Of a DNA stretch of 64,000 nucleotides, positions 1 to 64,000 are shown piece after piece (positions within the stretch are counted from its first letter, which is position 1; each line of letters starts with the position of its first letter). The DNA comes from Salvelinus alpinus. Its lineage: Eukaryota > Chordata > Actinopteri > Salmoniformes > Salmonidae. The stretch is taken from contig NC_092094.1 in assembly GCF_045679555.1 (NCBI RefSeq), forward strand, positions 16,487,112 to 16,551,111, written 5' to 3'. A program made the position numbers and the translations under genes. The notes under the pieces are model-generated. The model did no database searches, was not told the origin of the DNA, and saw only the letters and a program-made list of their open reading frames with translations.

Positions 1-3000
1 TTAGTAGGGGTCAGTGGTTGGTGAGTAGTTAGTAGTGGTCAGTGGTTGGTGAGTAGTTAGTAGGGGTCAGTGGTTGGTGAGTAGTTAGTAGTGGTCAGTG
101 GTTGGTGAGTAGTTAGTAGGGGTCAGTGGTTGGTGAGTAGTTAGTAGGGGTCAGTGGTTGGTAAGTAGTTAGTAGTGGTCAGTGGTTGGTGAGTAGTTAG
201 TAGGGGTCAGTGGTTGGTGAGTAGATAGTAGGGGTCAGTGGTTGGTGAGTAGATAGTAGGGGTCAGTGGTTGGTGAGTAGTTAGTAGGGGTCAGTGGTTG
301 GTGAGTAGATAGTAGGGGTCAGTGGTTGGTGAGTAGTTAGTAGGGGTCAGTGGTTGGTGAGTAGATAGTAGGGGTCAGTGGTTGGTGAGTAGTTAGTAGG
401 GGTCAGTGGTTGGTGAGTAGATAGTAGGGGTCAGTGGTTGGTGAGTAGTTAGTAGGGGTCAGTGGTTGGTGAGTAGATAGTAGGGGTCAGTGGTTGGTGA
501 GTAGTTAGTAGGGGTCAGTGGTTGGTGAGTAGTTAGTAGGGGTCAGTGGTTGGTGAGTAGTTAGTAGGGGTCAGTGGTCGGTGAGTAGTTAGTAGGGGTC
601 AGTGGTTGGTGAGTAGTTAGTAGGGGTCAGTCGTTGGTGAGTAGATAGTAGGGGTCAGTGGTTGGTGAGTAGATAGTAGGGGTCAGTGGTTGGTGAGTAG
701 TTAGTAGGGGTCAGTGGTTGGTGAGTAGTTAGTAGGGGTCAGTGGTTGGTGAGTAGTTAGTAGGGGTCAGTGGTTGGTGAGTAGATAGTAGGGGTCAGTG
801 GTCGGTGAGTAGTTAGTAGTGGTCAGTGGTTGGTGAGTAGTTAGTAGTGGTCAGTGGTTGGTGAGTAGTTAGTAGTGGTCAGTGGTTGGTGAGTAGATAG
901 TAGGGGTCAGTGGTTGGTGAGTAGATAGTAGGGGTCAGTGGTTGGTGAGTAGATAGTAGTGGTCAGTGGTTGGTGAGTAGTTAGTAGGGGTCAGTGGTTG
1001 GTGAGTAGATAGTAGGGGTCAGTGGTTGGTGAGTAGATAGTAGGGGTCAGTGGTTGGTGAGTAGTTAGTAGGGGTCAGTGGTTGGTGAGTAGTTAGTAGG
1101 GGTCAGTGGTTGGTGAGTAGATAGTAGGGGTCAGTGGTTGGTGAGTAGTTAGTAGTGGTCAGTGGTTGGTGAGTAGTTAGTAGTGGTCAGTGGTTGGTGA
1201 GTAGTTAGTAGTGGTCAGTGGTTGGTGAGTAGATAGTAGTGGTCAGTGGTTGGTGAGTAGTTAGTAGTGGTCAGTGGTTGGTGAGTAGTTAGTAGTGGTC
1301 AGTGGTTGGTGAGTAGTTAGTAGTGGTCAGTGGTTGGTGAGTAGTTAGTAGTGGTCAGTGGTTGGTGAGTAGTTAGTAGTGGTCAGTGGTTGGTGAGTAG
1401 ATAGTAGTGGTCAGTGGTTGGTGAGTAGTTAGTAGTGGTCAGTGGTTGGTGAGTAGTTAGTAGTGGTCAGTGGTTGGTGAGTAGTTAGTAGTGGTCAGTG
1501 GTTGGTGAGTAGTTAGTAGTGGTCAGTGGTTGGTGAGTAGTTAGTAGTGGTCAGTGGTTGGTGAGTAGATAGTAGTGGTCAGTGGTTGGTGAGTAGTTAG
1601 TAGTGGTCAGTGGTTGGTGAGTAGTTAGTAGTGGTCAGTGGTTGGTGAGTAGTTAGTAGTGGTCAGTGGTTGGTGAGTAGTTAGTAGTGGTCAGTGGTTG
1701 GTGAGTAGATAGTAGGGGTCAGTGGTTGGTGAGTAGTTAGTAGTGGTCAGTGGTTGGTGAGTAGTTAGTAGTGGTTGGTGAGTAGTTAGTAGGGGTCAGT
1801 GATTGGTGAGTAGTTAGTAGTGGTCAGTGGTTGGTGAGTAGTTAGTAGGCGTCAGTGGTTGGTGAGTAGTTAGTAGTGGTCAGTGGTTGGTGAGTAGTTA
1901 GTAGTCGTCAGTGGTTGGTGAGTAGCTAGTAGTCGTCAGTGGTTGGTGAGTAGTTAGTAGTCGTCAGTGGTTGGTGAGTAGTTAGTAGTGGTCAGTGGTT
2001 GGTAAGTAGTTAGTAGTGGTCAGTGGTTGGTGAGTAGTTAGTAGGGGTCAGTGACTGGTGAGGAGTTAGTAGTGGTCAGTGGTCGGTGAGTAGTTAGTAG
2101 TGGCCAGTGAGTAGTTAGTAGTGGTCAGTGGTTGGTGAGTAGTTAGTAGGGGTCAGTGGTTGGTGAGTAGTTAGTAGTGGTTGTGGTTGCTAGTTGGTGA
2201 GTAGTTAGTAGTGGCCAGTGGTTGGTGAGTAGTTAGTAGGGGTCAGTGGTTGGTAAGTAGTTAGTAGTGGTCAGTGGTTCGTGAGTAGTTAGTAGTTAGT
2301 AGGGGTCAGTGGTTGGTGAGTAGTTAGTAGTGGTCAGTGGTTGGTGAGTAGTTAGTAGTGGTCAGTGACTGGTGAGGAGTTAGTAGTGGTCAGTGAGTAG
2401 TTAGTAGGGGCCAGTGGTTGGTGAGTAGTTAGTAGGGGTCAGTGGTTGGTGAGTAGTTAGTAGTAGTCAGTGGTTGGTGAGTAGTTAGTAGTGGTTGTGG
2501 TTGCTAGTTGGTGAGTAGTTAGTAGTGGTCAGTGGTTGGTGAGTAGTTAGTAGTGGTTGTGGTTGCTAGTTGGTGAGTAGTTAGTAGTGGCCAGTGGTTG
2601 GTGAGTAGTTAGTAGTGGTCAGTGGTTGGTAAGTAGTTAGTAGTGGTCAGTGGTTGGTGAGTAGTTAGTAGGGGTCAGTGGTTGGTGAGTAGTTAGTAGT
2701 GGTCAGTGACTGGTGAGGAGTTAGTAGTGGTCAGTGGTCGGTGAGTAGTTAGTAGTGGCCAGTGGTTGGTGAGTAGTTAGTAGGGGTCAGTGGTTGGTGA
2801 GTAGTTAGTAGTGGTCAGTGGTTGGTGAGTAGTTAGTAGTGGTTGTGGTTGCTAGTTGGTGAGTAGTTAGTAGTGGCCAGTGGTTGGTGAGTAGTTAGTA
2901 GTGGTCAGTGGTTGGTAAGTAGTTAGTAGTGGTCAGTGGTTGGTGAGTAGTTAGTAGTTAGTAGGGGTCAGTGGTTGGTGAGTAGGTAGTAGGGGTCAGT

Positions 3001-3425
3001 GGTTGGTGAGTAGTTAGTAGTGGTCAGTTGTTGGTGAGTAGTTAGTAGTGGTCAGTGTTTGTTGAGTAGTTAGTAGTGGTCAGTGTTTGTTGAGTAGTTA
3101 GTAGTGGTCAGTGGTTGCTGGTTGGTGAGTAGTTAGTAGGGGTCAGTGGTTGCTGGTTGGTGAGTAGTTAGTAGGGGTCAGTGGTTGCTGTTTGGTGAGT
3201 AGTTAGTAGTGGTCAGTGAGTAGTTAGTAGTGGTCAGTGGTTGGTGAGTAGTTAGTAGTGGTCAGTGTTTGTTGAGTAGTTAGTAGTGGTCAGTGTTTGT
3301 TGAGTAGTTAGTAGTGGTCAGTGGTTGCTGGTTGGTGAGTAGTTAGTAGTGGTTAGTGGTTGCTGGTTGGTGAGTAGTTAGTAGTGGTCAGTGGTTGCTG
3401 GTTAGTGAGTAGTTAGTAGTGGTTA
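1..3425. repeat. 28-bp minisatellite, about 120 copies
   Basis: A head-to-tail array with a 28-base period. Each unit begins TTAGTAGGGGTCAG and ends GGTTGGTGAGTAG. Units differ mainly at a GGGG/GTGG site and at TTAG/ATAG. Copies are near identical to about 1750, then become mixed with deletions and chimeric units (for example GTTGCTAGTTGG variants near 2180, 2500 and 2850, and GTGTTTGTTGAG near 3050-3300). The array starts before the window, so its true length is unknown. It abuts the last visible exon of the minus-strand laminin gene and therefore lies in its next intron or its 3' flank. The plus strand is G-rich. Confidence 0.97.
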
Positions 3426-3771
3426 GTAAGTGGACACACACAACGTACCTCCTTTGTGTTAGTAGCGCTACCCAGAGCTGTGATAACATCCACTTTGGCC
3501 TGCTCCGCCTGCTCTCTGTTCATCTCTGTCTTCTTCTTCAGAGCCTCAATCTCCTCCAGCATCTCTGGAGGTCTAGTGGAGTTAAAGTTAGTCTATGTGT
3601 TATTCAGTTTCTTCTCAATCTGGTGTCATGACAGATATATACAGTTATGAGAAAGAACATACTTTCTTCTGAGAGCTGAAGAGTCTGAATATCTGATGGA
3701 TGTTTAATACAAATACGTACAAGCAGGAATGGGTAGAGAGAGAGGGAAAGTTGGAGAAAGAGTGTGTGACA

Positions 3772-3784
3772 GTGAGAGAAAGAA

Positions 3785-3849
<65 letters not shown>

Positions 3850-3867
3850 GAGAGAGAGAAAGAGAGA
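3772..3867. repeat. (GA)n microsatellite
   Basis: An almost pure GA dinucleotide run with a few AAAG interruptions. It sits directly 3' (on the minus strand) of the donor of laminin exon 4008-3873, so the intron begins with a polypyrimidine CT run on the sense strand. Confidence 0.95.
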
Positions 3868-4396
3868 ATTACCTCTTTAATCATCTCGTGCGCCATGTCA
3901 TTGCTTTCCTTAGCCTTCTCCAGGTCTTGCTCAACCTCGTCCTGTGATTTCTCAGTGGCCACTATGGCATTCTTGATATCCGTAACGTCAATACCCCTGG
4001 TTCTGTCCCTAATACATTGACAACCATGGTACAAATATGGTAATTTAGCAGAAAGGTTTATAGAAAGTGACAGTCACTCATATTCAGTATATGTGGTACT
4101 GGCTAACCTGATATCCAGAGCATTCTCCAGTAGGTCCTGGGCTGTCTTGGCTTGGTCCTCCAGTTTTTTCAGATCCTCCTTGAACTCAGTGAAGTTGGCC
4201 AGCATGCCCCGGATGTTCTGGATCATGGAGTGGATGTCATCTAGAGAGCCCGGCAGCTGGATAGCCAGAACACCCTTGACCAACCTTTCTATGTCCTCTG
4301 GTGCCACCATCTCATCTGTAAGCAGATACGTCGGATCAACAAGTAAATTCAACAAATCAAGTTTTTTTAAGGGATCCTTGCAAGGAAATGTCAAGC

Positions 4397-5790
4397 TTAT
4401 TTCCAGCTAGCCTCCACACTGACCTGTGAGAGTCTAATTTCCAGCTAGCCTCCACACTGACCTGTGAGAGTCTTATTTCCAGCTAGCCTCCACATTGACC
4501 TGTGAGAGTCTTATTTCCAGCTAGCCTCCACATTGGCCTGTGAGGTAGTCTTATTTCCGGCTAGCCTCCACACTGACCTGTGAGGTAGTCTTATTTCCAG
4601 CTAGCCTCCACACTGACCTGTGAGGTAGTCTTATTTCCAGCTAGCCTCCACACTGACCTGTGAGGTAGTCTTATTTCCTGCTAGCCTCCACACTGACCTG
4701 TGAGGTAGTCTTATTTCCTGCTAGCCTCCACACTGACCTGTGAGGTAGTGTTATTTCCAGCTAGCCTCCACACTGACCTGTGAGGTAGTGTTATTTCCAG
4801 CTAGCCTCCACACTGACCTGTGAGGTAGGGTTATTTCCAGCTAGCCTCCACACTGACCTGTGAGGTAGTGTTATTTCCTGCTAGCCTCCACACTGACCTG
4901 TGAGGTAGGGTTATTTCCAGCTAGCCTCCACACTGACCTGTGAGGTAGGGTTATTTCCAGCTAGCCTCCACACTGACCTGTGAGGTAGAGTTATTTCCAG
5001 CTAGCCTCCACACTGACCTGTGAGGTAGTGTTATTTCCAGCTAGCCTCCACACTGACCTGTGAGGTAGGGTTATTTCCAGCTAGCCTCCACACTGACCTG
5101 TGAGGTAGGGTTATTTCCAGCTAGCCTCCACACTGACCTGTGAGAGTCTTATTTCCGGCTAGCCCCAACACTGACCTGTGAGGTAGTCTTATTTCCAGCT
5201 AGCCTCCACACTGACCTGTGAGGTAGTCTTATTTCCAGCTAGCCTCCACACTGACCTGTGAGGTAGTCTTATTTCCAGCTAGCCTCCACACTGACCTGTG
5301 AGGTAGTCTTATTTCCAGCTAGCCTCCACACTGACCTGTGAGGTAGTCTTATTTCCTGCTAGCCTCCACACTGACTTGTGAGGTAGTCTTATTTCCAGCT
5401 AGCCTCCACACTTACCTGTGAGGTAGTCTTATTTCCAGCTAGCCTCCACACTGACCTGTGAGGTAGGGTTATTTCCAGCTAGCCTCCACACTGACCTGTG
5501 AGGTAGTGTTATTTCCAGCTAGCCTCCACACTGACCTGTGAGGTAGGGTTATTTCCAGCTAGACTCCACACTGACCTGTGAGGTAGTGTTATTTCCAGCT
5601 AGCCTCCACACTGACCTGTGAGGTAGTGTTATTTCCAGCTAGCCTCCCCACTGACCTGTGAGGTAGGGTTATTTCCAGCTAGCCTCCACACTGACCTGTG
5701 AGGTAGGGTTATTTCCAGCTAGCCTCCACACTAACCTGTGATGTAGTGTTATTTCCAGCTAGCCTCCACACTGACCTGTGAGGTAGTCTT
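4397..5790 (-). repeat. 40-bp minisatellite built from a laminin splice donor
   Basis: About 34 to 35 tandem copies with an exact 40-base period. On the minus (laminin sense) strand each unit contains GACTACCTCACAG followed by GTCAGTGTGGAGGC. This matches the last 13 bases of laminin exon 5920-5776 and its intron start. The genuine exon end is the first unit, at 5776. Each further unit therefore repeats the same exon tail and 5' splice site in the sense direction. Units vary at a few positions (AGTC/AGTG/AGGG, CCAG/CCTG), and some near the left edge lack two bases of the GGTAG segment. Confidence 0.97.
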
Positions 5791-6273
5791 TGACCCTCTT
5801 AATGAGGTCCTTGGTGTCTTTCTTCTCCCTGTCAAACTTGTCCTTGCTGTCAGTGATCTTCTTCTGTATCTCCTCCAATTGGTGATGGGTGTCCTTGGTC
5901 TTCTGTTTGGCCTCATCGAACTGAACAGGATAGATTGAGACTTGTGTCATACATGTATTAAATAGTCAAACATGTATACATGTATCAAAGTCAAAAATAA
6001 ATATATCTGTAGAGTTTTTGGGGGGAATATGCCTTGATCTTGGAGTCCTGTAGTTTGTGGAGCAAGTCTACAATGCCATTGTCTAGTTGATCTGCTGTTT
6101 TTGTGGTGTTGTGGCTCACAGGGACACTGCCCTTGCATGTAGGACCCCCACATTCTCTCTGTCCCAGGATGTCACGGCACAGCGCACCCCCACACTCTGA
6201 CTTGGAGAATTCCTCATCCACAGATCTAAGAGCCTCACAGTGTAAGATGGTTTAAAGGTCCAATGTAAGATGG

Positions 6274-6729
6274 TTTAAAGGTCCAATATAGACGTGTTTA
6301 ATTATTATCACAAAATCAAATCATTTCTGGGTAACATTTAAGTACATTTCTGTGATTGTTTTCAATTAAAATTGTCAAAAATAAACGAAAATAGCTTAGC
6401 AAAGAGCAATTTATCAAGCAAGAATTTGACCAGGACTGTCTGGGAGTGGTCTGAGTGGGGAGGGGAAAACTGAAAATGATGTTATTGGCAGAGAGGTTTG
6501 GAACTCTGTTTCTTATTGGTATATTAACTCATTTACCGCCTGGTGATGTCACCAGGCAGGTCAAAACTCTACCCCACCAAAACAGGCAGAAATTTCAGGC
6601 GGTCTTTTCAAACAGTTCTTACACTAAAAGGGAATGATCATTATTTTCACAATTTCACAGTATTATTCCAACCTCATAGTGTGGAAATATATTTGTAAAT
6701 CACATTTTTGACTGCACTGGGCCTTTAAA
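6274..6729. mobile_element. MITE-like repeat, copy A
   Basis: Lies in a laminin intron. It is bounded by TTTAAAGGTCCAAT on the left and TGGGCCTTTAAAT on the right, an inverted terminal pair. Its interior (for example GGCAGAGAGGTTTGGAACTC and a CTGGGAGTGGTCTGAGTGGG stretch) matches, in reverse complement, the segment at 43440-43778. It has no coding capacity and is non-autonomous. The left flank contains a short duplication of the terminal motif (6250-6280). Confidence 0.75.
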
Positions 6730-7172
6730 TCAGAATATTTCCATGGCTGACTATGAACATAGGGTTGCCGACAATTGAAACAGACTGACATTCACGCTAA
6801 CACATCACTCTTTTGATGCATGCAGTGCAAGCACTACTATAAGGAACACTCACATTTTTGTTGAGTTTGGCCACACTCAGAGCCTTGACATTCTTCTCCA
6901 GCGCCTCCATGTCTCCCAAGCGGCTATAGCTGGACAGATGGTCGTTGACCCCCTGCTGTGTGTCCATGGAGTTCTCCAGGGCCCTATTGGCCTCCTTTAC
7001 ATCAGCCATGAAGTCTGCATGCTGCTTCCTGATTTCCTCCAGGGCCTCTGGATCAGCATCAAAATTAAAGTCCCCACTTTTGGGTTCTGATTTCTTGACT
7101 TATGAAATATACTTATTCCTTTCACTGAGGGAGAGAGGGTAATTATAACGTTTACATTATGTCAAGATATGT

Positions 7173-8133
7173 TGTTAGCCGTCAGGGATTGATGGGGGGT
7201 CACTTTGGGGTCATGATAGGGGCTGCACCAAATTATTGATGTATTATAATAATTGGTTATGCTTATGTTGTATTAAAAGGGCTATAAGAACCCGCCACTA
7301 CATTTATAGGATCCTGACTACATATTAGCAATATATATATACATTATAAGGTTTAATATTGTTCCACAGTTCTTTTCTAGTCTCTGCTTCTTATAAAAAA
7401 CGGTCTGAGAGATATGTGAGTTATAGCAGTCAAAACAGGGTGTCTGTGAGAAAGCACCTCAAGGCTAAAAGAGATTCATAGACACAGAACCCTGCAGGGG
7501 AGTGAAAGAGATAAGAGACTAGTCAGACATGACACTATAAAGCAACTTGGGGAGTGAACATCTACTGCTGAGCCCTTAGATAACACTGGAACTATTGTCT
7601 CTCCTGCAGGTTTGTATAACTGTATATGCATGGGCTTGGTCTCATGAGTAGAAGGTGTTGACGTAGGCAGTTACATCACTAGGGGTTGACTGCTGTCTGC
7701 AATTGCATTAATAATGGTTTTTGATTGATTTATTTAAAGATATTGTCTGAATGCTGATTTCACCAATAAGTAAATGATTGACAAGGAACAAGGAACCTAC
7801 CCCAACAGGATACTATGGGAGGAGGAAAGACACCGTCTGGTACGAGTCAACATGACAGCCGTGAGTTGGGGAGGAGTGAGCATTTTGGGGCAGAGGTCAG
7901 GTCAGATGACGTGAGGAAGAACAGGTATCACTAAGGTTCTGTCTAGCAACAGAGATGCATTGGCTGTTCAGATGTGTAGGAGGAGACTCAGCATAGGAGA
8001 AAGGGTTAAATATCAGTGCTTGTGTGAATATGTATTTTGTCAGTTCAGCTGTTCGATCCTTAGGGTAGAATAAACTTGGTTTAAGCTTTCATAGTGTCCG
8101 TCGAGTTCTTACTCTGATAATTAGAACCTAACA
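7173..8133 (+). mobile_element. Candidate solo LTR
   Basis: A 961-base segment begins TGTTAG and ends CTAACA, the TG...CA inverted ends typical of LTRs. It contains a polyadenylation signal (AATAAA near 8068) about 60 bases before the end, as in an R-U5 layout. No internal retroelement genes adjoin it, so it would be a solo LTR inside a laminin intron. I see no clear target-site duplication, so the boundaries and class (gypsy-like or retroviral) are uncertain. Confidence 0.5.
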
Positions 8134-10594
8134 CCACCAATCAGATACTCACACTTTACATTTTATCAAGTTGCTCTACATACACAGTGAAATTACAGTG
8201 AATTCCAAATGATAAAAAAACAAACTATATGGCCATATGTACCTTGCAGTTTCACTGTATCTACTGTTGGCTCCTCGCTGATTTTGTCCTTTAAGTTATC
8301 CAATGGTATCTTGAACTTCGGATGTTGTCGATCTCAGTGTTCAGAATAGACGTTAGGTCCATGATGATGCCGTTGGGATCTATGGTGTCTTTGAGCTTCC
8401 TGTGAGGAAGGACAAAGAGCAAAGGAAAATGTTTACAGCTCCAAGATAACTGTCAAAGTATAGTATAAATCACTTCAACTCACGGTTTAAGAGTATGTTG
8501 AATAATAATATTCAGAAATTAAAAAAGATGAGAGACTGTTATTTACATATGAGATTCTGACACAGAACTTCTCCACATCCTTCACCCGAGGTAGAAATCT
8601 CCCAGTCAGGTTCACCAGATAGTCCAACTTGGAGTGCATCTCCAGCATGCGTTCCCACCGACGACTGTATCCTGGCTCCAGTTGCTCACAGTTGCAAGGC
8701 ATAAAGGTACGCATCCTCTGGGCGGCACGGTGGACGTCGGTGACGTTGTCCGCCCACAGGACGGCACAGGGTTGGCACGGGGTGCAGGCAGGGAAGACTT
8801 GGTCATACCCAGGGGCACACTCGTCACAGAAGATGCCCTTCACACCAATGCGCACAGGCACTCACCCGTCAATGGGTCGCAGGCAGGCCGGTCGGTACCC
8901 TCCATTTGCAGTCACAGGCTAGGGAGACAGGATAAGGAGGGAAGGGAAATCTATACACAACAGCAATGTCTCTCTTTGTGGTGCTAAGAATTAAAAGACC
9001 CATCAATGAATCACTTTTGGCCACAACTTACTGACACAGCGCAGGCCAGGGTTCCCAAAGTGATTCTCCCCACACTCATCACACTGTCTGCTTCCAAACT
9101 CAGTACGACACTGGCACTGACCAGACACCTGAAGAGTCAAATAAGAAGGCTTACCAATATAGTATGGGGAAATAAACCTCAGTTTACCATGCTTTGACAT
9201 AGAATAGTATAGAATACTGTGCTAGGGAGTATAGAGGCCTTGCCTTGTCACAATGGTAATTGAGGGAGTTGGTAGGGTCACATTTGCACAATTGGCACCC
9301 AGACTCTCCCTTAATGTTCCAGAAGCTGTCGGCACACTCGTCACACAGTGTGACCACCGCGCCCGCCCGACACGGGCCCACGACACTGCCCCGTGAGCGG
9401 TTCACAGAGACACGGGCTGTCCAGAGGGCACTGGGGAGGTGTGGTGCATCTAGGGGTCAAAACATTGACAGCCCCCCCCACTTTATTGACCCTCATAGAT
9501 TTGAACTTCTTTCTAGTCCTGGGCCAGATGATGATTTGTATACTGTGTGCCCCTGCTATACCTTTGCAGTCCTGGGCCAGTCCGTCTCCATAGTAGTCAG
9601 GCTTACAGCTCTGACAGTGGGGTCCCTGGGTGTTGTGGAGGCAACGCAGGCACTCTCCTGTCACGCGGTCACTGTCAGTAGGGTCGATGTTGTTGTTACA
9701 GAGACACTCTTCGCAGCCGCCGCCCGGCGTGGTCAGGTCGCCATAGAAACCAGCGGAGCAGGCATCACAGCGGAGGCCTGAATGGAAATTGGGCAGGGAG
9801 AGAAATTAGGATCAACGGTCAGTAGTGAGCAGTCAAACTAGCAACTAACTTCAACTAATGTTGAAAAGAGTGCACATGCACCGACATAAACACACAAAAA
9901 CACATTTGTGTCCAGCCAGGCAGTCATAGGTCAGGCTTCCAGACTCTGCGTCATTGTTGCAGGTGCTAGCAAAGAACCGTCCACTGGATTGAGTGTCAGG
10001 ACACAGACAAGGCTCACAGAGCTCCCTGGAGACTGGGTCACAAAAGTACCCCACCACACACCTGGGGCAACCAAATACACAACATTGAAACATTCTGACT
10101 GTCACTGTGAACACTGGCAGATCTGTGACTGTAGAAAGAATGATAGTCAGAAAAGTTGGCACACACTTATGGAACCAAGCTATAGATATGGGTTGATTCT
10201 AATAGGGAAATGTGAATAACAGCTTTTAAATGAATAAATAAATGAATGAAACCTCACCTCTGACATTTGCCTCTGGTGGAATGCTCCCTGCAGTCCAGAC
10301 AGGCTCCAGTGTCCTGGTCACACAGTTCAGCGAGGCCATTGCAATCACAGGGCTGACAGGGGAAAGCCGTAGAACCCCGGCAGGCAGCAGTCACAGCGCC
10401 GTCCGCCTACCTCCATACAACACGGACACTGACCCCTGACCTGGTCACACAGCTCCGCAAGGGTCACACTCACAGGCTGGAGGAGGGGTGGACGGATTTG
10501 GTCACAATCAGAACACAATAACAACTTCATATTTTCAACAACATTGTGGGTATTTACAGTCACCTCAACAAGTAATATTTTTTTCTCTCAAAAA

Positions 10595-11430
10595 GATAGG
10601 TGTCAAAATTATTGGCACACCTGTTTTCAATACTTTGTGCACCGTCCCCTTGTGAGGATATCGGCACTGAGCCTTTTTTGATAATTTTGATTGGAGAGAT
10701 TGGAGAACACATTGGGAGAGATCTTAGACCATTCCTCCATATTTTTTTGTATGTGCTTATGGACTGCCCTCTTCAACTTCAACCACAGGGCCAAGTCCGG
10801 AGACTGAGATGGACATTGCAAAATTATTATTTTGTGGTCAATGAACAATTTATTTATGGATTTTGATGTGTTCTTGGGGTCATTGTCTTGCTGGAAGATC
10901 CCTTGTGGCCAAGTTTCAGCCTCCTATCGGAGGCAACCAGGTTTTGGCTAAGATGTCCTGTTACTTGGTAGTTCATTATGCCGTTGACCTTAACAAGGGC
11001 CCCAGGACCAGTGGAAGCAAAACAGCCACATAACATCAAAGATCCATCACCATATTTTACAGTAGGTATTCTTTTTTGCACATGCATCCTTCTTTCAATA
11101 CCAAACCCACCACTGGTTTGAGTGGCCAAAGAGCTGTATTTTCCTCTTATCTGAACATAGCACCCGGATCCAATCCAAGTGCCAATGCCATTAGCAAATT
11201 CCAAGCGTTTACATTTTTTTGGTTGCGCTTTAAAAAATGCATTTTTTCAGGAAACCCTTCCAAAGAGCCTATTGGCATGGAGGTGGCATCGAATTGTAGA
11301 TTTGGAGACTTAGACTCCAACTTCTGTAAACTGTGGCCTTTCAATTTTTCTTTGCCTCCCAAACCATCTTCCTCGCTGTGTGTGGGGACAAGATAAACTT
11401 GCATCGTCTACAAGGGGATTTTACCATTGT
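10595..11430 (-). mobile_element. Degenerate Tc1-like transposon fragment
   Basis: Minus-strand translations give broken Tc1 transposase pieces: a MLCGCFASTGPGAL segment, QSPDLALW (equivalent of SPDLNPIE) and a C-terminal EEWSKISPNVFSNL. Several frameshifts and stops separate them. A second copy of the same family is at 41459-41900. The element is dead. Confidence 0.8.
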
Positions 11431-11483
11431 TCCAATGGTTATTTCCAGTGGTGTAAAGTACTTAAGTAAAAATACTCTTGTCA

Positions 11484-11990
11484 ATAGGGGGGGCGCTGTT
11501 TTCACTTTGGAAAAAATCATGCCCAAATTAAACGGCCTCGTACTCTGTTCTAGATCATACAATATGCATATTATTATTACTATTGGATAGAAAACACTCT
11601 GAAGTGTCTAAAACTGTTTGAAATATATCTGTGAGTAAAACAGAACTCATTTGGCAGCAAACTTCCAAACAGGAAGTGGAAAATCTGAAAACGAGGCTCT
11701 GTTTCAGGGCCTGCCTATTCAACTGGCTTTTATTTATTGATATGTATGCACTTCATACGCCTTCCACTAGATGTCAACAGGCAGTGGAAGGTTGAATGGG
11801 GTGTCTAGCTTGATCTGAGGCCGAATAAGAGCTTTTGGAGTGGCAGGTCCGGTATTTTGTTTGTTTTCGACGGCGCGCGGGGAACCTCGACATTGTCTTC
11901 TGAAGAGCGTTCGGTATACACGGCGAATTGCTCCGGCTCTGATTTTATTTGATACATATGAGAAAAACATCATAAAGTAGGATTTTTCAA
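11484..11990. repeat. Interspersed repeat, class unknown
   Basis: Non-coding segment beginning near a GGGGGGGCGCTGTTTTCAC run and containing CAAACTTCCAAACAGGAAGT. I recall it as a frequent dispersed sequence in salmonid genomes, but this window alone does not show a second copy. It is preceded at 11448 by a short piece (AGTGGTGTAAAGTACTTAAG) of another common fish repeat. Confidence 0.35.
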
Positions 11991-12139
11991 CCGAGTTTGA
12001 TCAGTTTATTCAACGTTTATTGGGAATCTTGGAATTTTTCGTTCCATGCGTCAAGAGATGATGGACACGTGAGCTCGACATGGCTAGCCAAAGTTGCTAA
12101 TTCGACAGAAGAAATGGACCTTCTAAAACCAAACAACGA

Positions 12140-13750
12140 TTTAATTCAAAAACGATTTAATTCAAAAAAATTTAAAACAAAATATGTGTTGACCAGCTGG
12201 CTGGAGTGTTTACGGACATATTCAATCTCTCTCTATCCCAGTCTGCTGTCCCCACATGCTTCAAGATGTCCAGCATTGTTCCTGTACCCAAGAGAGCAAA
12301 AGGTTCCTCTGTCATCATGAAGTGCTTTGAGAGACTAGTCAAGGATCATATCACCTTACCTGACACCCTAGACCCACTTCAATTTGCGTAACGCCTCAAT
12401 AGATCCACAGACGATGCAATCGCCATCGCACTGCACACCGCCCTAGCCCTTCTGGACAAGAGGAATACCTATGTAAGAATGCTGTTCATTGACTATAGCT
12501 CAGCATTCAACACCATAGTACCATCCAAGCTCATCATTAAGCTCAAGGCCCTGGGTCTCAACCCCGCCCTGTGCAACTGGGTCCTGGACTTCCTGACGGG
12601 TCACCTCCAGGTGGTGAAGGTAGGAAACAACACCTCCACTTCGCTGATCCTCATCACTGGGGCCCCACAAGAATGCGTGCTCAACCCCCTCCTGTACTCT
12701 CTGTTCACCCATGACTGCGTGGCCATGTACGCCTCCAACTAAATAATCAAGTTTACAGATGACACAACAGTAGTAGGCCTGATTACCAACAATGACGAGA
12801 CAGCCTACAGGGAGGAGGTGAGGGCCCTGGGAGTGTGGTGCCAGGAAAATAACCTTTCACCCAATGTCAACAAAACAAAGGAGTTGATCGTGGACTTCAG
12901 GAAAGAGCAGAGGGAGCACCCTCCTATCCACATCGACATGACCGCAATGGAGAAGGTAGAAAGGTTCAAGTTCCTCGGCGTACACATCACTGTCAGACTG
13001 AAATGGTCCACCCACACAGACAGTGTGGTGAAGAAGGAGCAACAGCACCGCTTCAACTTCAGGAGGCTGAAGAAATTTGGCTTGGCACCTAAAACCCTCA
13101 AAATTTTACAGATGCACAATTAAGAGCATCCTGTCTTGCTGTATCACCGCCTGGTACAGCAACTGCACCGCCCGCAACCGCAGGGCTCTCCAGAGGGTGG
13201 TGCGGTCTGCCCAACGCATCACCCGAGGCCAACTATCTGCGCTTCAGGACACCTACAGCACCCGATGTCACAGGAAGGCCAAACAGATCATCAAGGACAA
13301 CAACCACCCAAGCCACTGCCTGTTCACCCCGTTCACCGAGAGACTGAAAAACAGCTTATATCTCAAGGCCATCAGACTGGTAAATAGCCATCACCAGCAC
13401 TTTAGAGGCTGCTGCCCTATATACATCAACTTGAAATCACTGGCCACTTTAATAATGGAACACTAATCACTTTAATAATGTTTAAATATTTAGCATTACT
13501 CATCTCACATGTATATACTGTATTCTATCCTATTCCACTGTATCCTAGTCTATGCCGCTCTGACATTGCTCGCCCAAATATTTATATATTCTTAATTCCA
13601 TTCCTTTACTTGAGATTTGTGTGTATTGTGTGTATTGTTGTGAAATGTTTTGATATTACTGCACTGTTGGAGCTAGAAACACAAGCATTTCGCTACACCC
13701 ACAATACTGGGTGTATTCTGCTAAACACGTGTATGTGACAAAAAAAAATG
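12140..13750 (+). pseudogene. L2-like non-LTR retrotransposon, RT fragment
   Basis: Plus-strand frames give a reverse transcriptase in pieces: [12 protein letters not shown], then [19 protein letters not shown] (catalytic Asp in FIDYSSAF), [14 protein letters not shown], then FTDDTTVVGL where the usual F-A-D-D motif has Thr for Ala, then KTKELIVDFRK and the C-terminal HRKAKQIIKDNNHPSHCLFTP. An in-frame stop precedes FTDDT, and further shifts occur near 13100. Internal deletions are apparent after position 12300 and near 13340. The 5' end is truncated, with no endonuclease domain visible. The 3' tail (13440-13750) is AT-rich. A related fragment lies at 31000-31780. Confidence 0.88.
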
Positions 13751-13809
13751 TTGATATGATTTGAGTTGTTGGTAGGGGTCTTTACGTTAACGTTATTGTG
13801 TTTTGATGT

Positions 13810-15289
13810 AAAGTTGTGGCCAAAAGTTTTGAGAATGACACAAATATTAATTTTCACAAAGTCTGCTGCCTCAGTTTGTATGATGGCAATTTGCATATAC
13901 TCCAGAATGTTATGAAGAGTGATCAGATGAATTGCAATTAATTAATTTTGCCATGCAAATGAACTGAATCCCCCAAAAAACATTTCCACTGGATTTCAGC
14001 CCTGCCACAAAAGGACCAGCTGACATCATGTCAGGGATTCTCTCGTTAACACAGGTGTGAGTGTTGATGAGGACAAGGCTGGAGATCACTCTGTCATGCT
14101 GATTGAGTTCGAATAACAGACTGGAAGCTTCAAAAGGAGGGTGATGCTTGGAATCATTGTTCTTCCTCTGTCAACCATGGTTACCTGGAAGCAAACACGT
14201 GCCGGCATCATTGCTTTGCACAAAAAGGGCTTCACAGGCAAGGATATTGCCGCCAGTAAGATTGCACCTATATCAACCATTTATTGGATCATCAAGAACT
14301 TCAAGGAGAGCGGTTCAATTGTTGTGAAGAAGGCTTCAGGGCGCCCAAGAAAGTCCAGCAAGCGCCTGGACCGTCTCCTAAAGTTGATTCAGCTGCGGGA
14401 TCGGGGCACCACCAGTACAGAGCTTGCTCAGGAATGGCAGCAGGCAGGTGTGAGTGCATCTGCACGCACAGTGAGGCGAAGACTTTTGGAGGATGGCCTG
14501 GTGTCAAGAAGGGCAGCAAAGAAGCCACTTCTCTCCAGGAAAAACATCAGGGACAGACTGATATTCTGCTAAAGGTACAGGGATTGGACTGCTGAGGACT
14601 GGGGTAAAGTAATTGTCTCTGATGAATCCCCTTTCCGATTGTTTGGGGCACCTGGAAAAAAGCTTGTCCAAGGTGAGCGCTCCCATCAGTCCTGTGTCAT
14701 GCCAACAGTAAAGCATCCTGAGACCATTCATGTGTGGGGTTACTTCCCAGCCAAGGGAGTGGGCTCACTCCCAATTTTGCCTAAGAACACAGCCATGAAT
14801 AAAGAATGGTACCAACACATCCTCCGAGAGCAACTTCTCCCAACCATCCAGGAATAGTTTGGTGACGAACAATGCCTTTTCCAGCATGATGGAGCACCTT
14901 GCCATAAGGCAAAAGTGATAACTAAGTGGCTCGGGGAACAAAACATCGATATTTTGGGTCCATGGCCAGGAAACTCCCCAGACCTTAATCCCATTGAGAA
15001 CTTGTGGTTAATCCTCAAGAGGTGGGTGGACAAACAAAAACCCACAAATTCGGACAAACTCCAAGCATTGATTATGCAAGAATGGACTGCCATCAGTCAG
15101 GATGTGGCCCAGAAATTAATTGACAGCATGCCAGGGCGGATTGCAGAGGTCTTGAAAAAGAAGGGTCAACACTGTATTGACTCTTTGCATCAACTTCATG
15201 TAATTGTCAATAAAAGTCTTTGACACTTATGAAATGCTTGTAATTATACTTCAGTATTCCATAGTAACATCTGACAAAAATATCGAAAG
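13810..15289 (+). mobile_element. Tc1-like transposon, 3'-truncated, transposase broken
   Basis: The left end carries the terminal repeat (GTTGTGGCCAAAAGTTTTGA at about 13814). Transposase frames run from an HTH/paired-like N-terminus (TWKQTRAGIIALHKKGFTGKD, from 14177) to SARTVRRRLLEDGLVSRRAAKKP. A frameshift at about 14570 leads into RDWTAEDWGKVIVSDES with the first catalytic Asp. A stop at 14856 interrupts QE/FGDEQCLFQHDGAPCH, which holds the second Asp. [11 protein letters not shown], with the third acidic residue, is at about 14978. The expected right terminal repeat is missing after about 15289. Confidence 0.9.
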
Positions 15290-15782
15290 AATTAATAAGG
15301 GTCCAGTAAACCAGACCAAAATGTTTTTCACTGTCAAGGAGAAGGGAGGGAGAGGGTCTGTCAAAATGTAATTAGTCAGGTGTTGGTCATAGCCCAGACA
15401 GTGAACAACACTTTAGCCAAATTAACTGAGAGGTATACTACAAAATAGGACCAATGAGTTAACCAGCTAACTTTGACCAGTACAATGAGTTGAGAGGGCT
15501 TTCACATTATCACAGGTAAGTCAAGGTTTCACCAACATCCACATACTGATGAATAGGTATAGACATGTATAAGTCATTCACTAAATACCTGCAGTGAACG
15601 CTATGGCTTTCAATGGAACCTCCTCTGGCAACTACACAAAACCACATGTTTAGATACAGTACTATGTGGTAACCACACTCTTCAAGAGAAAACAAGTCAC
15701 AAAGACAGAACTACTTAACGGAAAAGAGCTTCCATCTCTCCAGGAGCTTCTATCTCAAACTGTTGAACAGCCATCGTCCCAT
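15290..15782. other. Intergenic, nothing recognised
   Basis: No coding pattern, RNA gene or repeat was recognised on either strand. Ordinary AT-rich sequence between two mobile elements. Confidence 0.6.
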
Positions 15783-16080
15783 TACATTTACATTTAAGTC
15801 ATTTAGCAGACGCTCTTATCCAGAGCGACTTACAAATTGGTGCATTCACCTTATGATATCCAGTGGAACAACCACTTTACAATAGTGCATCTAACTCTTT
15901 TAAGGGGGAGGGGGGGGTTAGGAGGATTACTTTATCCTATCCTAGGTATTCCTTAAAGAGGTGGGGTTTCAGGTGTCTCCGGAAGGTGGTGATTGACTCC
16001 GCTGACCTGGCGTCGTGAGGGAGTTTGTTCCACCATTGGGGTGCCAGAGCAGCGAACAGTTTTGACTGTTCTCCTGTAGT
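15783..16080. repeat. Interspersed fish repeat
   Basis: Contains AGTCATTTAGCAGACGCTCT and TCCAGAGCGACTTACA, a motif pair I recall as very common in teleost genomes, followed by a G-run and a GGTGGGGTTTCAGGTGTCTC segment. It has no ORF of interest. The class is not determined from sequence. Confidence 0.6.
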
Positions 16081-16154
16081 AAGAGACAATGGTAGACTCA
16101 CTCACAGAACATACACACGCACACTCGCACGCACACACACACACACTATTTTAC

Positions 16155-16579
16155 TCAGAGTTGGGGAGTAATCAGATGACAAAAAAACAGTAGGTGTAAT
16201 CAACTATATTACCAGCAAAAATATTGTCATCAGATAACAGATACTTTTGAAAAACTAGATTACTTCTTGGATTACTTTTAAATTCAGAAATATTCAGGAC
16301 GTTTGCAAAAAAATACATTATGACACCTTTCTGTTTTCTCAATGACATTCAATTCAGCATTGAAAAACAGTTGCAAGTTTAAGTTTGTTCCACCTAAGCA
16401 AGTCTGACCATAGGTCAGAGACCACTATGACACACCAAAAGCGTTTGATGGATCCTTTTTGGTTGCCTACTGAGGGGAAAGGAATCCAAAAGTAACTGAA
16501 AGTAATCATTACGTTATAGAGTTTGGATAAGGTAACTAGTAACTAATTACATTTAGAAGTAACCTACCCAACCCTGTCT
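16155..16579. mobile_element. MITE with imperfect terminal inverted repeats
   Basis: The left end CAGAGTTGGGGAGTAATC and right end TAACCTACCCAACCCTG are inverted partners, ending CAG/CTG as in hAT-type elements. The interior is AT-rich and non-coding with repeated TTACTTTT/AGTAACT motifs. Class assignment to hAT is inference from the ends only. Confidence 0.6.
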
Positions 16580-16873
16580 GTACTCAGATACACTCCCACA
16601 CAAGCATTCGCCCATACTCACAAACACACACACAGTAAAAGCTGCTGTCGCATGAACATAGGGACATCAAACACGGGACTGTTTATTTTTTACTGTTTTT
16701 CACACTATGTATTAATGTACTGTATTCTTCCCATAACTAATTTTAATATATTTACAACTGTATATTGCAACTGTACAACTGTATATTGCATTTTGTTACA
16801 CTGTTTATATACTGGATTCTTGAAAGCACACTGTACAATAAAAATAAATACTATGAATGAAATGTACAGATAT

Positions 16874-17062
16874 TACCATTGGAGGCTGGTGGGAGGAGCT
16901 ATAGGAGGACGGGCTCATTGTAATGGCTGGAATGGAATAAATGGAAAGTATCAAACAGATGAAACATTTGGAAACCCCACGTTTGACTCCGTTCCATTGA
17001 CCCTCTATAACATCTGCTATGTCTGCAACTGTGTATGCAACCAATACACTTTGATTTGACTG
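16874..17062. repeat. Fragment of a common salmonid repeat
   Basis: Begins TTGGAGGCTGGTGGGAGGAG and continues with GGACGGGCTCATTGTAATGG, a sequence I recall as abundant in trout and salmon. The partner end is not visible, so it is a partial copy. The short frames through it do not resemble a protein. Confidence 0.6.
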
Positions 17063-18609
17063 TTCCCAAGCCACCGTACAATGTTACATACAGAAGGCAT
17101 GTTTAGGCAATGCCTTGTGAATTCAAAGCTTACACACACCACAGAAGCCATTCACTTCATCAGTAAATATTCCCATCATTCTGGTGATGGGACTCTAATT
17201 TGACCGTCTTCCTAATTGTATGGGCTACCTTTCTCACATTGTGGGTCGTATAGCCTATTCACAATGGGAGAAGTAAATGCATGACAGCAAAATAATACGC
17301 CCAAGAAACAACATTGGAATGTACAGTGCCTTATCGCACTTTTCCCTACTAAAGTGAACCCTCAAGGGAGGAATTAACTTTATTGGGAATGTATTGGGCC
17401 CAAGAGATATTTGTTTGGGGATTTACTCTAGGCTTAGCTTCGACTTGCACCATGAAACCAATACAAACAGTAACTCAAATACCAGGTGAAAAACAATAGC
17501 TAGAATTGAATATACAGTAAGCTAACCAACATACTGTAGCTGCACATTGCCTGAATGAACATCAGTCATTTAGTATAATCTATAACTTAGAGTTGTCAAT
17601 AATGTAAGTTAATGGACAGTATACACGACATTGTAATGACAGAGAGATGTGAACCAAGTATTTAACCCATATTTTCTTGGCATCAAGTTATCACTAATTG
17701 CATTAAAGCAGAAGATGACCTCTGTACTTTAGATGGGAGAAACACCAGCAACGATCTTCTCCTTGCTGTTGGCGCATCATCCAACAAATGTGCAACAGAA
17801 TTAATTGAAGAGCAAGGAAAAAAAAAAAACATGTTCCATTCAAAGCTGTTTACAGACCATATCACAAGATCAGAGCAGCAACACTTTCTCATAACACAAA
17901 AGTAGCACTTACAGTACAAGCAGTCTTCCCTGTATGCTTCCAGAATCAGTGCCTACCTGCTCCGGAGCCCGAATGTGATTAGAGCGGTAATGACACTGAG
18001 TCTCAGCCTGTAAGTGCACAGCTGAGCACCACACAGAGCGAGCAGGCCAAAACGTAGACCCCGAGGATGTAAGTGAAGGAGGATTACATTTCATTCAAAG
18101 CGGACACATTCCTGTCTCCCTCTGATTGATACCCGAAGTACAGTACAGTAAGAGGGAGGAATTTACCTGGACAAAGACATGGAACACAGACTAGTTACTG
18201 AGGTATGCTCACCTTGCCTGGGTGTACAGTAGTACAGTACAAGACAGGGGTTTACATTAGAAACATTGAATACACTGATGTTCTCTCCGTTATGTTAGCC
18301 ATGTCTTGTGTGAAGTGGATATGATTCAGCAATAACATAATTAGAACATACCTTGTCTTGATAAAATTTACCCAAACATAGAAATTGAACTCATAGTGTG
18401 GTCTCTACTAGTGCATCGTCTCTAAATACTAATACAGTTGCAGCAAAGAAAAATAACACAGAGCAGAATTTTTGGGGGGAATACATGTATTCAAATGGTA
18501 AAAATAAACGGTGAACAGAGCTAAGCTAGTTTAAGCCATGCTACAGAGGGATGTTTGAGATTATACAAGGCATATTCAGGATTATTTTGTTCTTATTTTA
18601 CAAAGCAAT
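17063..18609. other. Intergenic, nothing recognised
   Basis: About 1.5 kb with no recognisable gene, RNA or repeat. One poly-A run is near 17818. Short frames on both strands match no family I know. Confidence 0.5.
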
Positions 18610-19452
18610 ATACACGAAGTGGCCAGTAGGTACACCAACCCGTTCACGAAAATGGTTTGCTCCTACAGTGAGTCACGTGGACTTCTATATAAAGCAGGCA
18701 GACAGGCATCGAGGCATTCAGTTACTGTTCAATTGAATGTTATAATGGGCAAAACGAGTGACCTAAGCAGCTTTGAGCGTGGTATGATTGTCGGTGCCAG
18801 GCGTGCCGGTTCCAGTATCTCAGAAACACATGGTTTCCTGGGCTTTTCACGCACGACAGTGCCCAGGGTTTACCGAGAATGGTGCGACAAACAAAAAACA
18901 TCCAGTCAGCGCCAGTTCTGTGGGCAAAAACAGTTCATTGATAAGAGGTCGAAGGAGAATGGCAAGAATCGTGTAAGCTAACAGGTGGGTCACAAACAGG
19001 CAAATAACAGCGCAGTACAACAGTGGTATGCAGAACGGCATCTCGTGAACGCACAACTCTTTGGTCCTTGTCACGGATGGGCTATTACAGCTATTATCAG
19101 CTAAAAACAAGAAGAAGCGGCTCCAGTGGGCACGCGATCACCAACATTGGGCAATTGAGGAGTGGAAAAAAGTTGCCTGGTCCGACAAATCCCGGTTCCT
19201 GTTGCGTCATGTGGTTGCATCAGTCAGAATTTGGCGTAAGCAGCATGAGTCCATGGCCCCATCCCGCCTGGTGTCAACGGTACAGGCTGGTGGCAGTGGT
19301 GTAATGGTGTGGGGAATGTTTTCCTGGCACACGTTAAGTCCCTTGATACCAATTGAGCAACATTTCATGCCTGAAGAATTATATTCTGGAAGCAAAGGGG
19401 GGTCTGACGCGGTACTAGATGGGTGTTCCTAATAAGCTGGCCACTGAGTGTA
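18610..19452 (+). mobile_element. Internally deleted Tc1-like transposon
   Basis: Terminal repeats are visible: the left includes AAGTGGCCAGTAGGTACACC and the right, inverted, GGTGTTCCTAATAAGCTGGC. The N-terminal transposase begins MGKTSDLSSFERGMIVGARR at 18745 and breaks by stop and shift near 18980. It continues as KNKKKRLQWARDHQHWAIEEWKKVAWSDKSRF (first Asp in WSDKS) and VMVWGMFSWHTL. The C-terminal third with the remaining catalytic residues is deleted. A related copy is at 53178-53935. Confidence 0.88.
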
Positions 19453-19813
19453 TATACAGTATAGCATATTGACAGAAATAATGTAGCTGTATATTCTTTC
19501 GAAGTAGTTTTTGAGAATGTACATATCAAGGCATTGAATAAAGCTGGAGGTTTCTCTGCTACAGTGTTATGATAATATCCAGATGCTTGGGTTAGTTCTA
19601 CCCTCTAGGGTTAATTTTGGACACCACATGTTTACATTTCAAATCAATCATTCTTCACTGAAAGTTACTCATACAGTACTACAAGTATCCCCATCACACA
19701 ATATGGCCCAGTCAAAGTAGGCTACATAGAGCATGTCATCTACTTTGTTGCATACAGATTATAAATGGATAAAGAAAATGTAATGCAAGTTCAATGCAAA
19801 ATAAGTCACCACC

Positions 19814-19819
19814 TTTATT
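19814..19819 (-). promoter_or_regulatory. Polyadenylation signal for the zinc-finger gene
   Basis: AATAAA on the minus strand (TTTATT on plus), about 115 bases past the stop codon of the C2H2 gene. A short 3' UTR is plausible. The assignment rests on position only. Confidence 0.55.
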
Positions 19820-19933
19820 TGATGTATTATTAGACTAGTTTGGCATAGAGCACAATGTATCATAGGCATAATATTACAAACAAGGAGCCCCACAATAACA
19901 TGCTGTGGAAAGTTCAGTTTGTGGTGAAATGAA

Positions 19934-21568
19934 TCACTGGCATATTTTCTTGTGTTGCTTTAAATTCCAAGCACGATTGAAACTCTTCCCACAATTAGAG
20001 CAGAGGTAAGGTTTCTCTCCAGTGTGTAGTCGGATGTGTGCTCTTAAATGTCCTGGCAGAAAGAAACTCTTGTCACAGTAAGTACATGTGTGCCGTCGTT
20101 CCCCCTTGTGAAATAGCAGGTGCATTCTGAGTCCCTGAGCGTGATGGTATCCCTTCCCACAATCAGGGCATTTATGTGGTTTCTCTCCTGTGTGAATGCG
20201 CATGTGAAGCCGTAATGTCTTTGCGATGTTGAATGTCTTGCCACACTCCTTACAAGAGAATGACCTCTCTCCTGTGTGGGTTAACATATGAACCTTCAAG
20301 GAGCTGGCCTGCGTAAATGTTTTACTGCACTCTTTGCAAGAGAACGGCGTCTCCCCTGTGTGAGTACGGCGGTGTATTCTCAAACCTCCGATCTGTTTGA
20401 ATTTTTTACCACACTCCTCACAAGTGTGGGACTTAACATTGGAATGAACTTGTTTATGTCTGGCCAGTTGGGTGAGGTTAAGAAAGCTTTTTCCACACTC
20501 CTCACAGAGGCATGATTTTTCTGGTTTGGGCCTGTGTGTGTACTGGTGCCTCTGAAGACCATCCAGAAGGCCAAAGCTCTTCCCACACTCCTCACAAGAA
20601 TGCGGTTTGATACCAGTATGGTTTGACTGATGCTCTTGCAATATGGACAGTGTGGAGAAGCTTCGCCCACATTCAGGGCAGGGGAAGGCTGTTCTGTGTA
20701 CTTGCTTCTGATGCTTTCGCAGACGGTACTCTGAGACAAAACTTTTCCCACATTCAGAGCAAGGCAATGCTTTTTCCTCTCCATGCGCTGCTGACATATG
20801 CATTTTCAAGTTGTAGAGGAGTGTGTAGCTCTTCCCACACTGAGAGCAGATATGAGGACCCTCGTGGACTTTCATATGTTCTTTAAGGAACTTCAGCACA
20901 CTGTAGCTCTTTCCACAGTCGTGGCAGGTGTGCAGCTTCTCCCCTTGGTGATTTAACTGATGATTCTTTAAGCTCTCTGGTCGTGTAAAACTCTTCCCGC
21001 AGGCGGTGCAAACATGTGGTCTTTCCCCGCTATGTGTTGTCATGTGCCTTTTTAAGCGAGATGCTGAACAGAATTTCCTATTGCACTCTGTGCAACCGTG
21101 ATTCTTCTCACTGTGCGTTGTCAGGTGCTTCCTTAGGCACGGTGCAGATCGGAAGCTCTTTTCGCATTTCGTGCAACAGTATGTTCTGTCAGCATCATGC
21201 ATTGTTAGGTGCTGCTTTAAGAGTGATGCATAAGGGAAGCTCTTCTCACAAGTTATGCAATAGTGTAGGGTTTTATCAGTGTGAATAATCTGGTGCTTTT
21301 TCAAATGTAAGGCGGTACGGAAGCTCTTGTCACACTGGGTACAAGAGAAAGACTCTGAATCAGACTCAGAATCCTCCTGGGATGAATCCGAACTGTCTGC
21401 TTGGTTTGCTGGCTGATCACTTAGATTCTCTTCTTCCAGTGTGTTCATCTGTTGAGTGTACTCAATGCGCACCTCATCTATTTCAATCTTTATTTCAGGT
21501 GAATCAATGTTATTTGCCTTGTTCTCTGGATCATTGCGGCTTTGGTGTTCATTAATCAAGTTCTCCAT
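19934..21568 (-). CDS. C2H2 zinc-finger protein, 17 fingers
   Basis: An uninterrupted 544-residue frame. Residues 1 to about 72 are acidic and Ser-rich (SDSSQEDSESDSES) with no KRAB, BTB or SCAN domain visible. Seventeen consecutive C2H2 fingers follow, from SCTQCDKSF to YLCSNCGKSF. The last ends HKKICQ, so its final ligand is Cys (C2HC). Finger linkers are TGEKP-like in the C-terminal part and more variable in the first half. Such proteins are nuclear and usually bind DNA; the target cannot be read from sequence. The coding exon starts after a good acceptor (CACTTTCCCCAG, boundary at 21608), so a 5' noncoding exon lies upstream, possibly ending at a donor near 21840. Teleost genomes carry many such genes. 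No orthologue is assigned. Confidence 0.93.
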   Translation of the reverse strand: MENLINEHQSRNDPENKANNIDSPEIKIEIDEVRIEYTQQMNTLEEENLSDQPANQADSSDSSQEDSESDSESFSCTQCDKSFRTALHLKKHQIIHTDKTLHYCITCEKSFPYASLLKQHLTMHDADRTYCCTKCEKSFRSAPCLRKHLTTHSEKNHGCTECNRKFCSASRLKRHMTTHSGERPHVCTACGKSFTRPESLKNHQLNHQGEKLHTCHDCGKSYSVLKFLKEHMKVHEGPHICSQCGKSYTLLYNLKMHMSAAHGEEKALPCSECGKSFVSEYRLRKHQKQVHRTAFPCPECGRSFSTLSILQEHQSNHTGIKPHSCEECGKSFGLLDGLQRHQYTHRPKPEKSCLCEECGKSFLNLTQLARHKQVHSNVKSHTCEECGKKFKQIGGLRIHRRTHTGETPFSCKECSKTFTQASSLKVHMLTHTGERSFSCKECGKTFNIAKTLRLHMRIHTGEKPHKCPDCGKGYHHAQGLRMHLLFHKGERRHTCTYCDKSFFLPGHLRAHIRLHTGEKPYLCSNCGKSFNRAWNLKQHKKICQ

Positions 21569-22009
21569 CTTGATAGACGGAGGGAAGGGGTGCAGTCTAA
21601 TTTTCTGTCTGGGGAAAGTGACAGAAAATAATGTGTGAAGAGAATATAATATAAAAAGGCATGGCTAATGCAAACAAGACCTCACTTGACACAGACGTTC
21701 AATGTTTCATGGTGTTGTGGATGTGGACGACCACAGATTTCAAAGCAAAAAGTGTACGAACTAAACCAAACGTGAACGTTTGCTGACTAGCTAGCCAACC
21801 AGCCAGCTAGTTGGCTAGTTTGATTGCCTGCAGTGCTCATACCGAATGGAAACACAAGATTGTTGGTTTAGCTATATGACTCAACCAGATTGCACAACAC
21901 GAAAACACACAAAACTACTGCTAACACCTAGAAAAGTCAAAATACCTGTAGCTATGTTCGTTTTTGGACAAAAACAACGGCGCAAAAATCAGCGTCTCGT
22001 CAGCAACAC

Positions 22010-22200
22010 TAAAAAAGTACTTCCTGGTCACGGCATTTTCGTAAATTTTCGAAATAAAAGTCCCCCACGTAATAGTAGAAAAGTGTAATGAACCTGTCTT
22101 TATTTATGATGTCTAAAAAAATTATTGTCTAAACATTAACAACAAAGTACTTCCGGGTCACGGCTTTGTGAAATCTTTCAGAATAAGAGTCCTGTCTTGT
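22010..22200. repeat. Two diverged direct repeats upstream of the zinc-finger gene
   Basis: About 50 bases starting AAAGTACTTCCTGGTCACGG (22014) recur as AAAGTACTTCCGGGTCACGG (22145), each followed by an ATTTTCGAAATAAAAGTCC-like tail. They lie 0.4-0.6 kb upstream of the coding exon on the side where a promoter would be expected. The CTTCCGGGTCACG core resembles an ETS-type site next to a TCACG motif; function is inferred only. Confidence 0.6.
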
Positions 22201-22337
22201 GCACTTTGTACATTAATAATTAGGGCAAAAATGATGGAAAATGTGCACAATTATTAATATATTGTATAATAGTTATTATACAAATAATTGTAAAAAGATT
22301 TTCCAAAATATATTACACGATTAAAAAATATATTTGG

Positions 22338-22382
22338 TCAGCAATGTTTTTTGGTCCGTGTACTCCTATGATTTATTGGACT

Positions 22383-22468
<86 letters not shown>

Positions 22469-22504
22469 GGTTACATTTAAATATATATATATATTAATGT
22501 AACC

Positions 22505-22578
<74 letters not shown>

Positions 22579-22623
22579 AGTCCAATAAATTATAGGAGTA
22601 CACGGACAAAAAAACATTGCTGA
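22338..22623. repeat. 286-bp palindrome with CA/TG arms
   Basis: The left arm begins TCAGCAATGTTTTTTGG and continues through CCGTGTACTCCTATGATTTA and TGGACTGTA into about 40 CA repeats. A short AT-rich centre (GGTTACATTTAAATATAT...ATTAATGTAACC) is followed by about 35 TG repeats. Then TACAGTCCAATAAATTATAG and GAGTACACGGACAAAAAAAC mirror the left arm. Arms are near perfect, with one or two mismatches outside the dinucleotide tracts. A further AT palindrome lies at 22635-22665. Confidence 0.95.
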
Positions 22624-22681
22624 GTAAATAGGAGTAAATTTAAATATATATATATATATTTAAATGTAACCTTTATTTTGC

Positions 22682-23222
22682 AGTAAAAGGGGGTCCATTC
22701 AGCTAAGGAGCAGCTTTAGTTTCCAAATTCACAGATATTACACCCCAGCATTGTCGCTGCTCATTTTGAGGCCCTTAAAAAGGAGTCAATCAGTTTGTTT
22801 TGCATGGCCTGGTGCCCCGGGTGGGTGGTGATTTTACTTAAGGGCCAATGGAATGGTCTAAAATGTGCAAACTCTGCCCATTCGTTGCATGCAAAACATA
22901 CATATTGGACCGTACACAATTTCCTGTACATTGTGTCACAGTAAAAGAGGTGTCCATTCAACTCATGAGCACCTCTAGTTTCCAAATCCACAGAGTGTAC
23001 AGGTGCTCCTAAGTAGAATGGACCCCCCTTTTACTGTGATATAATATACAGAAAATTGTTTACGGTGTAATATCTATGTACAACATTAAAAAACGATTGG
23101 ATTTCAGCTGATTGCCAAAACTTTAAGGGCCACAAAATTAGCAGTGACGATGATTGTGGTGTAATTCTGTGGATTTGGAAACTAGAGGTGCTCCTGAGTA
23201 GAATGGACTCCCATTTACTGCG
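22682..23222. repeat. Nested inverted and direct repeats (CAGTAAAA...TTTACTG)
   Basis: The motif GTCCATTCA...TAGTTTCCAAAT...CACAG occurs forward at 22693 and 22950 and in reverse at 23000 and 23163 (GAATGGAC...). Copies are bounded by CAGTAAAAG or TTTACTG, forming hairpin units. One complete hairpin spans 22938-23038. This looks like a small palindromic non-autonomous element present in several overlapping copies. Confidence 0.7.
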
Positions 23223-23249
23223 ATGCAAATTACAGGGAATTGTATACAG

Positions 23250-23353
23250 TGCAATATGAATGACAGAACATTGTGTACAGTGTAATATGAATGACATAAC
23301 ATTGTGTACAGTGTAATATGAATGACAGAACATTGTGTACAGTGTAATATGAA
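23250..23353. repeat. 31-bp tandem repeat, three copies
   Basis: Three near-identical units of GAATGACAGAACATTGTGTA plus CAGTGTAATAT, preceded by one diverged copy (GAATTGTATACAGTGCAATA). It is non-coding. Confidence 0.9.
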
Positions 23354-24558
23354 TGGGCTAAATAACAACAGGATTTAAATGTGTGTTCTAAAGTTGATTA
23401 TTATAATTATAAAATTAGTAGTAGTAGTAGTGCTATTACTATTATTGATAATAGTAGCATTTAAACAATGTTTTGTTATTTGTATTGCTGTTGTTATCAT
23501 CATAACCATTCATCTCAATGCTTCTCGCTAGGTCTTGCTTATTCTTGCTGGCGTCTCAAACGTTCACTTACGTGGAGCAAAACACAGCATGCTTCATAAA
23601 GTCGGCTTCCTTTAACGACGAAAAGAAACAGTGGATACTTTGGCGCCATCTGATGTACAGGAGGCGCAAGCAGGAGTTATCAACCTGGGCCCGGTTTCCC
23701 AAAAGCATTTTAAGACTAAATTCATCTTCAGAACCTTCGTAGGAGGATCCATCGTTAAATCTCCAATCTTTTTCTTCCTAAACACTTGAAAACGCTCGTA
23801 ATCTAACTCCTGCCTCAGACCACTCGTAGAACAGCTAAATGCGTCGTTGGATGCTGTTTTGTCCTCCCGCCTCACTGGAGATATCCTCTAAGCATAAAAT
23901 GACATGGTTTATCTGCCTCTCCGAGACCACCAATAACTACAGAACAAAGTTGACTACAAATAAAAGTTGCCAATGTCTTTGCACTTGATACAAACAATGC
24001 TTCAAATTAAAACCGAGATGACTGCATTGAAATGTAAATTGCCTACATTATGCTATAGGCCTGTTTCATTCAAATTGAAATATATTTCATGTTCACTCAA
24101 TTGAGTTCTATTTTGCAACTTGTATGCTACTGTCTGTAATTAAGAGATAATGTCCAGGAAGCCGGTGTTTAGAGGATATATTGGCGCAGGTGTTGTTAGG
24201 CCCAAGATCATTACTAATAGAAAGGCAATCCAAATTCTGATTATAGCTAGTTTTGATAGTGCAGCTACAGTTTGACTGACATTGTGAAATCTCCAATTAG
24301 AATAAAGTGTTGTTGTTTTCCCCCCCCCACGCACTACATGCAGTTGAGAGGTCTATAGTTGGCTGAGAATAAACATTCACCTAAACGCTTGCTCATAGCG
24401 CATATTTTCAAGCAACAAACATTGAAAATATAAGACAGTGCTCTTTTTTTCCCCTTGCCTTTCCGTACCTGAGAGTCCACAATTCACTATCAGCTCTGAC
24501 ACCCAGGATCACCCTCCTGCTCAGGTTAGACATTCTCTGTCCGATGATGGCTTGCAGA
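23354..24558. other. Intergenic with one repeat fragment
   Basis: Mostly unrecognised AT-rich sequence. At 23690-23880 a GGGCCCGGTTTCCCAAAAGC segment is the start of a repeat I recall as common in fish. No gene was recognised. Confidence 0.5.
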
Positions 24559-27500
24559 CCTTCTGACCTTCTGGTACCTACCCCAACTGTCAGCCCAGCA
24601 TCTGACCTTCTGGTACCTACCCCAACTGTCAACCTAGTGTCGGACCTTCTGGTACCTACCCCAACTGCCAGACCAGTATCTGACCTTCTGGTACCTACCC
24701 CAACTGTCAACCTAGTGTCGGACCTTCTGGTACCTACCCCAACTGTCAACCTAGTGTCGGACCTTCTGGTACCTACCCCAGCTGTCAACCTAGTATCTGA
24801 CCTTCTGGTACCTACCCCAACTGTCAGCCAAGTATCTGACCTTCTGGTACCTACCCCAACTGCCAGACCAGTATCTGACCTTCTGGTACCTACCCCAACT
24901 GCCAGACCAGTATCTGACCTTCTGGTACCTACCCCAACTGTCAACCTAGTGTCGGACCTTCTGGTACCTACCACAACTGCCAGACCAGTATCTGACCTTC
25001 TGGTACCTACCCCAACTGTCAGCCCAGCATCTGACCTTCTGGTACCTACCCCAACTGTCAGCCCAGTATCTGACCTTCTGGTACCTACCCCAACTGCCAG
25101 ACCAGTATCTGACCTTCTGGTACCTACCCCAACTGTCAACCTAGTGTCGGACCTTCTGGTACCTACCCCAGCTGTCAACCTAGTATCTGACCTTCTGGTA
25201 CCTACCCCAGCTGTCAACCTAGCATCTGACCTTCTGGTACCTACCCCAACTGTCAGCCCAGCATCTGACCTTCTGGTACCTACCCCAACTGTCAGCCCAG
25301 TATCTGACCTTCTGGTACCTACCCCAACTGCCAGACCAGTATCTGACCTTCTGGTACCTACCCCAACTGTCAACCTAGTGTCGGACCTTCTGGTACCTAC
25401 CCCAACTGCCAGACCAGTATCTGACCTTCTGGTACCTACCCCAGCTGTCAACCTAGCATCTGACCTTCTGGTACCTACCCCAACTGTCAACCTAGTGTCG
25501 GACCTTCTGGTACCTACCCCAACTGTCAGCCCAGCATCTGACCTTCTGGTACCTACCCCAACTGTCAACCTAGTGTCGGACCTTCTGGTACCTACCCCAA
25601 CTGTCAGCCCAGTATCTGACCTTCTGGTACCTACCCCAACTGTCAACCTAGTGTCGGACCTTCTGGTACCTACCCCAACTGTCAACCTAGTGTCGGACCT
25701 TCTGGTACCTACCCCAACTGTCAACCTAGTGTCGGACCTTCTGGTACCTACCCCAACTGTAAACCTAGTGTCGGACCTTCTGATACCTACCCCAACTGTC
25801 AGCCTAGTGTCGGACCTTCTGGTACCTACCCCAACTGTCAGCCCAGCATCTGACCTTCTGGTACCTACCCCAACTGTCAACCTAGTGTCGGACCTTCTGG
25901 TACCTACCCCAACTGTCAACCTAGTGTCGGACCTTCTGGTACCTACCCCAGCTGTCAGCCCAGTATCTGACCTTCTGGTACCTACCCCAACTGTCAACCT
26001 AGAGTCGGACCTTCTGGTACCTACCCCAACTGTCAGCCCAGCATCTGACCTTCTGGTACCTACCCCAACTGTCAGCCCAGCATCTGACCTTCTGGTACCT
26101 ACCCCAACTGTCAGCCCAGCATCTGACCTTCTGGTACCTACCCCAACTGCCAGACCAGCATCTGACCTTCTGGTACCTACCCCAACTGTCAACCTAGTGT
26201 CGGACCTTCTGGTACCTACCCCAACTGTCAACCTAGTGTCGGACCTTCTGGTACCTACCCCAACTGTCAGCCCAGCATCTGACCTTCTGGTACCTACCCC
26301 AACTGTCAGCCCAGCATCTGACCTTCTGGACCTACCCCAACTGTCAGCCCAGCATCTGACCTTCTGGTACCTACCCCTACTGTCAGCCCAGCATCTGACC
26401 TTCTGGTACCTACCCCAACTGCCAGACCAGTATCTGACCTTCTGGTACCTACCCCAACTGTCAACCTAGTGTCGGACCTTCTGGTACCTACCCCAACTGC
26501 CAGACCAGTATCTGACCTTCTGGTACCTACCCCAACTGTCAACCCAGTATCTGACCTTCTGGTACCTACCCCAACTGTCAACCTAGTGTCGGACCTTCTG
26601 GTACCTACCCCAACTGTCAGCCCAGTATCTGACCTTCTGGTACCTACCCCAACTGTCAGCCCAGTATCTGACCTTCTGGTACCTACCCCAACTGTCAACC
26701 TAGTGTCGGACCTTCTGGTACCTACCCCAACTGTCAACCTAGTGTCGGACCTTCTGGTACCTACCCCAACTGTCAACCTAGTGTCGGACCTTCTGGTACC
26801 TACCCCAACTGTCAGCCCAGCATCTGACCTTCTGGTACCTACCCCAACTGTCAGCCCAGCATCTGACCTTCTGGACCTACCCCAACTGTCAGCCCAGCAT
26901 CTGACCTTCTGGTACCTACCCCTACTGTCAGCCCAGCATCTGACCTTCTGGTACCTACCCCAACTGCCAGACCAGTATCTGACCTTCTGGTACCTACCCC
27001 AACTGTCAACCTAGTGTCGGACCTTCTGGTACCTACCCCAACTGCCAGACCAGTATCTGACCTTCTGGTACCTACCCCAACTGTCAACCCAGTATCTGAC
27101 CTTCTGGTACCTACCCCAACTGTCAACCTAGTGTCGGACCTTCTGGTACCTACCCCAACTGTCAGCCCAGTATCTGACCTTCTGGTACCTACCCCAACTG
27201 TCAGCCCAGTATCTGACCTTCTGGTACCTACCCCAACTGTCAACCTAGTGTCGGACCTTCTGGTACCTACCCCAACTGTCAACCCAGTATCTGACCTTCT
27301 GGTACCTACCCCAACTGTCAACCTAGTGTCAGACCTTCTGGTACCTACCCCAACTGTCAACCTAGTATCTGACCTTCTGGTACCTACCCCAACTGTCAGC
27401 CCAGTATCTGACCTTCTGGTACCTACCCCAACTGTCAACCTAGTGTCGGACCTTCTGGTACCTACCCCAACTGCCAGACCAGTATCTGACCTTCTGGTAC

Positions 27501-29300
27501 CTACCCCAACTGCCAGACCAGTATCTGACCTTCTGGAACCCACCCCAACTGTCAACCTAGTGTCGGACCTTCTGGTACCTACCCCAACTGCCAGACCAGT
27601 ATCTGACCTTCTGGTACCTACCCCAACTGTCAACCCAGTATCTGACCTTCTGGTACCTACCCCAACTGTCAACCTAGTGTCGGACCTTCTGGTACCTACC
27701 CCAACTGTCAGCCCAGTATCTGACCTTCTGGTACCTACCCCAACTGTCAGCCCAGTATCTGACCTTCTGGTACCTACCCCAACTGTCAACCTAGTGTCGG
27801 ACCTTCTGGTACCTACCCCAACTGTCAACCCAGTATCTGACCTTCTGGTACCTACCCCAACTGTCAACCTAGTGTCAGACCTTCTGGTACCTACCCCAAC
27901 TGTCAACCTAGTATCTGACCTTCTGGTACCTACCCCAACTGTCAGCCCAGTATCTGACCTTCTGGTACCTACCCCAACTGTCAACCTAGTGTCGGACCTT
28001 CTGGTACCTACCCCAACTGCCAGACCAGTATCTGACCTTCTGGTACCTACCCCAACTGCCAGACCAGTATCTGACCTTCTGGTACCTACCCCAACTGTCA
28101 ACCCAGTATCTGACCTTCTGGTACCTACCCCAACTGTCAACCCAGTATCTGACCTTCTGGTACCTACCCCAACTGTCAACCTAGTGTCGGACCTTCTGGT
28201 ACCTACCCCAACTGTCAGCCCAGTATCTGACCTTCTGGTACCTACCCCAACTGTCAGCCCAGTATCTGACCTTCTGGTACCTACCCCAACTGTCAACCTA
28301 GTGTCGGACCTTCTGGTACCTACCCCAACTGTCAACCCAGTATCTGACCTTCTGGTACCTACCCCAACTGTCAACCTAGTGTCAGACCTTCTGGTACCTA
28401 CCCCAACTGTCAACCTAGTATCTGACCTTCTGGTACCTACCCCAACTGTCAGCCCAGTATCTGACCTTCTGGTACCTACCCCAACTGTCAACCTAGTGTC
28501 GGACCTTCTGGTACCTACCCCAACTGTCAACCTAGTGTCGTACCTTCTGGTACCTACCCCAACTGTCAACCTAGTATCTGACCTTCTGGTACCTACCCCA
28601 ACTGTCAGCCCAGCATCTGACCTTCTGGTACCTACCCCAACTGTCAGCCCAGCATCTGACCTTCTGGTACCTACCCCAACTGCCAGACCAGTATCTGACC
28701 TTCTGGTACCTACCCCAACTGCCAGACCAGTATCTGACCTTCTGGTACCTACCCCAACTGCCAGACCAGTATCTGACCTTCTGGTACCTACCCCAACTGC
28801 CAGACCAGTATCTGACCTTCTGGTACCTACCCCAACTGCCAGACCAGTATCTGACCTTCTGGTACCTACCCAAACTGTCAACCTAGTATCTGACCTTCTG
28901 GTACCTACCCCAACTGTCAACCCAGTATCTGACCTTCTGGTACCTACCCCAACTGTCAACCTAGTATCTGACCTTCTGATACCTACCCCAACTGTCAGCC
29001 CAGTATCTGACCTTCTGGTACCTACCCCAACTGTCAACCCAGTATCTGACCTTCTGGTACCTACCCCAACTGTCAACCTAGTGTCAGACCTTCTGGTACC
29101 TACCCCAACTGTCAACCTAGTGTCAGACCTTCTGGTACCTACCCCAACTGTCAACCTAGTATCTGACCTTCTGGTACCTACCCCAACTGTCAACCTAGTA
29201 TCTGACCTTCTGGTACCTACCCCAACTGTCAACCTAGTATCTGACCTTCTGGTACCTACCCCAACTGTCAACCTAGTGTCGGACCTTCTGATACCTGCCC
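24559..29300. repeat. 39-bp minisatellite with higher-order structure, about 121 copies
   Basis: Consensus unit: GACCTTCTGGTACCTACCCC followed by AACTGTCAACCTAGTGTCG. Because 39 is a multiple of 3 and the unit lacks stops, very long frames exist on both strands: plus SDLLVPTPTVNLV and minus GVGTRRSDTRLTV, with individual frames up to 838 codons. Unit variants (VNLV, VSPV, VSPA, ARPV, VNPV) recur in a 14-unit order. Two copies carry a 1-base deletion in GGTACC (at 26326 and 26871), exactly 545 bases apart. Each intact unit has one GGTACC palindrome. No recognisable protein domain flanks it; a polyadenylation-like AATAAA lies at about 30111. Treated as non-coding. Confidence 0.93.
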
Positions 29301-30990
29301 CGCCTGCCTCTCCGGTTCCTTCCATCCGAGGGCCTTGTCCACCTGTAGCCAGGCCTGCCAATGCCATATCAGGAAGGTGTGTGTCGGAGAGATCTAGTTC
29401 TTACAAATACGACCAGCAGCTACCAGAGCTAATGGACGTCAGACAGGTCATATTACCGTCTGAGCCCTTGATCTTCAGAAGCACCGAGACGTTGTTCCTG
29501 TGTAGCCCACCCAGCTAATGTAGCCGGAGATGACGGATGTCACCGCCTGCCCAGATCTACATCCAGCCATACAGGTAGCACAGGCCACTCTGCTATACTG
29601 ACCATTAGGAGAGCAGTGCAGGTGGGCGAGAGGTGCCCCTCTCACAACCTCTTGGTCCCATTGGCAGAGTGGACTCTTATCAGACAGTGGCACATGCCCG
29701 CCTCCCGTGCCAAGGCTGAGCAGGAATGGGAGAATAGCCGACGAGAGTGCAGGAAGGAGGGATAGTCCATTCACCTGGTTGAATTCTTCACCAGTCAACC
29801 CCAAACCACAGAGGCAGGTGACAGATTTGATCCAGCTCCTACTGATCCAGGTCGTTGTGCAGGAGCAGCAGCTACTGTTGGAAATACTGTTGGATCAGAT
29901 TCTTCCCATGAGACCCAACAGGAGCCACAAGTACTCTTCTCCCTGGGGTGGGTAGCTTCTCTGAGGGTCTTCTCTTCCTGAAGATGGTCAACTTTAACCC
30001 TTGAGGGAGAACGCCACCCTGGAGTATCCAGAGTATCCATTAATCCATTTGATATTCTAGTTAGGCCAATGTTAACTTCCACTCTGCCTGTGCCAATGAA
30101 TGCTTTTCTAATAAAGCTTTCTTACAGTTAAACATGTGGTGTCAGTTTATGTTAGAATAGAACAATATAGAACCCATTTAACAATAATAGAACACATTTG
30201 TCTTCATTGGATTTGTTGAATCAAATGTTTTTGCATGTGACAGGTTGATGCTGAATATATTACAACAGAAAGTAACATTTAAATCACACTCAGAAGCTCC
30301 TCTACTTCATTTATGACTAGACTATGAGGTACAGTAAGTAGCATGTGCCAGATCTTTGTACTGACCAAAGAGAGATATTGAGAAGGAGTGAGATCTGACT
30401 GGACTAAGAAAAGATCCAATTCAAATTCTTATTACCCTGGAGGAGGCACATCTGACACACCATAGTCTCACATTTCCCCACAACAATTTGTACTACAGTT
30501 TTTGAAATTAGCTCCGTTAGGACCTATCCCTGCTGTAACAACACATTATATCCCACAGGGGGCACTAAAGGTATGGACAGGAGGTTGAGGTTGGAAAGCA
30601 GGGAGGAGCAGACTGCAGTGCACACATAGTATCAGAACACTTTGTACCTTGAACACCATCTGAACTTCCTCACATCCTCAATTATTTAAATTGAAGAAAA
30701 TCTAATACCCGCTCTGCCATGGTCATCTTCAGGCTGATATGGTTTCAAATGACAATTACAGTAAAGGTAACAGGAGGAAATGATGCTCTGACGAATGAAG
30801 GACTTCAATTGGTCGTAAGGACAGTACGTTAATAGATGATGATCCCTTGGGTTTTCACAGTCCATCATGATAAATACTTTTTTTTGGCAACTTACGTATT
30901 GTTGTCTGAGGTCCACTATGAAACATATTTGCTCCACCAAAGCTCTGAGCTTATGAACATTGTCGAGGTATCGCTCAAGTTTATAACCTC
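29301..30990. other. Flank of the 39-bp array, no gene recognised
   Basis: The plus-strand repeat frame runs on for about 70 unrelated residues to a stop at 29516-29518, and AATAAA follows at about 30111. Neither the tail nor the minus-strand frames (for example 29804-29475) resemble a known protein. 30130-30990 shows nothing recognisable. Confidence 0.45.
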
Positions 30991-30999
30991 TCCTTCAAC

Positions 31000-31780
31000 G
31001 TGAGCAAGACGAAGGAGCTGATCGTGGACTACAGGAAAGGGAGGGCCGAACAGGTCCCCATTAACATCGATGGGGCTGAAGTGGAGCAGGTCGAGAGTTT
31101 TAAGTTCCTTGGTGTCCACATCACCAAAAAAACTATCACGGTCCAAACACACCAAGACAGTCGTGGAGAGGGCACAACAACACCTTTTCCCCCTCAGGAG
31201 ACTAAAAAGATTTGGCATGGGTCCGCAGATCCTCAAAAAGTTCTACAGCTGGACCATCGAGAGCATCCTGACTGGTTGCATCACCGCCTGGTATGGCAAC
31301 TACTCTGCATCTCACCGTAAGGCACTACAAAGGGTAGTGCGTACGGCCAAGACTGCTCTCTCTGCTACCGCATGGCAAGCAGTACCGGAGCACCAGGTCT
31401 AGGACCAAAAGGCTCCTTAACAGCTTCTACCCCCAAGCCATAAAACTGCTAAACAATTAATCAAATGGCCATCCGGACTATTTACTTTGACCCCCCCCCC
31501 CTTTTGTTTTTACACTGCTATTATCTATGCATAGTCACTTTGCACGTACCTACATGTACAAATTACCTTGACTAACCTGTACCTCTATAGAGCCTCATTA
31601 CTGTTATTTTCTGTGTTACTTTTTATAAAAATGTTTACTTTAGTTTATTCAGTAAATATTTTCTTAATTCTATTTCTTGAACTGCATTGTGGGTTAAGAG
31701 CTAGTAAGTAAGCATTTCACAGTAAGGTTGTTGTATTGTTGTTGTATTCGGGACGTGACAAATAGAATGTGATTTGACTG
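31000..31780 (+). pseudogene. L2-like retrotransposon 3' fragment
   Basis: Same family as 12140-13750, with KTKELIVDYRKGRAEQVPIN, VESFKFLGVHIT, SWTIESILTGCITAWYGNYS and RKALQRVVRTAK. They fall in two frames because of a shift near 31135. Only the end of the reverse transcriptase region and the 3' tail remain. Confidence 0.88.
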
Positions 31781-31867
31781 GATACCAAATGTCTGTAGAC
31801 ATGTATATGTAAATTCAGTCATGCATTGCACCCAGTTCCTCTCTAAAGATGTGCATGAGGAAGTTAT

Positions 31868-32238
31868 GACCAATCAATTTGTGGTGTATAAATAGCTTCA
31901 GAACTGGCTCAAGAAAGACAAAAAAAAGAGAGAGAAAAAAAGCATATAAGGAAGTTGGCTTACGGACATTGAAACACTTTCCATCATACTCTCAGGAAAG
32001 TTAGGTTTAGTTGGGCTACATGTAGTCAAAAGTGTATCACTTTTATTGAAACATAACTTTTGTTATTTTACAGTTTCACTTCATGGTGCAATTATTTGCA
32101 TAAACTGGTTATTTTCGTTTCCCAGCCGGCAGTGAAGGGATTAACTAGCTGTGCGCCTGCTCATTTTGCTTGCACGCACACATCCGTCTAAAGCAGCTGA
32201 GAGAGAGGTGTTCTCCACTGTTTAACAACACAGACCAG
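31868..32238 (+). promoter_or_regulatory. ampd3: Candidate AMPD3 promoter and noncoding first exon
   Basis: A CCAAT pentamer at 31870 is followed 17 bases later by TATAAATAG (31887-31895). Downstream, AACACAGACCAG|GTAAGAG at 32238 is a strong 5' splice site. Joining it to the first recognised AMPD3 exon (acceptor at 44357) gives an in-frame TAA shortly before the ATG at 44362, consistent with a 5' UTR exon. Linking the two is inference; the intron would be about 12 kb and full of mobile elements. Confidence 0.4.
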
Positions 32239-32397
32239 GTAAGAGCAGCTTCAAACCTAACACACTTGCATATAAATACATACACCTTTGTATGTGCATA
32301 CCTACTGTACCTACAGTACATTCAGAAAGTATTCGTACCCCTTGACTTTGTGTTGTGTTACAGCCAGAATTTAAAATTGATTAAATACAATTATAAC

Positions 32398-32807
32398 GAC
32401 AGAAGGTGAGACCCAGATGCAGATGGTTTGAGCTCTGATATTTATTATAGTCCAAGGGGCAGGCAAAAGGCAGGTCGGGGACAGGCAAGAGTTCAGAACC
32501 AGGTCAGAGTCCAAAACGGTACAGAGCAGTAGACAGGCTCGAGGTCAGGGGCAGGCAGAATGGTCAGGCAGCCAGGCACAGAGTCAGGATGGGCAAGGGT
32601 CAGAACCAGGAGGAAGAGAAAAACAGAGACTGGGAAAAACAGGAGCTAGGAGAAAAACGCTGGTTGACTTGGCAAACAAGACGAACTGGCACAGACAAAC
32701 AGAAAACAAAGGTATAAATACACAGGGGATAATGGCGAAGATGGGCGACACCTGGAGGGGGTTGGAGACAAGCACAAGGACAGGTGAAACAGATCAGGGT
32801 GTGACAA
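32398..32807 (-). mobile_element. Candidate solo LTR or related repeat
   Basis: The minus strand begins TGTCACACCCTGATCTGTTT and ends near CTTCTGTCG. The interior is rich in CAGGCAGG/GGTCAG motifs with a TATAAATA on plus at 32714. No internal genes are present. I recall the sequence as a common salmonid repeat, but the ends do not show perfect TG...CA. A 70-base Tc1-type terminal fragment (CATTCAGAAAGTATTCGTAC) precedes it at 32319. Confidence 0.4.
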
Positions 32808-32859
32808 TAATTTTGTTTTCAGAATTATTTGCTAATTTATTGAGAATGAAATACAGATA

Positions 32860-32971
32860 CAGTGGGGAGAACAAGTATTTGATACACTGCCGATTTTGCA
32901 GGTTTTCCTACTTACAAAGCATGTAGAGGTCTGTCATTTTTATCATAGGTACACTTCAACTGTGAGACGGA
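32860..32971. mobile_element. Tc1-like terminal repeat, cut by the assembly gap
   Basis: CAGTGGGGAGAACAAGTATT and the following about 100 bases duplicate the left terminal repeat at 33202. The copy stops at the run of N, so it may be a second nested element or a collapsed assembly. Confidence 0.85.
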
Positions 32972-33071
32972 NNNNNNNNNNNNNNNNNNNNNNNNNNNNN
33001 NNNNNNNNNNNNNNNNNNNNNNNNNNNNNNNNNNNNNNNNNNNNNNNNNNNNNNNNNNNNNNNNNNNNNNN
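32972..33071. other. Assembly gap (100 N)
   Basis: Exactly 100 undetermined bases, the usual placeholder for a gap of unknown size, between two copies of the same terminal repeat. Confidence 0.99.
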
Positions 33072-33201
33072 AAGAATGTTGTTTCCAATGTAATTGTCTG
33101 CATCATTTCCAATCCCCCATATTTTTTGGGGTAAATATATATATCCATTCACGTATGCATACATATACACATATATACATACACATACCTACATAGACAT
33201 A

Positions 33202-34807
33202 CAGTGGGGAGAACAAGTATTTGATACACTGCCGATTTTGCAGGTTTTCCTACTTACAAAGCATGTAGAGGTCTGTAATTTTTATCATAGATACACTTCA
33301 ACTGTGAGAGACAGAATCTAAAACAAAAATCCAGAAAATCACATTGTATGATTTTTAAGTAATTCATTTGCATTTTATTGCATGACATAAGTATTTGATA
33401 CATCAGAAAAGCAGAACTTAATATTGGGTACAGAAACCTTTGTTTGCAATTACAGAGATCATACGTTTCCTGTAGTTCTTGACCAGGTTTGTACACACTG
33501 CAGCAGGGATTTTGGCCCACTCCTCCATACAGACGTTCTCCAGATCCTTCAGGTTTCGGGGCTGTCGCTGGGCAATACGGACTTTCAGCTCCCTCCAAAG
33601 ATTTTCTATTGGGTTCAGGTCTGGAGACTGGGTAGGCCACTCCAGGACCTTGAGATGCTTCTTACGGAGCAACTCCTTAGTTGCCCTGGCTGTGTGTTTC
33701 GGGTCGTTGTCATGCTGGAAGACCCAGCCACGACCCATCTCAATGCTCTTACTGAGGGAAGGAGGTTGTTGGCCAAGATCTCGCGATACATGGCCCCATC
33801 CATCCTCCCCTCAATACAGTGCAGCCGCCCTGTGCCCTTTGCAGAAAAGCATCCCCAAAGAATGATGTTTCCACCTCCATGCCTCACGGTTGGGATGGTG
33901 TTCTTGGGGTTGTACTCATCCTTCTTCTTCCTCCAAACACGGCGAGTGGAGTTTAGACCAAAAAGCTCTATTTTTGTCACATCAAACCACATGACCTTCT
34001 CCCATTCCTCCTCTGGATCATCCAGATGGTCATTGGCAAACTTCAGACGAACCTGGACATGCGCTGGCTTGAGCAGGGGGACCTTGCGTGCGCTGCAGGA
34101 TTTTAATCCATGGCGGCGTAGTGTGTTACTAATGGTTTTCTTTGAGACTGTGGTCCCAGCTCTCTTCAGGTCATTGACCAGGTCCTGCCGTGTAGTTCTG
34201 GGCTGATCCCTCACCTTCCTCATGATCATTGATGCCCCACGAGGTGAAATCTTGCATGGAGCCCCAGACCGAGGGTGATTGACCGTCATCTTGAACTTCT
34301 TCCATTTTCTAATAATTGCGCCAACAGTTGTTTCCTTCTCACCAAGCTGCTTGCCTATTGTCCTGTAGCCCATCCCAGCCTTGTGCAGGTCTACAATTTC
34401 ATCCCTGATGTCCTTACACAGCTCTCTGGTCTTGGCCATTGTGGAGAGGTTGGAGTCTGTTTGATTGAGTGTGTGGACAGGTGTCTTTTATACAGGTAAC
34501 GAGTTCAAACATGTGCAGTTAATACAGGTAATGAGTGGAGAACAGGAGGGCTTCTTAAAGAAAAACTAACAGGTCTGTGAGAGCCGGAATTCTTACTGGT
34601 TGGTAGGTGATCAAATACTTATGTCATGCAATAAAATGCAAATTAATTACTTAAAAATCATACAATGTGATTTTCTGGATTTTTGTTTTAGATTCCGTCT
34701 CTCACAGTTGAAGTGTACCTATGATAAAAATGACAGACCTCTACATGCTTTGTAAGTAGGAAAACCTGCAAAATCGGCAGTGTATCAAATACTTGTTCTC
34801 CCCACTG
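33202..34807 (-). mobile_element. Full-length Tc1-like transposon with long terminal repeats
   Basis: Both ends are present: CAGTGGGGAGAACAAGTATT on the left and its inverse ending CTTGTTCTCCCCACTG on the right, with about 150-200 base inverted repeats and flanking TA. The minus-strand transposase starts [20 protein letters not shown] at 34439, has HTH, GRPR-like and acidic motifs, and shifts frame near 33735 before [17 protein letters not shown]. It ends ANKGFCTQY at 33418. The usual W-S-D-E-T at the first catalytic Asp reads [16 protein letters not shown] is intact. Structurally complete but its transposase is broken. Confidence 0.93.
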
Positions 34808-35097
34808 TACATACTTTTTTAAAAAGAGTATACCTTTATTATTATTCCCTGCAAACCCTACCACCGATCCCCCAATTGGAGTAAACTGATAAACATTTCT
34901 GTTTTTACCTTCAATTTATACATCTTATACACATTTACAGACACAGTCTACTTTATAATAGTTCTCTCTTGTTTGTTCTTAGTCCTTCCTCTATTTCTGT
35001 TGTCCATCCAGTTTGATTTCCACTTGTAACTGTGCTATTTCACAATAGCTCCGCACCTATACACATTTCACAGATCCCGTATGCCCTAATCTTGTTA

Positions 35098-38000
35098 TTA
35101 GTCCCACCCTTCAGCTCCACTCAACCTTTCCCATCTATCTTCCAACATCATCCATTTCGGATTTTTATTTGCCATATATTTTTCAGCTGTGCTGTGATGC
35201 TTCACAAAAGATTTGAATCTTCCTATTCTCATAGCTTCCACGGATTGTAAATTAAAAATAAACATTTTTGCTAAAATAATTATTATATTATTGATTGATT
35301 GACTATGGCTTTTCAAATCCCCCAGTATTGCTATCTGTAGCGTTAGTTCTACGCAAATGTTGCAATTCTTCAACCATTCCTGGACCTGTGACCAAAAACG
35401 AGCTACATGCGGACAATACCAAAATAAATGGTCTAATGACTCTGCCTCCTCACAGCAGAATCTACAGAGCTGAGAAGATTGTATCCCCCATATATATAAC
35501 ATTCTATTAGTTGCAAGAATTTTGTACAATAATTAAAATTTAAAAATTCGAAGTTTTGAATCCGGCGTTGTTTTGCGTATCAATTCATAAACCATGTGCC
35601 ATGGAATGGGTACATCGAAAATCTCTTCCCAACTATTTTGCAATTTATATGGCACAGCTGTAAGTTTTTTGGTCCTTAAATTAAATTGGTATATGTTTTT
35701 ATTTATCACACTTTTCTTTAACCATTTATGTTCTTTAATATAAGGCCGACATACAAGTTCCTTACTTTTATCCCCTTCCACCTGCCTCTTCCATTTTTGT
35801 GGTAATGCTGCAATTAAATTGGTTGTAATTTTGGGTAGAGCAGACATTTCCATATGTCTGTGTTAGCTGCATGTGTGACATTACTCCACCAGTCCTATTT
35901 ATGATATCATTCACAAAAATTATACCTTTTTTAAACATTTCTTTGATAAATACAGTTTTTTTTATCAATTACTATATTTGAATTTAACCACAAGATTTGT
36001 TGTACTATTTGTTCCGTCCTTTCAGGTGGATTAAACTGAAATTGCAACCAACTTTCTAAGGCTTGTTTAAAAAATAAAGATATTTTGGAGATTATTTCCT
36101 TTTCAAGCAACCGAAAGTGAGCAGGTGTAATCTGAATAAAGGGAAAAAGGCCCTTCTTGAACATAGGATGAGACATTCGTACCAATCTACTAGAGAACCA
36201 GTTTGGATTTAAGTATAACTTTTGTATGACTGATGCCTTTAGTGAGAGGTCTAATGCTTTAATATTTAATAATTTCTGCCCTCCGAATTCATATTCGTTA
36301 TATAAATAGGCCCTTTTAATTTTATCTGGCTTGCCGTTCCAAATAAAATTGAATATTTTTTGTTCATATAATTTAAAAAGCAGGTCACTAGGTGTAGGCA
36401 AAACCATAAGCAAATAGGTAAACTGTGATATGATTAAAGAGTTAATCAGGGTGATTTTCCCACAAATAGACAGGTATTTTCCTTTCCATGGTAGCAAGAT
36501 CTTATCTATTTTTGCTAACTTTCTATAAAAATGTATTGGAGTGAGATCATTTCTTTCTTTTGGGATTTGTATACCGAGTATGTCCACATCACCGTCAGAC
36601 CATTTAATTGGTAAACTACATGGCAATGTAAAATGTGTATTTTTTAGTGATCCAATACGTAATATGGTACATTTATCATAATTTGGTTTTAATCCAGAGA
36701 GGATAGCAAATGTATCTAGATCCTCTAAGAGGCCGTGGAGAGATTCTAGTTGTGGTTTTAAAAGAAAACATGAATCATCAGCGTACAATGACACCTTAGT
36801 TTTTAGGCCCTGGATTTCTAATCCCTTAATATTAATGTTTGATCTAATTTTAACAGCTAACATTTCGATGGCAATAATAAATAGATATGCCGATAGTGGA
36901 CAACCTTGTTTTACTCCTCTAGATAGTTTAAAACTTTCTGAGATGTAGCCATTATTTACTATTTTACACCTAGGGTTACTATACATAATTTTTACCCATT
37001 TTATAAGAGATTCCCCAAAATTGAAATATTCTAGGCATTTATATATAAACTCCAGTCGTACTTTATCAAAAGCCTTTTCAAAATCAGCTATGAAAACCAG
37101 GCCTGGTGTCCCCGATATTTCATAGTGTTCTATTGTTTCCAGTACTTGCCTTATATTATCTCCAATGTATCGTCCATGTAAAAAACCTGTCTGATTAGGA
37201 TGAATAATATCTGACAAGACTTTTTTTATTCTATGCGCCAAGCATTTTGCTAGGATTTTTGCATCACAACACTGAAGTGTAAGAGGTCTCCAATTTTTTA
37301 AATGGACTGGATCTTTATATATACCACTTGGGTCCTGTTTCAGTAATAATGATATCACACCTTCTTGTTGCGTGTCTGATAATCTATCATTTATATAGGA
37401 GTGGTTAAAACAAGCTAATAGTGGTCCTTTGAGTATATAAAAAAAATGTTTGTATACTTCCACTGGTATGCCATCCAGTCCTGGAGTTTTCCCATCCTTA
37501 AAGGCCCCAATTGCATCAAGTAGTTCCTCCTCTGTAATTAGGCCTTCACATGAGTCTTTCTGTACAGATGTTAATTTTACATTATTATTAGGGAAAAAAT
37601 CCATACAATTAGTTTCAGTTAGTGGAGATGGAGGAGCCTGAAACGAAAATATATTCTTAAAGTACTTTACTTCCTCTTTCAAAATATCATTTGGTGAATC
37701 ATGCGTGACTCCATCATTTGTAACAAGTTTTAATACGTTTTTTTTGGTAGCATTTCTATATTGAAGATTGAAAAAGAATTTGGTGCATTTTTCCCCATAT
37801 TCCATCCAGTTAGCTTTATTTTTGTAATATATTACACTGGATCTTTCTTGAATAAGTTCCTCCATTTCTTTTTGTTTTTCCTCTAACTTATTCTGTGCCT
37901 CTATGGTACCGTTTTTATTGTTATCTAACTGTACTGTTAGTCCTTCAATTTCCTTTGTTAATATGGACTCTTTTGATCGAAATTGCTTTTGTTTTATAGA

Positions 38001-38921
38001 TGAGTACTGAATTGCATGGCCTCTAAAGGCACACTTAAAAGTGTCCCATACAATATGGGGATCTGCTGTACCTATGTTATGTCTAAAAAAGTCAGTTATA
38101 AATTCTTCTGTCCTAGTTCTAAACAATTTATCATCTAGTAGGCTTTGATTAAATTTCCAATATCCTCGCCCACGTGGAAATTCTGTAAGAGTAATATATA
38201 TGCCAATTATGTGATGGTCCGACCGCATTCTGTCCCCTATCAAACACTTTTTAACTTTTGGTGCCAGAGAGAATGATATAAGAAAGTAGTCAAGGCGACT
38301 AGCTTGATTAAGCCTCCGCCATGTATATCTCACTAGGTCAGGGTATTTAAGTCTCCATATATCCACTAATTCCAATATATCCATGACATTCCTGATTTCC
38401 TTAAGTGCCTGAGGGTGATAGTTTGTAGTGTGATTTCCTTTCCGTTCCATAGAGGTATTTAAGACCGTATTAAAATCTCCCACTATAATAATAGAGTCTA
38501 GTGTTGCTTGTAGAGTTGATACATTCTTATATATATTGTCAAAGAAGCTTGGATCATCATTATTCGGACCGTATAGGTTAATAAGCCATATATGTTTATT
38601 GTCCAATAACATATTTAAAATAATCCATCTACCTTGAGGATCTGTTTGGACAAGTTGCACATTTGGATCAAAGTTATTATTAATTAAAACCATCACCCCT
38701 TTTGAATTTCTTTGCCCATGGGAGAAATATATTTCGCCCCCCCAGTTCTTTTTCCACAAAACTTCATCTAAAACTGTTGAATGGGTTTCCTGTAAACAGT
38801 AGATATTATAATCCTTCTCTTTTAGCCAGGTAAATACTGATCGTCTTTTCTTATTATCTACTAAGCCATTACAATTGTAACTGGCTATACTTATTTCACC
38901 ACTTACCATAATGAGACACAC
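35098..38921 (-). pseudogene. LINE ORF2: endonuclease and reverse transcriptase, frameshifted
   Basis: The first 996 residues are open (38921-35931). The apurinic-type endonuclease has SYNCNGL, CLQETHS, GDFNTVLN and SDHHIIG. Reverse transcriptase follows with FIADFEKAFDKV, RGVKQGCPLSAYLF and catalytic LYADDS at about residue 711. After 35931 the frame shifts to continue as MFKKGIIFVNDIINRTGG, then MEMSALPKITTNLIAALPQKW (35853) and finally the C-terminal Cys-rich WGIQSSQLCRFCCEEAESLDHLFWYCPH (35529-35098). At least two shifts separate these pieces. Its job would be target-primed reverse transcription. The spacing and domain order are those of L1/Tx1-type LINEs. Confidence 0.92.
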
Positions 38922-40461
38922 CTTTCAATTATTTTTATCAAAATATATGTTTGTAAACGTCCTATTAAAAAGTAACATAATGATTGAGTGTCTATATAGT
39001 TGTACCATGACATTTGCATCTCCACTAAGCAAACCTCCAATTGGTCCCCACTATTCCACCCGCCAAAAGCCCCCATCTCGAGTTGGGTTGTCATCCCAAT
39101 GCCCGGCAGACCACCCCCGACCCCCCGCATCGCACAGCCCCGGACCGACTGGGATCCATCCTTCGAAAAGTGCACACAGCACCATCCACCGAACCGAAGC
39201 AGATCCATTGCCAAATGCATTTCCATCGCCCTCACCTCGATTTTTATTCCATATTGCTGTGAATCATCCTCTATAGTCCCTAACATCTTTTACTTCTTCC
39301 TTCGCAACAGTTGTGGGATACACACATACACCCACACACATTCAGCCCTTACCCCCACACAACCATAAGCTCACCCTCTCAACAATTGCACCATCCCAGA
39401 GCCCAACTCAAGATGGGTCATGATTTACAAATGTACTTGCAGTTGCAGCTGCATGAGAAGGCCTGCAAGACCACGCAAAAAATGAGCATAAATGTAGAGA
39501 TTTATTTACCATTGTCACATCCTAGATGATGGAGGTCAAATGTACACCTTCTTCCTGAAACACCCACAATACGGTCATCCATTTTGACCATGTTCCCAAG
39601 CCTCTCCATGCAGTCCGATTGGTTTCGTGCCACCAGGGCCACAATAATATACCCCCTCTCTGAATGTCCGAGTGTGACCCCCTCCCCATGGGTTACTGCA
39701 GCTAGTGTTGCCAGCACTGCCACTGCCTGGGTGGGGGCACCCCACCGGAATCCCCACCGGCTAGGTACAAGGTCATCAAGGTTCTCATTAGCAGCTTTGA
39801 GAATTTCCTTGTTTATTATGCTCTCCCTTTAGGGGGCTTTGGCTTTGCAGGACCAACCCTGCCAAGCAGGCTCAGAATCTTGAGGGGGCAGTGCTGCTCT
39901 TGGTCCCTGACCTCATTTTGGCTGCATACAGACCGCATACAGCATGCACATAAAACAGTTAGGGACTTCTCCTTAGTATCTGGGCTATTCATGTGGGTGT
40001 CTAGGGTATAGGGCCATGGACCGTACCATTATAATAGGATAATAAATAATTAGATATAATTTATTTTAAAAATGTAGTTCCCCATGATAGGACAATAAAT
40101 AAATAAGACGTGTAATTCATTATAAAAGTATATCCATCATCTGAACAACATTGAAAGCCCTCTCATACCCGGCCCACAGCAATACACTGGCTCTGGGATA
40201 TGCAACTTCATTACAATTTCATTACTCACTCACTCAACTTTTCAAACATAACAAATAAAAATAAACACACACCACACCATCCACACATACTGTGCCTTCT
40301 GTTTACTTAGTTTTTATCTTCACTATATAGAAATAGTGCTTGTGTTCAATTAGTTATATGTGAAGATTTATAGAAAAGCTATATTTTGTATTGTATTGTT
40401 ACAATCAGTAACCGGGCTTGAATTGTGTTTATTTTCCTCATCTATGAGAACTTTGTAATTT

Positions 40462-41310
40462 TTAAAATAACCATGGAGTAATCTTTGTGTCTCTGAACAA
40501 CTGGTTATCAATATATAGTTTATCAACGACGAGAGCTACTCGTTTCGCTTTTAATCTATTTTCTTTGAAAATTGGATACAGAACTTTGCGCCGTTCTGCA
40601 ATTTCTTTCGGAAACTGATCATTCATGCCAATTTTGGTCCCAGCAAGTCTTTTACCCAGGCTTTTAACCATTATTTTATCTTTAAATGAAGCAAATTTGG
40701 CAACGATTGGGCGTTCGTACCTCTGCCCTCTCTGTCCGAGGCGGTGTACACGTTCAAGTTGGATCTTATCGATAACTTCGCGCGGTATCTGAAGCGCTGC
40801 AAAAAGGAACTCTCTAACTACAGATTCAGGAACCTCTCCTTCTTTCTCTTGGATACCTGTAAGTACCAAATTCTCTCTCATGGATCTAGTTTGTATGTCC
40901 AGTAAGCATTCCTTCAGAACGTTGTTCTCCTTTTTAAATTCATTCATTTCGGTTTCAATCTTATTGACCGTCCCTTTTAGCGCGTGTGTTTCCTTCTCCA
41001 AAGCCGCAGCTTTTTCATCACTCATCTCTAGGCTTGCCTTCAACTCTTTTATATCTTTACTAACTAATTCAAGTATACCCAGTTTGTCATTTATTGATTT
41101 TAACAGATCGGTTTCGACCTTTACCATTGCCGGTGTTGAGAATATTAGATCATCCGTGTCGGTTGAGGAGTCACGTTTTCGTTTTTGATTCGGTTCCCCT
41201 GTCTTATTCTCCGTCATGTTTGGGTGTTGCTTGTTTTCGTAATATTTGTCGATAAATGTCTCTAGTCTTAGGATTTGTTTTGTGTTATTATCCAGATTGA
41301 AGGTTATCAC
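40462..41310 (-). CDS. LINE ORF1 protein
   Basis: An intact 282-residue frame. The N-terminal third is basic and disordered (NQKRKRDSSTDTDD). Residues about 65-140 form a heptad-like coiled coil (LKASLEMSDEKAAALEKETH...). The C-terminal part (NLVLTGIQEKEGE, RVHRLGQ, RPIVAKFASFKDK) fits the L1 ORF1 RNA-binding fold. Start choice: an ATG at 41217 (MTENKTGEPNQ) looks more like the family start than the first ATG at 41310. It would form trimers that package LINE RNA (family knowledge). It lies 1.5 kb upstream of ORF2, more than is usual for L1. Confidence 0.85.
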   Translation of the reverse strand: MITFNLDNNTKQILRLETFIDKYYENKQHPNMTENKTGEPNQKRKRDSSTDTDDLIFSTPAMVKVETDLLKSINDKLGILELVSKDIKELKASLEMSDEKAAALEKETHALKGTVNKIETEMNEFKKENNVLKECLLDIQTRSMRENLVLTGIQEKEGEVPESVVREFLFAALQIPREVIDKIQLERVHRLGQRGQRYERPIVAKFASFKDKIMVKSLGKRLAGTKIGMNDQFPKEIAERRKVLYPIFKENRLKAKRVALVVDKLYIDNQLFRDTKITPWLF

Positions 41311-41458
41311 CCACCAGATTATTTAGTGCTAATATTTTAGTCTAATTTAGCAGATATTTCGAATATTATGTTTTATCTTGAGGTGCTCTACATAACTTCG
41401 TTCAGTCCGCCATTACCTTTACGTCCGCCGTCTACGTCCTACGTCCTAGAGCAGCACC

Positions 41459-41900
41459 TGTTGGGGTTATTTTCTTGCTGGACGATCCACTTGCGGCCAA
41501 ATTTCAGCCTCCTTCTAGAGGCAACCAGGTTTTTGGCAAAAATATCCTAGTACATGGTCGAGTTCACACGATGCCATTGACCTTAACAAGGGCCTCAGAA
41601 ACAATGGAAGCAAAACAGCCCCATAACATCAAAGATCCACCACCATATTTTACAGTATGTATGAGGTTATTTTCTGCATTTGCATTCTTCTTTCGATGCC
41701 AAACCCACCACTAGTGTGCATGGCCAAATAGCTATATTTTCATCTCATCTGACCATAACACCCAGTTCTTATCCATGTGCCAATGCCGTTTAGCAAACTC
41801 CAGGATTTACATTGGTTGGTTGCTCTCAATAAAGGCTTTTATTATCTAATACCAGGGAATGGTGTCCAATACCAAGCAAGTTTACCATTATTCCAATGGT
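41459..41900 (-). mobile_element. Degenerate Tc1-like fragment
   Basis: Shares CTTGCTGGA...TTTCAGCCTCC...GGCAACCAGGTTTT and CACCATATTTTACAGTA with the fragment at 10870-11430, so the two belong to one family. It has no ends and no intact frame. The L1-like element begins directly next to it. Confidence 0.8.
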
Positions 41901-42194
41901 TTTAAACTTCTTAATTGTTGGCCTAATAGTGGTATATTTGTTTTTTGTTGGGGGGAATGGGGAGGCAGTTCCCCAATATGGTCCATATTAGAAAATATAT
42001 ATATTTTTTGCATCCTGTGCGGTATTCATATTTCCATGATCAGCCATAAGTTCATTAACTCTTTATATATTTACATATCCTACTATGTGTCACACACCTC
42101 CTCACACACACTTGTATGTTTTTATGCATACTCAGTATGCATACTTATGCATACTCAACCTTAACGGTTTTTATGCATACTCAACCTTTACTGC

Positions 42195-43400
42195 ACCAAA
42201 AGTATGTGGTCACCTGCTCGTCGAACATCTCACTCCAAAATCATGGGCATTAATATGGAGTTGGTCCCCCCTTTGCAGCTATAACAGCCTCCACTCTTCT
42301 GGGAAGGCCTTCCCCAATGTTGGAACATTGCTGCAGGGACTTGCTTCCATTCAGCCACAACAGCATTAGTGAGGTGGGGGCACTGATGTTGGCCGATTAG
42401 GCTTGGCTCGCAGTCAGCGTGCCGATTTATCCTTAAGGTGTTAGATGGGGTTGAGGTCAGGGCTCTGTGCAGGCCAGTCAAGTTCTTCTACACCGATCTC
42501 AACAAACCATTTCTGTATGGACCTCGCTTTGTGCACAGAGGTATTGTCATGCTGAAACAGGAAAGGGCCTTCACCAAACTGTTGCCACAAAGTTAGAAGT
42601 TTTGTTCTAGAATGTCATTGTATGCTGTAGCATTGACTTCCCTTCACTGGAACTAAGGGGCCTAGCCCGAACCATGAAAAACAGCACATTATTCCTCCTC
42701 CACCAAACGTTACAGTTGCCACTATGCATTCGGGCAGGTAGCGTTCTCCTGGCATCCGCCAAACCCAGATTCATCCGTTGGACTGCCAGATGGTGAAGTG
42801 TGATTCATCACTCCAAAGAACGCGTTTCTACTGCTCCAGAGTCGAATGACGGAGCGCTTTACACCACTCCAGCCGGCGCTAGGCATTGCGCATGGTGATC
42901 TTAGGCTTGTGTGCGGCTGCTCAGCCATGGAAACCCATTGTATGAAGCTCTCGACGAACAGTTCTTGTGCTGACGTTGCTTCCAAAGGCAGTTTGGAACT
43001 CGGTAGTGAGTGTTGCTACTGAGGACAAATTATTTTTACACGCTATGCGCTTCAGCACTTGGTGGTCCACGTTCTGTGAGCTTGTGTTGCCTACCGCTTC
43101 ACGGCTGAGCCATTGTTGCTCCTAGACATTTCCACTTCACAATAACAGCACTTACAGTTGACTGGGGAAGCTCTAGCAGGGCAAAAATTTGACGAACTGA
43201 CTTGTTGGATAGGTGGCATCCTATGACGGTGCCATGTTGAAAGTCACTGAGCTCTTCAGTACGGCCATTCTACTGGCAATTTTTGTCGAAGGAGATTGCA
43301 TGGCGGTGTGCTCGATTTTATACACCTGTCAGAAAGGGGTGTGACTGAAATAGAAGAATTCACCAATTTTAAGGGGTGTCCACATACACTACAACATATG
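42195..43400 (-). mobile_element. Tc1-like transposon, degenerate
   Basis: Terminal inverted pair: AAAAGTATGTGGTCACCTGC on the left, GGGGTGTCCACATAC on the right. The minus-strand transposase is recognisable but full of stops and shifts. Its C-terminal end includes a [20 protein letters not shown] region near 42460, and the N-terminus is near 43280. Confidence 0.85.
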
Positions 43401-43439
43401 CTATTGTACAACAGCTAATGAAACTAAAACTGTAAAAGT

Positions 43440-43778
43440 GTGATCAGTGTTATTTCCTGATAGTGGTTGGTTTAAATCAGCCTGTTTGCATGGGCGGGAG
43501 TTTCGGCTTGCCTGGTGACATTACCAGTTGGTAAATTGGTTAATAGACCGATAACAAGGAGAGTTCCAAACCTCTCTGCCAATAACAGCTAGTTTACATG
43601 TCCCCCTCCCCACTCAGACCACAGACAGTCCTAGCAAAATTATTGCTTGAAAAATGTTTTTGTTGCTAAAAATACATTTTTATCAATTTTAATGGAAAAC
43701 TATTACAGTAAGGTACATAATTGTTACACATAAGTGTTTTGATGTTGATATACAAACAGCTGCACTGGACCTTTCAAT
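43440..43778. mobile_element. MITE-like repeat, copy B
   Basis: Reverse-orientation relative of 6274-6729. It shares CCCACTCAGACCAC, GAGTTCCAAACCTCTCTGCC and a GCACTGGACCTTT end. Shorter and probably left-truncated. Confidence 0.75.
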
Positions 43779-44356
43779 ACATTATTTAAAAAAAAATCTA
43801 AAATGACTTATAAACTAAATATATATATAGTCGCTTACATAATTGGACACAGAGAGGCTGGGTGGGTGAACAATTTTTCTCTTCATACTCAATGAGTGAC
43901 CTACAACCCAGGAGTGCAATGGTGACAATGTCTCTAGTTGACCTAGTTGGTGAAAAGTTGTGTTCACTGTAACATGATTATGACACTGGCAGCAAATGAA
44001 GGCACATAAAAACAGAAGACAAGGACTCGTACACAAGGACACGTGTCCCCAGTACACCATGCTCTCAGATTCAGCATGCTGTACTTGTATTTACTCCCTC
44101 TCCTAAGATGTTTTGATTTCCATAACAGCAGTATTAGTTCATATACTTAAACCAAAAGAGTGAAAATATGACTGTAATCAACAAGATATATAATAATCAT
44201 ACCAACAGTCTTCATTTATAAATACATTTTAAGGATATTGAGCATATGTCACAACCATGTGTGTTAAACCTAAAAAAAGGACATTATTATTTAATGTATA
44301 CAGTATGCTCGATCAATCCTGCATAATAAAAGCTCCTGTGTGTTCCTCTGTTTCAG
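43779..44356. other. Presumed end of AMPD3 intron 1
   Basis: No repeat or coding pattern was recognised. It ends in a good acceptor, CCTCTGTTTCAG at 44356. Confidence 0.5.
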
Positions 44357-44361
44357 TAGAG

Positions 44362-50148
<5,787 letters not shown>

Positions 50149-50388
50149 CCACAGCACAGAGACCCTTTTCACACTACTGAGCTGAGCCAGGCTTAGCCAA
50201 GCTGAGCCGTACAGTGCTTGCCTGGTCAGTGGTTACACATTCACTGCACAGTAGTTGCTAGAATCGTGCTGGAAAGGTCAATGTGAAAAGATAGTATCTG
50301 AGACAGCACTGTATGGTTTGGGTCAGGAGATAATGTGACCTCTAGTCTCTCTCTATTTCAGCTCTAGACCACAGCCAAGTACTGTACT

Positions 50389-51285
50389 GGGTCATTCCAT
50401 GAAATTAGTGCCTTTTGCATCCCTTTGTTATTTTATGTAGAAATTGTGCACCAATATTGAATTTTAAAAGCCTTTAATATTAAATAAAGTGACTTTTAAT
50501 ATAGACCACATGGAGAATTCAATCAGATTTTTTACTTGAACGAAGACTTGCTAAAGTGCCAAAACTCAGCATTTCGACATGTCCCTACATGCACCTTCTG
50601 TGACTTCTAGGAAAATTCAACCCATTTAACCCCAAAATGTCTCATGTTTTCACCATCATGGTAAAGCCCTAGTTATTTTGACAAAGTCATTTCTAAAAAT
50701 TATTTATTGAATCCGATTAGTGATTTATTTACATCAGTCCCTCATTTTAACATCAACCATGTTACGTGAACTGAAATTCTGTTTTAATATATTGAAACCA
50801 TTCCTTTATAAACAGTTTTTTCAAAGAAACATTGAACATTAATTGTCAAATCATAGTGTAAAAGCAAGTGAGCTGGTTCTACTCTTCTTGGCCATTTGCT
50901 GGCGTTTAGTGGCAGAAAACCTGAGAAGGTCGAGCATAACACGTCAACCCTGTTACCCATAGATATACAGATAGAAGTTTGCATTCAATTGCCCCTCCCT
51001 GTTGTACACAACAAGTTTCCATTCCCCCTCTCACAAGGGGATTTATGGCTGATTTAAAATGAAATCGTCAACCCTGCTACAGTCAACCCTGTCACGGTCA
51101 ACCCTGTCACTTTATTTGGCACTTAATAGGCTCTAGTAATTTTTATTATTTAACCTCGAGATGGGGAATGTGTTTTTATTAAGTTGAATGTGTACTCTTT
51201 ATGACAGAATATAAAATTAGGAGAACAGACATTTTTTTATAGCAAGTTACACTTCTCAAAGGCACCGAATTGGTGGAAAGATCCA
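50389..51285. mobile_element. Non-autonomous DNA element in the AMPD3 3' flank
   Basis: The left end GGTCATTCCATGAAATTAGT and the right end, read in reverse, GGATCTTTCCACCAATTCGG TGCC form an imperfect inverted pair of about 27 bases. The interior has repeated GTCAACCCTG motifs (51070-51110) and no long frame. If the polyadenylation signal at 52034 is used, this element is part of the AMPD3 3' UTR. Confidence 0.6.
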
Positions 51286-52033
51286 ACTGTTACGGGCTAT
51301 GGTAATACTGAGAGAATAAGGCACCATGCTAAATTAATAAGACCGTAATAAGCTACACCACATCAAGCCAAGCTAACAGCACCATACTAGGCAAATCACA
51401 CAGTACCCATGTCCTCTTGACTCATTTGCATGCAGGTTTTTTATGATCTTTGAGAAAGCAGAACTTAATCCTTACCTGGTTTTCTCATGTTCAACTAGAA
51501 AACCAGTTTTGTAGTTGAACATGAGAGCCAGAGGGACACTGCCTGTTCACTGCCACTCCCAGGTCCTGTTCAACAAATACTACCAACTGTGTCAATACAA
51601 GAGTTCTCACGCCAGAATGAAAGCCAATCCGAGAGCATAGCCATTTTTTGTTGTTCTGGCCTTTCTATTTGAATTACAGTACATAATGGTAGAAGGGATA
51701 TTATTGTGTTCTATCAGGTGAAGGGACTCACATTTAAAGAATAGCCATACATTTTGATGCACTGTTACTAAGTTTGTAGCTGGGTATGAGAGCGAGTGGT
51801 GTTTTTTATTATACAACTTTGGTAAGAGGTTAACTACGGAGCACTTTCTATCATTTTGAATGCTTCTCTTATGTGGTCATCATATCATTGACAAAAAGCA
51901 CTTGACAAAAGGTGAACTGTAATCATGTGCCGACTATGACAAACTTTCACCCTAGAATTGGTTCATTGTCTGAATGCAGCATAAATGTCACTCAACTGTA
52001 CGTGTATGATCGGGACATTTGTTTTTATATGAC

Positions 52034-52039
52034 AATAAA
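52034..52039 (+). promoter_or_regulatory. ampd3: Possible AMPD3 polyadenylation signal
   Basis: AATAAA about 1.9 kb after the AMPD3 stop. An earlier AATAAA at 50483 lies within the inserted element. Which one is used cannot be told from sequence. Confidence 0.35.
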
Positions 52040-52059
52040 GAGTTACTTAGAATAGGCGT

Positions 52060-53177
52060 CTGTTTGTGTCAAATACTGTAACAAATGCACCTGAAACACA
52101 AAGTTGGTCAAATATGAGACTGACAACCACCTGAGGTTGCCAACATGCAATAAAATAAGACAAAAGACATGTGACCCATAGCCAAAAGACATAACTTCCC
52201 TCTTTATTAGCCTGTTGTTGGTTTTTGTTATGAATGTTCAAAGAGACAGTTCAGTTGATCAATTAACCAACCAGGTTGAACACAGGATATTGATGTAACT
52301 GAAGACCGCGTTAGCCCACTGAGCTAAAGCCTAGTTGTTAGCTCTGGTTGCTAACACAAGTCCTCAGGCAAAGTTACTCATCTTGTAAGTGTAGAGCCCT
52401 ACTACACTTCTAAAGGACATCAATTATGTTGTAGTGGATTTTGCTTTACTCAAAGATGCACAACAATAATACGATTGTCACAGCGAAATACAAAAGTGTT
52501 CAAAAGTGCAATTGGTCAACATTACAAACCCTAAATACTTTGTCAGATTTGGTTAAAAATGTTCTGTGGACTAATATTTTTTTTTAAAAATGTTAAATCA
52601 TGTTTAACTAACAGTCAGTCGTGAGTAAAGTGCATATACAAAACAGCTTAAATCTTTAGTTACCTAATGGGAATAAAAATATATATGTATTATTTTAACA
52701 TTCACTCAGTCTCTCACACTTAATAAAAAGTACATTATTTAAAACATCCAATGCACTGGCCTGGGTATCTGTGATATAATAAATAATTATTGTAAATAAT
52801 AATGCAGAAGTTTTAATTATGTTAAACAGTAATTTAGACTAAAAGCTAAAAATAGTTGATAGAAATCACCTCACCCTAACATGTTGATTTAAGAGAAAAT
52901 AGAAAGCTTTATCCTGGCTAAAGCTTCCATGAGATTATTGCACTTATTTTCACATTTCATGAAATTACAAACCATTCCCAGAGTGTGTGGATTTCAAAAT
53001 TAAAGTATTCATGTGACTACAGTGATTTATGCAAAGTTCAACAGCAGTTACAGAGCTGCCTATAACAGTTATACTAAAACATCTAGTATTATTCAGGATT
53101 CAAAGCGTAATTTTAAGAGTAGGTATAACCAAGCCGAACGGAAACAATGTGGTTCCATGTTATATTCTTGTGGACAT
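52060..53177. other. Intergenic, nothing recognised
   Basis: AT-rich sequence between the AMPD3 and RNF141 3' ends. No gene, RNA or repeat was recognised. Confidence 0.5.
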
Positions 53178-53935
53178 ATTCAGTGGCCAATTTATTAGGT
53201 ACACTCATCTAGTACCAGGTCGGACCCTCATTTGCCTCGAGAACAGCCTGAATTTTAAAGGGCGTGGAAACATTGCTCAATTGATATTAAGGGACCTAAA
53301 GTGTGCCAGGAAAGCATTCCCCACACCATTACACCACCAGCCTGTACTGTTGAAAAAAGGCAGGATGGGGCCATAGACTCATGCTGCTTACGCCAAAGCC
53401 TGACTCTACCATCAGCATGACGCCACACGAACCGGGATTCGTCGGACCAGGCAGTGTTTTTCCACTCCTCAGCATGACGCAACACGAACCGGGATTCGTC
53501 GGACTAGGCAGTGTTTTTCCACTCCTCAGCATGACACAACACGAACCAGGATTCGTCGGACCAGGCAGCGTTTTCCACTACTCAGCATGACGCAACACGA
53601 ACCGGGATTCGTCGGACCAGGCAGTGTTTTTCCACTCCTCAGCATGACGCCACACGAACCGGGATTCGTCGGACCAGGCAGTGTTTTTCCACTCCTCAAT
53701 TGTCCAGTATTGGTGATGGCGTTCCCACTGGAACCAATTCTTCTTGTTTTTAGCTGATAAGAGTGGAACCCGGTGTGGTCGTCTGCTGTAAAAGCCCATC
53801 TGTGACAAGGACCAACGAGTTGTGAGATGCTGTTCTGCACACCATTGTTGTACTGCGTCGTTATTTACCCGTTTGTGGCCCGCCTTTTAGCTTGCAAGAT
53901 TCTTGCCATTCTCCTTCGACCTCATGGAAAAATAT
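53178..53935 (-). mobile_element. Tc1-like fragment with an internal 57-bp tandem expansion
   Basis: Same family as 18610-19452 (terminal CAGTGGCCAATTTATTAGGT at 53181). The minus-strand transposase contains five tandem copies of a 57-base unit (CATGA marks at 53416, 53473, 53530, 53586 and 53643). Each encodes about EEWKNTAWSDESRFVLRHA, so the first catalytic Asp motif (WSDES) is repeated. One unit is a base short and breaks the frame. The C-terminal half of the gene is missing. Confidence 0.88.
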
Positions 53936-54060
53936 GGAAAAGTAAAAAAGAGAACATAAAAGAAATATAACCAGTGGTTGTTGCTAAAAGTGAAGATCAC
54001 ATAGGCACATTTCTATAAAGCAAACCAAATCCTATCTACATACCCCAAAACTAGGCCAAG

Positions 54061-54145
54061 GCCCTACACTAAGTCAGGAAAAAACTACAGGCCCTACACT
54101 AAGTCAGGAAAAAACTACAGGCCCTACACTAAGTCAGGAAAAACC
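54061..54145. repeat. 30-bp tandem repeat, about three copies
   Basis: GCCCTACACTAAGTCAGGAA plus AAAACTACAG repeated head to tail, just downstream of the RNF141 stop codon and thus probably in its 3' UTR. Confidence 0.9.
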
Positions 54146-54210
54146 CCAAACTATTCCCGATGTCAGTTTGTCTGTCACTAGTTTATCAAAGTGTCTTAGT
54201 GTTGAGTAGT

Positions 54211-56222
54211 TTAAGGTCTGTGTGGATGGCCTGCCTCGTCAGCCAGGTTGAGGATATAGCCAGCTATGTCCTCCTCTGTAGGGGCATCAGGCATCACCCA
54301 CGACTCATTAGCAGCTGTCACTTGCAAGCGGCATATCGGACAATTCCTGCTCTGCCCACTCCTATGAAAACAAACCAATTAATTTAATTGACTCAAATTA
54401 CCCATGAAAATAGACCTTGTGACAACAGATTTATCTGTGGACTGTTGTGGCTAGTGTCCGTCTCTCTTACCACTTGTCAATGCACTTCTGACAGAAGCTG
54501 TGAGCACAGGGCAGGATGAGGTCAGATTTCCCATCCATGCAGATACAGCACTCTTCCTCATCAGTCAACTGCTTCACCCTGTATGGGAATAAACACAATG
54601 GCTTGCATCACAGACAGATCACTCAGCTTCCAGACTTCCTCTTTCTCACAATTGAGAAGAGCAAAGTAATAAATGAGACTTGGAAGGATGGCAACGCAAG
54701 ACTACACACAGAAATATGAAAGAAAACACACACACAGTGATGTACTAACCTGCCCATCCACATGCTGGCCTGACAGGAGTCCCCTGATGGGAGGTTTCCA
54801 GACGGGAGGCTGGCGCCCTCTGCTGACAGCACCTCTGCTGCCTGGCTGGTAATGTCATGGTACAGCTGAATGAACTGGTACAGGTTCATGATGCGAGACG
54901 CCTCCACCATACCATTTTCTTTGTTGATCTGACAAACCACAGGGCAATAAGACACTTTTCAGTCTCAAAAACATGCACATGCCATGAACACACACTGCAA
55001 ACAATTTAAGTTTCAAAAACACACACATGCCCCATAAAAAGCGAGCGAGAATGGAGACTGATTCACAATGACAAGTCTCATTCATTTTCAGTTTGACCCT
55101 CTCTCACCTTCGTACAAACTATCCTCACAGCCACTTTCCACAGAGCAGAGGCGTCCGAGCCAGTCTGAACTTCAAAGATCAGGTGTTTTTGCTGTCTAGC
55201 TGCCAGCTTAGCCGTCCTGTCCAGTTCACATTCATGGAGAAACATTGTTTAAATTATTTCACTGTAAGGGAAGGACTCACTAATGGGAACAATGTAATAG
55301 TCGTGGAGAAGATTAGGCTCATCCCCACCAATTAAAGGGATATTTGATTATCATGAGTCATGACATTTTTGCAAGGTAAGGTAAGTCACTCTTAAAGTTA
55401 TCTAAGAGTTTGTTTTATGCCACTGGTTAAGTGCTGTCATCCAACCAAAGCAATGCATTTTCTGTTCAATTCAACACCGACACCAAACTATCCTTATTTT
55501 CTGTCACTTACTGCCTATGAGAGCTAAATTTACACTAGCGGCAGCAAGGCCTACTGATTGGGGAAGAGACTAGGTTAAATTCCAGTTGGCCGAGAACGCT
55601 CTAGCTAGAGCTGGGACAAGAATCGACACCGACCATACCGATCACGTAATGATATCAGCAAAATGCCTGCAATAATAAGCAGCCTATACTATAGAAATGT
55701 GAAGTTTGAAATGAAATACATTTACTATTATGTGCGATTGTTAATGGAACAATTGATAGATACAACCGTCAAAACTAGTAGTAGTGGTTTAAATGATAAC
55801 AAAAAAAAGTAAAACGTTCCATTTATCGTTATATCAATTCAGGCAATTTATCGCCGCTCTCTAGCTCTTGACTATGTTCATAACCTGGATCATGTCAGTT
55901 AATAACCAGTGGTGTAATGGGATAATGATCAAGAAGTGCCAGAGGAGGACCAGTATGTCACTTTGGGGCCTTAGCCTACCATCTGGAAATGAAAGAGAGC
56001 TTTTCTCTTTGCCTACTGACTTATTACAAAGAACAGTGGAAACATAGAGTATATTGACAGTATGACACAACATGGTCAGCCTTACATGTCATTGAGCTCT
56101 GCCACCCTGCCCAGGAACTCCTCGTAGTTGAGGTAACCGCTGTCGCGTACCAGCCCAGCATGTTTCACCAGCTTCTCAGGTAGACTGGTCATCACTGCCT
56201 GGCCTGAGATCTGCTGGCCCAT
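54211..56222 (-). CDS. rnf141: RING finger protein 141
   Basis: A RING-type protein, probably an E3 ubiquitin ligase (family knowledge). Exons in transcript order: 56222-56086, 55216-55108, 54928-54750, 54578-54471 and 54361-54211. Phases agree and give 227 residues, against about 230 in mammals as recalled. The N-terminus MGQQISGQ fits an N-myristoylation site. Mid-region [23 protein letters not shown] and [10 protein letters not shown] match RNF141. The C-terminal C3HC4 RING ([27 protein letters not shown]...RNCPIC) is complete. It ends GHPHRP then TAA. On the minus strand the start exon is preceded by an acceptor-like TTCTCATAG at about 56247. The gene converges on AMPD3, as in other vertebrates. 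Intron 1 is short; a possible 5' exon upstream was not identified. Confidence 0.97.
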
Positions 56223-56368
56223 CCCGACCGCGCTCACGAAAAAGCACTATGAGAAGACGGTGCAGGGGGGCCTGACCGGGGGATACCCAAACAAACACAA
56301 GCAAAGTCACCAAGTCATTTACCTACCGCCTGGCCTGAGATCTGCTGGCCCATCCCGACCGCGCTCAC
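56197..56368 (-). repeat. Duplicated RNF141 start region
   Basis: A 41-base block (56197-56237) covering the RNF141 ATG and its first codons is repeated exactly at 56328-56368, 131 bases further upstream in the gene's direction. The upstream copy also reads ATGGGCCAGCAGATCTCAGG but then runs into GTAGGT, a donor-like sequence, instead of the rest of the coding exon. A hAT-like end follows 9 bases after the second copy. Confidence 0.9.
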
Positions 56369-56377
56369 ACAAAAGAG

Positions 56378-58038
56378 CAGTGGTTCCCAAACTTGTTATA
56401 GTCCCGTACCCCTTCAAACATTCAACTTCCAGCTGTACCCCCTCTAGCACCAAGGTCAGCGCACTCTCAAATGTTTTTTTGCAATCATTGTAAGCCTGCC
56501 ACACACACACAATACATTTATTAAACATAAGAATGAGTGTGAGTTGTCATCACAACCCGGCTCATGGTAAGTGACAAAGAGCTCTTATAGGTCCAGGGCA
56601 CAAATAATAATATAATAACAATCAATAATTTTGCTCTTTATTTAACCATCTTACATATAAAACCTTATTTGTTCATTGAAAATTGTGAATAACTCACCAC
56701 AGGTTAATGAGAAGGGTGTGCTTGAAAGGATGCACATATCTCTACAATGTTGGGTTGAGAGTCTGTCTTAAATCATTTTCCATACACAGTCTGTGCCTGT
56801 ATTTATTTTTCATGCTGTGAGGGCAGAGAATCCACTCTCACATAGGTACGTGGTTGCAAAAGGCATCAGTGTCTTAACAGCGCGATTACTCTGGAGCGCA
56901 GCCCAATCCAGAAACCTGGCAGTGGCTTATGATTAAATAAAATTTCACAGAACCGCTTGTTGCAGTTTCTCTTGTTCAGATATCGGTAAGTGGACTGGAG
57001 GCAGGACATGAAAGGGATAACGAATCCAGTTGTTTGTGTCATCCGTTTCGGGAAAGTACCTGCGTAATTGCGCACCCAATTCACTCAGGTGCTTCGCTAT
57101 ATCACATTTGACATTGCCCGTTTGAGTTCATTTGCACACACAAAAAAAAAATCATACAATGATGGAAAGACCTGTGTGTTGTCCTTGTTAATGCAGACAG
57201 AGAAGAGCTTCAACTTCTTAATCATAGCCTCAATCTTTCCCCGCACAATGAATATAGTTGCGGAGAGTCCCTGTAATCCTAGACTCAGATCATTCAGACG
57301 AGAAAAAACATCACCCAGATAGGCCAGTCCAGTCGTGTGAGAAACTCGTCATCATGCAAGCGGTCAGACAAGTGAAAATTATGGTCAGTAAAGAAAACTA
57401 AGCTCATCTCTCAATTTTAAAAAAACGTGTCAATACTTTGCCCCTTGATAACCAGCTTCTTTCTGTAAGTTGTAAAAGCGTTACATGGTCGCTGCCCATA
57501 TCATTGCATAGTGCAGAAAATACACGAGAGTTCAGGGGCCTTGCTTTAACAAAGTTAACCATTTTCACTGTAGTGTCCAAAACATCTTTCAAGCATTCCC
57601 TTGGCAGCAAGAGCCTCTCTGTGGATGCTGCAGTGTACCCAAGTGGCGTTGGGAGCAACTGCTTGCACACGCATTACCAGTCAACTATGTCTCCCTGTCA
57701 CGCCATCAGTGCAGATACCAACATGAGCAGCAGCTACATTTGGCTACATAGTGGAATTCCCGCGAGAGAGTAATGGTTAATGTGATTGGATGTTAATTAT
57801 TTGACTAGGCTACCTGTATTTGAGATTGTGTTGTTATTTCACTGAACACTAGATGGTTTAATTTAATTTTTGGCAGTGAAACGAGGCTACTCAGGCGAGA
57901 AAAAAACCTCACCCAAATGTATAGCCCCATTGGAAAATATAAATGGACTGTTTGAAAATGTGAAGAAAAATATATAATTTTTTTATGTGAATCACATTTT
58001 TGTTTGGCGTACCCCAGACGGCATTGCGCATATCCCTG
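56378..58038 (-). mobile_element. hAT element with ZBED5-like transposase remains
   Basis: The left end CAGTGGTTCCCAAAC and right end (CATATCCCTG) fit hAT termini. Flanking octamers CAAAAGAG and TAAAACAG agree at 6 of 8 positions, a plausible old target duplication. The minus-strand coding remnant includes MVNFVKARPLNSRVFSALCN (57562 leftward), TERSWLSRGKVLTRFF and, in another frame, WAALQSNRAVKTLMPFATTY then LCESGFSAL near 56840-56920, the hAT dimerisation region. Several stops and shifts break it. Confidence 0.8.
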
Positions 58039-58559
58039 TAAAACAGCTCATTTCCCTCTCCTCCCCATGGCAAAATGAGTAGAATTCCATGACATTAGCT
58101 ATATCTTCTCTCCGCCTCATGGCAAAATGTGTAGAATTTGAGATATTAAATAACCTTAGTCATTTTGTAAAAATATCTAAAGGGATGGACTGCTAGGTAA
58201 CTTTACTTTCAATGTATTGACATGGCAATATAATGTTACAATTACTGTCATATCCACTTGAATATTGAGGCAGTTAGAGCTGCACAAAAAACAGCCATTC
58301 TGGGCTAGCTAGTTACTAGCACAGAATTGATAGGTTTATATATCAAAGATGAGTTTACGTTAATGTGTCCAGAAAAACTTCATCACCAATATCAATGTTA
58401 CAATAGTAACTGTAACTAATGATGTCAGGACTGTTATGTAATCAACTCAGACATCAGTTAACATGGTGGCTTCAATTTGTTACTTTGTAACTATAACATT
58501 GATAAGATTCCTACAAAATAATCTGCTTTCCATAGACAAGTACACCTTAGCGTGGTCGG
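58039..58559. other. Intergenic, nothing recognised
   Basis: AT-rich sequence with no recognisable feature. Confidence 0.45.
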
Positions 58560-59555
58560 TATTTCATTTGGAACAATAAGGATATTTTGTAGAGAAATAA
58601 AGTTTTTATTTTTTTAAGAACTAGTTTAATAAACATATCCCGCTGGTGATTCAACTTTTTAATGCAGAAGGATTGTTACTCAATTATGAGGATTTTTTTT
58701 ATCCCGTTACAATATCCCTGTTACACCTAGAGAGTTCGCCATAGTCTTTGATGCTCTTCCATCTGGAACTCTCATGTTGTTTAGAGGTGTAACCAGACCT
58801 TACCTTCTTGACCTGCCCTTGCTTGATCCAGTTGTCTCTCCAATAGTAAACATGTTTCTCATTGCTCCCTCAGAATAACATATCTATACGTGCTTAATTT
58901 CAAAGGGATATTGTTTCCATTCCTTATGTCACAACTTACTGAAATACATTTGTCAATAATATCTATTGGGGAAAAAGTCTGGTTATTACCGTACAAATAC
59001 CTGCTTGTTAACAAGGTCAAAGAGGTCTCTTTCAGAATCATCCGTAAGTATTACCCTGCGAGTCAGTACATGAAGAAACTCAGACATGAACAGTATTTTT
59101 TGTGTTGAGCATCCAGAAACAGTTTCTACATGTAAAGATATTATGGAAAGATATTCATAGTTTAATAATTGTTAATATTCTTGATTACTTGTTTTTTTTT
59201 AAATGGGAGAACGTTCTGCTTCCTTAACTATAAAAAGGATAAAGAAAAACAATTCGCATTCATCTAATTGTGCTAATGGAAAACTTTCATATTGATAAAT
59301 GTAAATTCACTTGTAATAAATCACTCTTCTGTTTTTTCTATAAGAATTCGAGCAGTACATTAAGACCGTTCTACATTCTTCTAATAAGAAAGCTGCTAAA
59401 ACAATCAATGTGTGCATCTTTTAAGGTATTTGTATAATCAGAAATTTGTTGTACCCCCTAGCATATGTTATCATTGTCTGTTTGTATACTTCTTGTATGT
59501 ATACTGATTTTTCTGCAATAAAATAAAATGTGACCAAAAAAAGAGAATTAAAAAA
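58560..59555 (+). pseudogene. 5'-truncated L1/Tx1-like LINE end
   Basis: Plus-strand frames contain EKVWLLPYKYLLVNKVKEVSF (from about 58965), typical of the region after reverse transcriptase in Tx1-type LINEs, and FEQYIKTVLHSSNKKAAKTI near 59345. Stops and shifts separate them. It ends in an A-rich tail (AATAAAATAAAATG near 59517 and AAAAAAAG). The left boundary is approximate. Confidence 0.7.
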
Positions 59556-59830
59556 ACGTCAGTTAGCAAGTTAGCTAGCGTAGTTTGCCTTGAAACGAAA
59601 ACTTGCTGTCACACGAAAGGCTTGCCCAGCCTTTGGCATTTTATCTACAGTACTGCATCTGGCACATGCATCGCGCTAATTATCTACGTTAGCTAACTGG
59701 CGTTATCACAATTTATTTATTGGTAGGCTCAGATGCTAACTTAGATAGCTAACGCTAGCTAAGAGAAAAACACACACAAGCCCATATAAGAAAATCGGTC
59801 TACATTTGGTGACAACAGTTCAGCTTACCT
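59556..59830. other. Unclassified sequence with a donor-like site
   Basis: No repeat was recognised; several GTTAGCTAGC/GCTAGCTAA motifs. On the minus strand, CAG|GTAAGC ends exactly where the Harbinger end begins (59830), so it may mark a disrupted exon edge or be coincidence. Confidence 0.4.
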
Positions 59831-60055
59831 GGGGCCTGTTGCACAAAAGTAGAATTAAGACATCCGGGATAAATGACTCAGCTGAGCTCAATGAAGCCAA
59901 AACATGTGCGTCCAGGCTTAATTGGTTGCACAAAGACCAAGCCAGGATGAGCAGACACGGATTCATTAAGCCAGGTGAAACCAATCCTGGATAGGTGCGC
60001 GCTCACGGCTCACTCAAATAGACCCCGCCACAGATCACAGATTAACTGATTTACC

Positions 60056-60474
60056 ATGGCAACTAGAGCCGCGTACTTTTCCCCGTCGGAAGCACAAATC
60101 CTCATGGAGGCATACGAGGAGGTAAAATATATAATTAAGAAGAAAGGCAACACCGCCACAGTGATAAAGCAAAGAGAAAAACCGTGGCAAAGTATTGCAG
60201 ACCGCCTGAATGCGTAAGTAGTGCACAATTACACACTCACCGCTCCGCTGAAACATCACAATTACAATTCAAATATTTAATTCACATCTCCAAAAATGCA
60301 GTTGTACTGTAATTATGAAACGGTTAAATTTTTAATTGAAATGCACTGCAGATATGAGTGAAATTGTGTAAAGTAACTCCATCACACTGTATAAAGCTAT
60401 GATAAATTTTTTGATATTTTTACTGAAAACAAGACAAAAATACCAAGTAATTTTTTGCAGTGTGACTCCATTAA

Positions 60475-60516
<42 letters not shown>

Positions 60517-61654
60517 TAAACATGAACGGGCCAAAACGGACATGGCAGCAGGTCAAAATCAAATACAAGAACATTCTGCAGAATGGTATGGTCCCTGACT
60601 AATATTTAACAAAGCACAAGCATATATTGTACCCAGAAGGTGCCTGCTCACACATTGTCTGTACTGTTTTAGCAGTGAAAAAGAATACCCACAGACAAGG
60701 CACGGGTGGTGGGTCACCAAAGGCTGACCTTACCCCAGCAGAGGACATGGCCTTGGAGCTAAATAAAGGCAGGCCCGTCTTAGAGGGGATCCCTGGGGGG
60801 AAAGAGACGAGCATAGGTTCCTCCCAAGATGCCACCCGCTTCATTCAAGGTATGTCCTTCCATCTCTACATGGGATACAACCACATTCATATTGAATCAA
60901 TTTGGACTGTCTGACTTTGGTTTACCTATTGCCTTGCAGTGTCTGGCAGCACTGTGTTCCTGTTAGAGCCACCAGCACAAGCACCAGACGATGCTGATCC
61001 AGTGAGTACTCCATCAAAGGCATACTGTAGGCCTGGCATGTCTTGTCTACTAGCTTCAATATGAATCCGATTAAATGTGATAGGGTGAAGGCCCCAGTGC
61101 AGCAGCAACAGCACATGATGGAGACGATGATGAGGAGGAGACCATCTCTGGATTCCAGAAGGCATGAGGTATCATGTTAAGACTGTGAAAGTACTATTTA
61201 CTCTACAATGGTGAGGAGTCCTCATCAAAATCAAAAAATCTAATTTCTTTTACAGGACCCAGATGCTATACAGTGGGAAAACCAGCCTGGCAACATAGTG
61301 CGTATTAATAAAAGGACACCACATCCTGCCAAATTCCAGCTGCGCTAATTGTATTGTGTTCACAGAGCTCACAAGCTATCAGAAAGTTGTATGGCAACCA
61401 CCTCCGGCGCCAAATAGAACTGGCAGACATAGACATTCAGTACAAGAAGAAAAAGATGGAAAATCTTGCACTGGAGTCCGAAATAAAAAAGAGGACAATT
61501 AGGAAACTGGACCTTGAAATAAAAAAACTTGAGAGGGAGGTGAGATATGCCTTCAATGTACACTGTATGCTAACTGTAACACAAATGTATTAATCATTAT
61601 TTTTCTTTCCTCCCCCAGCTCCAAGAAGATGACACAGCTCAAAATAAAAATTAG
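60056..61654 (+). pseudogene. Harbinger Myb/SANT-like protein, one frameshift
   Basis: In Harbinger elements this protein binds DNA and helps the nuclease enter the nucleus (family knowledge). Exons: 60056-60213, 60515-60585, 60673-60849, 60940-61001, 61084-61168, 61256-61297, 61366-61539 and 61619-61654, all with GT-AG borders. The N-terminus (MATRAAYFSPSEAQILMEAY...WQSIADRLNA) and KRTWQQVKIKYKNIL form the Myb/SANT fold. The C-terminus is coiled coil (IELADIDIQYKKKKMENLALE). Every exon keeps phase except 61084-61168 (85 bases). After DDDEEETIS it reads into TGA at the exon end, while the +1 frame gives LDSRRHE and joins exon 6 correctly. Restored length would be about 268 residues. A 2-base loss in the CTCT run near 61146-61150 is the simplest reading; a sequencing error is possible. 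Confidence 0.88.
60477..60512. repeat. (TG)n microsatellite
   Basis: About 18 TG repeats forming the end of intron 1 of the Harbinger Myb-like gene. The acceptor is the TAG directly after the run. Confidence 0.95.
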
Positions 61655-61874
61655 GTATATTCTCGTAAAGTCAAGTGAGCCATGACATATGAGCTCTTAT
61701 TGTGAGCACACAGGACGGTGGCATCTTTCTAAGTTTTTTTTTATTTTCCCAGCAATCAGTACAACCAAGTCATCGTTATAAGGCATCGCCCTCTTTTGCC
61801 CACCCCCCCAGCACCAGGTGTGGCCACTAGCCTATATGAAGGCCCAAAATTGTGTGTTCCTTTCTGCTCTGACA

Positions 61875-63165
61875 ATGGCATGCCCATTCGTGCGAGATGT
61901 GGTGGATGAAGAAGCACTTGTGCTGAGGAGAGCCTTCAGGCGAGAAAGGGTCTTCAGGGACCGGTTGGACCCACTGGCCTTCCCTGATGACCATCTATAT
62001 GAAAGATACAGGTTTTCTGCAGATGGCATCAGGTATCTATGCAGACTACTGGGTCCCAGGATTAAGCACCGCACTGCACGGAGCCATGCACTGAGTGTGG
62101 AGCAAATGGTTTGTGTGGCCTTGCGCTTTTTTGCTAGTGGAGCCTTCCTGTACTCAGTGGGGGATGCAGAACAGCTGAACAAGGCCACAATTTGCCGCAC
62201 AATAAGGAGTGTGTGTCTGGCTATCAAAGCATTAGCAGATGTCTTCATCTCCTTCCCTGGCCACAGAAGACTCTGTGACATCAAAGAGGAGTTCTATAGG
62301 ATTGCAGGTAAGAGGATCTACAAATTACAGGACAACTGTTAACACATAGTAGGATACTCATTACTTTGTGTGACAGGTTTCCCCAATGTCATTGGTGCAG
62401 TGGACTGCACACACATAAGGATAAAAGCCCCCTCAGGTGCCCATGAGGCCGATTTTGTGAATAGGAAATCCTTTCACAGCATTAATGTTCAGGTGAACAT
62501 AACTTTTTGATATTGTCCATTGACGAACACTCTGCATTGCCAGTGATGTGCATTGATTGGTGTAATATTCCTCATCTTATGATTTCAGATGGTCTGCAAT
62601 GCTGACTGTGTGATCAGCAATGTTGTGGCAAAATGGCCTGGCTCAGTCCATGACTCCAGAATCTTTCGGGCCTCTGAAATCTATCAGTGCCTATCACAAG
62701 GTAAGCCACACAACCCCTATTTATAACCATCATGGCTGTGTCAAGAATATCACTGTGTTTATGAGGTAGTAATGATGAGATTTTGTGTTGACAGGTGAAT
62801 TCTCTGGTGTGTTGCTGGGAGACAGGGGGTATGGCTGCCAGCCTTTTCTCCTGACACCTTTCACAGACCCCCAGGAAGCACAGCAGGCCTACAACCATGC
62901 CCATGCCAGGACCAGGGCCAGAGTTGAAATGACCTTTGGCCTCCTGAAGGCACGCTTTCACTGCCTTCACAAATTAAGGGTCAGCCCTGTTAGGGCATGT
63001 GATATTACTGTGGCTTGTGCTGTCCTCCACAATGTGGCCTGCCTGAGTAAGGAGAGGGCCCCCAGAGTGCCACCAGCCATGGACTGGGACAATCCGGCAA
63101 TCTTCCCTGATGACGACAGTGGTCGGCTGCTGAGGGACCAATATGTGTTGAATTATTTTAGTTAG
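61875..63165 (+). CDS. HARBI1-like Harbinger nuclease
   Basis: The DDE nuclease that would cut and paste the element. Exons 61875-62307, 62377-62492, 62589-62700 and 62795-63165 are GT-AG with matching phases and give 343 residues, against about 349 for human HARBI1 as recalled. The start [20 protein letters not shown] is the usual family start; an in-frame upstream ATG at 61836 is possible. The catalytic triad is visible: Asp in GAVDCTHI (exon 2), Asp in GSVHDSRIF (exon 3) and Glu in [17 protein letters not shown] (exon 4). LLGDRGYGC is present. There is no stop or frameshift. AATAAA at 63527 is a likely polyadenylation signal. It lies 220 bases after the Myb-like gene, in the same direction. 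Confidence 0.93.
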
Positions 63166-64000
63166 TATGTGTGCTTTCAATTTTGGTTAAATATGTCCTG
63201 CGGTGGCAGAGGAATTTGGGTTTTTTTGGGTTCGTTTTTTGACGAATTTGGCCTCTTATGATGTTTGTGCGGTATACTGTGTGTAATACAAGGCTGCAGG
63301 GAGGCTACTGCATCCATTCATTTGTCTGTTCAGTTGATGTGTATGGATTTGTCCTGCATTTATTTTAGTGTGCAGACATGCAGGGTGTGTTATATACAGA
63401 CCTTTGAATGTGTATGTATCATTTTGTATAATATGCTTGGATTCTGTGCTTTCCATCTTGTAGAGTCACTGTGACTTCAGTTTCGAAAGGAGCTGATGGT
63501 TTACCTGCTTTGTTTTGTCCTTATTCAATAAAGGAACATAATGTTACACATTGTGTTTTTATATTCATATGGAATGTGTATTTGTTTATATGACTACTAG
63601 GGCCACACTGAAGAAAAAGGATAAAGTCATAAATTTATGAGGCTGGTTCTTTCTGCAGAAAAGCTACATATTGTTTTTACAGTTTTGATACTTATGACAA
63701 TGTGATACTTAATATTCTGGCACATCAGCATGTCTTTGTTTATGAAACCATACTGAAGTACAATTTCACGAAATGCCCCACATCTGTCATTTTAACAACT
63801 GTCCTCCTTTAAAACAACTGGTTACAATATTATGACTTGTGTTTTTTTCCCCTCTGTGGCCCTAATATTCTATCATTTTATATATAGCCTTATAGTCTAT
63901 GGGAAACTGTAAATTATCTAATGATAGCAACATCATCTAAAAATCATTTTTTATCCAAAATCATTGAAATTAATGATCACAAACGTTTAAATAACAGTGG
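63166..64000. other. 3' part of the Harbinger element and flank
   Basis: Contains the nuclease 3' UTR with AATAAA at 63527-63532. The rest is AT-rich with no recognised gene and no visible right terminus. Confidence 0.5.

Follow-up and report, generated by a model that had tools for sequence, protein, structure and literature searches.

How does a single exon-intron junction of a laminin gene come to stand 35 times in a row, and did its multiplication help to destroy the gene? We analyzed a window of 64,000 nucleotides (the whole stretch of DNA examined, C9:16487112-16551111) from a fish genome, salmonid to judge from its nearest matches, in which a LAMB4 intron on the minus strand, 5775-4316, is almost entirely filled by a 40-bp minisatellite lying between two exons. 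Our answer, which we hold with considerable though not complete confidence, is that one LAMB4 exon-intron junction, present once in an apparently intact gene elsewhere in the genome, was multiplied 35-fold where the gene is broken, likely through slipped-strand duplication between two AAG triplets, and that the result is likely a neutral passenger.

A minisatellite made of LAMB4 exon-intron junctions

Tandem Repeats Finder (TRF) reported a minisatellite on the minus strand at 4396-5790, with a period of 40, 35.1 copies and 95% matches. The array had been recognized in a preliminary description of this DNA, which placed its start at 4397, not at 4396. Each unit reproduces the final 12 bases of LAMB4 exon E10 (exon numbering is our own) together with its donor, and most of the unit, 28 of 40 bases, is intron. 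The repetition of the donor agrees with the preliminary description; its figure of 13 exon bases does not: a unit has 12 exon bases and, in addition, the shared AAG, which in AAG-type units extends the agreement with the exon edge to 15 bases.

Splitting the array at AG|GT gave 35 junctions, of which number 1 is the exon's own donor (intron starting at 5775), as expected from the earlier statement that the true exon end is itself the first unit. Of the 34 junction-to-junction intervals, 30 measure 40 bp and 4 measure 38 bp. GT is kept at 34/35 junctions, AG|GT at 33/35 and the exact CAG|GTCAGT at 30/35. AG|GT was lost in unit 11, which has no AG, and in unit 32 (4532-4537, minus strand), the sole copy without GT; the five departures from CAG|GTCAGT are GTTAGT in unit 2, GTAAGT in unit 10, CAA|GTCAGT in unit 11, GCCAAT in unit 32 and GTCAAT in unit 33. 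Variant cells across units were somewhat fewer at donor positions (6/306) than elsewhere (46/1054), raw counts to which we gave no weight; the donors may be under weak constraint.

Mean identity over all pairs of array units was 94%, and the locus has the makeup of a minisatellite, with head-to-tail units of tens of bp that carry unit variants; its copy number comes from one assembly. A 23-base unit probe with at most 3 mismatches matched 35 times in the window and 0 times in each of 100 shuffles, so the array is not due to chance, and unit probes matched in the window only inside 4397-5790.

The host intron (4316-5775, minus strand) measures 1460 nt; the 34 added units account for 1352 nt and leave 108 nt, and its counterpart on contig C15, described below, measures 95 nt. 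Upstream of it lies E10 (5776-5920, minus strand), which is in frame, ends in ...RVKDYLT G| and has 85% DNA identity to C15; downstream lies E11 (4108-4315, minus strand), which is in frame and reads G|AT ... DEMVAPEDIE. Residues 38-191 of the joined E9-E12 protein matched positions 1-154 of Pfam PF23219 (LAMB1-4 helical domain), 154 residues on 154 profile positions with no net gap, and the match spans the E10/E11 join. The top protein match among 86 was Salmo salar LAMB4, with 72% identity in the scored region (7,982 candidates scored), and the exon-edge sequence VKDYLTDEMVAPEDIE is identical in that protein. The PF23219 match over E10/E11 and this identity mark the exon edge as an old part of the laminin coding region. 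Three salmonid protein models (P0002, P0003 and P0016) continue past E9 without E10.

Origin and growth of the array

We searched the genome (2.37 Gb, 928 contigs; a single query, only the best candidates scored and very common words skipped) with 231 bases comprising the exon and nearly two units. There were 17 matches, 16 at the C9 exon and array and 1 at C15:39977164-39977345, the latter with 85% identity over query bases 1-182, which is the exon plus 27 intron bases. By alignment, the C15 locus is a second LAMB4 copy, apparently intact: salmon LAMB4 residues 5-1692 align there exon by exon, with gaps, and coverage with at least 60% identity extends to 1,494/1,789 residues. Five gaps exceed 5 residues, all of them between residues 328 and 976, and the 799 codons aligned to the C9 copy contain no stop in C15 and one in C9. 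The window and C15 also have upstream blocks in common, which may be repeats and carry no weight in our argument.

In the C15 counterpart intron the unit is present once, and TRF reported no tandem array there. The junction reads exon ...GTCAAAG-ACTACCTCACAG|GTCAGT, followed by 22 further unit bases ending in AAG and then by unique intron; at the edges, CAAAG is followed by ACTACC in the exon and ATAAG by CTTTT in the intron. Because the C15 intron has the unit once, bounded by an AAG in the exon and an AAG in the intron, we conclude that one exon-intron junction was amplified. This bears out the earlier claim that the array grew from a laminin exon-intron boundary, and the single unit that was to be sought in an unamplified relative was found in a second gene copy of the same genome.

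The array starts and ends at the two AAGs also seen in C15. The exon-side AAG (5788-5790, minus strand) forms the left edge of the amplified segment and the intron-side AAG (4396-4398, minus strand) its right edge, followed by unique intron beginning CTTGAC. The unit length equals the C15 stretch including both AAGs less one AAG (43 - 3 = 40 bp). Unit length and common AAGs therefore suggest that the first duplication arose through slippage at a 3-bp microhomology, one that is itself older than the array. Because about 5% of random junctions have at least 3 matching bases, the microhomology taken alone is modest evidence, and it is from these edges that we infer the mechanism. Haber and Louis, and Taylor and Breden, are said to have had minisatellites born by slippage between non-contiguous short repeats. 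The locus offers a clean birth record of a minisatellite, with the unamplified junction kept in a sister copy and the presumed slippage triplets at both edges.

Later growth left its own traces. The order of unit types (AACxC, AAGAC, 38-bp) occurs twice, in units 1-16 and in units 17-35. The first super-block (5138-5775, minus strand) runs from AACxC-type to AAGAC-type units and has a last unit of 38 bp; the second (4396-5137, minus strand) has the same type order and ends with three 38-bp units and a last partial unit. The type order recurs, and similarity between units has a second rise at offsets 16-19. The array therefore likely expanded later by copying some 16-18 units in one block, and the two similar super-blocks suggest that many units were duplicated at once. 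Growth after the first duplication probably proceeded via slippage or unequal exchange, with homogenization. Here and in C15 alike the exon edge belongs to the AAGAC type, whereas the neighboring units 1-8 of the array belong to the AAC type. When all 35 array copies were compared with C15, the same six of 28 intron positions differed (one copy being further changed at one of them); since all copies have them, these six differences arose before the array's ancestor or on the C15 side.

Amplification in place has one rival, namely that a pre-existing satellite overran the exon edge. The preliminary description had noted that this would be revealed by the unit turning up elsewhere in the genome unconnected to the laminin exon. 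In the one genome search all matches fell either at the C9 exon and array (16) or at the C15 exon-intron junction (1), with no third locus, and the window probes likewise found no unit outside 4397-5790. The C15 copy has the unit once, in the same place and with unique flanks, and the exon edge it would have had to overrun is conserved coding sequence. Having seen nothing in its favor, we rejected capture by an older satellite on the genome query and the single C15 copy, and consider the chance that it happened very small.

Decay of the gene copy and possible effects on splicing

The C9 gene copy is a LAMB4 pseudogene remnant (3449-10476, minus strand) of 13 exons, E1-E13, corresponding to residues ~854-1692 of salmon LAMB4. 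For residues 1 to ~853 we found no exons in the window, save EGF-repeat cross-matches. Relative to C15 there are six frame-breaking indels in 4/13 exons: E1 has two gaps (11 and 2 nt), E4 has an insertion of 7 nt, E6 has two 1-nt gaps and E7 has a 4-nt gap. A fifth exon, E13, carries a TAG stop (3595) where salmon LAMB4 has Glu. E10 and E11, which flank the array, contain no frame break or stop. A frameshift-aware alignment gave 8 frame breaks, from which we left out the breaks reported for E3, E8 and the beginning of E7 as exon-join effects or in-frame gaps (1 and 8 nt in E3, 9 nt in E8); E1 was counted with two gaps where that alignment showed one. The residue coverage of the window against salmon LAMB4 was left aside, since it mixes introns and cross-matching EGF repeats. 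E14, outside the window and outside the lesion count, matches in two frames.

Assembly noise as the source of the frame breaks was rejected on the reasoning that frames of 576 aa (which we take to be a zinc-finger protein) and 997 aa (presumably reverse-transcriptase-like) are open in the same window, and that C15, in the same assembly, has no stop in its 799 codons. The donors of E4 (9243) and E9 (6032) are GC rather than GT in both the C9 and C15 copies. We therefore rejected them as inactivating lesions, and since both copies have GC, GC-AG introns seem ancestral at E4 and E9.

Between the C9 and C15 copies dS was 0.221 and dN 0.099 (97.5 and 175.5 differences, 799 codons), with an omega of 0.36 across E1-E8 and 0.65 across E9-E13. 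We placed 155 amino-acid differences on salmon LAMB4 and polarized them with three esociform proteins: 53 fell on the C9 copy and 15 on C15, 15 were ambiguous and 72 unpolarizable. The implied omega was ~0.69 for the C9 copy and ~0.20 for C15, and by this rough dating constraint was lost for ~0.61 (0.39-0.90) of the branch. On average, pairs of array units were ~0.17 as divergent from each other as they are from C15 (bootstrap median 0.11, interval 0-0.42), a rough value that is biased downward by homogenization; concerted evolution can hide an older array. We favor the order in which loss of constraint preceded the present array; the intervals 0.39-0.90 and 0-0.42 touch.

The preliminary description had suggested that the array may have contributed to loss of the gene. 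That suggestion fared poorly: residues 1 to ~853 are missing, the six frame-breaking indels and the stop all lie in exons other than those flanking the array, and divergence suggests that the present array arose after constraint had been lost, though the intervals touch. Because the gene copy is broken, we take the array to be a passenger, which probably spread once the gene copy was no longer functional rather than causing its loss. A striking lesion can thus be a late passenger, a warning for studies of gene loss.

What the units would do in a transcript can be read from their phase. Past the true donor the sequence continues GGT CAG TGT GGA GGC TAG, or GQCGG*, and use of none of the 34 later donors is stop-free, since each would extend the exon through the first unit, where the stop lies; the earlier statement that only the first donor keeps the frame was correct. 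Because every later donor predicts a premature stop, the copies, if transcribed, could only be decoys or be removed; that is, they could distract from the true donor, or they could splice to each other and vanish. On an approximate weight matrix the true donor scored 8.5 and most added donors equaled it; unit 10 (GTAAGT, 5410-5415, minus strand) scored above it, at 12.6, and units 11, 32 and 33 scored lower. With 35 near-identical donors in a row, the array is a natural construct suited to measuring 5' splice-site choice and re-splicing.

If the units acted as decoys, the added donors would have captured U1 snRNP, reduced splicing accuracy and helped to inactivate the gene. It is in keeping with this that 32/35 donors (the true one included) score at least as high as the true donor on the approximate matrix, a level reached by only ~1% of the 371 GTs in 12000-6300, the gene's upstream donors included, and that a stop follows use of each later donor. 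We nevertheless find the account improbable: several lesions lie away from the array, the 5' half of the gene is missing and, on a crude dating, the array's ancestor came after loss of constraint. Nor need duplicated splice sites be harmful, since in human CBS a 68-bp duplication of the intron 7/exon 8 junction is described as still yielding normal mRNA, one of the two sites being strongly favored (PMC2630376). Alternatively, the array could erase itself, AG|GT being both acceptor and donor, so that splicing from one unit to a later one would rebuild the same junction and a late-donor transcript could be re-spliced to correct mRNA. On the same approximate matrix the unit AGs score 4.7-7.7 as acceptors (-5.6 in unit 11, which has no AG), resembling the 7.1 of the true next acceptor. 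With 70 nt taken as an approximate lower bound, 561/595 donor-acceptor pairs enclose enough sequence, donor 2 being the only one after which too little (40 nt) would remain to be spliced a second time. Recursive splicing is described as employing juxtaposed acceptor and donor (PMC8605326), and duplicated AGGT segments as able to act as introns (PMC4974935). Against these points, each unit has three more AGs, a weak pyrimidine tract and a branch site that is only hypothetical, the gene copy is broken, and published results are said by their authors to agree with suppression of regenerated splice sites by the exon junction complex (PMC8605326). We judge such re-splicing a very improbable explanation of the locus. 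That the run of 35 AG|GT would be a self-erasing intron, letting the array grow unseen in mRNA except for the 40-nt residue left via donor 2, strikes us as unlikely too; were it true, splice-junction minisatellites would be a route for silent inflation of small fish introns. The neutral passenger remains our preferred reading.

Related systems and neighboring repeats

The closest known case, as far as the sources cited describe it, is the human CBS 31-bp VNTR at exon 13-intron 13, c.1444_1467+7(16_21), which has 16-21 copies in people (PMC2630376; PMC1395315). Its unit, like that of LAMB4, spans an exon end and an intron start and so, by its coordinates, repeats a 5' splice site; the LAMB4 units include exon end and donor, with GT in 34/35 and the exact motif in 30/35. 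Exon makes up most of the CBS unit (24/31, going by its nomenclature), whereas the LAMB4 unit is mostly intron, and the CBS repeat is polymorphic in a working gene, whereas the LAMB4 array lies in a pseudogene with its single-copy seed kept in a sister gene copy. Segmentally duplicated human genes are also described as carrying tandem repeats where exon and intron meet, some of these repeats forming novel introns (PMC2812944). These resemble the LAMB4 array in being tandem, in duplicated genes and at exon-intron boundaries; nearly all of the loci described there have RNA support, whereas the LAMB4 array is known from DNA alone.

Introns can be gained by tandem duplication of an AGGT segment, and multiple tandem AGGT duplicates are cited for fission yeasts (PMC4974935). 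The LAMB4 unit likewise carries AG|GT, so that two copies supply both splice sites, but the array multiplies an existing junction rather than an exon interior, and at 40 nt a single unit likely falls short of the length an intron needs. Ratchet points of recursive splicing have the same juxtaposed AG|GT (PMC8605326), which we found at 33/35 LAMB4 junctions. Those described in Drosophila lie within long introns (two in ~50 kb in kuz) and need a cryptic exon (PMC8605326), whereas the 35 LAMB4 junctions, at most putative ratchet points, are spaced 38-40 nt apart. Minisatellites are described near alternative exons in worms (PMC4039745). Among the literature matches listed, no title or abstract start named a salmonid LAMB4 array. 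The array belongs with the CBS-type exon-intron VNTRs and is notable for its number of junctions and its surviving seed.

A second intron of the C9 LAMB4 copy is inflated as well. Between E13 and E14 there are ~8.6 kb of a 28-bp unit, compared with a 112-nt intron in C15; this minisatellite covers window positions 1-3413 and positions 4801-10000 of the adjoining locus L013, and starts ~35 bases past the E13 donor. Its sense strand holds 233 TACTAAC motifs, which we take to be branch-point-like, and the C15 intron has a seed-like stretch shortly past the donor. That two small introns of one dead gene turned into minisatellites would fit relaxed constraint.

Downstream, on the same strand, L014 at ~900-3356 contains laminin N-terminal exons with 48-52% identity to LAMB4, likely those of a neighboring laminin beta gene. 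An open multi-zinc-finger frame lies at window positions 19934-21664, and we found no zinc-finger match within the 35 kb examined at C15. Its best match is a Coregonus suidteri protein model (P0087) in which zinc fingers are fused with part of a laminin N terminus that shares 91% identity with salmon LAMB4, and is likely a gene-model merger of neighbors. The window holds two further tandem repeats: a 39-bp (13-codon) minisatellite at 24562-29301, with ~122 copies and long open frames on both strands, and a 57-bp repeat of 5 copies at 53412-53698, which overlaps a transposase frame that is presumably Tc1-like.
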